From NCBI GenBank assembly GCA_015487555.1, contig WFPK01000046.1:1-41167 (forward strand): DNA of 41,167 nt, written 5' to 3'. Within the stretch, counting starts at the first letter, position 1; every line of letters begins with the position of its first letter. Made by a program: the position numbers and the translations under genes. Positions 1 through 41,167 of the stretch are shown here, in pieces. This DNA is from Phycisphaerales bacterium (GTDB taxonomy: Bacteria > Planctomycetota > Phycisphaerae > Phycisphaerales > UBA1924). The notes under the pieces were generated by a model. The model was not told the origin of the DNA. It made no database searches and worked only from the letters and a program-made list of their open reading frames with translations.

Positions 1-2
1 AC

Positions 3-107
3 CAAGACGATCGTGTCGTCCAATACGACATCAGCTCCGAAAACTTCGAGTCCATCCATGCCCACAACGCCTACGCCGAGCTCTCAAGAGATAAACGCCT
101 GGACTGA
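3..107 (+). CDS. C-terminal fragment of an unknown protein (gene begins before the window)
   Basis: The third forward frame is open from the window edge and ends at TGA 105-107, giving 34 residues that read like ordinary protein (start [15 protein letters not shown], end SRDKRLD). The other forward frames are arginine- or serine/threonine-rich and look like shadows. Too little is present to name a family. It is followed by a simple-sequence stretch and a strong hairpin, as expected at the end of a gene. Confidence 0.5.
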
Positions 108-110
108 TCC

Positions 111-162
111 CCCCGACCGACCCCGACCGACCCCGCACCCACCAAGCCAAAGCCAAAGCCAA
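111..162. repeat. short simple-sequence tandem repeats
   Basis: CCCCGACCGA is present twice in a row (111-130), followed within 15 bases by AGCCAA repeated three times (about 145-162). It lies just behind the stop codon of the partial first gene and codes for nothing recognisable. It may be slippage-prone spacer. Confidence 0.6.
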
Positions 163-203
163 ACACCGAAGGCCCGCGCCCACTCCACCCAAAAACACAG
201 GCA

Positions 204-235
204 CCCTCAGACACGACCTCGGTCGTGTCTGAGGG
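204..235. terminator. perfect 15-bp inverted repeat, likely bidirectional terminator
   Basis: CCCTCAGACACGACC (204-218) is followed after two bases by its exact reverse complement (221-235). It lies between two convergent genes, the partial gene ending at 107 and the minus-strand gene ending at 382. No clear T-run follows, so termination is inferred from position and stem strength. Confidence 0.55.
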
Positions 236-256
236 CTCGTTTATCAATCTGCATCT

Positions 257-350
257 GGGTGCCACGACTCGCCCGAAGGGCGCAGTCGTGTTCTTTGATG
301 GCGGAAAAACTAAAGCACGACTGCGCCCAAGACGGCGAGTCGTGGCACCC
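257..350. repeat. REP/BIME-like element A (two inverted hairpin units)
   Basis: The left unit starts GGGTGCCACGACTCGCC and closes on CGCAGTCGTG. The right unit is its inverted counterpart, from CACGACTGCGCCC to GGCGAGTCGTGGCACCC. Each half folds by CACGACT pairing with AGTCGTG, and the halves pair with each other. Related elements lie at 9483-9577, 18287-18378 and 18411-18448, always between genes. Confidence 0.75.
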
Positions 351-381
351 GATGGGATGTCTTTGAGCCGTCAGACACGCC

Positions 382-1506
382 CTAGGCATCCCAGAGTTCG
401 TTCATCCCCTGCCCATCGCAAACTCGGCGGGTCACAAGATAGAGCAAGGTCGAGCTGGTGAAAAAGAGCGAGATAACATACCCTGCAGCGATGAGCTCGA
501 CAATGGCATGCCAGATGCTGATGATCGCATGAGCAGTGGACTTGGTGGCCCCCATCTCACCTTCGTTGGTGAGCACCCGGCTCGTTGAATCCGATGCAAA
601 GAACGAAGCAGCCCAGTTGGTCATCTCGATCGACCCCTGAGCGATCATCGTAAAGACCGCAGCGCTCACAATCCCCAAAACCAACAACAACACCGCATAA
701 ATCAGATAACGCAATGGTTTGGCAATGACATAGGCATACGCGCGTTGAATGGCATCAAAAGCATCCGTGCCTTCGACCGCCAGCGCGGGGACAATCATCG
801 GCATAGCCAGCACATGAAGCATCAACACAACCGTGGCCAACCCCCCCAAAATCAAAGCGGGAAGATAAAGAATCGAACCCAGCACATCGAGCACCGGAAC
901 ACTCAAAAGCAGCCCACCGATCGCAATGAGCAAAAAGAGAAGCGTGCAGGCAATGATCGGACCAACGACCGCCCCAACAAAATGGCGAGCCCGACGAAGA
1001 GTAAAACCAAGCGCGTCATCACTCGATGCAAATCGCCCGGTCGAAAACTCGATCGCACTCGAACGGGCGATCGCACCCCCTGCAATCGAAAGAATCGCAA
1101 TAAGCGGAAGCCCGACAAGCAGAGAAATCATCGGAGTTTCCATCACGGCATCACGAATAAGCAACGCAACGAGCCCGATACTCTCAGCGAATCCCACAGG
1201 GTTGAGCTTCAGGACTGACTCAACAAGCAAACCCAAAGCCGAGCTGAACCCGCCCAACACACCCAAAAGCTCGGCATAGACACCTTGGACAGCCTCCCCC
1301 TCACCTGGTTTGAAGATCGTCGCAATCTGGAAGATGATCGAGAGAAGAAAAGCGCAGACCGACCCCGTCATAACCCGTGATGGTGAAAGCGCCAAAGCAG
1401 GTGCCCGCAGAATCCTTGGCCAAATCAGATCAGAGGTGATATCCGTGAGCATGACAGAAGGCTCGCGGACACTGGGGGCTTCATTGGCTCTTTTTTGATC
1501 GCTCAT
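382..1506 (-). CDS. multi-pass membrane protein of unknown function
   Basis: The 374-residue protein starts with a soluble stretch of about 40 residues and then has roughly seven or eight hydrophobic segments, for example VMTGSVCAFLLSIIFQI near residue 45, a long pair around residues 180-240, and a last one before the C-terminal TRRVCDGQGMNELWDA. I recognise no catalytic motif. The segment FDAIQRAYAYVIAKPLRYLIY resembles the repeated helix-turn units of uncharacterised bacterial integral membrane proteins, which is only a loose similarity. The start has no Shine-Dalgarno sequence but has TACCAT six bases upstream. It faces another membrane-protein gene at 1551 across a short divergent gap. 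Confidence 0.8.
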   Translation of the reverse strand: MSDQKRANEAPSVREPSVMLTDITSDLIWPRILRAPALALSPSRVMTGSVCAFLLSIIFQIATIFKPGEGEAVQGVYAELLGVLGGFSSALGLLVESVLKLNPVGFAESIGLVALLIRDAVMETPMISLLVGLPLIAILSIAGGAIARSSAIEFSTGRFASSDDALGFTLRRARHFVGAVVGPIIACTLLFLLIAIGGLLLSVPVLDVLGSILYLPALILGGLATVVLMLHVLAMPMIVPALAVEGTDAFDAIQRAYAYVIAKPLRYLIYAVLLLVLGIVSAAVFTMIAQGSIEMTNWAASFFASDSTSRVLTNEGEMGATKSTAHAIISIWHAIVELIAAGYVISLFFTSSTLLYLVTRRVCDGQGMNELWDA

Positions 1507-1512
1507 GGCATG

Positions 1513-1518
1513 ATGGTA
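1513..1518 (-). promoter_or_regulatory. -10-like TACCAT six bases before the start codon (leaderless type)
   Basis: On the minus strand TACCAT is followed by CATGCC and then the ATG at 1506. No ribosome binding site is visible. It matches the TANNNT-N5-6-start arrangement seen at nine other genes here. Confidence 0.4.
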
Positions 1519-1550
1519 CTCGATCTACAAGGCTTTGACTTGCCCTGGGC

Positions 1551-2492
1551 ATGTTTTGGGTCGATGATATGAACATGACCCATGCCCTGACGCAAATTGC
1601 TAAACAATGGATCGCCCGCGCACTCTCGCTTTGTGTTCTTGGCCCCATATGCGCAATGATCGCCAGCAGCGTCGTCGGAGCTGACGGAACCCACCACACG
1701 ACCTTCCTGACCGGCGCGTCGATCGCATCGGGTGCCCTGGCACTGATAATGGTGCTCGGATTGACCTTGGCGATGGGCATCACGATCGGACGCCTCGTCG
1801 ATCGGCGTGAGGGACTCCTCAATATGGCCTTTGTGCTTGGATGGGTCGCCTGGACCTCAGGGCGACTCGGCGAAATCTATCGCATGACCCCCGAAACAGG
1901 GACATTGCTCAAACTCAGCAGCGAGGGGCTCATCATTTCCATCAGCATGCTTGTCGCCCTGATCTTCATGACCAGCCCCTCCAAAGGCTCAGAATCGGAT
2001 CAGCATGATGAAATCTCGCGGTTCGATACGAAATACATCAAAGATTCACTCACCAAACGCGAAGGGATAGCCTCGTTGATCGCCGGGACGATCGCCGGAT
2101 TGATCTTTGCCCAGCTCTTTGGACAAACCGATCTGCCAGGACAGGCGGTCGGCGTTGGGTTTGGCGCCGGGATACTCGCAGGCACCGCGGGGGCCCTCGT
2201 CGCCAACACCGTGCGCAATACCAACACCAAAGACACACCAACCCCCTTGGCACCGATCATCATCGGGGTGATGCTCGCTGGTGTTCTCGCACCAATAATC
2301 GGGATCATCAAGCCCGGCCCTGACAACCTGCTCGGACTGGTTGTCCATGGCGATTTGCAAGGGTACCTGATCGTCTCGCCGATCGCATGGTCAATGGGGG
2401 CCCTTCTGGGCGTGCCGATCGGACATTCATGGGTCGAGCACTCAGTCCACCAGGCCAACACATCACACGCATCACAATCGGCATCGGCGTAA
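1551..2492 (+). CDS. integral membrane protein of unknown function
   Basis: The 313-residue protein is almost entirely hydrophobic helices, about eight, for example ALSLCVLGPICAMIASSVVG near residue 25, GALALIMVLGLTLAMGITIG near 65 and APIIIGVMLAGVLAPIIGII near 240. A short charged loop around residues 145-165 separates two halves of about four helices each. No family motif is recognised. Possible starts are ATG 1551, 1569 and 1575; none has a convincing ribosome binding site, so the first six to eight residues are uncertain. It runs into truB 78 bases downstream on the same strand, but the content gives no functional link to tRNA modification. Confidence 0.75.
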   Translation: MFWVDDMNMTHALTQIAKQWIARALSLCVLGPICAMIASSVVGADGTHHTTFLTGASIASGALALIMVLGLTLAMGITIGRLVDRREGLLNMAFVLGWVAWTSGRLGEIYRMTPETGTLLKLSSEGLIISISMLVALIFMTSPSKGSESDQHDEISRFDTKYIKDSLTKREGIASLIAGTIAGLIFAQLFGQTDLPGQAVGVGFGAGILAGTAGALVANTVRNTNTKDTPTPLAPIIIGVMLAGVLAPIIGIIKPGPDNLLGLVVHGDLQGYLIVSPIAWSMGALLGVPIGHSWVEHSVHQANTSHASQSASA

Positions 2493-2558
2493 CCCCAAGC
2501 AGCTTCTCCATGCTCGGCCCCATCCATCGCGATCTGCCCGCTCGGCACGCCTCGAACC

Positions 2559-2564
2559 TACACT
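2559..2564 (+). promoter_or_regulatory. -10-like TACACT six bases before the truB start
   Basis: TACACT is followed by TGATGC and the truB ATG at 2571. No Shine-Dalgarno sequence is present and no good -35 is seen. Leaderless-type arrangement. Confidence 0.4.
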
Positions 2565-2570
2565 TGATGC

Positions 2571-3317
2571 ATGACCAGCGAGCCAGACAAACCGATCATG
2601 GGGATTCTTGTGGTCGATAAACCTTTGCACTTGACCTCCATGAATGTATGCTCCATCGTACGAGCAAGACTCAAAGCAGGCGGGGCACCCAAACGAGTCA
2701 AAGTCGGGCACGGCGGAACGCTTGACCCACTCGCCACCGGAGTCCTGGTGGTGCTCATCGGAAAAGCAACCAAAATGTGCAACCAAATCATGGAAGGCAC
2801 CAAGGGATACATCACGACAATCGATCTCTCACAGACCTCAACAACCGATGATCTCGAAGGCGAAAAGACGCCCACCATCCCAAAGACCATCCCGACCCAT
2901 TCCCAAATCGAGCACGCATGCGCCGCATGGGTCGGCGAGGTGATGCAAAGACCGCCGCCATACTCCGCGATCAAAGTCAATGGACAACGCGCCTACGCAC
3001 TGGCACGCAAAGGAAAAGAAGTCACCCTCGACCTGCGCCCGGTGCGAATCGACTCGATCAAAATCATTTCCTACGACTGGCCAATACTGAACATTCATGT
3101 GGTCTGTGGCAAGGGAACCTACATCCGCTCCCTAGGACGAGATATCGGCGCAAAACTCGGCGCAGGTGGAATGCTCACCGCACTTCGCCGTACACAAGTC
3201 GGGCGGTTTACACTCGAACACGCAATCCACCTCGATGATGTCCCCGACCCCTTTGACCCGGCAACCCTCACCATGGGCGAACACCACCACGCCTCACCTC
3301 ATACCCCACCGGGATAA
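2571..3317 (+). CDS. truB: tRNA pseudouridine(55) synthase TruB
   Basis: TruB converts uridine 55 in the T-loop of tRNAs to pseudouridine. The 248-residue product carries the family motifs: GILVVDKPLHLTS near residues 11-23, and GHGGTLDPLATGVL at 46-59 with catalytic aspartate D52. GYITTIDLSQTSTTDD and the late motif VVCGKGTYIRSLGRDIG near 180 follow. It is shorter than E. coli TruB (about 314 residues) and appears to lack the extra C-terminal domain, as in other short bacterial TruBs. The ATG start is supported by a TACACT box six bases upstream instead of a ribosome binding site. It converges with the glycosyltransferase gene, with only nine bases between the two stops and no terminator visible. 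Confidence 0.95.
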   Translation: MTSEPDKPIMGILVVDKPLHLTSMNVCSIVRARLKAGGAPKRVKVGHGGTLDPLATGVLVVLIGKATKMCNQIMEGTKGYITTIDLSQTSTTDDLEGEKTPTIPKTIPTHSQIEHACAAWVGEVMQRPPPYSAIKVNGQRAYALARKGKEVTLDLRPVRIDSIKIISYDWPILNIHVVCGKGTYIRSLGRDIGAKLGAGGMLTALRRTQVGRFTLEHAIHLDDVPDPFDPATLTMGEHHHASPHTPPG

Positions 3318-3326
3318 AACCAACAA

Positions 3327-4526
3327 TCACCCGACCCCCAAACGATCAGCAGGGCTCAGCCATTGGACCATCGCATCGACCCGATGCGCCCACAAGCACC
3401 GCAACTCGACCAATGCCCGCCCTCGCCGAGCCATCGCGACCGATCCTTGAACATCGCCAAGCTGCGCATCGACCGCTGCCCGGGCCGCCTGTGGATCTGC
3501 CCAATCAAAGAGCCTGGCCGAATCTCCGCCCGGGCTCGCTGCGCCGTTGAAATCCCGCCGAACCAAAAGCCGATCATCCGCAACCACACACGCCCCGCCC
3601 GCCATCGCCTGCATGATCCGCTCCGAATACGAATGCACAAACTGCGTAGGCCCCCACGCAAGCCCGACACGCCCGCGCGCAAACGCATCTGCGCACTGCG
3701 CATAACGCACCTCGCCCGCATACTCGATCGTCCCGGTGCAATGCGCCTTCCAGACATCCGATCCAAACACCCCAACGCGCACCCCCTGCATCGCCTGGAC
3801 CGTTTCAATCCGCCGATGCCGATTCACCATCGCAATCACCAATCCCCAAAGATACTTCTGCGCCTCCCAGCTCCCGGTAATCACCCCGCGCGACCCCATC
3901 ACCAGATCAACCGCTGCGACATACCCAAGGTGAGGCTCTTTGATCATCAGATGCGCCATCTCCCCCGCCATCGCCCGCACCGGCGCATCGAGCTGCCCAA
4001 GCCCGCGATCAATCTCCTCCTGCGATCGAACCGAACCCGTCACCACCACATCAAACTCTCGCCCGACAAACGCCTCCTCTGTCAAAGTATCCATGTCACA
4101 GAGCGATTCACGCGGAATCCCATGAGGCATCCATGAATGGACCAACCCCGCAAACCGCGTCCGAAGCAGGTGCACATCATCAAGACAAGGCAGCATCAGC
4201 CGGAACCGCTCAAGCCCGACCCGCTGGGTCCATTCATCAAGAAGCGAATCGGGCAGCGCAAAGGGATGATCGACATGCACCTGCACCGCTGAGAGATTCG
4301 ACCCGGGCACAAACAAGGCAGGCGGAAGCTGATCGAGCGATTGAGGCGTATTGAGAAACAAAAATACCCCCTCGGTCGGCGACTCATCCTCGGCAATATC
4401 AATCAACCGAGCCTTATACCCCCTGGCGATAAATCCCTGCGCAATCTCGCTGGCCATCGCACCCAGCAGGTCAAACTGCGACTGGTACGAACGCTGAATC
4501 CAGATCGTCTCATGTGTGCTTTGCAT
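3327..4526 (-). CDS. CgeB/YkvP-like glycosyltransferase-type protein
   Basis: The 399-residue protein begins with an alpha/beta region (SQFDLLGAMASEIAQGFIARGYKARLIDI). Its C-terminal half resembles glycosyltransferase family 1-like domains: VRVGVFGSDVWKAHC, then YAQCADAFARGRVGLAW, then SYSERIMQAMAGGACVVADD. That last stretch, with a glutamate and an AMAGG turn, is where the sugar nucleotide normally binds in GT-B enzymes. The overall arrangement fits the spore-protein CgeB/YkvP-type group often found in cell-surface glycan loci. Donor and acceptor cannot be told from sequence, and no partner glycan genes lie nearby. AGAGAGG sits just before the ATG. It is convergent with truB. Confidence 0.65.
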   Translation of the reverse strand: MQSTHETIWIQRSYQSQFDLLGAMASEIAQGFIARGYKARLIDIAEDESPTEGVFLFLNTPQSLDQLPPALFVPGSNLSAVQVHVDHPFALPDSLLDEWTQRVGLERFRLMLPCLDDVHLLRTRFAGLVHSWMPHGIPRESLCDMDTLTEEAFVGREFDVVVTGSVRSQEEIDRGLGQLDAPVRAMAGEMAHLMIKEPHLGYVAAVDLVMGSRGVITGSWEAQKYLWGLVIAMVNRHRRIETVQAMQGVRVGVFGSDVWKAHCTGTIEYAGEVRYAQCADAFARGRVGLAWGPTQFVHSYSERIMQAMAGGACVVADDRLLVRRDFNGAASPGGDSARLFDWADPQAARAAVDAQLGDVQGSVAMARRGRALVELRCLWAHRVDAMVQWLSPADRLGVG

Positions 4527-4602
4527 ACCTCTCTATCGGACAAAACAAGCACACAACAAGACCCATCGCCCCCAATCCAAAACCCTGATCCCAAAAATAA
4601 CC

Positions 4603-4629
4603 GTGCCGCCCGAAACACTCGGACGGCAC
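4603..4629 (-). terminator. hairpin followed by a T-rich run on the minus strand
   Basis: Read on the minus strand, GTGCCGTCCGA pairs with TCGGGCGGCAC (one mismatch) around a five-base loop, followed by GGTTATTTTT. It lies about 150 bases behind the AhpD-like gene and is the only terminator-like structure between that gene and the glycosyltransferase gene. Confidence 0.5.
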
Positions 4630-4758
4630 AGCGCAGGAAATGGGGGATCTGGCCAAATACGCTCAAGAGGACGGACGCCATCTCTGGAATCCGCCCCTGC
4701 GTTCGCCTATGAGGGGACGAGCAAACGCATTGTCTGGGTTTCTATCCGAAACCACCAT

Positions 4759-4774
4759 ATCGCCGATCGGCGAT
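4759..4774. repeat. perfect 16-bp palindrome just behind the AhpD-like gene
   Basis: ATCGCCGATCGGCGAT reads the same on both strands and ends seven bases before the stop codon of the minus-strand gene at 4781. It could be a loopless transcript-end structure, a protein site, or chance in a sequence rich in GATCG. Confidence 0.5.
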
Positions 4775-4780
4775 CATGCT

Positions 4781-5332
4781 CTACACCGCAACCGCTTCAT
4801 CAAGCTCCACATGCGGAAAATCATTCTCGGTCTCGAGGAAATGGTTGGCATAGTTGGTATACAGATTGAACATCGTAATCGCAAGCACCTCGAGAATATC
4901 CGATTCACTCAACCCGGCCGACTTGGCAGCCTCGAAGGCTTCGTCATTGGCATACCCGCGGGTTTCAACAATCGACCGGGCAAGGTTGATCGCTGCCTGT
5001 GTCTTGGGATCGGACGACTCACCTTTTCGGTTGAGTTCGCGTTCTTCATCTGAAAGCCCAACCATTTTGCCAATCGCGTTGTGGGCCGAAGCGCAGTATC
5101 CACACTTGGTAAACGACGCCATCGCGATCGCGATGGACTCACCGACCCGATCGCCCAACGAGCCGGCCTTGAGCGCTTCTTTTTGTTTGACATAACTATG
5201 GATCGCTGCAGGCGAGTGGGCCAAAGTGCCCAGCAAGTTCGGGACCCGTCCAACCGCAGACTTGATGTGCTCAAGCATTTCGCGTGAAGCCGGGTGTGCT
5301 TTTTCAATCGTTGTTGGTGCAATGCGAGGCAT
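4781..5332 (-). CDS. AhpD/carboxymuconolactone decarboxylase-family peroxidase-like protein
   Basis: The 183-residue protein starts MPRIAPTT, the usual beginning of this family, and carries FTKCGYCASAHNAIG with C77, C80 and H84. This CxxC...H signature is the redox-active site of AhpD-type alkylhydroperoxidases. VPNLLGTLAHSPAAI (30-44) is also typical. Members reduce peroxides or act on small carboxylated substrates; the CxxC favours a redox role. I chose ATG 5332 because GGAG lies six bases upstream; in-frame ATGs at 5344 and 5380 are less likely. It is divergent from a TetR regulator across 202 bases holding an operator-like palindrome, and thioredoxin is encoded just beyond, which suggests a small oxidative-stress cluster. 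Its exact reaction is not known. Confidence 0.8.
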   Translation of the reverse strand: MPRIAPTTIEKAHPASREMLEHIKSAVGRVPNLLGTLAHSPAAIHSYVKQKEALKAGSLGDRVGESIAIAMASFTKCGYCASAHNAIGKMVGLSDEERELNRKGESSDPKTQAAINLARSIVETRGYANDEAFEAAKSAGLSESDILEVLAITMFNLYTNYANHFLETENDFPHVELDEAVAV

Positions 5333-5414
5333 ATCAATCTCCATTCCTGTACCTAAAACCGACACTCCAGAGGCCCTCATCCGAAAGAACCTTCATCATT
5401 TTCCCGTAAACGAC

Positions 5415-5443
5415 TTGCGTTCACATGCTCTGTACGATACAAT
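5415..5443 (+). promoter_or_regulatory. sigma70-type promoter of the tetR gene
   Basis: TTGCGT (5415-5420) and TACAAT (5438-5443) are separated by 17 bases. The downstream edge touches the palindrome at 5443-5458, so a protein bound there would block transcription, as expected for an autoregulated TetR repressor. Confidence 0.65.
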
Positions 5444-5458
5444 AGACCGATCGTTCTG
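5443..5458. promoter_or_regulatory. candidate TetR operator, site 1 (between ahpD-like gene and tetR)
   Basis: TAGACCGATCGTTCTG is an imperfect palindrome in which six of eight positions pair. Its reverse complement CAGAACGATCGGTCTA matches 13 of 16 bases of the site before trxA at 6206-6221. Confidence 0.6.
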
Positions 5459-5534
5459 TTTATTCACTGCTTTTTTCAAGAATTCATCAAAAAAACGACG
5501 CCTCACCCATCACCAAACCCGCCCGGAGTTTTTT

Positions 5535-6143
5535 ATGGCATCCCGGAAAAGCGAAAAACTGATCCATATCGCCCGCCGACTCTTTGAAACCGAAGGGTTC
5601 CACACCACCGGCATCGACCGCATACTCGCCGAAGCGGGCGTGGCCAAAATGACGCTCTACAACAACTTTGGCTCCAAAGACGGGCTCATTGTCGCGGTAC
5701 TCAACCGCTCGAGCAAAGACATGATCGATCGGCTCAAAAAAATCGTCGCCGAGGCTTCAACCGATCCATGCGAACAGATATTGGGGGTTTTTGACGCTTT
5801 GGCGATGTGGTTCTCCGACCCCGAGTTCTGCGGGTGCATGTTCCAAGCTGCCGTCGCCGAGTTCCCAGACCCCCAGTCCAAACCCGCCCAGGCCGCCCGC
5901 GCCCATCAGGGCGCCGTCGCGGATATGTTTGCAGAGCTCTGCACCAACGCCGAGCTCCCCGACCCTCAAGCCCTGGGTCAAATGCTGGCCATGATCGCAT
6001 CGGGCGCGATGTGTACCGCCCGCCAGACCCAGACCCGCGAACCCGCCGATCACGCCCGCCAAATTGCTGAAATCCTGCTCGAACGGGCCTGCTCCACCAA
6101 TTTCACCCCACCTCACGCCGCCTCGTCTGCCAAATCAGTCTAA
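5535..6143 (+). CDS. TetR/AcrR-family transcriptional repressor
   Basis: The 202-residue protein has the N-terminal TetR helix-turn-helix: LIHIARRLFETEGFHTTGID, then ILAEAGVAKMTLYNNFGSKD through residue 49. The C-terminal ligand domain is of the MWFSDPEFCGCMFQAA type, with cysteines at 79, 99 and 101. Regulators of this group usually bind a palindrome in their own promoter. One is present at 5443-5458, over the start of a good -35/-10 pair, and a near copy lies before trxA. ATG 5535 was chosen because GGAG lies six bases upstream and residues before it do not match the family. Clustered cysteines and redox neighbours suggest thiol-based sensing of peroxide or an electrophile; this is inference. 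Confidence 0.88.
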   Translation: MASRKSEKLIHIARRLFETEGFHTTGIDRILAEAGVAKMTLYNNFGSKDGLIVAVLNRSSKDMIDRLKKIVAEASTDPCEQILGVFDALAMWFSDPEFCGCMFQAAVAEFPDPQSKPAQAARAHQGAVADMFAELCTNAELPDPQALGQMLAMIASGAMCTARQTQTREPADHARQIAEILLERACSTNFTPPHAASSAKSV

Positions 6144-6157
6144 AAAGACGACACGCC

Positions 6158-6187
6158 TGGCCAAAACCCGACACGCCGGTCTACAAT
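6158..6187 (+). promoter_or_regulatory. probable trxA promoter
   Basis: TGGCCA (6158-6163) and TACAAT (6182-6187) are 18 bases apart. The operator-like palindrome at 6206-6221 lies about where early transcript would begin. The -35 is weak. Confidence 0.4.
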
Positions 6188-6205
6188 TGCCCCCCCTTTG
6201 CGGAA

Positions 6206-6221
6206 TAGAACGACCGGTCTG
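6206..6221. promoter_or_regulatory. candidate TetR operator, site 2 (before trxA)
   Basis: TAGAACGACCGGTCTG has the common core AGAACGAYCGGTCT shared with the reverse complement of the site at 5443-5458. It lies downstream of the probable trxA -10 and 69 bases before the trxA start, suiting repression by the neighbouring TetR protein. Confidence 0.55.
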
Positions 6222-6289
6222 GCCGTTTTTCTCCGCAGGCAACACAACGAAATCACACGCCGAACACCAAAGGCACAGGAGACCAAACC

Positions 6290-6610
6290 ATGACAGCTCA
6301 CCCAACACTCGAAATCACCAACGCAAACTTTGAAGAAATCATCCGCTCAGACAAACCAACCCTGATCGACTTCTGGGCACCTTGGTGCGGACCTTGCCGG
6401 GCCCTAGGCCCGACCATCGAAAAGCTCGCCAACGACTTGGGCGAGCGGGCACAAATCGCCAAGGTCAACATCGACGAACACCCACAACTCGCTGCCCAAT
6501 ACGGAGTTGCATCCATCCCAACAGTGATTATCTTCAAAGACGGGCACCCCACCGACCAGTTCGTCGGCATCCGTCCCTACAGCGAGTACCTCCACGCATT
6601 GGAAAACTAA
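6290..6610 (+). CDS. trxA: thioredoxin
   Basis: A 106-residue, full-length single-domain thioredoxin, the cytoplasmic dithiol reductant for peroxidases, reductases and other proteins. FWAPWCGPCRALGP holds the active-site W32-CGPC-C36, and GVASIPTVIIF supplies the conserved cis-proline P77 opposite the disulfide. There is no signal peptide. The start has a clear AGGAG 10 bases upstream. A rho-independent terminator follows at 6644-6674, so it is a single-gene transcript. The operator-like palindrome in its leader region, shared with the tetR/ahpD-like gap, suggests induction together with the neighbouring peroxidase-like gene. Confidence 0.97.
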   Translation: MTAHPTLEITNANFEEIIRSDKPTLIDFWAPWCGPCRALGPTIEKLANDLGERAQIAKVNIDEHPQLAAQYGVASIPTVIIFKDGHPTDQFVGIRPYSEYLHALEN

Positions 6611-6643
6611 TCGTCCCTTTTCTCCAACCCGCTCTCTCTCCAT

Positions 6644-6674
6644 AAAAGCCCGGCAGCTGTATCCGGGCTTTTTT
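6644..6674 (+). terminator. rho-independent terminator of trxA
   Basis: AAAAGCCCGG (6644-6653) pairs with CCGGGCTTTT (6663-6672) around a nine-base loop and runs into a T tract ending at 6674. It rules out a translation start for mutS at ATG 6676. Confidence 0.9.
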
Positions 6675-6708
6675 CATGCGCCACGATCCGTATTCTCCCC
6701 TTCGACCC

Positions 6709-6714
6709 TACTGT
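6709..6714 (+). promoter_or_regulatory. -10-like TACTGT six bases before the mutS start
   Basis: TACTGT, six bases, then ATG 6721, without any Shine-Dalgarno sequence. It fits the leaderless-type pattern and supports 6721 over the upstream ATG at 6676. Confidence 0.4.
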
Positions 6715-6720
6715 TCACCG

Positions 6721-9480
6721 ATGCCATCGACCACCACCACGCCCCCGAAGAAACCGACCAAAGACCCCTGGGATACCCCGGGGATGCGCCAGTGGACCGC
6801 GATCAAAAAACAGCACCCAGACTGCGTCCTCTTCTTCCGCATGGGCGATTTCTACGAACTCTTCGGCGAGGACGCCGAGAATATCTCCCGAGACCTCGGG
6901 CTCTCGCTCACCACCCGAGGCAACGCCATCCCCATGGCCGGAGTCCCCCACCATCAGAAATCAACCTATCTCCAACGGGCCATCGACGCTGGGTATCGCG
7001 TCGCGGTGGTCGACCAGCTCGAAGACCCCAAAGAAGCCAAAGGCGTGGTCAAACGAGGCGTCACGCAGGTCGTCACCCAAGGAACACTCGTCGATGAGTC
7101 GCTGCTCAAAGAAGAACAAGCAGTGCACCTGGGCGCAATCGCGATTCTGGATGAATCCCACGCGGGCATCGCCATCATCGAGCTCTCGACCGGAGCCTTC
7201 TCGCTCTTCAACGGCTCACTCGGAGAATGCGCCGACGAACTCACTCGGCGGGGAGTCAAAGAAATCCTCTACAGCGCCCCAGCCATTGGCGAAACACCCA
7301 AACGCATCGAAACACTCGCCGCCAATATCAATGCCTCGGCGACGGGTCGCCCCGGGTGGCAGTTCCGACCAACTGAAGCGGTCGAAGCGATCTATGAAAC
7401 CTTCAATATCTCGACCCTCGACGGGTTCGGTCTCGACCCCACCATGCCCAGCGTGCTCGCCGGGGGGGCTGCGATTCGATACCTGCGCGAAACACAGGCC
7501 ATCGAAGAAGCGCAAGCTGACACACACAAGCGCAACGCCTTCGAGCAACCCCGCGCAACCCTCGCGCACCTGCGTCCACCGATGCTCATCGACCGCACCA
7601 GCGCGTGCATCATCGACGCGACGAGCCTGCGCTCACTCGAAATCGAACAGACCATCCGCGAACAATCACTCGCAGGATCACTCGCGGGCATCTTCCTCGC
7701 CAGCCCGGTGGGCACGCGGTGCGTGTTGCATACGCCGATGGGCAAACGATTGGTGCGCTCGTGGCTCAGCTCGCCCTTGATTTCCCGGGGTCAAATCGAA
7801 CAACGCCAGCAAGCCATCGCGGTCTTGATCGAGGATCACGCCCTCGCTGAGGCCTTGGGCTCGATCCTCGGGTCGATGTGCGACATCGCGCGCATCGCTG
7901 GGCGCGTGGCCCTCGGACGCGCCACCCCCCGCGATATCGCAGCGCTGGGACGCAGCGCAGCCCTGATCGCCAAGCTCATCGACACCATCGAACAATCGCC
8001 CGCGCTGATCCAGCACCATGACGAACTCAACGCACTCATCGAGCGCATCGAACCCATCGCGCTCGAGATCATGCGTTCGTGTGTCGATGAGCCCCCAGCC
8101 CATCTGCGGGCGGGCGGGCTGATCCGCGATGGGGTCGATGAAGCACTCGACGAAGCAAGAAACCTCGAACGCGACGCGGGCAAATGGCTCGCACAGTATC
8201 AATCCAAGCTCATCGAAGAACACGACCTGCCTGCAATGAAAGTCGGGTACAACAAAGTCTTCGGCTACTACATCGAGCTCCCCGCGGCCCAGGCCCTTCG
8301 TGCACCGGATCTCTTCACCCGCAAGCAAACACTCAAGAACGCCGAGCGCTACATCACGCCCGAGCTCAAAGTCTTCGAAGAGAAAGTGCTCTCTGCGTCC
8401 GATGTGGCCATCGAACGCGAGCGGATTCTCTTCGATCAACTCTGCGACCAGGCCCGCTCGATCATCGCCGAGCTGATCACCTTCGCCGACATCGTCGCGA
8501 CGCTCGATTGCTTGCTTGGGTTTGCGACCAAAGCCCGCGAGCGCGGGTGGACCAGGCCGATCATCGTCGACGAGCCGGTGCTCGACATCATCCAAGGCAG
8601 GCACCCCGTCCTCGATGAAACACTCGGACACAAGTTCGTCCCCAACGACTGCACGATGGGTTCGGACATCTCCCCCGCGACCCTCGCGCTCATCACAGGC
8701 CCAAACATGGCGGGCAAATCGACCTATATCCGACAAAACGCGCTCTTGGTCGTCCTTGCACAAGCCGGCAGTTTCATCCCCGCCAACGCTGCAACCATCG
8801 GCATCACCAAACGCATCTTCACCCGCGTCGGCGCCGACGATGCACTCCATCGCGGGCAATCAACCTTCATGGTCGAGATGATCGAGACCGCCAACATCCT
8901 CAACCACGCGGACAGCTCATCACTCGTCATCCTCGACGAGATCGGACGAGGCACCTCGACGCTCGATGGCTTATCGCTCGCCTGGGCGATCTGCGAATGG
9001 CTCGCAGAGAACAAGCCTCGCACGCTCTTTGCCACGCATTATCATGAGATCACCGAGCTTGAAGAACGCCTGGAAAACGACCTTGGCAAGCCGGTGAAAA
9101 ATCTCAATGTCGCAGTCCGCGAATGGACCACCGAAGACGGGCAACAAGAAATCGCGTTCCTGCACTCGATCCGCCCCGGACGAGCCGACCAATCCTACGG
9201 CGTCCATGTCGCCCAACTCGCCGGTGTCCCCAAACCCATTACCAACCGCGCCCGCGAGATTCTCGATACGCTCTCGGTGGAGCACGCCGGGCGGGTCGAT
9301 ACCCAGCAAGTGCAGGCTCCGACGCCAACGCCCAAAGCGGGCGATCAGCTCGGGTTATTTACCGAGTTCGTCGAGCATCCAGCGGTCGATGCGTTGCGGG
9401 AGATTAAGCTTGAGGGGTTGTCGCCTATGGATGCGTTTGATGTGTTGAGAAAACTCAAAGAGAACTGCGACAACAGATAG
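6721..9480 (+). CDS. mutS: DNA mismatch repair ATPase MutS
   Basis: MutS recognises mispairs and small loops in DNA and recruits MutL. The 919-residue product has the N-terminal mismatch-contact motif GDFYELFGEDA (F44, E46), the connector and lever regions, and the C-terminal ABC-type ATPase. The Walker A is GPNMAGKST from residue 660. The signature/Walker B is ILDEIGRGTSTLDGLSLAWA near 738, followed by the LFATHYHEITELE switch. RADQSYGVHVAQLAGVP near 820 is the family motif. The start at 6721 is preferred because ATG 6676 directly abuts the trxA terminator. The C-terminus LREIKLEGLSPMDAFDVL is the usual MutS tail. No mutL is nearby. A REP-like hairpin follows the stop. Confidence 0.97.
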   Translation: MPSTTTTPPKKPTKDPWDTPGMRQWTAIKKQHPDCVLFFRMGDFYELFGEDAENISRDLGLSLTTRGNAIPMAGVPHHQKSTYLQRAIDAGYRVAVVDQLEDPKEAKGVVKRGVTQVVTQGTLVDESLLKEEQAVHLGAIAILDESHAGIAIIELSTGAFSLFNGSLGECADELTRRGVKEILYSAPAIGETPKRIETLAANINASATGRPGWQFRPTEAVEAIYETFNISTLDGFGLDPTMPSVLAGGAAIRYLRETQAIEEAQADTHKRNAFEQPRATLAHLRPPMLIDRTSACIIDATSLRSLEIEQTIREQSLAGSLAGIFLASPVGTRCVLHTPMGKRLVRSWLSSPLISRGQIEQRQQAIAVLIEDHALAEALGSILGSMCDIARIAGRVALGRATPRDIAALGRSAALIAKLIDTIEQSPALIQHHDELNALIERIEPIALEIMRSCVDEPPAHLRAGGLIRDGVDEALDEARNLERDAGKWLAQYQSKLIEEHDLPAMKVGYNKVFGYYIELPAAQALRAPDLFTRKQTLKNAERYITPELKVFEEKVLSASDVAIERERILFDQLCDQARSIIAELITFADIVATLDCLLGFATKARERGWTRPIIVDEPVLDIIQGRHPVLDETLGHKFVPNDCTMGSDISPATLALITGPNMAGKSTYIRQNALLVVLAQAGSFIPANAATIGITKRIFTRVGADDALHRGQSTFMVEMIETANILNHADSSSLVILDEIGRGTSTLDGLSLAWAICEWLAENKPRTLFATHYHEITELEERLENDLGKPVKNLNVAVREWTTEDGQQEIAFLHSIRPGRADQSYGVHVAQLAGVPKPITNRAREILDTLSVEHAGRVDTQQVQAPTPTPKAGDQLGLFTEFVEHPAVDALREIKLEGLSPMDAFDVLRKLKENCDNR

Positions 9481-9482
9481 CC

Positions 9483-9577
9483 CGGTGCCACGACTCGCCG
9501 TCTTCGGCGCAGTCGTGTCTTCGATGACCTTGAGCAATCGGCACTACTGCGCTGCTTCGCCGCGAGTAGTGGAACCC
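9483..9577. repeat. REP/BIME-like element B
   Basis: A unit GGTGCCACGACTCGCC-GTCTTC-GGCGCAGTCGTG begins three bases behind the mutS stop. A diverged inverted partner lies at 9541-9577, from CACTACTGCGC to CGCGAGTAGTGG. The two halves use different stem sequences (AGTCGTG against AGTAGTG), each internally paired. Confidence 0.65.
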
Positions 9578-9651
9578 GGAGGTATTGAATCTTCTTGGAG
9601 TGGTTCGAGTTCCCACGCGCCGCCGCACTCTGGGCAGACAGCGATCATCAT
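9544..9651 (-). CDS. possible small or truncated zinc-ribbon protein (35 residues)
   Basis: On the minus strand a 35-codon frame begins MMIAVCPECGGAWELEPLQE. The CPECGGAW segment is a typical zinc-knuckle half as found in small planctomycete zinc-ribbon proteins, but a second CxxC pair is missing. The last dozen residues (GSTTRGEAAQ) are a translation of REP element B, so a longer gene may have been cut short by the repeat. There is no clear ribosome binding site, and it overlaps the control region of the aldo/keto reductase. It may be a remnant or chance. Confidence 0.25.
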   Translation of the reverse strand: MMIAVCPECGGAWELEPLQEDSIPPGSTTRGEAAQ

Positions 9652-9717
9652 ACAACTTGTTCCGCCGGGTCATCATGCGAGTATGATATCCAAGAGGAAA
9701 ACGAAAGGATCATCAAC

Positions 9718-10830
9718 ATGTCACTGACCAACTACATCACCCTCGGCTCGTCGGGTCTCCGTGTCTCCCCGCTCTGCCTGGGCACCATGACCTTTGGCAA
9801 TGAATGGGGAGTCGTCGGCACAAACCTTGAAGAGTCGCTCGATGTGCTCAGCGCGTATCTTGATCGCGGGGGCAACTTCCTCGATACGGCCAATGTCTAT
9901 ACCAAGGGGCACTCCGAAAAAATCATTGGGGATTACTTCGCAGAGCATCGAGCCAAGCGGGATCGCACGGTCATCGCGACCAAATGCTGCGGCAACATGC
10001 ACCCGGGCGATCCCAACGGCGGCGGCAGCGGACGCAAAGCAATCATGCACCAGGTCGAAGATTCGCTGCGCCGATTGCAGACGGACTATATTGATTTGTT
10101 GTGGATTCATTTCTGGGATCGACACACGCCGTTGAGTGAGACGATGAGCACGCTCAATGATCTGGTGCGATCGGGCAAGGTGCGCCATATCGGTTTTTCG
10201 GATCACCCGGCATGGGTCTGCGTCGAGGCGCAGCGGCTTGCCAAAGAGAATCACTGGGAGCCTCTGATTGCGATCCAGATCGAGTATTCGTTGTTGCAAC
10301 GGACAGTCGAGGATGACCTCTTACCAATGGCCAAGCATCTTGGCTTGGGTGTCACGCCCTGGTCGCCGTTGCGAGGCGGGGTGCTCAGCGGGAAATACAC
10401 CCGCGATTCGCGCCCATCGCCTGAGGACACCCGAGCGGCGGTGGATTCGCCGTTCTTGATCGAATCGACCTACGCGCTGCTCGATGTCATCAAGGAAATC
10501 GCAACCGAGCTCGGCGATGTACACGGGAGTGGGATTGGTGTCACTCCCGCCCAGATCGCGCTCAACTGGGTGCAATCGAACAACGCCGTGAGCTCGACAA
10601 TCATCGGCGCCAAGCGGCTCTCGCAGCTCGAAGACAATCTGGGAGCATTGGACTTTGAACTCTCAAACGAACAGCGAACCCGGATCGAAGAGATGTGCCC
10701 ATACGACAAGCACTTCCCTCACAACTTCCTCGACAAGATCGCTTCGGCGATTCAGAACGGGACGAGCGTGAACGGAGTGGCGAGCGAACCTTGGGCACTG
10801 GGCCCAGCGGATGATTCGCAACGGTACTGA
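9718..10830 (+). CDS. aldo/keto reductase
   Basis: A 370-residue NADPH-dependent oxidoreductase of the (alpha/beta)8-barrel aldo/keto reductase superfamily. The catalytic tetrad is visible: aspartate and tyrosine in GGNFLDTANVYTKG, lysine in TVIATKCCGN and histidine in DLLWIHFWDRHTP. SPLCLGTMTFGNEWG at the N-terminus and GVTPAQIALNWVQSN plus STIIGAKRLSQLEDNLGAL near the C-terminus (cofactor phosphate binding) fit the YajO/IolS-like group of soluble AKRs. ATG 9718 is chosen because GAAAGGA lies eight bases upstream. The substrate is unknown and neighbours give no clue. It is separated from mutS by REP element B. Confidence 0.92.
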   Translation: MSLTNYITLGSSGLRVSPLCLGTMTFGNEWGVVGTNLEESLDVLSAYLDRGGNFLDTANVYTKGHSEKIIGDYFAEHRAKRDRTVIATKCCGNMHPGDPNGGGSGRKAIMHQVEDSLRRLQTDYIDLLWIHFWDRHTPLSETMSTLNDLVRSGKVRHIGFSDHPAWVCVEAQRLAKENHWEPLIAIQIEYSLLQRTVEDDLLPMAKHLGLGVTPWSPLRGGVLSGKYTRDSRPSPEDTRAAVDSPFLIESTYALLDVIKEIATELGDVHGSGIGVTPAQIALNWVQSNNAVSSTIIGAKRLSQLEDNLGALDFELSNEQRTRIEEMCPYDKHFPHNFLDKIASAIQNGTSVNGVASEPWALGPADDSQRY

Positions 10831-10934
10831 GTTATCAGCCGAAAAGCGGTCTGTACCGATCAGGAAAGATGGAAACACCGGTCGAGTTGCTCATCGGGGT
10901 GTTCTGAGTTGCATTCCTTTTCGATGGTGTAAGC

Positions 10935-11768
10935 ATGAACCATGCCCTCGCTACCGTAGCCTCGCTTTCGATCGCCTCGCTCTTGCTCGCTTCTGGATGC
11001 GCTTCGAGCCAACCACGCGCACACGCTGGCGAACCCGTCTCCCAAAGTGACCCTCATGGGCAGCAATCAAGCTATGCCCCGAGCCCATCCGAGCAGACAT
11101 CCGCAATCTATGCGAGCGACGAGCTGGTTATCGGGACTGCATTCGAAAAGAACTCGATCCCACAATATCGAGCACCAATCACCGACTACACCCTCGCCGA
11201 GATTCAGGCAGAGCTCGAAGCGATGCACGATCTCGACCGCCAACTCGTCGGCGACTCCCTCTCGACCGACCCAAGCGATCAGGCCCTCGCCAGCACGATC
11301 CGGGCGATCGACCGGGCCCATGCCGATCGACTCAAGGAGATCGTCGATCACATCGGTTGGCCGACACGCGAGATGGTCGGGCTCAAAGCCACCCAGGCCG
11401 CCTACATGGTCATCCAGCACGCCGGGCATGACAATGAGTTCCAGAACCGTTGCCTGGCATTGATGGTCGATCTGGTCGAAGAGGGCGAGTTGCCCGCTTC
11501 GTATGTGGCGTTGTTGACCGATCGGATTCGCGTATTCCAGAATCAGCCTCAGGTCTTTGGTACGCAGATGTCGATGGCGTCCAACGAGCACGGGGTGCTG
11601 GTGCCCACACCGACCGTCCCGATCGAAGACCCCGAGCATCTTGATGATCGGCGCAAGCTCATGGGGATGCCGCCGCACCGCGAGTTCGTCAGCGCAATCG
11701 CAGTTGCCTACAAGGCCATGCAGGTCGATGCGGGCAATGCCTTCGCAACAGTCCCGACATCAGATTGA
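10935..11768 (+). CDS. lipoprotein with a DUF6624-like domain
   Basis: The 277-residue protein starts with a lipoprotein signal peptide ending LLLASGC, with C22 as the expected lipidated cysteine. A low-complexity linker rich in S, P and Q follows. From about residue 85 it resembles the DUF6624 family: a helical D-x-x-D region (DRAHADRLKEIV), then IGWPTREMVGLKATQAAYMVIQHAGHD, then EFQNRCLALM and LLTDRIRVFQNQPQVFGTQ. Members are found in many bacteria with no known function. The mature protein would be anchored in a membrane facing the periplasm. No good ribosome binding site is seen, and no operon partner is close. Confidence 0.75.
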   Translation: MNHALATVASLSIASLLLASGCASSQPRAHAGEPVSQSDPHGQQSSYAPSPSEQTSAIYASDELVIGTAFEKNSIPQYRAPITDYTLAEIQAELEAMHDLDRQLVGDSLSTDPSDQALASTIRAIDRAHADRLKEIVDHIGWPTREMVGLKATQAAYMVIQHAGHDNEFQNRCLALMVDLVEEGELPASYVALLTDRIRVFQNQPQVFGTQMSMASNEHGVLVPTPTVPIEDPEHLDDRRKLMGMPPHREFVSAIAVAYKAMQVDAGNAFATVPTSD

Positions 11769-12047
11769 GCACCATTATCGGCTCAAAGCTCCAAACAGAA
11801 CACACACAAACACACCGCCTCACCCGTTATCTCTCCCTATTTGCGGATATGAGATGCGGTTTGTATTTTTTGTGCAACATCCAAGGCTTCACTACCCGTA
11901 TATTGAGACACTGCCCACTCGGGTATCATCTCTCGCTGTTTTTTCGCCGATCCGCTACAACCTGTTCCTTTTTTCGTAGCCGATCATGTCCCACCGTCCA
12001 ATCGGACACCCGTCGCTGATGACGAATACAACCCAAGAGGTCCCCTC
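11769..12047. other. intergenic region without a recognisable gene
   Basis: 279 bases, richer in A and T than the flanks, with T-runs near 11870, 11940 and 11970. A possible -10 TATCAT after CACTCGGG (near 11926) has TTGAGA only 15 bases upstream, so a promoter is doubtful. The last bases give AAGAGGT, the ribosome binding site of the protease gene. No convincing coding frame was found. Confidence 0.5.
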
Positions 12048-13271
12048 ATGCTCAATATCGCTGCCATCGCTGTGCTCGCAGGTGCATCCGCACTCGCCCC
12101 CGTCTCATCCGCCCCAGTCCAAGCTGACGAACAGTTCGGCAACCCATCGTTCCAGGTCATCTCCGACACCGAGATCATCGCTGATGGACATACCTTTGGA
12201 TCATGGGAAGAGCTCTATCAATCCGGATACTACGGATTCGAAGACACCAGGTGTGGCACGCATCCACTGATCGACCCCGCCGACACCGACAACGCTCGAG
12301 GAAGCAACGACTGCACCTACAACCGCACCATCATCCGACCCGAGTACGACCCATCGGTCGCCAAATACCGCATCCCCGTCGTCGTTCACATCATCCAAAG
12401 AACCAACGGCACAGGATCAATGCCAGATTCACGCGTCATCTCCCAGATCGAAATCCTCAACGAAGATTTCCAAGCACTCGCCGGCTCCAACGGCGCTCCG
12501 GGAAACGATGGACAGATCGAGTTCTACCTCGCCACCGTTGATCCCGATGGCAACCCGACCACCGGCATCACACGCTCAACAAACAACACCTGGTACAACG
12601 ATGGCGGTGGATACTACAACACCCTCGCATGGGACACCAACCGATACCTCAACATCTACACCAACAGCGCCGGGGGCGCCCTGGGATATGTCCCCGACCT
12701 GCCACAAGGCGGAATCGCAGGCTCAAACGCCGACCGGGTCGTCGTCCTCCACTCCACCTTCGGACGCAATGCCCCCTTCGCCCCCTTCAACCTCGGACGC
12801 ACCGCAACCCACGAAGTCGGACACTACCTCGGGCTCTACCACACATTCACCGGCGGATGCTCAGGCGGAAGCGGGTATACCAGCGGCGACCGCATCGCCG
12901 ATACCAACCCAGAGAGCTCACCAACCTTTGGCTGCCCCGGAAGCCGAACATCCTGCGGCCTGCCCGCCCCATTCGACAACTACATGGACTACTCCGACGA
13001 TGCATGCATGAACAAGTTCACACCTGAACAGAACAACCGCATGCGTTGCTCGCTGCTCACCTATCGCCCCAACCTCTACACCATCGCCGACAGCGGATGC
13101 TCACCGGCCGACTTCGCCGAGCCATTTGGACAACTCAACTTCTTCGATGTCTCCGAGTTCCTCTTCGCCTTTGGCACCAACAGCCCCAGCGCCGACATCA
13201 ATAACGATGGCGTATATAACTTCTTCGATGTCTCCGAGTTCCTCACGATCTTTGCCCAAGGATGCCCATAA
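12048..13271 (+). CDS. secreted M43-type (pappalysin/cytophagalysin-like) metalloprotease with C-terminal dockerin-like module
   Basis: The 407-residue exported zinc protease has a signal peptide of about 22 residues. A region KYRIPVVVHIIQRTNG near 107 is typical of M43 peptidases. The extended zinc site HEVGHYLGLYH lies at 255-265 (three histidine ligands plus catalytic glutamate E256), and NYMDYSDD at 311 is the Met-turn. Cysteines in the 270-335 loop probably form disulfides. The last 55 residues are a pair of NFFDVSEFL units ending in GCP, the GC-type dockerin-like tail. The first unit (ADFAEPFGQLNFFD) has lost acidic loop residues; the second (ADINNDGVYNFFD) is intact. AAGAGGT precedes the ATG, and a strong terminator follows. 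The substrate is unknown. Confidence 0.92.
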   Translation: MLNIAAIAVLAGASALAPVSSAPVQADEQFGNPSFQVISDTEIIADGHTFGSWEELYQSGYYGFEDTRCGTHPLIDPADTDNARGSNDCTYNRTIIRPEYDPSVAKYRIPVVVHIIQRTNGTGSMPDSRVISQIEILNEDFQALAGSNGAPGNDGQIEFYLATVDPDGNPTTGITRSTNNTWYNDGGGYYNTLAWDTNRYLNIYTNSAGGALGYVPDLPQGGIAGSNADRVVVLHSTFGRNAPFAPFNLGRTATHEVGHYLGLYHTFTGGCSGGSGYTSGDRIADTNPESSPTFGCPGSRTSCGLPAPFDNYMDYSDDACMNKFTPEQNNRMRCSLLTYRPNLYTIADSGCSPADFAEPFGQLNFFDVSEFLFAFGTNSPSADINNDGVYNFFDVSEFLTIFAQGCP

Positions 13272-13322
13272 AGAAACCTCTGCGCAACTCACGCAAACAC
13301 CACAATCAGCCCCCATTTGTTG

Positions 13323-13358
13323 ACGGCTCCCGCTGACCTCCAGGGGAGCCGTTTTTTT
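13323..13358 (+). terminator. rho-independent terminator of the metalloprotease gene
   Basis: ACGGCTCCC (13323-13331) pairs with GGGAGCCGT (13344-13352) around a 12-base loop and is followed by a run of seven T. Confidence 0.9.
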
Positions 13359-13425
13359 GATGGCAAAGCGGGAGACGGATAGTGAATCAAGCACAGCACC
13401 GGTGGCTCGATCCTGACCCGATGCG

Positions 13426-13431
13426 TATACT
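13426..13431 (+). promoter_or_regulatory. -10 box TATACT, probable promoter of the tRNA gene
   Basis: TATACT lies about 50 bases before the tRNA. The hexamer 17 bases upstream, TGGCTC, is a poor -35, so this rests on the -10 and its position. Confidence 0.4.
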
Positions 13432-13482
13432 CCCTCCCAGAACCGATCAATCATCGCTGCATGGTTGCCCAGTCGGTCTGAC

Positions 13483-13555
13483 GCCGCCTTAGCTCAGTTG
13501 GTAGAGCGAAGCTTTCGTAAAGCTTAGGTCGCGAGTTCAAGTCTCGCAGGTGGCT
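13483..13555 (+). tRNA. tRNA-Thr (anticodon CGU)
   Basis: A full cloverleaf of 73 bases. Acceptor GCCGCCT pairs with AGGTGGC (one G-U). D-arm GCTC..GAGC encloses AGTTGGTA. Anticodon stem AAGCT/AGCTT encloses the loop TTCGTAA with anticodon CGT at 34-36. T-arm GCGAG TTCAAGT CTCGC follows. Discriminator base is U; CCA is not encoded. It decodes ACG threonine codons. A -10 box lies upstream, and a T-tract terminator at 13656-13693 closes a transcript with a repeat-containing trailer. Confidence 0.95.
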
Positions 13556-13559
13556 TTGA

Positions 13560-13612
13560 GGCCTGTGAAAAACGGCCTGTGAAAAAGAGGCAATGAAAAA
13601 GGGACAATGAAG
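13560..13612 (+). repeat. degenerate ~14-bp tandem repeat in the tRNA trailer
   Basis: GGCCTGTGAAAAAC and GGCCTGTGAAAAAGA are followed by the decayed copies GGCAATGAAAAAG and GGACAATGAAGA. The block begins five bases behind the mature tRNA end. Confidence 0.6.
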
Positions 13613-13655
13613 ACCATCATTACAGCCCCAAAGCAACCCCTTGGACGATACTTCT

Positions 13656-13693
13656 CGGGAGAGCGCTTCGAAAGATGACGCTTCCCGTTTTTT
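13656..13693 (+). terminator. rho-independent terminator, probably of the tRNA-Thr transcript
   Basis: CGGGAGAGCG pairs with CGCTTCCCG (one bulged G) around a 13-base loop, followed by six T. No coding gene lies between it and the tRNA. Confidence 0.75.
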
Positions 13694-13694
13694 C

Positions 13695-13722
13695 TTGCAA
13701 AAATCACAAATCCGTTTACAAT
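13695..13722 (+). promoter_or_regulatory. sigma70-type promoter of the cupredoxin gene
   Basis: TTGCAA (13695-13700) and TACAAT (13717-13722) are 16 bases apart, directly behind the preceding terminator and 80 bases before the start codon. Confidence 0.65.
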
Positions 13723-13802
13723 CGGCCGAGCAGGGCTGTCATACACACAGCCCCTTCCACGAGATTGCAACTTCCCCAAACAAAGAGACAGAGAGAACTC
13801 CG

Positions 13803-14489
13803 ATGAAAAACACAACCAAAGCCATTATCCTCGCTGCAGCTGCCACAATCTTGACCCTGCCCGCCCACGCAGAAACAACCCAGATCGGACCCGACATCTA
13901 TGCAGTCGATGAAGGTGTGTTATTCACAGTCATCAACATGGGCGCATCAGACTGGCTTTGGAGCTGGACCGATTCGTCGGGAACCTTCAACAACATCGCC
14001 GATCCAACCCTCATTCTGACCGCCAATGAAACCTATGTCTTTGAAAACATAAGCACGGTCCATCCCTTCGGTATCGCTGACGACACCTTACCCGTCGGTG
14101 GAACCGATGGAAGCTACTTCCGCACGACAACCGACGGCACAATCATCAATGCTGCCATCCTCGATCCGTTCGCAGATTTCGTTGCCAATCCGGCCCCACA
14201 AGAAGACGACATCACCTGGACCCCCACCAATGACGATATTGGCATCTACTACTACACATGCATGATCACCTTCCACCTGAGCATGACCGGCAAGTTCGAA
14301 ATCGTCGCGGGCCCACCATCGTGCCCACCCGACCTGACCAATGACGGGCAGCTCAACTTCTTCGATGTTTCCGCATTCCTCAGCGCCTTTGCCGCGATGG
14401 ATCCGGTCGCCGACTTCAACGATGACGGGCAGTTCAACTTCTTCGATGTCTCCGCATTCCTGACCGCCTTCGCCGACGGGTGCCCATAA
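13803..14489 (+). CDS. secreted cupredoxin-like (type 1 copper) protein with C-terminal dockerin-like module
   Basis: The 228-residue protein has a signal peptide cut after AHA (residue 23) and a beta-sandwich of about 145 residues. Potential type 1 copper ligands are in the usual order: H87 in NISTVHPFGI, then C153, H158 and M161 in YYYTCMITFHLSMTGKFEI, a spacing of C-x4-H-x2-M. YYYTC before the loop and GKFEI after it match plastocyanin/azurin-like domains. Residues 174-228 are two intact dockerin-like loops, DLTNDGQLNFFD and DFNDDGQFNFFD, ending GCP. The start is supported by GAGAGA upstream, and its own promoter and the terminator before it make a single-gene unit. A role in electron transfer is inferred; partners are unknown. 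Confidence 0.85.
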   Translation: MKNTTKAIILAAAATILTLPAHAETTQIGPDIYAVDEGVLFTVINMGASDWLWSWTDSSGTFNNIADPTLILTANETYVFENISTVHPFGIADDTLPVGGTDGSYFRTTTDGTIINAAILDPFADFVANPAPQEDDITWTPTNDDIGIYYYTCMITFHLSMTGKFEIVAGPPSCPPDLTNDGQLNFFDVSAFLSAFAAMDPVADFNDDGQFNFFDVSAFLTAFADGCP

Positions 14490-14543
14490 CCCCATTCAAG
14501 CAATTTGAACGATTTGAGCCATCGCAGGGGCTTTTCGCAGGCG

Positions 14544-14581
14544 GACCAATCTGCCCGGACGATCTATGCAACCGATTGGTC
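14544..14581. promoter_or_regulatory. 8-bp inverted repeat adjacent to a promoter, possible operator
   Basis: GACCAATC (14544-14551) and its exact reverse complement GATTGGTC (14574-14581) are 22 bases apart and end three bases before the -35. The position suits an activator; as a terminator it would lack a T-run. Confidence 0.4.
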
Positions 14582-14584
14582 TAC

Positions 14585-14613
14585 TTGTGCGTATTGCCTT
14601 GGTCTGGTATACT
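14585..14613 (+). promoter_or_regulatory. sigma70-type promoter of the secretin N-domain-like gene
   Basis: TTGTGC (14585-14590), 17 bases, TATACT (14608-14613). The same two hexamers, 18 bases apart, occur before the MinD-like gene at 37684-37713. Confidence 0.65.
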
Positions 14614-14856
14614 CTGTTGCGTCGAGACTCTGCTCTTGGTGACAAGAATCAGACTTGAGCGCGAGATGGACGATAGACGATGTCTGCCTCCCGCCGTGTG
14701 TATGCCCACTGTTGATGGATCGGATCACCATCGACCCCCGCCGGGCCAGCACAGCCGTGAGCAAAGCATGAGCAAAGTATGCCGGACCATCTCCGAATCA
14801 TGCCAAGACCACACGCTCACGCAAGTCACACACCCCGATCCACACGGAGACGCCCC

Positions 14857-15774
14857 ATGACCCATCACGCTCGCACACTCAACACCTTGAGCTCGATGGC
14901 CCTAGCCCTTGTTGCCAGCGCCGGGCTACCCACGATCGGAATCGCTGCCCTGAGCATCAGCTCGAATACCGCCATCGCCCAGAACACCGATTCGGACAGC
15001 GCCGAATCTCGCCGGGCGAAGCGTGACACCCTCCTGGCCCTATCGAAGCCAATCACGCTCGATGTCACCGATCAGCCTCTGGTCGATATCCTCGACTTCA
15101 TCTCAGAGGTCACCGGCGCTGAGTTCGAGCCGATCTACCTCACCGACAACATCGCAGCCAACGGCATGGACCCCGAGACACCCATCACCATCAAAGTCTC
15201 CAATGTCCCCGCCCTGGTCGTGCTCGATCGCGTCTTGCTCCGCGCACAACGCATCGAAGCTTCAGGCGATGAATACACCTGGCAGTTCACCGATATCGGC
15301 TCACTCGAAATGGGCCCAAAGCTCGAGCTCAACCACAACCAGCGCGTCGAGCTCTATGACCTTGCAGACCTGCTCTTTGTCGTCCCTGACTTTGACAACG
15401 CGCCCAACTTCAACCTCCAAAGCGCCGTCCAAGCAGCCAGCGGAAGCGGCGGTGGTGGCGGCGGCGGCGGCGGACGAAGTCCATTCACCGGCGGCGCTCA
15501 ACGCACCGATCTCGCATCGGCAGAAGAACGAGCCACCGCGATCACCGACCTCATCCAGAGCACCATCGAGCCCGACCAATGGGTCGATCTGGGAGGCGAC
15601 GGGGCATCAATGACCTTCTACGGCACATCCATCATCGTCACCGCGCCAGACTACATCCATCGCCAGATCGTCGGATACTCATTCTGGCCCTCACGCCTCC
15701 AACAAGTCCGCAAGGTCGATGGAAAACAGAAAGTTATCATCAAACCGGACACGAAAAAACGCCGATCACCATAA
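14857..15774 (+). CDS. exported protein with a secretin/TonB short N-domain (STN)-like region
   Basis: The 305-residue protein has a long signal-like start, cut perhaps after AIA near residue 42. It then has PITLDVTDQPLVDILDFISEVTGAEFEPIYL and TPITIKVSNVPALVVLDRVLLRAQ. These resemble the small alpha/beta fold found before secretin channels and TonB receptors. A glycine run of about nine (GSGGGGGGGGGR) forms a hinge. The C-terminal part TAITDLIQSTIEPDQWVDLGGDGASMTFYGTSIIVTAPDYIHRQI is a second such fold, like secretin N-domains. No channel domain follows, so it stops where a secretin would begin its barrel. CGGAG before ATG 14857 supports the start. A strong terminator follows. Confidence 0.65.
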   Translation: MTHHARTLNTLSSMALALVASAGLPTIGIAALSISSNTAIAQNTDSDSAESRRAKRDTLLALSKPITLDVTDQPLVDILDFISEVTGAEFEPIYLTDNIAANGMDPETPITIKVSNVPALVVLDRVLLRAQRIEASGDEYTWQFTDIGSLEMGPKLELNHNQRVELYDLADLLFVVPDFDNAPNFNLQSAVQAASGSGGGGGGGGGRSPFTGGAQRTDLASAEERATAITDLIQSTIEPDQWVDLGGDGASMTFYGTSIIVTAPDYIHRQIVGYSFWPSRLQQVRKVDGKQKVIIKPDTKKRRSP

Positions 15775-15808
15775 CACATACCCCCATACTCCTTCGCCTC
15801 CTCTCTCG

Positions 15809-15840
15809 TCAGCCGACCACACCAGGTCGGCTGATTTTTT
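15809..15840 (+). terminator. rho-independent terminator
   Basis: TCAGCCGACC (15809-15818) pairs with GGTCGGCTGA (15825-15834) around a six-base loop and is followed by six T. Confidence 0.92.
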
Positions 15841-15912
15841 GTATCATCAGGCACCCAAAGCAACCTGGGCTCATATCTTTGGGTATATTCCTTGGGTACA
15901 CCGAGAGGGTCT

Positions 15913-17151
15913 ATGTCCACAACTGAATCCTACATCTCGACCGACCGCGAATGCGACCACTGCGGGTATAACCTGCGCGGGCTCCCAGAGGGAAGCAAGT
16001 GCCCAGAATGCGGCACATCGATCAGGAGAATCTCCAGAAAATTATCGGGCACCATGTCGAACGAAGCGCCCTCCCGCTTTGTGCGCCTGCTCTGGCTTGG
16101 GTTCTCCCTGGCTTCGCTGGCGATCATCGGCTTAATCGTCGTCCCCATTTTCCTTGGCGTCCTTTGGGCAATGAGCGTCACCACTGGGCTGATTTATTGG
16201 GCAGCTCTTGCACTCAACTTCTTGGCCCCATTCCTCTGGGTCGCCGGGATCTGGCTCGTCACTTCCCCGCGTCCCAACCAAGGGCAGATCGTTCCCGACA
16301 AGGTCCTCGACAATGACCGATATCGGCTGCTCATCCGCCTGGCCAGCGCCGCCTGGCCGGTGTATCTCCTTGTCTCGATGGGCATCTCCACGCTCACTTC
16401 AAAGCCAACCCCTCCCTCGGCATTGCTCATGGTCCCCCTCTCCATCGTCCACATCATCGCGGGCACCATCGCCTGGGTCGGGCTCATGCCCACCTGTGTT
16501 TACTTCGCAGAACTGGGGCACTGGGCATCACATGATCACCTCGCCCAGCGCCTGCGCTCGACCGCATGGGCCATGGCCGTCTTCGGAACAATCACCGTCA
16601 TCCTCTCCGCGATCGCGGCCCTGAACATCCCACCAAGCGCAGCTGCTGCGTTTTTGCGCATGTTCATCATCTTCCTCGTCGTCATCGCTGTCATCGTCTT
16701 CCTCCTCACCATCATCCAGCTCACCTCCGTGATGAAATGGGTCATCAAGCACCAGAAACTCGCTGCCGGGTCGGCCGATCGCGTCCGCGCCCGTATCGAA
16801 CGCGAAATCACCTCCCACGGCACCATCGTCACCGGACTCAAATGCCAGTTCTGCAACTATGACCTCGACGGATTGCCCTTCGGAGGGCATTGCCCAGAGT
16901 GCGGCGAGTCCTACGCCGACATGACCCCCCTACCCATCCTCGACCCCGCCAAAATGCACCTCGATCGGGATGAATCAGAGATCGAAGTCGTAGAAGGCGA
17001 CAACAGAGGAATCTATTTCAACCAGGAACTCGACGCCTACGGCAAGCCCAAAGCTTCGGGTCAGCCATTCGAGCCGATCGACAACCCCATCCCCGACGAG
17101 GGCGATATCCCACTCGTCGACGAACCCCCACAAGATCACCCCGACCAATAA
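15913..17151 (+). CDS. membrane protein with N- and C-terminal zinc ribbons
   Basis: The 412-residue protein begins with a zinc ribbon CDHCGYNLRGLPEGSKCPECG (four cysteines), a signature common in planctomycetes of the Phycisphaerae group. About six hydrophobic helices follow in the middle (from SLASLAIIGLIVVPIFLGVL to FLRMFIIFLVVIAVIVFLLT). A second ribbon then comes near residue 310, CQFCNYDLDGLPFGGHCPECG, and an acidic tail ends the protein. Both ribbons should lie on the same side of the membrane if the helix number is even. GAGAGGG just before ATG 15913 supports that start over the ATG at 15892; TATATT at 15884 may be its -10. The function is unknown. The ribbons could bind protein or nucleic acid. 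Confidence 0.8.
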   Translation: MSTTESYISTDRECDHCGYNLRGLPEGSKCPECGTSIRRISRKLSGTMSNEAPSRFVRLLWLGFSLASLAIIGLIVVPIFLGVLWAMSVTTGLIYWAALALNFLAPFLWVAGIWLVTSPRPNQGQIVPDKVLDNDRYRLLIRLASAAWPVYLLVSMGISTLTSKPTPPSALLMVPLSIVHIIAGTIAWVGLMPTCVYFAELGHWASHDHLAQRLRSTAWAMAVFGTITVILSAIAALNIPPSAAAAFLRMFIIFLVVIAVIVFLLTIIQLTSVMKWVIKHQKLAAGSADRVRARIEREITSHGTIVTGLKCQFCNYDLDGLPFGGHCPECGESYADMTPLPILDPAKMHLDRDESEIEVVEGDNRGIYFNQELDAYGKPKASGQPFEPIDNPIPDEGDIPLVDEPPQDHPDQ

Positions 17152-17173
17152 ACCTGCCACCCCTTTTTCTGAA

Positions 17174-17179
17174 TAGAAT
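17174..17179 (+). promoter_or_regulatory. -10-like TAGAAT five bases before an ATG
   Basis: TAGAAT, ACCCC, ATG 17185. Leaderless-type arrangement with a C-rich spacer. Confidence 0.4.
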
Positions 17180-17184
17180 ACCCC

Positions 17185-18276
17185 ATGCCCATCCCCCCAT
17201 CGCCGATCAAGGAAAACGCTGTGCTCGATCAATGGACCTCCACCACCACCGCCAGCGAGATCGCCGACTGGATCGCTGCCCAACCATCCATCCTCCTGCT
17301 CACCCACACCAAGCCCGACGGCGATGCACTCGGCTCCACCATCGCACTCGCCCAGGCAATCAACATCATGAGCTCAACCTCCGGCGCCACATCCAAGGCC
17401 GAGTGCTGGTACGCAGCCCCGATGCCATCGTGGGCAAAGACCATCATCGCCAACACCAAAGCCCGAACCATCGAAACCGACCAACCCCTCCCCGGCGCAT
17501 TCGACCCGGCGGGCATCCTCATCGCCGACACCGGATCATGGAACCAGCTCGCCCCCTTCGCCGAGTTCCTCAAACCCCGGCTCGATCGCACCACCATCAT
17601 CGACCATCACCTCCAAGGCGATGCCGAGATCGCCTCGCGCAGACTCCTCGACACAACCGCTGCCGCAGCGGTCCAACCCGCAGCCGAGATTTGTTGTCAC
17701 TTGCTCGGCGTTGATTCGCCATCCAAACTCCCCACCGACATCGCCACGCCGCTCTATGTCGGGCTCGCAACCGATACCGGATGGTTCAAGCACTCCAATG
17801 TCGATGGGCGCGTGATGCGATTGGCCGGGCAGCTCCTCGATGCAGGTGTCAACCATACCGCCCTCTACGCGATGCTCTACCAACGCGACCGCACCGCCCG
17901 CTTCAAGCTCATGGCCCGCGCGCTCGAATCTATGGAAGTCATCAAAGAAAAAAACGCAGCCATCATGACCGTCACCCTCCAAGACTTCAAAGACACCAAG
18001 GCCGGGCCCGGAGAAACCGGCGGGTTCGTCGATCTCCCCCAATCCGTCGCCGCCATCCGCGTCGTCGCTTTGCTCACCGAGCAGCACGATTCCGACGGCA
18101 CCTTCACCAAGGTCTCGCTGCGCTCCAAGCCCGATGAATGGGAAGGCCAACCGGCCGTCGATGTCAACGCGGTCTGCAACACCCTCGGCGGCGGCGGACA
18201 CGCAAGAGCCGCCGGCGTCAAAATCCGCAAACCGCTTGACGAAGCCAAAGCGATGCTCATCGCGGCACTGCCGTAA
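17185..18276 (+). CDS. DHH-family phosphoesterase, NrnA-like oligoribonuclease/pAp phosphatase
   Basis: A 363-residue DHH/DHHA1 enzyme. The N-terminal metal site is LLLTHTKPDGDALGS (H41, D45, D47), followed by GILIADTGSW, then TTIIDHH giving the family its name, and VGLATDTGWFKHSN. The C-terminal DHHA1 domain holds the substrate-binding GGGGHARAAG. This layout fits NrnA proteins, which degrade nanoRNAs and hydrolyse 3'-phosphoadenosine 5'-phosphate. Two starts are possible: ATG 17185 with TAGAAT five bases upstream, or GTG 17221 with AAGGA seven bases upstream. The conserved domain begins after both. It stands alone, followed by REP element C. Confidence 0.88.
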   Translation: MPIPPSPIKENAVLDQWTSTTTASEIADWIAAQPSILLLTHTKPDGDALGSTIALAQAINIMSSTSGATSKAECWYAAPMPSWAKTIIANTKARTIETDQPLPGAFDPAGILIADTGSWNQLAPFAEFLKPRLDRTTIIDHHLQGDAEIASRRLLDTTAAAAVQPAAEICCHLLGVDSPSKLPTDIATPLYVGLATDTGWFKHSNVDGRVMRLAGQLLDAGVNHTALYAMLYQRDRTARFKLMARALESMEVIKEKNAAIMTVTLQDFKDTKAGPGETGGFVDLPQSVAAIRVVALLTEQHDSDGTFTKVSLRSKPDEWEGQPAVDVNAVCNTLGGGGHARAAGVKIRKPLDEAKAMLIAALP

Positions 18277-18286
18277 ATCCCTCTCC

Positions 18287-18378
18287 GGGTGCCACGACTC
18301 GCCCGAAGGGCGCAGTAGTGCCGGTATCAGTTGGAGAGAAGACACTACTGCGCCCAAGACGGCGAGTAGTGGCACCCC
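18287..18378. repeat. REP/BIME-like element C with altered stem bases
   Basis: It begins GGGTGCCACGACTCGCC like element A, but its inner arm reads CAGTAGTG. The inverted half reads CACTACTGCGCCC and GGCGAGTAGTGGCACCCC. Most positions changed from AGTCGTG to AGTAGTG, with the outer left arm still in the old form. Confidence 0.75.
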
Positions 18379-18410
18379 GATACGATGTATCCCTCTACTC
18401 CCCCACGCCG

Positions 18411-18448
18411 GGTGCCACGGCTTGACCATCTTCGGCAAGCCGTGTCTT
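18411..18448. repeat. single REP-like hairpin D
   Basis: GGTGCCACGGCTTGACC, then ATCTTC, then GGCAAGCCGTGTC. CACGGCTTG pairs with CAAGCCGTG. The outer GGTGCCAC is shared with elements A-C while the stem is different. It lies 22 bases before the methyltransferase start. Confidence 0.7.
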
Positions 18449-18459
18449 CACGAGTTCCC

Positions 18460-18465
18460 TATACT
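18460..18465 (+). promoter_or_regulatory. -10-like TATACT five bases before the methyltransferase ATG
   Basis: TATACT, CCCCC, ATG 18471. No ribosome binding site. Leaderless-type arrangement with an all-C spacer. Confidence 0.45.
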
Positions 18466-18470
18466 CCCCC

Positions 18471-19340
18471 ATGCCCCCACGCCCACCAAAGAACAGCCAA
18501 TCCAGCTTCCGCTCCAAAATCGAACAAGAGCTCCGCAACCCCGGGTCGCGCTCCGGCGATGAGTACAAATCCGCCCAGGGCAACCGCGTCCGCCCCGGCC
18601 AGCGCCCGCCGATGCGGGTGATGACCTCCACCCTCTGGGAATACCCCTCCCAGCACTACGACGCCAAAGACGGCTCCAAGTTCCAAGGCTCGAAGGACTA
18701 CATCGGCGCGACGCCTTCGTGGATCATCTGGCAGCTCCTCACCCGCTACACCCGCGAAAACGACACCGTCCTCGATCCAATGTGCGGCTCAGGAACCACC
18801 CTCGATGTCTGCAACGATCTGGGCCGAAAGGGCATCGGGTTCGATCTCAATCCACAACGCAAAGAAATCTCCCTCGCCGATGCGCGCGAGCTGCCGGTGC
18901 CCGATGAAACCATTGATTTCTGCTTCATCGACCCGCCCTACTCGACGCATGTGGACTACTCCGACGATGAGCGCTGCATCGGCAAGCTCGACGCCAGCGC
19001 CGAAATGCGCGACGGCGATGTCATGCCCGGGCACGCCTACTACGAAGCGATGGACAGCGTCCTCTCCGAGCTCCACCGCGTCATGAAACCGAACCGGTAC
19101 ATGGGGCTCTATGTCTCCGACTCATGGAAGAAGAAGCCCGGTCACAAAGGCGGCGTCTTCATGCCCATCGGGTTCGAACTCTTCGCCACCATGCGCCAAT
19201 ACTTTCAGCCCGTCGATATCATCTCCGTCGTCCGCCACAACAAAAAGCTCAAGCAGGGCAACTGGCACAAATCCGCCGAAAAGGACAACTTTTTCCTGCG
19301 CGGATTCAACTATCTCTTCATCATGAAAAAGCTCGATTGA
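18471..19340 (+). CDS. orphan DNA methyltransferase (DPPY type)
   Basis: A 289-residue S-adenosylmethionine-dependent amino-methyltransferase. Motif X-like ATPSWIIWQLLTRYT leads into the cofactor motif I LDPMCGSGTT (101-110). The catalytic motif IV FIDPPYSTH follows (DPPY at 154-157), which in DNA enzymes means transfer to an adenine N6 or cytosine N4. The order X-I-IV differs from classical beta-class enzymes, where DPPY comes before the GSGTT motif; TRM11-like RNA enzymes share this order. No restriction endonuclease or specificity gene is adjacent, so it looks like a solitary modification enzyme. REP-like repeats flank it on both sides. Target site and even DNA versus RNA are unproven. Confidence 0.8.
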   Translation: MPPRPPKNSQSSFRSKIEQELRNPGSRSGDEYKSAQGNRVRPGQRPPMRVMTSTLWEYPSQHYDAKDGSKFQGSKDYIGATPSWIIWQLLTRYTRENDTVLDPMCGSGTTLDVCNDLGRKGIGFDLNPQRKEISLADARELPVPDETIDFCFIDPPYSTHVDYSDDERCIGKLDASAEMRDGDVMPGHAYYEAMDSVLSELHRVMKPNRYMGLYVSDSWKKKPGHKGGVFMPIGFELFATMRQYFQPVDIISVVRHNKKLKQGNWHKSAEKDNFFLRGFNYLFIMKKLD

Positions 19341-19347
19341 CTTTCCC

Positions 19348-19441
19348 CGGTGGCCCGGCTCGCCAAGCCGGGTCTTTTCTTGGGTCTTCAATATGGTATG
19401 ACCAGTTTTTGAAGAACCCGGCTCGGCGAGCCGGGCCACCG
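19348..19441. repeat. second hairpin-repeat family: inverted pair E
   Basis: CGGTGGCCCGGCTCGCC with AAGCCGGGTCTT on the left, and AAGAACCCGGCTCGGCGAGCCGGGCCACCG on the right (written with its natural inner pair), separated by about 35 bases. Each half forms its own stem (CCCGGCT with AGCCGGG) and the halves pair with each other. It begins eight bases behind the methyltransferase stop. Confidence 0.75.
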
Positions 19442-19450
19442 AAGAATCCT

Positions 19451-19915
19451 TCACAACATCCCATCATCGGGATACTCAGGCTTGTTTTTCTTGGGATCAT
19501 CAATCTGAATCCGAATCACATCGAGCATCGCATGAAGCTTGGCCCGCTCTTCCGCTGACAACTCCTCCGCTGCAGCCAGCATCCCCTCGATGGTGAGTTG
19601 CTTGCGTTGGCTCGTGCCATCGGGCAATCTCCGGATCGCTGCCCCGGCCCGATCATTGAGAAAAGTCGGCTGATCTTCGAGCATATCGGCGATCTTGCGC
19701 AGCATACTCGCCGCCGTCTGGGCCGCCACGCCATGCCCGATCCGCACACGCACCGGGACGAGCGAGCCCTGATCTTCGGGGCGTCGGATGATGGTGCCGT
19801 TGATGACATGCCCGTCCGCATCGACCGCCGGGTCGTCATCGCGATCAAAGGTGGCCGCGTTCATCCCCGAGAGGTAGGCTGCAAGGTGGTTGGTATCGCT
19901 TTGTTCAAACTCCAT
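19451..19915 (-). CDS. conserved-looking hypothetical protein
   Basis: A 154-residue acidic soluble protein, starting MEFEQSDTNHLAAYLSG. A central part, SLVPVRVRIGHGVAAQTAASMLRKIADML, is followed by a helical, charged tail (ELSAEERAKLHAMLDVIRIQI). No family motif is recognised and there is no signal or membrane segment. The start is taken at ATG 19915, with TACACT five bases upstream; a TTG two codons earlier is less likely. Codon use and composition look like neighbouring genes, so it is probably real. It is the first of a run of minus-strand genes (this, mnmA, ribF) but lies downstream of them. Confidence 0.65.
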   Translation of the reverse strand: MEFEQSDTNHLAAYLSGMNAATFDRDDDPAVDADGHVINGTIIRRPEDQGSLVPVRVRIGHGVAAQTAASMLRKIADMLEDQPTFLNDRAGAAIRRLPDGTSQRKQLTIEGMLAAAEELSAEERAKLHAMLDVIRIQIDDPKKNKPEYPDDGML

Positions 19916-19920
19916 AGGCA

Positions 19921-19926
19921 AGTGTA
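19921..19926 (-). promoter_or_regulatory. -10-like TACACT five bases before the ATG at 19915
   Basis: Minus strand: TACACT, TGCCT, ATG. Leaderless-type arrangement. It overlaps the short gap behind mnmA. Confidence 0.35.
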
Positions 19927-19936
19927 GGGCCGGTGT

Positions 19937-21148
19937 TTAGTCGGGGTCGCCTTGAACGCCAACAGATTCGATCCACCCCCCACCAATTACAATCTCAGGC
20001 GATTCCAAATCATAAATCGCCAACGCCTGCCCCGGTGTCACCGCCCGCTGAGGCGAATCAAACACACACGCAAAACACCCCGAGCGACCCGAAGGCGTAT
20101 CCGCATCGACCCGGTCAATCACCCGAATCCTCGCCGCCACCGGGTCGGCGTTGTACCGATGCTGGGCGAGCACCGGGTACCAATCCTGCAAACTCGATTC
20201 ATCAATCAGCCAGTTCGCCTCATGAGCGATGCACGAGATCGACATCAGATCATCGTTCGACCCCACCGTCACCGTGTTGGTCTCGGGGTTCTTGTCGATC
20301 ACATAGATCGGGTGCCCCACCGCCACGCCCACGCCTCGGCGTTGCCCGATGGTGAACTTGTGTTGCCCGTCGTGCTCGCCGAGTTGCTCGCCATGGATAT
20401 CCACAATCTTGCCCTTGATCCGAAGCTCAGGCCTGCGCCGTTCGACCAGCCCCGCATAGTCATTATCAGGCACAAAGCAAATCTCCTGCGAATCAGGCTT
20501 ATCAAACACCGGCAGGTCATATTTTTCCGCAATCGCCCGCACCTGGGCTTTGGTCGCAAACTCCCCAATCGGCAACAGCATCTCCGCAAGCCGATCACGC
20601 GGCGCGCCATACAGCACATAACTCTGATCTTTGTCGCTATCGAGCCCACGCAACAACCTGGGCTCATCGCCCGACCGATCAATCCGCGCATAATGACCCG
20701 AAGCAATAAACGCCGCCCCGATCTGATGGGCGTACTCGTGGAGCTTGCCAAACTTCAACCAGTCATTGCACCGCACACACGGATTCGGCGTCCGCCCCTT
20801 GGCGTACTCATCAACAAAGTAATCAATAATCCGTCCAAAGTCCTTCTTGAAGTTACACACATACAGCGGAATCCCCAGCTTGGCTGCCACCTCGCGTGCA
20901 TCGGCAGCATCGCCCACTGAGCAACACCCTTGATGCCCGATCTTGACCTTCGCCGGATCGCACGAGACGCCCGCGGTATCAAACTCCATCAGCTCATCAA
21001 TCGTCTCGCCCGGCGATCCAAGGCGCATAAAGCACCCGACGACCTCGTACCCTTGTTCGATCAAGATCGCCGCAGCAGCCGACGAATCCACACCGCCCGA
21101 CATCGCCACGAGCACCTTGGCGCCGGGTTGGGGCACATGCACACTCAT
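19937..21148 (-). CDS. mnmA: tRNA-uridine 2-sulfurtransferase MnmA
   Basis: MnmA puts the 2-thio group on the wobble uridine of tRNAs for Lys, Glu and Gln. The 403-residue product has the ATP pyrophosphatase loop VLVAMSGGVDSSAAA near the N-terminus. GRTPNPCVRCNDWLKFG contains the first catalytic cysteine, and DSDKDQSYVLYG and DSQEICFVPD hold the binding motif and the second catalytic cysteine. FTIGQRRGVGVAVGHPIYV opens the C-terminal beta-barrel. An insert GHQGCCSVGDAADAREVAAKL after the N-terminal region occurs in a subset of MnmA proteins. The ATG overlaps the ribF stop as ATGA, so the two genes are almost certainly translated from one message. Confidence 0.96.
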   Translation of the reverse strand: MSVHVPQPGAKVLVAMSGGVDSSAAAAILIEQGYEVVGCFMRLGSPGETIDELMEFDTAGVSCDPAKVKIGHQGCCSVGDAADAREVAAKLGIPLYVCNFKKDFGRIIDYFVDEYAKGRTPNPCVRCNDWLKFGKLHEYAHQIGAAFIASGHYARIDRSGDEPRLLRGLDSDKDQSYVLYGAPRDRLAEMLLPIGEFATKAQVRAIAEKYDLPVFDKPDSQEICFVPDNDYAGLVERRRPELRIKGKIVDIHGEQLGEHDGQHKFTIGQRRGVGVAVGHPIYVIDKNPETNTVTVGSNDDLMSISCIAHEANWLIDESSLQDWYPVLAQHRYNADPVAARIRVIDRVDADTPSGRSGCFACVFDSPQRAVTPGQALAIYDLESPEIVIGGGWIESVGVQGDPD

Positions 21149-22098
21149 ACCGACGCCACCAGCATCGGCTCGACCATCGCCTTGGCCCGCACCACATCGC
21201 GCCCGAGCTGCTGGCTCAGCACATCGACCGACGCAAACCTCATCTGATCGCGCACCCACCCGATGAGCTTGACCGTGATATCCCATCCATACTCCGGAAA
21301 ATCATCGCTCGGCATCCACGGGTTCCCATCGCCATCAAACACATGCACCTCGGCGCGTCGATCCGTCCCCTCAACCGTAGGCCTTGTTCCAACATTCACC
21401 GCCCCGCCCAGCTCAGTCCCATCGGGCAGCACCACCACCGCCCCATACACCCCATCGCAAGGCAGCATCGAATCCGTCTTGAGATTCGCAGTGCGAAAAC
21501 CGATCTGCCGACCGAGCTGATCGCCTTTGACCACCGTGCCGATCAGCTCATGCGCCCGCCCGAGCACAAAGCCCGCATCGCGCACGCGCCCATGGGCAAT
21601 CAACCACCGCGTCATCGTCGATGATGCCTTCACAACCGATTGATCCGTCAGCGCCACCTCGACCCCAGCGACAACCTGCACCTCAACGCCTCGCAACGAT
21701 GCAAACTCCTTGAGCATCGTCGGCGTACCCTCCCGGCGCTTCCCAAACCGAAAATCATGCCCCTCAACCATCACCTGCGGACGATACTCGTCGATGATAG
21801 AATCGACAAACTCCTGCGCCGACATCGAGAGCAACCCAGGCGTCGGTTCAAGCACCACCACCTCGTCAGCACCGATTCGCTTGAGCCGATCAATCCGCAC
21901 GCCGATCGGTTCGATGAGCGCAGGTGCCTGCGCGGGGTTGAGCACCATCATCGGGTGAGGATCAAAGCTCAGCACAACCACTTTCCCGCTCGCCCCCACC
22001 GCCTCTCGGCAGCGCCGAACCAGCGCCCCATGCCCATTGTGAACCCCATCGAAGTTGCCGACACTCAGAGCGATCAGATTGGAATCTTGAGCAGACAC
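21145..22098 (-). CDS. ribF: bifunctional riboflavin kinase/FMN adenylyltransferase RibF
   Basis: RibF phosphorylates riboflavin to FMN and adenylates FMN to FAD. The N-terminal nucleotidyltransferase motif is ALSVGNFDGVHNGHGALV. VMVEGHDFRFGKRREG and SSTMTRWLIAHGRV follow, then the flavokinase region GRQIGFRTANLKTDSMLPCDGVYGAVV and GGAVNVGTRPTV. The usual GxPTAN motif reads GFRTAN, with R for P. The frame stays open to a GTG at 22173, but that start would overlap the divergent putA promoter. GTG 22098, with TAAACT five bases upstream, leaves a normal N-terminus for the family. It overlaps mnmA by four bases. Confidence 0.93.
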   Translation of the reverse strand: MSAQDSNLIALSVGNFDGVHNGHGALVRRCREAVGASGKVVVLSFDPHPMMVLNPAQAPALIEPIGVRIDRLKRIGADEVVVLEPTPGLLSMSAQEFVDSIIDEYRPQVMVEGHDFRFGKRREGTPTMLKEFASLRGVEVQVVAGVEVALTDQSVVKASSTMTRWLIAHGRVRDAGFVLGRAHELIGTVVKGDQLGRQIGFRTANLKTDSMLPCDGVYGAVVVLPDGTELGGAVNVGTRPTVEGTDRRAEVHVFDGDGNPWMPSDDFPEYGWDITVKLIGWVRDQMRFASVDVLSQQLGRDVVRAKAMVEPMLVASV

Positions 22099-22103
22099 AC
22101 CCA

Positions 22104-22109
22104 AGTTTA
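22104..22109 (-). promoter_or_regulatory. -10-like TAAACT five bases before the ribF GTG
   Basis: Minus strand: TAAACT, TGGGT, GTG 22098. No convincing -35. Leaderless-type arrangement for the ribF-mnmA pair. Confidence 0.35.
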
Positions 22110-22135
22110 GCACCCCCGAATGTGATCTTGGCCCA

Positions 22136-22164
22136 TTGGTTGTCTCCCCACGATGACCTAGAAT
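22136..22164 (+). promoter_or_regulatory. sigma70-type promoter of putA
   Basis: TTGGTT (22136-22141), 17 bases, TAGAAT (22159-22164), about 60 bases before the putA start at 22224. It is divergent from ribF. Confidence 0.6.
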
Positions 22165-22223
22165 CTTGTCCACTTTTCCGGGATCGAAATCCCGGACTCA
22201 CGCCCTACTCTCGGAGCACATCC

Positions 22224-25200
22224 ATGGCGTTATTTGGTCGCAAATCGAAGTCCTCGCCCGCACAGGTTTCAGCATCCTCAACCAATGCTGTTGCTCCTGC
22301 ACCAGCGACTCGCCCTCCGGTTGCAACCACCTCCACACCCGAGCGCGAAGCCGCCATCATGGCCGTCGGCTCCGAGATGCTCGACATCGCCCAAAACCAC
22401 AAATCCGGGCTCCTCTCTGCCAAGTTCTACCAAGACAAGCTCATGGACTGGTCCATGAAAGACCACAACTTCAAGGTCCAGCTCTTCCGCTTCGTCGATG
22501 CCTTCCCCTCGCTCACCACCCCCGAGATGGTCCACGATCACCTTGTCGACTACCTCACCCAGCCCGGCGTCAAAGCCCCGCCCTTCATGGATCTTGGGCT
22601 CAAAGCCGGTGGCGTTGCCAAAGGCATGATGACCAAAACCATCTCCTCCCAGATCAACAACATGGCCAAGAACTTCATCGCAGGCACCGACGCCTCCGAT
22701 GCCCTCCCCATGCTCGGCAAGCTCTGGAACGACGGCATCGCCTTCTCCGTCGATCTCCTCGGCGAGGCCTGCGTCTCCAACGCCGAAGCCGATGCCTACC
22801 AAGCCAAATACCTCGACCTCGTCAACAACCTCGTCGGCGAAGCATCAACATGGACACCCAACGAACGCCTCGAATCCGATCACCTCGGCGTCGTCCCCCG
22901 CGTCAATGTCTCGATCAAAGTGACAAGCCTGTGCGCCAACTTCAACCCCATCGCACCCCAGGCCGCCATCGCTGATTTCATGTCCCGTGCCACTCCCGTG
23001 CTCGAAGCCGCCAAAGCCAACAGCGTCCTCATCAACTTCGACATGGAACAACACGAACTCAAAGACCTCACCCTCGACACCTTCATGCACGCCTGCGAAA
23101 CCATCGACTTCGAACCCGGGCTCGCCATGCAGGCCTACCTCAAATCCGGCGTAGACGATGCCAAACGCATCGCCAACTGGGCTCAAAAAACCGGCAAGGT
23201 CGTCACCGTCCGCCTCGTCAAGGGTGCCTACTGGGACTACGAAACCATCCACGCCGAGCAAGAGGGTTGGCCATGCCCGGTCTGGAACGAAAAATGGCAA
23301 ACAGACCAATGCTTCGAGGACATGGTCGAGGTCTTCCTCGACGCCTGCCCGACCAAGCCCGGGCAAGGCGGCATCAAGCTCGCGCTGGGTTCGCACAATG
23401 TCCGCTCAATCGCAGCTGCGCTCGCCGGGCTCGACAAACGCAACCTTCCACGCAAAGCCCTCGAACTCCAGATGCTCCACGGCATGGCCGACCAGCTCAA
23501 ATATGCCGCCGAGGAAATGGGCCTCCGCGTCCGCGAATATGTCCCCGTCGGCGAGATGATCCCAGGCATGGCCTACCTCGTCCGAAGACTCCTCGAAAAC
23601 ACCTCCAACGAATCCTGGCTCAAGTCCGGGTTCCTCGACAACGCCGACACCGCCACACTCCTGGCCGACCCGGCAACCCAGCACAAGGGCGCGCTCCCAA
23701 CCGACCTCTCCGAAATCGCCCCCGAGCGCCATCAACTCTCCCCCACCAACAAGCACATCGGCAACGGCCGACCCTTTTACTCCGCCCCCATGCGCGACTT
23801 CGCCGACGAAACCCAACGCAACGCCTTCGCCCGCACCATGGCCGCAACCACCGTTCCATCCGTCGCCAACGACCACACCGTCGAACAAGCCCAAGCGATG
23901 GTCGCCGCCGCCCACGATGCCTTCCCAGCATGGCGCGACTTCGATCCCATCAAACGCGCCCAGATCCTCGAACGCATCGCCGACACCATGACCAACCGGC
24001 GCGACGAGCTCTCCGCCATCGTCTGCAAAGAAGCCCGCAAAACCTGGCACGAAGCCGACGCCGATGTCTGCGAAGCCATCGACTTCTGCGCCTACTACGC
24101 CCGCTATGCTCCCTCCCTTTTCACGCCCAAACGACTCGGCAAGTTCATCGGCGAGCTCGACGAGCTCTGGTATCAACCCAAAGGCGTCGCCGTCGTCATC
24201 TCCCCCTGGAACTTCCCGCTCGCCATCTGCTGCGGCATGACCGTCGCCGCACTCGTCACCGGCAACACCGTCGTCCTCAAACCCGCCGAGCAAACCCCCA
24301 GCATCGCCAAAGTCCTCTTCGACATCATCACCGATGCACTCGACGAGTTCAACGCCCCCAGAGATATCATCCACTTCTGCCCCGCCCCCGGCGAAACCAC
24401 CGGCGCCGCCCTCGTCCGCGATCCACGCATCGCCCTCATCGCCTTCACCGGCTCAAAGGCCGTCGGCTTAGACATCATCAAAGCCGCCGGCAACACCTCC
24501 GAAGACCAAGCGATGGTCAAACGCGTCATCTGCGAAATGGGAGGCAAGAACGCCATCATCGTCGACGCCTCCGCAGACCTCGACGAAGCAGTCCTAGGCG
24601 TGCGCTACTCCGCCTTCGGATTCCAAGGCCAAAAATGCTCCGCCTGCTCGCGTTGCATCGTCGTCGATCCCCAAGGCCCAGAAGGCCCACGCATGAAACT
24701 GTTCCTAGAACGCCTCGGCGAATCCACCAAAACCCTCATCCTCGGCGCACCCGATGACCCCAACACCGATGTCTCACCCGTCATCAACCAAGAAGCCGCC
24801 GACAACATCCGACGATTCATCAAATCCGCCAACGATGAAAACCTCACCGAACTCGTCGGCACGAAGGACTTCAACATCCCCGAAGGAATCAACGACCTCA
24901 TCGCCCCCCACATCTTCACAGGCGTCACCGAAACCAACACCATCTACACCCAAGAAATCTTCGGCCCAGTCCTCGCCGTTATCCACGCCAAAGACTTCAA
25001 CCAAGCGATGCAACTGGCCAACAACCACACATACAAACTCACCGGCGGCGTCTTCACCCGTAAACCCGCACACATCAACCAAGCCAAAGAACAGTTCCGC
25101 GTCGGCAACCTCTACATCAACCGAGGATGCACCGGCGCACTCGTCGCCCGCCAACCCTTCGGCGGCTTCGGCATGTCCGGCGTCGGCTCCAAAGCCGGCG

Positions 25201-25283
25201 GCCCAGACTATCTGCACCAGTTCGTCGATCCAAGAGCGAGCTGCGAAAACACCATGCGAAGAGGGTTCGCACCGGAGCTTTGA
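22224..25283 (+). CDS. putA: bifunctional proline dehydrogenase / glutamate-semialdehyde dehydrogenase (PutA-type)
   Basis: The 1019-residue enzyme oxidises proline to glutamate in two steps. The N-terminal FAD barrel (about residues 60-470) has LGVVPRVNVSIKVTSL, GKVVTVRLVKGAYWDYE and LRVREYVPVGEMIPGMAYLVRRLLENT. The C-terminal half is an aldehyde dehydrogenase: VAVVISPWNFPLAI, then LIAFTGSKAVG, the glutamate in KRVICEMGGKNAIIV, and the catalytic cysteine in FGFQGQKCSACSR. YTQEIFGPVLAV follows, and RQPFGGFGMSGVGSKAGGPDYL ends the domain. The usual DNA-binding N-terminus of enterobacterial PutA is missing, so it should not repress its own gene. CGGAG six bases before ATG 22224 fixes the start, and a promoter is visible upstream. 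Confidence 0.95.
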   Translation: MALFGRKSKSSPAQVSASSTNAVAPAPATRPPVATTSTPEREAAIMAVGSEMLDIAQNHKSGLLSAKFYQDKLMDWSMKDHNFKVQLFRFVDAFPSLTTPEMVHDHLVDYLTQPGVKAPPFMDLGLKAGGVAKGMMTKTISSQINNMAKNFIAGTDASDALPMLGKLWNDGIAFSVDLLGEACVSNAEADAYQAKYLDLVNNLVGEASTWTPNERLESDHLGVVPRVNVSIKVTSLCANFNPIAPQAAIADFMSRATPVLEAAKANSVLINFDMEQHELKDLTLDTFMHACETIDFEPGLAMQAYLKSGVDDAKRIANWAQKTGKVVTVRLVKGAYWDYETIHAEQEGWPCPVWNEKWQTDQCFEDMVEVFLDACPTKPGQGGIKLALGSHNVRSIAAALAGLDKRNLPRKALELQMLHGMADQLKYAAEEMGLRVREYVPVGEMIPGMAYLVRRLLENTSNESWLKSGFLDNADTATLLADPATQHKGALPTDLSEIAPERHQLSPTNKHIGNGRPFYSAPMRDFADETQRNAFARTMAATTVPSVANDHTVEQAQAMVAAAHDAFPAWRDFDPIKRAQILERIADTMTNRRDELSAIVCKEARKTWHEADADVCEAIDFCAYYARYAPSLFTPKRLGKFIGELDELWYQPKGVAVVISPWNFPLAICCGMTVAALVTGNTVVLKPAEQTPSIAKVLFDIITDALDEFNAPRDIIHFCPAPGETTGAALVRDPRIALIAFTGSKAVGLDIIKAAGNTSEDQAMVKRVICEMGGKNAIIVDASADLDEAVLGVRYSAFGFQGQKCSACSRCIVVDPQGPEGPRMKLFLERLGESTKTLILGAPDDPNTDVSPVINQEAADNIRRFIKSANDENLTELVGTKDFNIPEGINDLIAPHIFTGVTETNTIYTQEIFGPVLAVIHAKDFNQAMQLANNHTYKLTGGVFTRKPAHINQAKEQFRVGNLYINRGCTGALVARQPFGGFGMSGVGSKAGGPDYLHQFVDPRASCENTMRRGFAPEL

Positions 25284-25325
25284 ACCGTTTCGGCAAGTCC
25301 CAATAACACCAGTTGCCAAACATCC

Positions 25326-25354
25326 GGTGGCCAACACGGGCCAGCGTTGGCACG
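25326..25354. repeat. REP-like hairpin between putA and the pilin gene
   Basis: GGTGGCCAACACGGGCC and AGCGTTGGCAC: GCCAAC pairs with GTTGGC. The outer GGTGGCC resembles pair E at 19348. It is a single copy here, so family membership is tentative. Confidence 0.4.
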
Positions 25355-25362
25355 CTTCTCTC

Positions 25363-25833
25363 ATGCACGCCCACGCCCGCAAAGCGTTTACCCTTGTCGA
25401 AATCCTCATCGTCGTCGTCATCCTCGGCATCCTCGCCGCCATCGTCGTCCCACGATTCACCGGCGCAACCGAAGATGCACGCATCGGTGCCTTCATCGCC
25501 AGCCTGAAGACCTACGCCGACGCCTGCGAATACTACAACGCACGCGAAGGACGATACCCCGTCGATGGCGGCTCGGGCGCAGTCCCCGCAGGAATGGAAA
25601 CCTATGTCGATGAAGATGAATGGACCGCAGGCACACCCATGGGCGGCGTGTGGGACACCGAATACCTCGACTCAGGCGTTTCGTCAGCGGTCGGTGTTCA
25701 TTTCAACGACGGCACAAACCCAGGCGACGCCGTCATGACCCTCGTCGATGAGCGATTCGACAACGGCGATCTCAACACCGGCTCATTCCAGAAGCTCTCA
25801 GGCGATCGCTACTACTATGTCCTCGCGCCGTGA
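25363..25833 (+). CDS. type IV pilin/pseudopilin-like protein (GspG-type)
   Basis: The 156-residue protein starts MHAHARKAFTLVEILIVVVI, the N-methylation signal of type IV pilins and type II secretion pseudopilins. The leader ends with A at -1 instead of the usual G, then F+1 and E+5. The hydrophobic helix continues LGILAAIVVPRF. After it comes a helix ARIGAFIASLKTYADACEYYNAREGRYP, as in GspG-like pseudopilins, and a globular C-terminal part. It would be cut and methylated by a prepilin peptidase and assembled into a pilus-like fibre; no assembly gene is near. The start has no clear ribosome binding site. It is convergent with rpoD, six bases apart. Confidence 0.85.
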   Translation: MHAHARKAFTLVEILIVVVILGILAAIVVPRFTGATEDARIGAFIASLKTYADACEYYNAREGRYPVDGGSGAVPAGMETYVDEDEWTAGTPMGGVWDTEYLDSGVSSAVGVHFNDGTNPGDAVMTLVDERFDNGDLNTGSFQKLSGDRYYYVLAP

Positions 25834-25839
25834 GCAAAC

Positions 25840-27765
25840 TCAAGAATCCACAAACCCCTCGAGCTTCCTGGCGCGAACCGGATGCTGCAACTTGCGGATC
25901 GCTTTGGCTTCGACCTGACGCACCCGCTCACGCGTCACCTTGAAAATCCGCCCAACCTCTTCGAGCGTGTAGGTGTACCCATCGCCGATGCCATAGCGCA
26001 GCTTGATAATCTCACGCTCACGATAAGTCAGCGTCTTGAGCACCATCTCGATGCGACCCTTGAGCATATCACGAGCAGCTGCCACCGCCGGGGCGTCCTG
26101 CTCGTTGTCTTCGAGGAAATCGCCAAAGTTTGAATCCTCCGATTCACCCACCGGACGATCAAGACTCACCGGATGCTTCGAGATGCTCATCACCCGACGC
26201 ACCTCCATCGCCGACATCCCCGCCTTCTCAGCGATCTCCTCAGAAGTAGGCTCAACGCCCGTCTCCTGCATAATCGTCTTCTGAATATTGCGCAGCTTGG
26301 TCATTGTCTCGATCATGTGCACCGGAATACGGATCGTCCGCGCATGATCCGCAATCGCCCGCGTGATCGCCTGCCGAATCCACCAAGTCGCGTAGGTCGA
26401 AAACTTGTACCCTCGTTTATATTCAAACTTATCGACCGCCCGCATCAACCCGGTGTTGCCCTCCTGGATCACATCGAGAAAACTCAGCCCGCGATTGCGG
26501 TACTTCTTGGCGATCGAAACCACCAGCCGAAGGTTCCCCCCCGACAAATCCCGCTTGGCCTGCTCGTATTCCCAGAACACCGTCGAGATCTGGTCGATGC
26601 GCTTGCGCAACCCTTCGGGCTCTTGCGAGACCAACCCGCAAAGCCCATTGAGCTCTTCACGCAGCACCTCAAGATCATCAGCTTCATACTTCTTGGGATA
26701 CAACGCCGCCTGGAGCATCTCACCTTCGATCGCGGTCATCTTCTCGGAGATCGACTTGAGCTTGCGCATCAACGGCGCAATCCGCCCAGTCCGCAGGCAC
26801 AGCTCCTCGATCAACGCCGCCATCCGACGACGACGCGCCTCGATCTGGCTGCGAAGCTGACGCGCCTTCTTTGTTTCACGAATCGTCCCGTCTTCCTTAC
26901 GGAGCTCATCCAAAGCCTGCCAATCGCGACGATTGAGCTCCAAGAGCTTCTCGATCGTGGGCAGGTTCGCCGGAATCCGCATCGAAATCTTGTCCTTGGC
27001 CTGGTCATCGAGCGTGCTCACACGCATCGTCCGATCAAACGGCAGCACACCCTCGCTCACAAGCTTGAGCGTCTCGATCGCCTGGGCCACTATGTAATCA
27101 CACTCGAGACAACGCCGACGAAAGATCATCCGCGTCGTTTCAATTTTCTTCGCAAGCCGAATCTCTTCATTGCGCGTGAGCAACGGGATCGACCCCATCT
27201 GCGTGAGATACATCCGAACCGGATCATCCATCCGCTTGCCACCGGTATCACTGGCAACCGCCTCGTCGAGGTCGCGCTGGACGCTCTGGTCATCCATCGC
27301 CCGCGCCTCTTCGACATCTTTCTCCGCCTCAGCAATCTGCTTGGCATCCATCGCACCCGTGCCATTGGCGTAGTGCGTCGCATTGAGCCGAAGCCGAACC
27401 GCCTCGCCATTGCCCAGATGCTCGCCCCCGATCACCGACATCGCCCGGAACTGATCCATCAGGAATCCGATGGTCTCGGCTGTCCGCAGATCACCCGAAC
27501 GCTGGGCGCGGAAGATGCGCCCGCGGAACTCCATCTCATCAACAAGTTCGATGCCATACTCATCGAGCTTGGTCACCAACGCATGGATCGGCGGAATCTC
27601 GACATACTCATCGGGGATGATATTGTTGAGCTCTTCGTAACTAAGCCAACCGCGTCGTTTGCCCACCTCGATCAACTCATTCACTGCTGGATGCAAGATA
27701 CCAATCATGAACACACGCTCCCAATCATCAAAGATGGTCAGCCAACCATCTCTAAATATACGCAT
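25840..27765 (-). CDS. rpoD: primary RNA polymerase sigma factor (sigma-70/RpoD)
   Basis: The 641-residue housekeeping sigma factor has all regions. Region 1.1-like is [25 protein letters not shown] near residue 25; region 1.2 is [30 protein letters not shown] long non-conserved insert precedes region 2, which has [38 protein letters not shown] and [17 protein letters not shown]. Region 3 follows, then region 4 with [16 protein letters not shown] and the helix-turn-helix [24 protein letters not shown]. Regions 2.4 and 4.2 fit TATAAT/TTGACA-type promoters, as seen in this window. The ATG at 27765 has GGAGG nine bases upstream; a TTG ten codons earlier lies before that site. It follows dnaG by 39 bases, the conserved primase-sigma pair. 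Confidence 0.96.
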
Positions 27766-27804
27766 CAACTCACCCCTCCGGGGACGGATGCCCAAATATC
27801 TTGC

Positions 27805-29724
27805 TCATTCTCCGCTGAGCATATTTCTCCCTGATCGACCAAACTTTTTACGATTCACCCGCTGCTCTTCGATGAATGCCTTGAGCTTGGCGCCCTCGTC
27901 GGACGAATCCGCCGCACCGCACCCCTCAATCGTTTTATTTCTCGCATCGAGCAGCGACACCGCCCCGACACACTCATTGAACAAGCGTGTCACCCGCGCA
28001 GCGATCTCCTCGGTATCCCGCGCAATGATCTGGCGCAGCATCGTCGCCCGCTGTTCCGCTTCAACAAGATTTTTTCCTGTCTCATCACCAAGGGCTGCCA
28101 GCTCATCGAGCACCGCATGCAAGCCCGCCCCCGTACCATTCTCAACGCTGTGATGCAAAGCATCCGCCACCGTCCTCGACAAAGGCGACGCAAACGCTGT
28201 CGTCCGCGTCAGCTCACGCTCCGCCGAGCTCATGACCAACCAGAGATTCGCATCATAAAGCAGACACCCCAGAAGCATCTCGCGCGGATCAGGCTTCCAG
28301 TTGAGCTCCGCCCGCTCACCATGCGAATCGTCGAGCTGTTCTGTGTCTGCAGGATGCTCAAACGCAGATCGGCGTCGGCTGCGCCCTGTCCGAATCGCCG
28401 CCGTCACCACATCCTCTGCCACCTGCGCCGCCCGCGCCACCTGACGAATCATCAACTTTCGGCGTATCGGCCTCAACGCGCCAAGCCCGAGATCGCCGAG
28501 CTTGGATATCTCTTCTTCGATCCGCTGCGTCACCTGCCCAGGCCCCGCACCCATAAGCTCATCACGCAACCGATCAAACCGCCACTCGATCAAATCAACC
28601 GATCCCGCAATCACCCGCTCAAAGACCTCCGCCCCCCCTTCGCGTTTGAGCAGTTCGTCAGGGTCTTTGGCATCGGTAAACCCTGCCAACGCCGCAATCC
28701 GAATATCAATCGTCTCCGAAAGCAGCACCTCGATCGCCCGATCCGCAGCCTTGATCCCCGCCTCATCCCCATCAAACAAAAGCACCACCGTATCGCACAG
28801 CCGACGCAACACCGTCGCATGCCCACTCGTCAACGCCGTCCCCAAAGTCCCCACCACATGCTCGATGCCCGCCTGATGGCACGCAATCACATCGGTATAC
28901 CCTTCCACAACCACCGCCGTATGCTCGCGTTTGATCGCCCGCTGAGCGTGGTTGATCCCATAAAGCGTCGTCGATTTACGAAACACCGGCGTCTCAGGCG
29001 AGTTGAGATACTTGGGCGTATCCTCCGGATCAAGAATCCGCCCACCAAAGGCAATCACCCGCCCGATCTGATCACAAATCGGAAAAATCAACCGATTCCG
29101 CAGCGCATCATAATGCCCGTCCGTATCCCGCGCCTTGATCAACCCAGAAGCCACCATCGCTTCAAGATTCAACCCCTTCTTCTCAACAGCCATCAAAAGC
29201 CCGTCCCACCGATCCGGGCTCGCCCCGATCCCGAACCGCTCGACCATCTCTGGTGAGATACCCCGCTGCTCGATGGCCTCCCTCGCCAGCTTCCCATGCT
29301 CAGGATGCGTCAAAATCGTCCGAAAGAACGACTGCCCCGCCTCATTGGCAGCCATAATTTCCTTCTTACCGACCCCACCGGGTTGCTGCCCAGTCGCCGA
29401 TGCATTGGGATTGCTCGGATTGAACTTCGTCAGCTCAATATTCCCCCGCTCAGCCAAATACTCAAGCGCCTCGCGGAACCCCATCGAATGATACTTCTGA
29501 ATAAAAGTAAACACATCGCCACCCGACCCACACACAAAGCAATGAAAAATCTGCTTCGACGGAATCACACACATCGACGGATTCCGATCATCATGAAACG
29601 GACACAACCCCACATACTCGCGCCCCTTAGGCTTGAGCGCAAGATGCTCACCAACGACCGCAACGATATCGGACGCATCACGGACGCGCTGACGATCATC
29701 ATGCTCTGGCGCAAATGCGTTCAA
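27805..29724 (-). CDS. dnaG: DNA primase DnaG
   Basis: DnaG makes RNA primers for replication. The 639-residue product has the N-terminal zinc-binding domain YVGLCPFHDDRNPS followed by FHCFVCGSGGDVFTF (the CHC2 ligands). FGIGASPDRWDGL and RLIFPICDQIGRVIAFGGRIL form the catalytic core. TOPRIM motifs AVVVEGYTDVIACHQAG and VLLFDGDEAGIKAADRAI bind metals. The C-terminal third is a helical helicase-interaction region. I place the start at TTG 29724, with AAGGAGAG directly upstream; the frame is open to an ATG at 29847, but the extra 41 residues do not look like primase. It precedes rpoD by 39 bases, probably one operon. Confidence 0.95.
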   Translation of the reverse strand: MNAFAPEHDDRQRVRDASDIVAVVGEHLALKPKGREYVGLCPFHDDRNPSMCVIPSKQIFHCFVCGSGGDVFTFIQKYHSMGFREALEYLAERGNIELTKFNPSNPNASATGQQPGGVGKKEIMAANEAGQSFFRTILTHPEHGKLAREAIEQRGISPEMVERFGIGASPDRWDGLLMAVEKKGLNLEAMVASGLIKARDTDGHYDALRNRLIFPICDQIGRVIAFGGRILDPEDTPKYLNSPETPVFRKSTTLYGINHAQRAIKREHTAVVVEGYTDVIACHQAGIEHVVGTLGTALTSGHATVLRRLCDTVVLLFDGDEAGIKAADRAIEVLLSETIDIRIAALAGFTDAKDPDELLKREGGAEVFERVIAGSVDLIEWRFDRLRDELMGAGPGQVTQRIEEEISKLGDLGLGALRPIRRKLMIRQVARAAQVAEDVVTAAIRTGRSRRRSAFEHPADTEQLDDSHGERAELNWKPDPREMLLGCLLYDANLWLVMSSAERELTRTTAFASPLSRTVADALHHSVENGTGAGLHAVLDELAALGDETGKNLVEAEQRATMLRQIIARDTEEIAARVTRLFNECVGAVSLLDARNKTIEGCGAADSSDEGAKLKAFIEEQRVNRKKFGRSGRNMLSGE

Positions 29725-29890
29725 ATCTCTCCTTCTCGATGCTTCTCTCGCGTGCCCAAAACTGTAGCCTCGGAATAAATCGGTGCCAGCAAATTCCAAG
29801 TTCCCCCCCGTGTTGACCCTCAAACCGCCCTGTTTACCCCTCACCACCGGTTGCCAAGCGTCCGAAAGCGCACCAAACCCCCAAACATCC

Positions 29891-29896
29891 TACAAT
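29891..29896 (+). promoter_or_regulatory. -10-like TACAAT five bases before the acylphosphatase ATG
   Basis: TACAAT, CCCCC, ATG 29902. No ribosome binding site. The same all-C spacer as at 18466-18470. Confidence 0.45.
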
Positions 29897-29901
29897 CCCC
29901 C

Positions 29902-30186
29902 ATGGTCACCCGCCAACGCATCATCTTCCAAGGCCGAGTCCAAGGCGTCGGATTCCGAGCACGCACCACCTCCATCGCCTCCCGCTACCCCGTCACCGGC
30001 TGGATCCGCAACGAACCCGACGGCACCGTCATGCTCGAAGCACAAGCCGACGAGCAAATCCTCGAATCCTTCCTCAACGACCTTCGCAAAAAGACCTCCG
30101 GACTCGTCGAACGCGAAATCCACGCCCATGTCCGCACTGTGGCCAATGAATCAGGCTTTGAGATTCATCGGAATGCTGCGCCCTGA
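29902..30186 (+). CDS. acyP: acylphosphatase
   Basis: A 94-residue, full-length acylphosphatase that hydrolyses acyl phosphates such as carbamoyl phosphate and 1,3-bisphosphoglycerate. The signature FQGRVQGVGFRARTT (R near residue 20 binds phosphate) and GWIRNEPDGTVMLEAQ (catalytic asparagine) are both present. It is cytoplasmic and has no signal. ATG 29902 was chosen because the family begins here and TACAAT lies five bases upstream. It is divergent from dnaG and upstream of a DUF418 gene with its own ribosome binding site. No partner is implied by context. Confidence 0.95.
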   Translation: MVTRQRIIFQGRVQGVGFRARTTSIASRYPVTGWIRNEPDGTVMLEAQADEQILESFLNDLRKKTSGLVEREIHAHVRTVANESGFEIHRNAAP

Positions 30187-30294
30187 AATCCGTGTACCAT
30201 AATTCACAATCATCTGCCAGCAAATACGCCACGCTGTCCCGCGCGCACATCGCAAAAGACCATCCGCTGATACAAACCGAGGGGAATGCGACAC

Positions 30295-31551
30295 ATGAGC
30301 CATGAACAACCAACACCAACCGCCTCACAAAGCCGATTCCAATCCATCGACACCCTTCGAGGCTTCGCCCTCCTCGGCATCCTCGTCCCCAACATCGTCG
30401 CATTCGCCTGGCCAAGCTCGGCCTACACAGACCCGCACGCAATCTCTGATGCACCGCCCAACAGCATCGCCTACCAGATCACATCCGTCCTCTTCCTCGG
30501 CAAGTTCATGTTCCTCTTCGCACTACTCTTCGGATCAGGCGTCATCATGTACGCCCGGAAGTTCGACACCGCCGACGAAGAAGGCAACGACCACACCAAA
30601 CTCCGCACCGGCGCCACGCTCTGGTACATCCGATGCGCATGGCTCCTCTTCTTCGGCCTCATCCACGCATACCTCTTCTGGTACGGCGATATCCTCACAC
30701 TCTACGCACTCGCCGGGCTCACACTGCTCTGGTGGATACGCCGAATCAACCCCAAAATCCAAATCCTCGGCGGACTTGTGCTCTACCTCACAGGAACACT
30801 CGTACTGCTCGCAATCACACTCAGTGAAAACCAGGCCATCCGCGCAGGATACATGAGCATCCACGAGCTCGAACTCGACCCCGCATTCGAAATCGCGGGA
30901 TACACAGGCACCTTCCTCGACGCCTTCAAAGCTCGGCTGCCCGCTTCGATCTTCATGACCCTCGTCGCTGCCCCCTTCTTCGTCCCGGTGCTCTGGGGAA
31001 TCATGAGCATCGGCATGGGACTCACCCGCCTGGGCATCCTCACAGGGCAACGCTCCATGCGGTTCTATATCGGCACATCCATCATCGGCATCGGCATCGG
31101 ACTCCCCACCACCGCACTGGCCTTCCAATACATCCAAAGCACCCTCGACCTCCGCCCAGGATCCATCTGGGACACCATCGCCCAACCCATCGGCATCCCA
31201 CTGGCTCTAGGCTACGGCGCACTCGTCATCGCACTCTCTAAATGGGCACCCGCACGGTTCATCTGCATACCTTTGGCAGCCGTCGGACGCATGGCCCTGA
31301 CCAACTACTTCCTCCACACACTCCTCTGCACCACCCTCTTCTACGGCTACGGCCTGGGCTACTTCGCCTCCATCGAATATCCCCAACTCTGGCTCGTCGT
31401 GCTCGGTGTCTGGACCATCAACATCATCTTCTCCATGCTCTGGCTCAGGTTCTTCACGATGGGCCCCTTCGAATGGCTCTGGCGCGTCCTGACTTATCGA
31501 CACCTTGTCCCCATTCGGACCCAAATCCACAAATCCCAAAGCACAAATTGA
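30295..31551 (+). CDS. DUF418-family (YeiB-like) membrane protein
   Basis: The 418-residue integral membrane protein of the DUF418/YeiB type starts with RFQSIDTLRGFALLGILVPNI, the D-x-LRG-x-A-LLGI motif of this and the acyltransferase-3-like group. About nine helices follow. The C-terminal DUF418 segment is PLAAVGRMALTNYFLHTLLCTTLFYGYGLG, then MLWLRFFTMGPFEWLWRVLTY, with the GPFEWLWR box typical of the family. The biochemical role is unknown. ATG 30295 is preferred to 30286 because GAGGGGA lies nine bases before it. Confidence 0.9.
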   Translation: MSHEQPTPTASQSRFQSIDTLRGFALLGILVPNIVAFAWPSSAYTDPHAISDAPPNSIAYQITSVLFLGKFMFLFALLFGSGVIMYARKFDTADEEGNDHTKLRTGATLWYIRCAWLLFFGLIHAYLFWYGDILTLYALAGLTLLWWIRRINPKIQILGGLVLYLTGTLVLLAITLSENQAIRAGYMSIHELELDPAFEIAGYTGTFLDAFKARLPASIFMTLVAAPFFVPVLWGIMSIGMGLTRLGILTGQRSMRFYIGTSIIGIGIGLPTTALAFQYIQSTLDLRPGSIWDTIAQPIGIPLALGYGALVIALSKWAPARFICIPLAAVGRMALTNYFLHTLLCTTLFYGYGLGYFASIEYPQLWLVVLGVWTINIIFSMLWLRFFTMGPFEWLWRVLTYRHLVPIRTQIHKSQSTN

Positions 31552-31603
31552 CCCAATCTGCTACACTCAGGCACACGCATTAATCGGCAAGGAGGCCCAA
31601 CAC

Positions 31604-32347
31604 ATGCCCAGTTCATACCGCGCACTCTGCTCCGATTTCTACATCAACACCAAGCTCAATGTCCGCATGGAGTTGCCCACCAACCGCGAGCCCGTCCTCG
31701 AGCTCTTCGAGCGCACCCGGCGCTCCTACCCAGCCATGAACGCCTTCAGGCGATACAAAGACGAACTCGCACTCGAATCCGCACCAAACGCAACACCCCA
31801 CCGCTGGATCGCCATCCGCAGCGCCTCAGTCCGCAGCGGCGTCGTCAACCCAACAACCGCTGACGAAATGTATTCGATCCACCGAACCTCCGTCGAAATC
31901 TCGCCTTACTTCCTCTCGATCTCCCCGCTCGACATCGAATACATCGAGCTCCTCTACGGCTTCGACCTCACCGCCAAAGGCAACCACGACGCCATTGCTG
32001 CCAACGCCCTCTTCGCAGGCTCACCCATGGCTGCACTCCTCGACACCGATGGCATCAATGTACTCGATTGCCAACCCTCGATGGGCATGAAGCTCGTCGA
32101 TGACAACGGCTTAGAAGTCCACTTCGAGGTCAAAACACGATCCAAAGGCAAAAAAGCTTCCGAACCCAACACAGAGCCAATCTCCGTCTACCTCACCCTC
32201 CGCAAATACGACCCCGTCACCAACCTCGAAGAACTCACCCCAAGACTCAACGAAATGATCGAACGAGGCCAAACCCTCGTCGATGAATACGCCCTACCCA
32301 ACCTCCTGATGCCCCTGCGTGAAGAAATCGCCTCCGGATCGTTCTAA
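31604..32347 (+). CDS. soluble protein of unknown function
   Basis: The 247-residue protein starts [27 protein letters not shown] and has no signal peptide or membrane helix. Features are [51 protein letters not shown], and a variable lysine-rich loop [15 protein letters not shown] before [12 protein letters not shown]. The family is not recognised; similarity to planctomycete conserved hypothetical proteins is my impression only. AAGGAGG eight bases before the ATG makes translation certain to be efficient. It lies between the DUF418 gene and a SHOCT-like gene that has its own start signal. Confidence 0.8.
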
Positions 32348-32367
32348 ACCCCCACCCCAACGCGTGA

Positions 32368-32373
32368 TATCAT
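32368..32373 (+). promoter_or_regulatory. -10-like TATCAT six bases before an ATG
   Basis: TATCAT, CTCCCC, ATG 32380. Leaderless-type arrangement with a C-rich spacer. Confidence 0.4.
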
Positions 32374-32379
32374 CTCCCC

Positions 32380-32691
32380 ATGCCCGATCTCACCCTCGCC
32401 CAGTCCGTCCTCGACCCCAAACTCTGGTTCTACATCGCCCTGCTCTTTACCTTCATCTTCGTCGGCGCCATCATCATCTTCGCCATCCGCCGATCACTCT
32501 TCACCCACAACGACGCGCCCAACCCAACCGGAGGCGGGCTCCTCGAACACCTCGACCACATGCACAAATCCGGAAAAATCACCAAAGAAGAATACGACAC
32601 CACCCGAGCATCCATCATCGACAAAGCTGCCCAGCGCCTGCGCGAGCAAGACCAGAGCGAACCCAACGATTCCGAGCCCCACACAAATTAG
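32380..32691 (+). CDS. small membrane protein with a SHOCT-like C-terminal motif
   Basis: The 103-residue protein has one transmembrane helix, [21 protein letters not shown], at about residues 15-35. A short basic linker follows, then [30 protein letters not shown], which matches the SHOCT pattern (short helical pair with G-x-I-T-x-E-E-Y/F). SHOCT units usually serve as oligomerisation or docking parts at protein ends. The tail is charged and probably disordered. Its start has TATCAT six bases upstream and no ribosome binding site. A hairpin with a T-run follows at 32695-32722. Confidence 0.75.
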
Positions 32692-32694
32692 GGG

Positions 32695-32722
32695 ATCGGG
32701 CTGTACCGTATGTACCGATTTT
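32695..32722 (+). terminator. probable terminator behind the SHOCT-like gene
   Basis: ATCGG pairs with CCGAT, enclosing the self-complementary pair GTAC...GTAC, and six T follow. A three-base bulge makes the stem imperfect. Confidence 0.5.
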
Positions 32723-32803
32723 TTGTCCTTCAGTCAATTTCTCATCCCCCCGACAGTGGTGCCAGTGCCCCGGCATGACTAGGGTTTTCAGGCATGATCG
32801 CAC

Positions 32804-32822
32804 GGGCGCAGATCATGCGCCC
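32804..32822. other. 7-bp hairpin in the clpX leader
   Basis: GGGCGCA (32804-32810) pairs with TGCGCCC (32816-32822) around GATCA. No T-run follows. It lies about 120 bases before clpX and may be part of a structured leader. Confidence 0.4.
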
Positions 32823-32939
32823 ATATCCGCGAAAAGCCCGTCAATCCGGGTTGAGCCGGGGGTGTCGGTTGGCCGATACCAACCAACAACCGCCCGGCTC
32901 CGTATGCGCCAGGCTCGGCTTTGGAGAGGTTATACCCAT

Positions 32940-34355
32940 ATGTCAGAAAATCATATGTCAGAAAAGAAGAACCCATACCCCGCAAAAAACGCTTCAGACT
33001 CCACCGATGGCCCATCGGCACCATCGGGCACCGGCTCGGGCGATGCTTCAGGATCAGGCGAAGGCTCCGGGTTCAGAGGCCGAAAAATCACCACATGCTC
33101 ATTCTGCGGCAAAACATCCCGAGAAGTCGGACCAATGGTTGAAGGCCCGGGCGAAGTCTACATCTGCTCAAACTGCGTAGAGCTCTGCCAGAACATCTTC
33201 CGCCAAGAACGCAAACGCGTCTCAGGCGTCTCCGCATCACTCTCCGAAATCCCCTCCCCACGCGAAATCGTCGAGTTCATGGCCCAGTATGTCATCGGAC
33301 AGGAACTCGCCAAGCGTTCGCTCGCCGTCGCCGTCCACAACCACTACAAACGACTCCTCCACTCCGAATCCGAAGCTGCCAACGACATCGAGCTCGATAA
33401 ATCAAACATCCTCCTCATCGGCCCCACCGGCTCGGGCAAAACGCTCCTCGCCAAGACCATGGCCCGGATGCTCAAGGTCCCCTTCGCCATCGGCGATGCC
33501 ACGACCTTGACCGAAGCGGGCTATGTCGGCGAAGATGTCGAGAACCTGCTCTTGAAACTGCTCCAAGCTGCCGACTTCGATGTCGAAGCCGCCCAGCGAG
33601 GCATCATCTATATCGACGAGCTCGACAAAGTCGGCAAGTCGTCGGGCAATGTCTCGATCACCCGCGATGTCTCGGGCGAAGGCGTCCAGCAATCACTCCT
33701 CAAAATGCTCGAAGGCACCATCGCCAATGTCCCCCCACAAGGCGGACGCAAACATCCAGAACAACAATACATCCAGTTCGATACCACCAACATCCTCTTC
33801 ATCGTGGGTGGTACATTCGTCGGGCTCGATGAGATCGTTCGGCGGCGTCTTGGCCAAACCAAGATCGGTTTCGGCGTCGGTGCCGATTCAAGCACAGACA
33901 ATCAACGCAAACACTTCATCGACGACAACGCCGAGCGCGAATGGCTCCAATCCCAGATCACCAACGAAGATGTCGTCGAGTACGGCCTCATCCCCGAACT
34001 CGTCGGGCGTCTGCCCGTCATCACCCCATTGATGCCCTTGGCCAACGATGCCCTGATCCAAATCCTCACCGAGCCCAAAAACGCCCTGATCCGCCAATAC
34101 CAACACCTCTTTCGCCTCGAAGGCGCCACCTTGACTTTCACCCCCGACGCCCTCGAACTCCTCGCCGAGCGAGCCTCCAAACGCGCAACCGGCGCCCGTG
34201 CCTTGCGTGCCGTGCTCGAAGAAGTCATGATGGATCACATGTACGACCTGCCCGATGCAACCAATGAGGGCGCCGAGTATGTCATCACCGCATCAGCCAT
34301 CGAAAACAAGACCCCACTGAACGAACTCCGCGTCGCCAAGGCGAACTCGGCGTAA
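32940..34355 (+). CDS. clpX: ATP-dependent Clp protease ATP-binding subunit ClpX
   Basis: ClpX unfolds tagged proteins and feeds them to ClpP. The 471-residue product has the N-terminal zinc-binding domain [18 protein letters not shown] with [33 protein letters not shown] leads to Walker [17 protein letters not shown] and Walker [11 protein letters not shown]. The substrate-gripping loop region [11 protein letters not shown], sensor residues, and the C-terminal [21 protein letters not shown] are all present. An unusual Gly/Ser/Asp-rich stretch of about 40 residues precedes the zinc domain. The start is duplicated: CATATGTCAGAAAA occurs twice in tandem, in frame, so ATG 32940 and 32955 are both possible. 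No clpP or tig gene is adjacent. Confidence 0.96.
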
Positions 34356-34414
34356 ACCTGATCGTTCCCATTCAAATCCATGAATCGCATCCGAACGAAC
34401 GGAGTTCATTGCGA

Positions 34415-34430
34415 CCCACTATTTAGTGGG
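34415..34430. terminator. 7-bp hairpin behind clpX
   Basis: CCCACTA and TAGTGGG are separated by two T. It lies 60 bases behind the clpX stop; there is no T-run, so its role as terminator is uncertain. Confidence 0.35.
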
Positions 34431-34532
34431 GCATGATTCACCCAAAATCGGCGTATACCTCTGTCGTTGCACCCAGAGCGTGTTGCCGCCCGATTCATGT
34501 GTTCGTCATGGAAAAAGAAAGGAACGAGAAGT

Positions 34533-35879
34533 ATGAGTCCTATAACAAGTAATGCCGCATTTTACCAAACTGGAGCGATTCGACAACTCAAGCAGCTGGC
34601 CATGACCGCCGTGTTATTCACGGGGGGACACACCAATGCCCAGTTCAGCAGCCCACTCGTCCTCGATCCGGCACTCAACAACAGCACTCAAATCACCGTC
34701 GCCGACATCAACAACGACAACAACGACGACATCATCGTCACCCGCCAAACCGGCTTCGAAAGAATCATCCAGGCATACCTCGGAGACGGACATGGCAACT
34801 TTACCCCGCCCCAAACACTCGCGCCAAACGCCCAAAAACCCCAAATCGCCTACTTCGCAGACCTCAACAACAACGGCCAACAAGACATGATCGTCATCCC
34901 AACCCTCTTCGGAAACCCACCAGGCACCGACAGAATCGCATGGTTCCCAAATAACTCAGGAACATTCCAAACCAGAATCGTAATCGACGACACATATCCA
35001 ACAGCTTTCACCGCCATTGAAGACATCAGAATCGTCGATGTCGAAAACGACGGCGACCTGGACATCATCGCCGCTGCAAACCTTCAGCTCACCCTCTACA
35101 CCAATGACGGATCAGCAAACTTCACCCAAACAACCATCCCCATTGAATTCAATACAGAAAACTACGATCTCGATGTCGCAGACTTCAACAGCGACGGATT
35201 CATAGACATCATCATCGGAGGCGTCGCCCCACTCATCCTCATCAACACCAATGGCTCCTTCGCCTACGACCCCGACATCTCCAGCTCCATCGAAGGATTC
35301 CCAGGACTCACCTTCCTCGTCTACCCAATCGACTTCGACAACGATGGCGACCAGGACCTCATACTCGCCGACACCGGCCCTCAAAACCTATGGCTATACG
35401 AACAAGGCGACGACGGCCTCTTCAACCTCCACAGCACCCTCGTCACAAACACCCCACAATCCTTCTCCATGACATCAGCAGACTTCGACAACGACGGCGA
35501 CCTCGACCTCCTCACAAACTTCCCACAACTCGGACAAACCGTATGGTTTGAAAACGACAACCAAGAAAACTACCAAAACGCATCACTCATCCACCAAGGC
35601 ATCACCCCATTCCCAAAACATGTTGCCACCGGAGATTTCAACAACGACAACATCCCTGACGCCGTCTGGTCTATGCCCCTCTCTGTCCACCTCGCCACCA
35701 CCACAACACCCTGCACCCCAGACCTCACCGGCGACAACCTGCTCAACTTCTTCGATATCTCCGCATTCCTTGATGCGTTCGGGATTCAGGACCCCGCTGC
35801 AGACTTCACCAACGACGGCACCTTCAACTTCTTCGATGTCAGCGCATTCCTCCAAGCATTCGCCCAAGGTTGCCCATAA
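34533..35879 (+). CDS. secreted FG-GAP/VCBS-repeat protein with C-terminal dockerin-like module
   Basis: The 448-residue protein has a long signal region ending near NAQ (about residue 37). It has about seven beta-propeller-type repeats with calcium-binding loops: ADINNDNNDDIIV, ADLNNNGQQDMIV, VDVENDGDLDIIA, ADFNSDGFIDIII, IDFDNDGDQDLIL, ADFDNDGDLDLLT and GDFNNDNIPDAVW. Seven repeats are enough for one integrin-like propeller. The C-terminus has two dockerin-like loops, DLTGDNLLNFFD and DFTNDGTFNFFD, ending GCP, as in the two other secreted proteins here. ATG 34533 follows AGGAACGAGAAGT; an in-frame ATG lies at 34467. Likely a surface or exported ligand-binding protein; the ligand is unknown. 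Confidence 0.85.
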   Translation: MSPITSNAAFYQTGAIRQLKQLAMTAVLFTGGHTNAQFSSPLVLDPALNNSTQITVADINNDNNDDIIVTRQTGFERIIQAYLGDGHGNFTPPQTLAPNAQKPQIAYFADLNNNGQQDMIVIPTLFGNPPGTDRIAWFPNNSGTFQTRIVIDDTYPTAFTAIEDIRIVDVENDGDLDIIAAANLQLTLYTNDGSANFTQTTIPIEFNTENYDLDVADFNSDGFIDIIIGGVAPLILINTNGSFAYDPDISSSIEGFPGLTFLVYPIDFDNDGDQDLILADTGPQNLWLYEQGDDGLFNLHSTLVTNTPQSFSMTSADFDNDGDLDLLTNFPQLGQTVWFENDNQENYQNASLIHQGITPFPKHVATGDFNNDNIPDAVWSMPLSVHLATTTTPCTPDLTGDNLLNFFDISAFLDAFGIQDPAADFTNDGTFNFFDVSAFLQAFAQGCP

Positions 35880-35907
35880 CACAAATCGCGTTGTAAGCAA
35901 TCAACGA

Positions 35908-36000
35908 CCTTGCGCTTTCGCCTCCCCCGGGCCTCCGGGAGGAACACCCAGAGGGGGTTGTGGCACGCGCAGCGTGACGGAGGGGGTCTTCCCCTCTTTC
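35908..36000. repeat. GC-rich hairpins between convergent genes
   Basis: CCTCCC...GGGAGG near 35920-35942 and CACGC-GCA-GCGTG near 35962 form short stems in a G/C-rich block (with CAGAGGGGG and GACGGAGGGGG runs). It lies between convergent stops at 35879 and 36029, so transcription may end here on both strands. It could be a dispersed repeat. Confidence 0.4.
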
Positions 36001-36028
36001 CCAACACAACCTATCGAAACAATCACCC

Positions 36029-37618
36029 TCAGTTGATCGGCGTCGCCACCTGCGCAATCACACCCCCAACCTTCACCCGCGCAAGCGAATATATCCGTAC
36101 AGGCGTGTCATAAATCTCACGCACAGCCCGAGGCTCGATCGAGATCAAATGCATCAGCGCATCCGTATCCACATCACGATCCGCACTCGGAGCCGACAAG
36201 TTAGGCTCGGCCCGGATCAAAAGACCAAGGTTATTCCTCGCCCAGACCTGCGCAGCCAACAACCGATTCATCGCATCACTCGTATCGGCATCGCACACAA
36301 CAAGATGAAGCTGGCCATCATCATCAATCGCAAGCTCAACACCAGGAGCCTTGGGACAACGAGCCTCAATCGGATACAACCCATCGATCAACGCGCACAA
36401 CCCATCACGAAGCGTCGGCGCATCATCCAAAGCACGCTGGGCATCAACCAACTCAGGCCCCGGCGCCTCAACACCATCAGCAGGAAACTCCACCCGAGCT
36501 GGCTCTGGTGAAACCACCCGATCAACACCCCCCGCTTCAGAAAACTCACCCGCACGCGCTCCTGCCCGCACCAATCCATCAAGAATATGCGATGCCGAAT
36601 GCGAAACCGAATCACGATACAGATTCGTCGTCCCCGTCGCATCAATGCGCCCAGACCCCACCACAATCTCAATCGGACGCTCAAGAAATGTCTCCGCAGC
36701 GTTGCCAAGCTTGGCACACGCATCGAGCGCCATCTCGCGCCCACCACCCATCACCGCAACCCGAAGCTTGGGCCCATCACCCGAAACATACCGCTGCCCG
36801 AGCATCGCATCGAGCGTCTTGATCAACCGATACGACGCCACAACTGCCGCCTCATCAGCACCGGTCAAAATCGTAATCTCTTCCACCTCGGCCCGTTCGA
36901 GCAGCTCAGGTTCGCTCGCTTCATCCACCCGCAAAATCACCCGATCAGCATCCTCCGAAACAGCGCCCAACGCCCCATCAAGATGCGCAAAGCTCCGCCT
37001 CGAAATCGAACCCTCCTCATCGCCCCCATCAATCAAATCCACCGAAGTCGATCCAGATGCCGCCCGCACCAACGCCACCATCTCACACAAAGCCTTAGCT
37101 TGATTGCACGCATACTGACGAGCCCACAGCGTCGCACGCACCGGCAAATGCCCGAGCACCACAACCTCCACCGTCGGACGAGGCATCGAAACCACCTCGA
37201 CCACCTCCACCGCTTCAAAATCTTCACCATCATCACCGCCGCCGAGAATCTCCGCAAGCAAATCCGAAGCATGCCCATCGGTAATCTCAAGCCGCTCGAG
37301 CGCATCGGCCCCGGAATGCCCAATCGCAGCATCATCCTCGTGCCGGGTCAGATGCAACACAGGTGTGTGCGTCGCATGAGTAGGCTCAGACTCGGAACCC
37401 ATCGGCCCATCCATCGGCCCATCCGCCAACCCATCCATCGACCCACCCGCAGCCCCCCCCATCGGCTCAGGGGCCAGCTCGCCCTCGCCAAGAAACAAAT
37501 CCGCCAGCGCGTCATACTCTTCATGGTCGATCGACGCCAGCTGAAGATGCCCCGCCGGAGCACCCGAAACCTGCTCACGACCCAACCCGCCATCATCACC
37601 CGGCTTCATATCGTCCAT
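36029..37618 (-). CDS. MinD/ParA-like protein without a visible P-loop
   Basis: The 529-residue protein has a low-complexity acidic N-terminus (about 1-145, with a DG-PMDG repeat). From 150 it has VEVVVLGHLPVRATLWARQYACNQAKALC where a P-loop ATPase would have KGGxGKT; no Walker A lysine is present. The following pieces resemble the rest of a MinD/FlhG fold: DADRVILRVDEASEPELLE, then EITILTGADEAAVVASYRLIKTLD, then LRVAVMGGGREMALDACAKLGNAAETFL. The C-terminal 130 residues are unassigned. The start follows GCGGAG, and a promoter is visible at 37684-37713. It lies downstream of the ParA-CBM gene on the same strand, so it may be a pseudo-ATPase partner; this is inference. Confidence 0.55.
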   Translation of the reverse strand: MDDMKPGDDGGLGREQVSGAPAGHLQLASIDHEEYDALADLFLGEGELAPEPMGGAAGGSMDGLADGPMDGPMGSESEPTHATHTPVLHLTRHEDDAAIGHSGADALERLEITDGHASDLLAEILGGGDDGEDFEAVEVVEVVSMPRPTVEVVVLGHLPVRATLWARQYACNQAKALCEMVALVRAASGSTSVDLIDGGDEEGSISRRSFAHLDGALGAVSEDADRVILRVDEASEPELLERAEVEEITILTGADEAAVVASYRLIKTLDAMLGQRYVSGDGPKLRVAVMGGGREMALDACAKLGNAAETFLERPIEIVVGSGRIDATGTTNLYRDSVSHSASHILDGLVRAGARAGEFSEAGGVDRVVSPEPARVEFPADGVEAPGPELVDAQRALDDAPTLRDGLCALIDGLYPIEARCPKAPGVELAIDDDGQLHLVVCDADTSDAMNRLLAAQVWARNNLGLLIRAEPNLSAPSADRDVDTDALMHLISIEPRAVREIYDTPVRIYSLARVKVGGVIAQVATPIN

Positions 37619-37683
37619 CTTGAGCTCCGCTCACACATTGGCGAGGATCCGTCCCCACAACCTACCATCCATTCACGCAACCG

Positions 37684-37713
37684 AGTATAGTGCACAGCCC
37701 CCCCCAAGCACAA
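37684..37713 (-). promoter_or_regulatory. sigma70-type promoter of the MinD-like gene
   Basis: Minus strand: TTGTGC, 18 bases, TATACT, about 65 bases before the start at 37618. It uses the same hexamers as the promoter at 14585-14613. Confidence 0.65.
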
Positions 37714-37778
37714 CAAAGACATACAAACCCAAACAAAACACTTGCGAAACATGTGTGGAACACACGCAAAACAAGCCG

Positions 37779-39272
37779 TCAGTCAATCCGCACAATATTA
37801 TTGCGCCCGCCAAGCCCATTCTCGATCCGATCCGGATTATACGGATCAAGGCACCACTGCCCATCAATCACCAGCTTATACGCATACACACCCTTGCCAA
37901 GCTCCAGATGCTTCTCGAAAACGCCCAATGCCTCGTTGACACCCATCGCCGTCTGCTCAGGAGCCCAGCCATTGAAATCACCCGCAATCTCGACCCGACG
38001 ACCAATCGACCCAGGCTGAACAAACAACACCCCCTTCGAGCTCCGCCGAACCCCAAAGAGATGCTTCACCTTGGTCATATCCGCCAGAAGCGATTTGCCC
38101 GCACCGACCACACGATCATCCACAAGCTCAATCGCCACCGGACGATGAGCCATCATCGAACGCTTCATCACCACAGGCTTGGGCTCGATCGCCGCCGATG
38201 CCACCTGTGCATCTCGCTGCGAAGCCTCCTCCAGCCCCACATGCCCCTGCTTCTCCTGCTGCATCGTCCGCGCCCGCATCGCCAGCTCCTGCGCCCGAGA
38301 CAAAGGCGAACCCAGATTCGAACGCGCCACCTCAATCGCTGCCGAGGCCAAAGTCGCCGCCGGGCTCGGACTCGCCAAGAGACCATCGGTTTCCTCACCA
38401 GGCTCAGGACGATCAATATTGGCATGCTCGACAAGCCATTCGCACACCGAGCGATAATCCTCCGCCCCCATCGAATCGGGCGCATACTCATCAATCGGCT
38501 GACCAAACGACGCTGCCTCCTTGAGCGCATGGTCATACCGCACCACCACCGGAATCATCCCCGCCCCAAACCGATCACGCAAATCATCCAACAAATCCCG
38601 CGCCAAAGGCTGATTGGGATCGTGCATCGTCGCCAACAACCGAGGATGAATCCGCATCCCGATCCGACGAGCAATCGAACGGGCCGTCTGCACCTGCTTG
38701 GCTGCCCCGCGAAGCGAGAAGAAACTCGTCTCCACAGGAATAATCACCTCACGCCCCGCTGCAATCGCATTATACGACAACAACCCAATCGAAGGCGGGC
38801 AGTCAATCACACACACATCATACCGCTTGGTCTCGGCACCAGGCTCATACATCCCCCCCGCTTCCCCCGCCTGATCCGCCTGATCCGATCCCGCAGGACC
38901 ATCCACCCGCGCAAGCCGATGAAGCACCGAACGCAGCCGAAGCGTCTTGTCCTTCTGATCCGCCAACCCACCCTGCGCCGCCTCGATCCCCGCGAGCTTC
39001 ATCCGCGAAGGAAGCAGATCAAGATTTCGCCCCACATGCCAGATCAACCGATCCCGGTTGAGCGACTGATCCGTCGGCATCCGCAGCGCATCACTCACAT
39101 CAAGATCCAATCGCTCTTCAGGAATCCCAAGACCCGCTGCGCAGTGCGACTGGGGATCAAGATCAACCAAAAGCGTCCGGCACCCCGACTTGGCAAAGGC
39201 CGACGCCAGATTGATCGCCGAGGTGGTCTTCCCACATCCGCCCTTCTGATTGATGACTGTAAATACGCGCAC
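37779..39272 (-). CDS. ParA-type ATPase fused to an AMPK-type glycogen-binding (CBM48-like) domain
   Basis: The 497-residue protein opens with a complete ParA ATPase: deviant Walker A INQKGGCGKTTSAINLA (GGCGKTT at 11-17 plus K10), the second motif LVDLDPQSHCAAGLG, and switch VIDCPPSIGLLSYNA (157-171). PVETSFFSLRGAAKQ and the remaining ParA core reach about residue 285. An Ala/Gln-rich linker (about 290-400) leads to FVQPGSIGRRVEIAGDFNGWAPE, then GVYAYKLVIDGQWCLDPYNPD and GGRNNIVRID at the C-terminus. This matches the AMPK beta/isoamylase N-terminal domain, including sugar-contact positions W436, K466, W473 and N491/N492. Start: GTG 39272 with GGAG ten bases upstream. It follows rsfS-aroB on the same strand. 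Confidence 0.88.
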   Translation of the reverse strand: MRVFTVINQKGGCGKTTSAINLASAFAKSGCRTLLVDLDPQSHCAAGLGIPEERLDLDVSDALRMPTDQSLNRDRLIWHVGRNLDLLPSRMKLAGIEAAQGGLADQKDKTLRLRSVLHRLARVDGPAGSDQADQAGEAGGMYEPGAETKRYDVCVIDCPPSIGLLSYNAIAAGREVIIPVETSFFSLRGAAKQVQTARSIARRIGMRIHPRLLATMHDPNQPLARDLLDDLRDRFGAGMIPVVVRYDHALKEAASFGQPIDEYAPDSMGAEDYRSVCEWLVEHANIDRPEPGEETDGLLASPSPAATLASAAIEVARSNLGSPLSRAQELAMRARTMQQEKQGHVGLEEASQRDAQVASAAIEPKPVVMKRSMMAHRPVAIELVDDRVVGAGKSLLADMTKVKHLFGVRRSSKGVLFVQPGSIGRRVEIAGDFNGWAPEQTAMGVNEALGVFEKHLELGKGVYAYKLVIDGQWCLDPYNPDRIENGLGGRNNIVRID

Positions 39273-39330
39273 AGGTCTGATGCTCCAGTATCGCTGCCGC
39301 ACCCCCCCACACAAGCAACTCGACACCGGT

Positions 39331-39360
39331 ATTATCGGAGCCTTCCTCAAATCTCTGCAA
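39331..39360 (-). promoter_or_regulatory. probable promoter of the ParA-CBM gene
   Basis: Minus strand: TTGCAG (39360-39355), 18 bases, GATAAT (39336-39331), about 60 bases before the GTG start and downstream of the aroB stop. Confidence 0.5.
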
Positions 39361-39416
39361 TATTCATCAATCGCCACCAACCCGCCGACCCACAGGGGAC
39401 ATCCCCCCACCGCTTC

Positions 39417-40607
39417 TCACCGCCGAATCGAATCAATCCCCGCCACGATCGCCCCTTCATCAGCCCCTTCGACAATCGCGCATTTCCCCCAACCAACCGG
39501 CAGAATCACACGAAGCGAACCACCCGCCATCTTCTTATCACGCATCATCCGATCCAAAATCTCGCAACCAGGAGGCAACCCATCGACCCGCACAGGCAAC
39601 CCGATCGCTTCGAGCATCGAGACGAGCTCGTCCCCAATCGAACGATCACACATCCCCAGCTCCACAGCTGCACAGCACGCTGCAACCATACCCAGCCCCA
39701 CCGCCTCGCCATGAAGCAAAGGCGCCAAACCAGGTTCATCCACCACCGGACTCACCCCCTCGATCGTCTCGATCGCATGTCCAAAGGTGTGCCCAAAGTT
39801 GAGCAGCATCCGCCCGCCCGCCTTGGCATCAGTCGATTCATGCTCATCACCAACCACCACAGACGCCTTGAGCGCCACATTCCGCCCGACGAGCTCTTCG
39901 ATCGTCGAATCATCAAACGCCCGAATCCCATCGAGCTCCTCGATCATCCAGTCCATCAGCCCAGCATGGGCATCATCCCCAAGACCCGCGCCAATCATCC
40001 CATGCTTGACACACTCAGCAAGCCCCGCCCGACGATGCCGAGGATCGAGCGATGCGAGCACATCCATATCCGCCACCACCAACCGAGGCTGATGAAACGC
40101 CCCGACCAGGTTCTTGAGCAGCGTCGATCCCCCCGCATCATCGGGCACCACCAGGTTCATCCCCGTCTTGCCCCCCACCGACGCATCAACCATCGACAAA
40201 AGCGTCGTGGGACACTGGATCACCGCCACCCCGCGCTGATAGCTCGCTGCGACGAATCCCGCCAAATCCCCGACCACCCCGCCTCCGAGTGCAATCACCG
40301 GATCAACCCGCGTATGCCCCGTCGAAGCGATCTCGACCATCAACCGATGATAAGTCTCGATGGATTTGATCTCTTCGCTCGGCGTCACACACGCGACACA
40401 AGCCACAAAGCCCTGCGATGCAAGATCAGCACTCAACTGATCCACAAACCGCTCGGGCACACCCGTATCCACCACCACGAACACCCGCGATGCCCTGGCC
40501 CCTGCCATCGAACGGACAGCCGACGCAACGCTGCCAAGTGCGCCCCCCCCGATGCGAACCTCATACGCACGCCCAGGCAGATTCACCTCAACCCTACGCA
40601 CGCTCAC
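39417..40607 (-). CDS. aroB: 3-dehydroquinate synthase AroB
   Basis: AroB makes 3-dehydroquinate from DAHP, the second step of the shikimate pathway. The 396-residue product shows PVIALGGGVVGDLAGFVAASYQRGV and the substrate motif PTTLLSMVDASVGGKTGMN. Zinc ligands are in AGLAECVKHGMI (glutamate), NFGHTFGHAIE (histidine) and LLHGEAVGLGM (histidine). EEIKSIETYHRLM is also typical. The start is GTG 40607, which overlaps the rsfS stop codon as GTGA, so translation is probably coupled. Length is slightly above the usual 360. Other aromatic-pathway genes are not in the window. Confidence 0.96.
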   Translation of the reverse strand: MSVRRVEVNLPGRAYEVRIGGGALGSVASAVRSMAGARASRVFVVVDTGVPERFVDQLSADLASQGFVACVACVTPSEEIKSIETYHRLMVEIASTGHTRVDPVIALGGGVVGDLAGFVAASYQRGVAVIQCPTTLLSMVDASVGGKTGMNLVVPDDAGGSTLLKNLVGAFHQPRLVVADMDVLASLDPRHRRAGLAECVKHGMIGAGLGDDAHAGLMDWMIEELDGIRAFDDSTIEELVGRNVALKASVVVGDEHESTDAKAGGRMLLNFGHTFGHAIETIEGVSPVVDEPGLAPLLHGEAVGLGMVAACCAAVELGMCDRSIGDELVSMLEAIGLPVRVDGLPPGCEILDRMMRDKKMAGGSLRVILPVGWGKCAIVEGADEGAIVAGIDSIRR

Positions 40608-41104
40608 ACCGCATCCTCATCGCTGACCTGACGATCAACCAAGCCCGGCTTAGCCTGTGACCGTGCCGACGCTGGCACCTCAACCCGTGGACATTCAAAC
40701 CACAGCCCCTCAAGGTCATAATGCGCCCGAGCATTGGGCTCAAAAAGATGCACCACCACATCAACAAAATCCGCCAAAAGCCAAATCGCATCACCATCTT
40801 CAGTAATATGAAACGCACTGGTCCCACATTCCTCAGCCACCTCCTCAATGCCACCCAGTGCACCACGCATCTGCCTGGCCGAGGTCCCCGATCCAATCAC
40901 GATGAACCCCGTCACAGGCGACCGCCCTCCAACATCAAGCACCACCACATCGGTGCATTTGTCATCCCTCAGCGACTGGGCCGCCTTGATCGCAAATGCA
41001 CGGGCATCCTCCACATTGAGAATCTTCGCCCCTTCCGACATCGTCGCCCCAGCCATCGGCTGATTGCTCGATCCTCGCCCATCGTTTTCATCGTGTGTAT
41101 TCAT
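40604..41104 (-). CDS. rsfS: ribosomal silencing factor RsfS (YbeB/Iojap family)
   Basis: RsfS binds ribosomal protein uL14 and blocks joining of the subunits when nutrients are short. The 166-residue product has the core AFAIKAAQSLRDDKCTDVVVLDVGGRSPVTGFIVIGSGTS, then EECGTSAFHITEDGDAIWLLADFVDVVVHLFEPNARAHYDLEGLW, with the last stretch being the family signature for uL14 contact. It has about 25 extra residues at the N-terminus and a longer C-terminal tail than E. coli RsfS (105). ATG 41104 has TAGGAT six bases upstream; ATG 41041 (MSEGAKILNV) is an alternative. The stop overlaps the aroB start. Confidence 0.93.
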   Translation of the reverse strand: MNTHDENDGRGSSNQPMAGATMSEGAKILNVEDARAFAIKAAQSLRDDKCTDVVVLDVGGRSPVTGFIVIGSGTSARQMRGALGGIEEVAEECGTSAFHITEDGDAIWLLADFVDVVVHLFEPNARAHYDLEGLWFECPRVEVPASARSQAKPGLVDRQVSDEDAV

Positions 41105-41110
41105 TACCCA

Positions 41111-41116
41111 ATCCTA
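41111..41116 (-). promoter_or_regulatory. -10-like TAGGAT six bases before the rsfS ATG
   Basis: Minus strand: TAGGAT, TGGGTA, ATG 41104. Leaderless-type arrangement for the rsfS-aroB pair. Confidence 0.4.
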
Positions 41117-41118
41117 GC

Positions 41119-41167
41119 TCCCCCCCCTCCCCCATTCCCCATTGCACACTGCCCATTCCCCACTCCC
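41119..41167. repeat. C-rich simple sequence at the window edge
   Basis: Runs of C with CCCATTCCCC repeated (about 41142-41151 and 41152-41161, slightly changed). It continues past the window, so its extent is unknown. Confidence 0.4.

Follow-up and report, generated by a model that had tools for sequence, protein, structure and literature searches.

What would a ParA ATPase do with a glycogen-binding domain? ParA/MinD ATPases are known to position DNA, chemoreceptors, carboxysomes and further protein bodies within cells, with the cargo usually engaged by a distinct partner protein; in AMPK, kinase activity is tied to glycogen. Within the window (the whole stretch of 41,167 nucleotides analyzed here, from a Phycisphaerales bacterium), one gene encodes both a ParA ATPase and a carbohydrate-binding module (CBM) of the AMPK type. 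We tentatively favor a combined reading of this gene, to which we give a little less than an even chance: the ATPase may bind an intracellular alpha-glucan, as cargo or as signal, within a spatial system controlled by a partner protein.

The ParA-CBM protein

The gene and the parts of its product are as follows.

37779..39272, minus strand: ParA-CBM gene, 497 aa, GTG start at 39272, stop codon at 37779-37781
38418..39272, minus strand: ParA ATPase core, aa 1-285, with the deviant Walker A motif KGGCGKTT, DLDPQ and the DCPPS Walker B region; AAA_31
38076..38417, minus strand: Ala/Gln-rich linker, aa 286-399, of low model confidence, with a helix of the RAQELAMRAR type
37782..38075, minus strand: AMPK-type CBM, aa 400-497, with FNGW, YKL, DGQW and GGRNN; AMPK1_CBM match

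Comparison with relatives backs the GTG start: at the same place, several carry ATG. An earlier reading of this DNA, made from its sequence only, described a full ParA core followed by a C-terminal AMPK-type domain, and both assignments held in our searches. Pfam AAA_31 matched the protein at 2.4e-35, and the core residues K9-G-G-C-G-K-T-T16, D36, D38-P39-Q40, D156-C157 and P159 were invariant in 26 aligned members. Pfam AMPK1_CBM (PF16561) matched residues 424-496 at 2.0e-9 (37.9 bits vs a cut-off of 26.8), and it matched 26 of the 26 full-length alignment members at E≤0.001, the best at 1.1e-15. The sequence-only reading had named CBM_48 as a second model to search with; the CBM_48 match (0.003) lay under its Pfam cut-off. 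A sequence search of the PDB aligned the N-terminal part with ParA/Soj and residues 421-496 with the CBM of AMPK beta (best 2.2e-6).

AlphaFold, given a 26-row alignment, modeled residues 401-496 as a domain of nine short strands with block-mean pLDDT values of 91-97. A fold match to the CBM itself did not appear among the best 50 of 1432 Foldseek matches, which all concerned the ParA part. These 50 included 8ray (2.1e-22; target TM-score 0.89) and Soj 2bek (7.4e-21). Most ten-residue blocks of the linker had pLDDT values below 50, with helices predicted at residues 307-317 and 325-345; the RAQELAMRAR-type helix pattern, as written, occurs in 39 of 89 fusions. By its deviant Walker A motif with the signature Lys, its Walker A' and Walker B motifs and its ParA fold, ParA-CBM fits the A/D ATPase family.

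Distribution of the fusion

The ParA-CBM query matched all 61 related genomes, a count that takes in other ParAs too. The fusion itself was read in 56 of the 61, including G027, in which the CBM is degenerate, and G005, in which the gene is cut by a contig end. A ParA without the CBM occurs in four genomes (G036, G042, G048 and G054), of which G042 was scored from its frame length and missing CBM match; in G016, neither the ParA-CBM gene nor the partner gene described below was found. The genome counts for the fusion and for the partner are based on hand reading of match tables by contig and coordinate. In a phylum sample of 294 genomes, 22 belong to the window's class by kinship, and we read the fusion in 20 of these (18 confirmed at fetched loci, G037 and G041 from search tables). 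Recurrence of the fusion in other Phycisphaerae had been anticipated from the sequence, and both samples agree with that expectation.

Of the 272 phylum genomes outside the class, loci from ten were inspected, nine without a ParA motif and one with the fusion. The latter (G118:C274:6145-6423, locus L132) is from a planctomycete outside the window's class and encodes a ParA-CBM fusion in a frame of 409 aa. A scan of named contigs yielded 49 fusions among the best 80 loci, and the titles of these 49 read Phycisphaerae, Phycisphaerales, Phycisphaeraceae, Sedimentisphaerales, Planctomycetales, Planctomycetes or Planctomycetota.

A frameshift or assembly error joining two genes, which the sequence-only reading had named as one outcome that would undo it, is ruled out because the same open fusion is present in dozens of genomes. 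We also rejected a plasmid origin, as none of the 3572 plasmid records with a match spans at least 80% of ParA-CBM in one place, and a defense or phage origin, as the protein gave a weak P-loop match in PADLOC and the generic ParA family alone in PHROGs. In G048:C37 (L219:3057-4127), a related ParA ends directly after the RAAELVRRAKEL helix and has neither CBM nor partner; the ancestral ParA may thus already have had this helix.

Sugar-site residues and selection

In the window protein, two tryptophans, a lysine and an asparagine had been recognized earlier as the residues that contact glycogen in AMPK beta. This observation extends to the fusions at large: we counted residues in 91 distinct proteins from fetched loci, with no FNxW filter applied, at the positions that we take to be W100, W133, K126 and N150 of AMPK. 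Trp occupies the W100-type position in 90 of the 91 and the W133-type position likewise in 90, with the degenerate CBM of G027 as the single exception at both, and the N150-type position is Asn in 83. The K126-type position is basic in all 91 (Lys in 19, Arg in 72); it is Lys in the window protein and is kept as Lys in the aligned members of the window's genus. Both Trp residues are likewise invariant in the 26-row alignment, which was also chosen without the FNxW filter. The domain thus resembles the glycogen-binding domain of AMPK beta (PF16561) in family and in its Trp/Trp/basic/Asn contact residues, but it differs in the Lys-to-Arg replacement found in most fusions and in being joined to a ParA ATPase, outside a kinase complex.

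Over six pairs of sequences, omega was 0.02-0.12 for the CBM, 0.04-0.09 for the ParA core and 0.08-0.37 for the linker; these values are rough, as dS exceeded 1 in several pairs, and the pair of the window's own protein and L004 was dropped because its dS was saturated. Judged by these estimates, the CBM is under purifying selection and is evolving about as slowly as the ATPase, with the linker evolving faster than both. Together, the kept site residues and the low CBM omega argue for a working binding site, putatively for sugar.

CBM-like E-set folds can bind proteins, and the domain might accordingly be a protein-interaction module that has kept the AMPK CBM fold but attaches to the ParA core or to the partner and not to sugar. 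That CBM presence and glycogen genes do not co-occur (see below) agrees with such a role. However, a protein interface would not need the two Trp residues, the basic residue and the Asn that the fusions keep, and three genomes whose ParA has no CBM still retain the partner. We consider a purely protein-binding role unlikely.

A pseudo-ATPase gene downstream of ParA-CBM

The account of the locus given by the sequence-only reading lacks a conserved, FlhG-like downstream partner that has no Walker A motif.

36029..37618, minus strand: partner gene P0003, 529 aa, FlhG/MinD-like, directly downstream of ParA-CBM
37490..37507, minus strand: LADLFL, conserved N-terminal helix motif of the partner; among 40 aligned partners, 39 match it when a permissive pattern is used
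37124..37153, minus strand: degenerate P-loop site in the partner, reading GHLPVRATLW where a Walker A would be expected

The partner had no match in Pfam, NCBIfam, PADLOC or PHROGs, and when it was compared with the CBM the two showed no homology. A partner profile identified it at E values of 3.1e-26 or better in 58 of the 61 related genomes (all but G016, G041 and G048), always adjoining the ParA gene. In three of these genomes (G036, G042 and G054) it is kept beside a ParA without the CBM, so the CBM would be dispensable for the ParA-partner pair. In the wider set, 48 of the 49 loci have at least 900 bases downstream, and the partner adjoins ParA in 23 of these and does not in 25; among loci titled Sedimentisphaerales, it is present in L078 and L093 and absent in L045 and L050.

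The partner profile matched FlhG (4rz2) at 3.8e-7 and FleN at 1.6e-4, and FlhG was also the first fold match of the predicted partner structure (2.1e-5), with TM-scores below 0.5. None of the 40 aligned partners has a Walker A motif at the P-loop position; an automatic Walker A flag in L165 reflects a chance GKT further along. Without this motif, the partner is not expected to bind ATP as its relatives with a Walker A would, and its sequence and predicted structure indicate that it is an FlhG-like pseudo-ATPase. It resembles FlhG/FleN (4rz2, 5j1j) in profile and predicted fold, but it differs from them in lacking Walker A, in having an extra N-terminal motif and C-terminal domain, and in its position beside aroB/rsfS rather than flagellar genes. 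To our knowledge, the pairing of a catalytically dead MinD-type protein with a live ParA is unusual.

In the 40 partners, the residues before the LADLFL motif (at most 30) contain on average 2.0 Lys and Arg vs 4.9 Asp and Glu. Known partners of A/D ATPases have a positively charged, disordered N-terminus, according to PMC10241942; since the region before LADLFL is acidic, the protein encoded here departs from them in this respect.

A scan for transcription signals identified three promoter-like sites (1.6 in shuffled sequences, sd 1.4) and three terminator-like sites (5.5 in shuffled sequences). None of the terminator-like sites lies between the ParA-CBM and partner genes, and the ParA-CBM gene has, at its 3' end, two of the promoter-like sites, both on the minus strand. 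Given these two sites, the scan neither proves co-transcription of ParA-CBM with its partner nor excludes an operon.

Upstream neighbors and other ParA-family proteins

Two genes lie upstream of ParA-CBM on the same strand.

39417..40607, minus strand: aroB, 3-dehydroquinate synthase, the upstream neighbor; DHQ_synthase match at 2e-38
40604..41104, minus strand: rsfS, ribosome silencing factor, overlapping aroB; RsfS match at 1.4e-22

An aroB-like family (c2, named by eye) is present at 9 of 51 loci, and in L062 it is not upstream. The neighbors tested with Pfam (aroB, rsfS and the partner) include no parB, no polysaccharide gene and no regulatory target gene.

One reading suggested by profile matches is a regulator like BcsQ, a ParA/MinD-type ATPase that is likewise tied to polysaccharide: the ParA would dock at a membrane glycosyltransferase complex for polysaccharide synthesis or export, and the CBM would sense the product. 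Pfam CBP_BcsQ matched ParA-CBM at 1.1e-12, over its looser cut-off. The NCBIfam BcsQ model (TIGR03371), however, scored 86 bits, far below its cut-off of 157.85, and on this score we rejected identity with BcsQ. In addition, ParA-CBM differs from BcsQ in having no polysaccharide gene among its tested neighbors, and an AMPK-type site suits alpha-glucans, not beta-glucans. We regard a BcsQ-like role as very unlikely.

The ATPase core bears a closer resemblance to chromosomal and plasmid ParA (Soj; 8ray, 1wcv/2bek), which it matches over its whole length, in its deviant Walker A motif and in fold; ParA/Soj proteins are its closest solved structures among the best 50 of the 1432 Foldseek matches. 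ParA-CBM could in principle be the chromosomal Soj of this bacterium, using an unlinked ParB, in which case the CBM would be a mere embellishment of this lineage. ParB was identified over the cut-off in 55 of the 61 genomes, and within flanks of at most about 1.5 kb no ParA motif was found near ParB in any of 30 loci, as this reading would have it. Based on these sequences, the ParABS genes appear to be unlinked in the order of the window's bacterium. The ParB proteins at these loci (G000:C42:5386-5910 in the window's own genome and 29 others; L173-L202) have an N-terminus of the LG[RK]GL type.

Against a chromosomal role, a second ParA that carries RRNIKLAE, the Soj motif, is a better candidate for Soj. 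We identified it on C30 of the window's own genome and, among 12 regions inspected in relatives, in 9; the crude ORF picker missed it in the other three (L211, L212 and L215), where protein search places one. All 10 aligned second ParAs carry RRNIKLAE. In the fusions, by contrast, the Soj motif is altered: among 89 distinct fusions, selected with FNxW, the Arg before Asn is replaced in 79 by a residue that is neither Arg nor Lys and is Arg or Lys in 10, the next DNA-contact position is Lys or Arg in 63, and a Lys or Arg stands beside that position in all 89. We liken these Soj-motif positions, the placing of which is partly presumed, to R221 and R224 of Caulobacter ParA (PMC7229837). ParA-CBM further differs from ParA/Soj in its lack of a ParB among the tested neighbors, its C-terminal CBM and its own conserved neighbor, the pseudo-FlhG gene. 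We therefore rejected chromosomal Soj as the main reading and hold it to be highly improbable; since a separate Soj candidate and ParB exist, ParA-CBM would be an extra, spare ParA.

The Soj-like ParA of the window's own genome (G000:C30:14397-15185, L228) and those in L207-L210, L214 and L216 adjoin a gene for a VanZ-like protein, not parB; a MurJ-like protein is encoded near the Soj-like ParA in L208, L209 and the own genome (the VanZ and MurJ names were assigned by eye). Contig C91 of the own genome encodes an FlhG-like protein with KGGVGKTT, named by eye and from a weak profile match.

Glycogen and alpha-glucan genes

The sequence-only reading had suggested that the protein positions or partitions a storage polysaccharide granule. 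This suggestion is supported in part, with the record of classical glycogen genes against it: GT5 glycogen synthase (GlgA) over the cut-off is present in 1 of the 61 related genomes, phosphorylase in 34 and GlgB over the cut-off in 7, and each of the three is present in 0 of the 21 members of the window's genus. A GlgB candidate on C102 of the own genome was rejected because it is below the cut-off and has a signal-peptide-like beginning. All four genomes with a CBM-less ParA have phosphorylase; with the fusion-bearing genus lacking this enzyme, the CBM does not track classical glycogen metabolism. In the accessible text of a class genome review (PMC11266412), glycogen is a predicted degradation substrate, and the word "storage" is absent from that text.

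Other alpha-glucan enzymes are encoded in the genus. GH57 proteins were identified in 57 of the 61 genomes and in 19 of the 21 genus members (one weakly), and the window's own genome had no match. Four GH57 proteins from the genus, whose beginnings we read, start without an obvious signal. A glycosyltransferase (GT) of about 500 aa has a starch-synthase domain (PF08323) over the cut-off in all three proteins tested, the own genome included. On this starch-synthase-like GT, GT4 models outscore the starch-synthase model, and TIGR02149 (a glycogen synthase subfamily) is its best NCBIfam match in two of the three, far below the cut-off. In the own genome the gene lies at G000:C50:22201-23728 (L273:4202-5728) and its product starts MRVLMLGWEFPPFMSGGLGT; similar proteins are encoded in G013, G040 and G057. 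We consider the C50 GT a candidate unconventional alpha-glucan synthase, and with a GH57 protein it makes an unconventional cytoplasmic alpha-glucan possible in the window's genus.

GH13 proteins occur in all 21 genus members. Of seven GH13 frames whose beginnings we read by eye, six look secreted or lipoprotein-like, and L234 is probably so. In the own genome, C95 carries a starch-use-like locus (G000:C95:1-20000, L261) of secreted and lipoprotein GH13 enzymes; it also encodes a further surface protein that looks CBM-like (about 4109-5401), together with a ROK-like kinase and components of an ABC transporter (names partly by eye).

The C95 locus is one of the grounds for a sensor reading, under which maltooligosaccharides released by secreted amylases and imported would, by binding to the CBM, act as a switch for the ParA/pseudo-FlhG pair, with no granule as cargo; like MinD/FlhG proteins, the pair would then govern motility, growth or division. 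The place of the partner on the FlhG/FleN side of the family and the lack of phosphorylase and of GT5 GlgA over the cut-off in the genus also agree with a sensor. Yet the tested neighbors include no regulatory target gene. We judge this sensor unlikely, though less so than the other rival readings.

A possible two-gene spatial system

Under the combined reading, in which an alpha-glucan is bound as cargo or as signal, the locus would be a dedicated two-gene spatial or regulatory system. By homology, ParA-CBM would act as an additional, non-chromosomal ParA that alternates between an ADP-bound or apo monomer and an ATP-bound dimer that binds the nucleoid. Its CBM, judged by the conserved site residues, would bind an intracellular alpha-1,4-glucan or maltooligosaccharide, and the ATPase itself would thus contact the sugar with no adaptor. 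The adjacent FlhG-like pseudo-ATPase may regulate or adapt ParA-CBM, probably, at a guess, by using its N-terminal LADLFL helix to touch the ParA core. The likeliest outcome would be that a glucan-bearing body is spread along the nucleoid or that localization of the ATPase is made glucan-dependent; to prefer distribution of a glucan body over sugar sensing is a guess. Because our searches of the genus turned up no classical glycogen genes, we would place the source of the glucan in an unconventional pathway comprising the starch-synthase-like GT and the GH57 protein.

Several results count for the combined reading: the conservation of the fusion, the site residues, the low omega of the CBM, the adjacent FlhG-like partner, the separate Soj, and the GT with GH57. 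Counting against it are the four CBM-less genomes with phosphorylase and the mismatch between CBM and glycogen genes, the own genome without GH57 and with a GT that favors GT4 models, the loss of the Soj DNA-contact Arg in most fusions, the acidic N-terminus of the partner, the loci (25 of 48) where the partner is not adjacent, and the two promoter-like sites at the end of the ParA-CBM gene. A strict form, which we rate as unlikely, would have the ParA grip an alpha-glucan cargo through its fused CBM with no adaptor, under the governance of the pseudo-ATPase, so that storage glucan is shared between daughter cells. If true, this strict form would be the first bacterial polysaccharide-particle segregation system, and one present across most of a class; the combined reading, if true, would extend ParA positioning to polysaccharide or tie spatial regulation directly to carbohydrate state.

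Among known systems, the pair is comparable to McdA/McdB of carboxysomes and to other cargo-positioning A/D ATPases, as presented in PMC10241942, in that an extra ParA has a dedicated neighbor and a positioning role is likely. It differs from these systems in that the ATPase bears the putative cargo-binding domain itself and in that its neighbor, an FlhG-like pseudo-ATPase, begins with an acidic region. Positioning by ParA is already known, as are CBMs of the AMPK type; what appears new is the fusion and its pairing with a pseudo-FlhG. Among the papers listed by a full-text search outside subscription journals, none describes, by its title and the start of its abstract, a ParA fused to an AMPK-type CBM or a ParA paired with a pseudo-FlhG. 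The shared fusion and pseudo-ATPase neighbor suggest an undescribed way to place or sense sugar polymers in cells. The question is directly testable, as it involves two genes, a defined ligand site with two Trp residues and a class with cultured members, some of which are named in PMC11266412.

AMPK-type CBMs also occur alone in the window's genus. We identified solo domains of this type in short frames of 118-134 aa at G007:C10:1116043-1116288 and on contigs G018:C67 and G014:C9.
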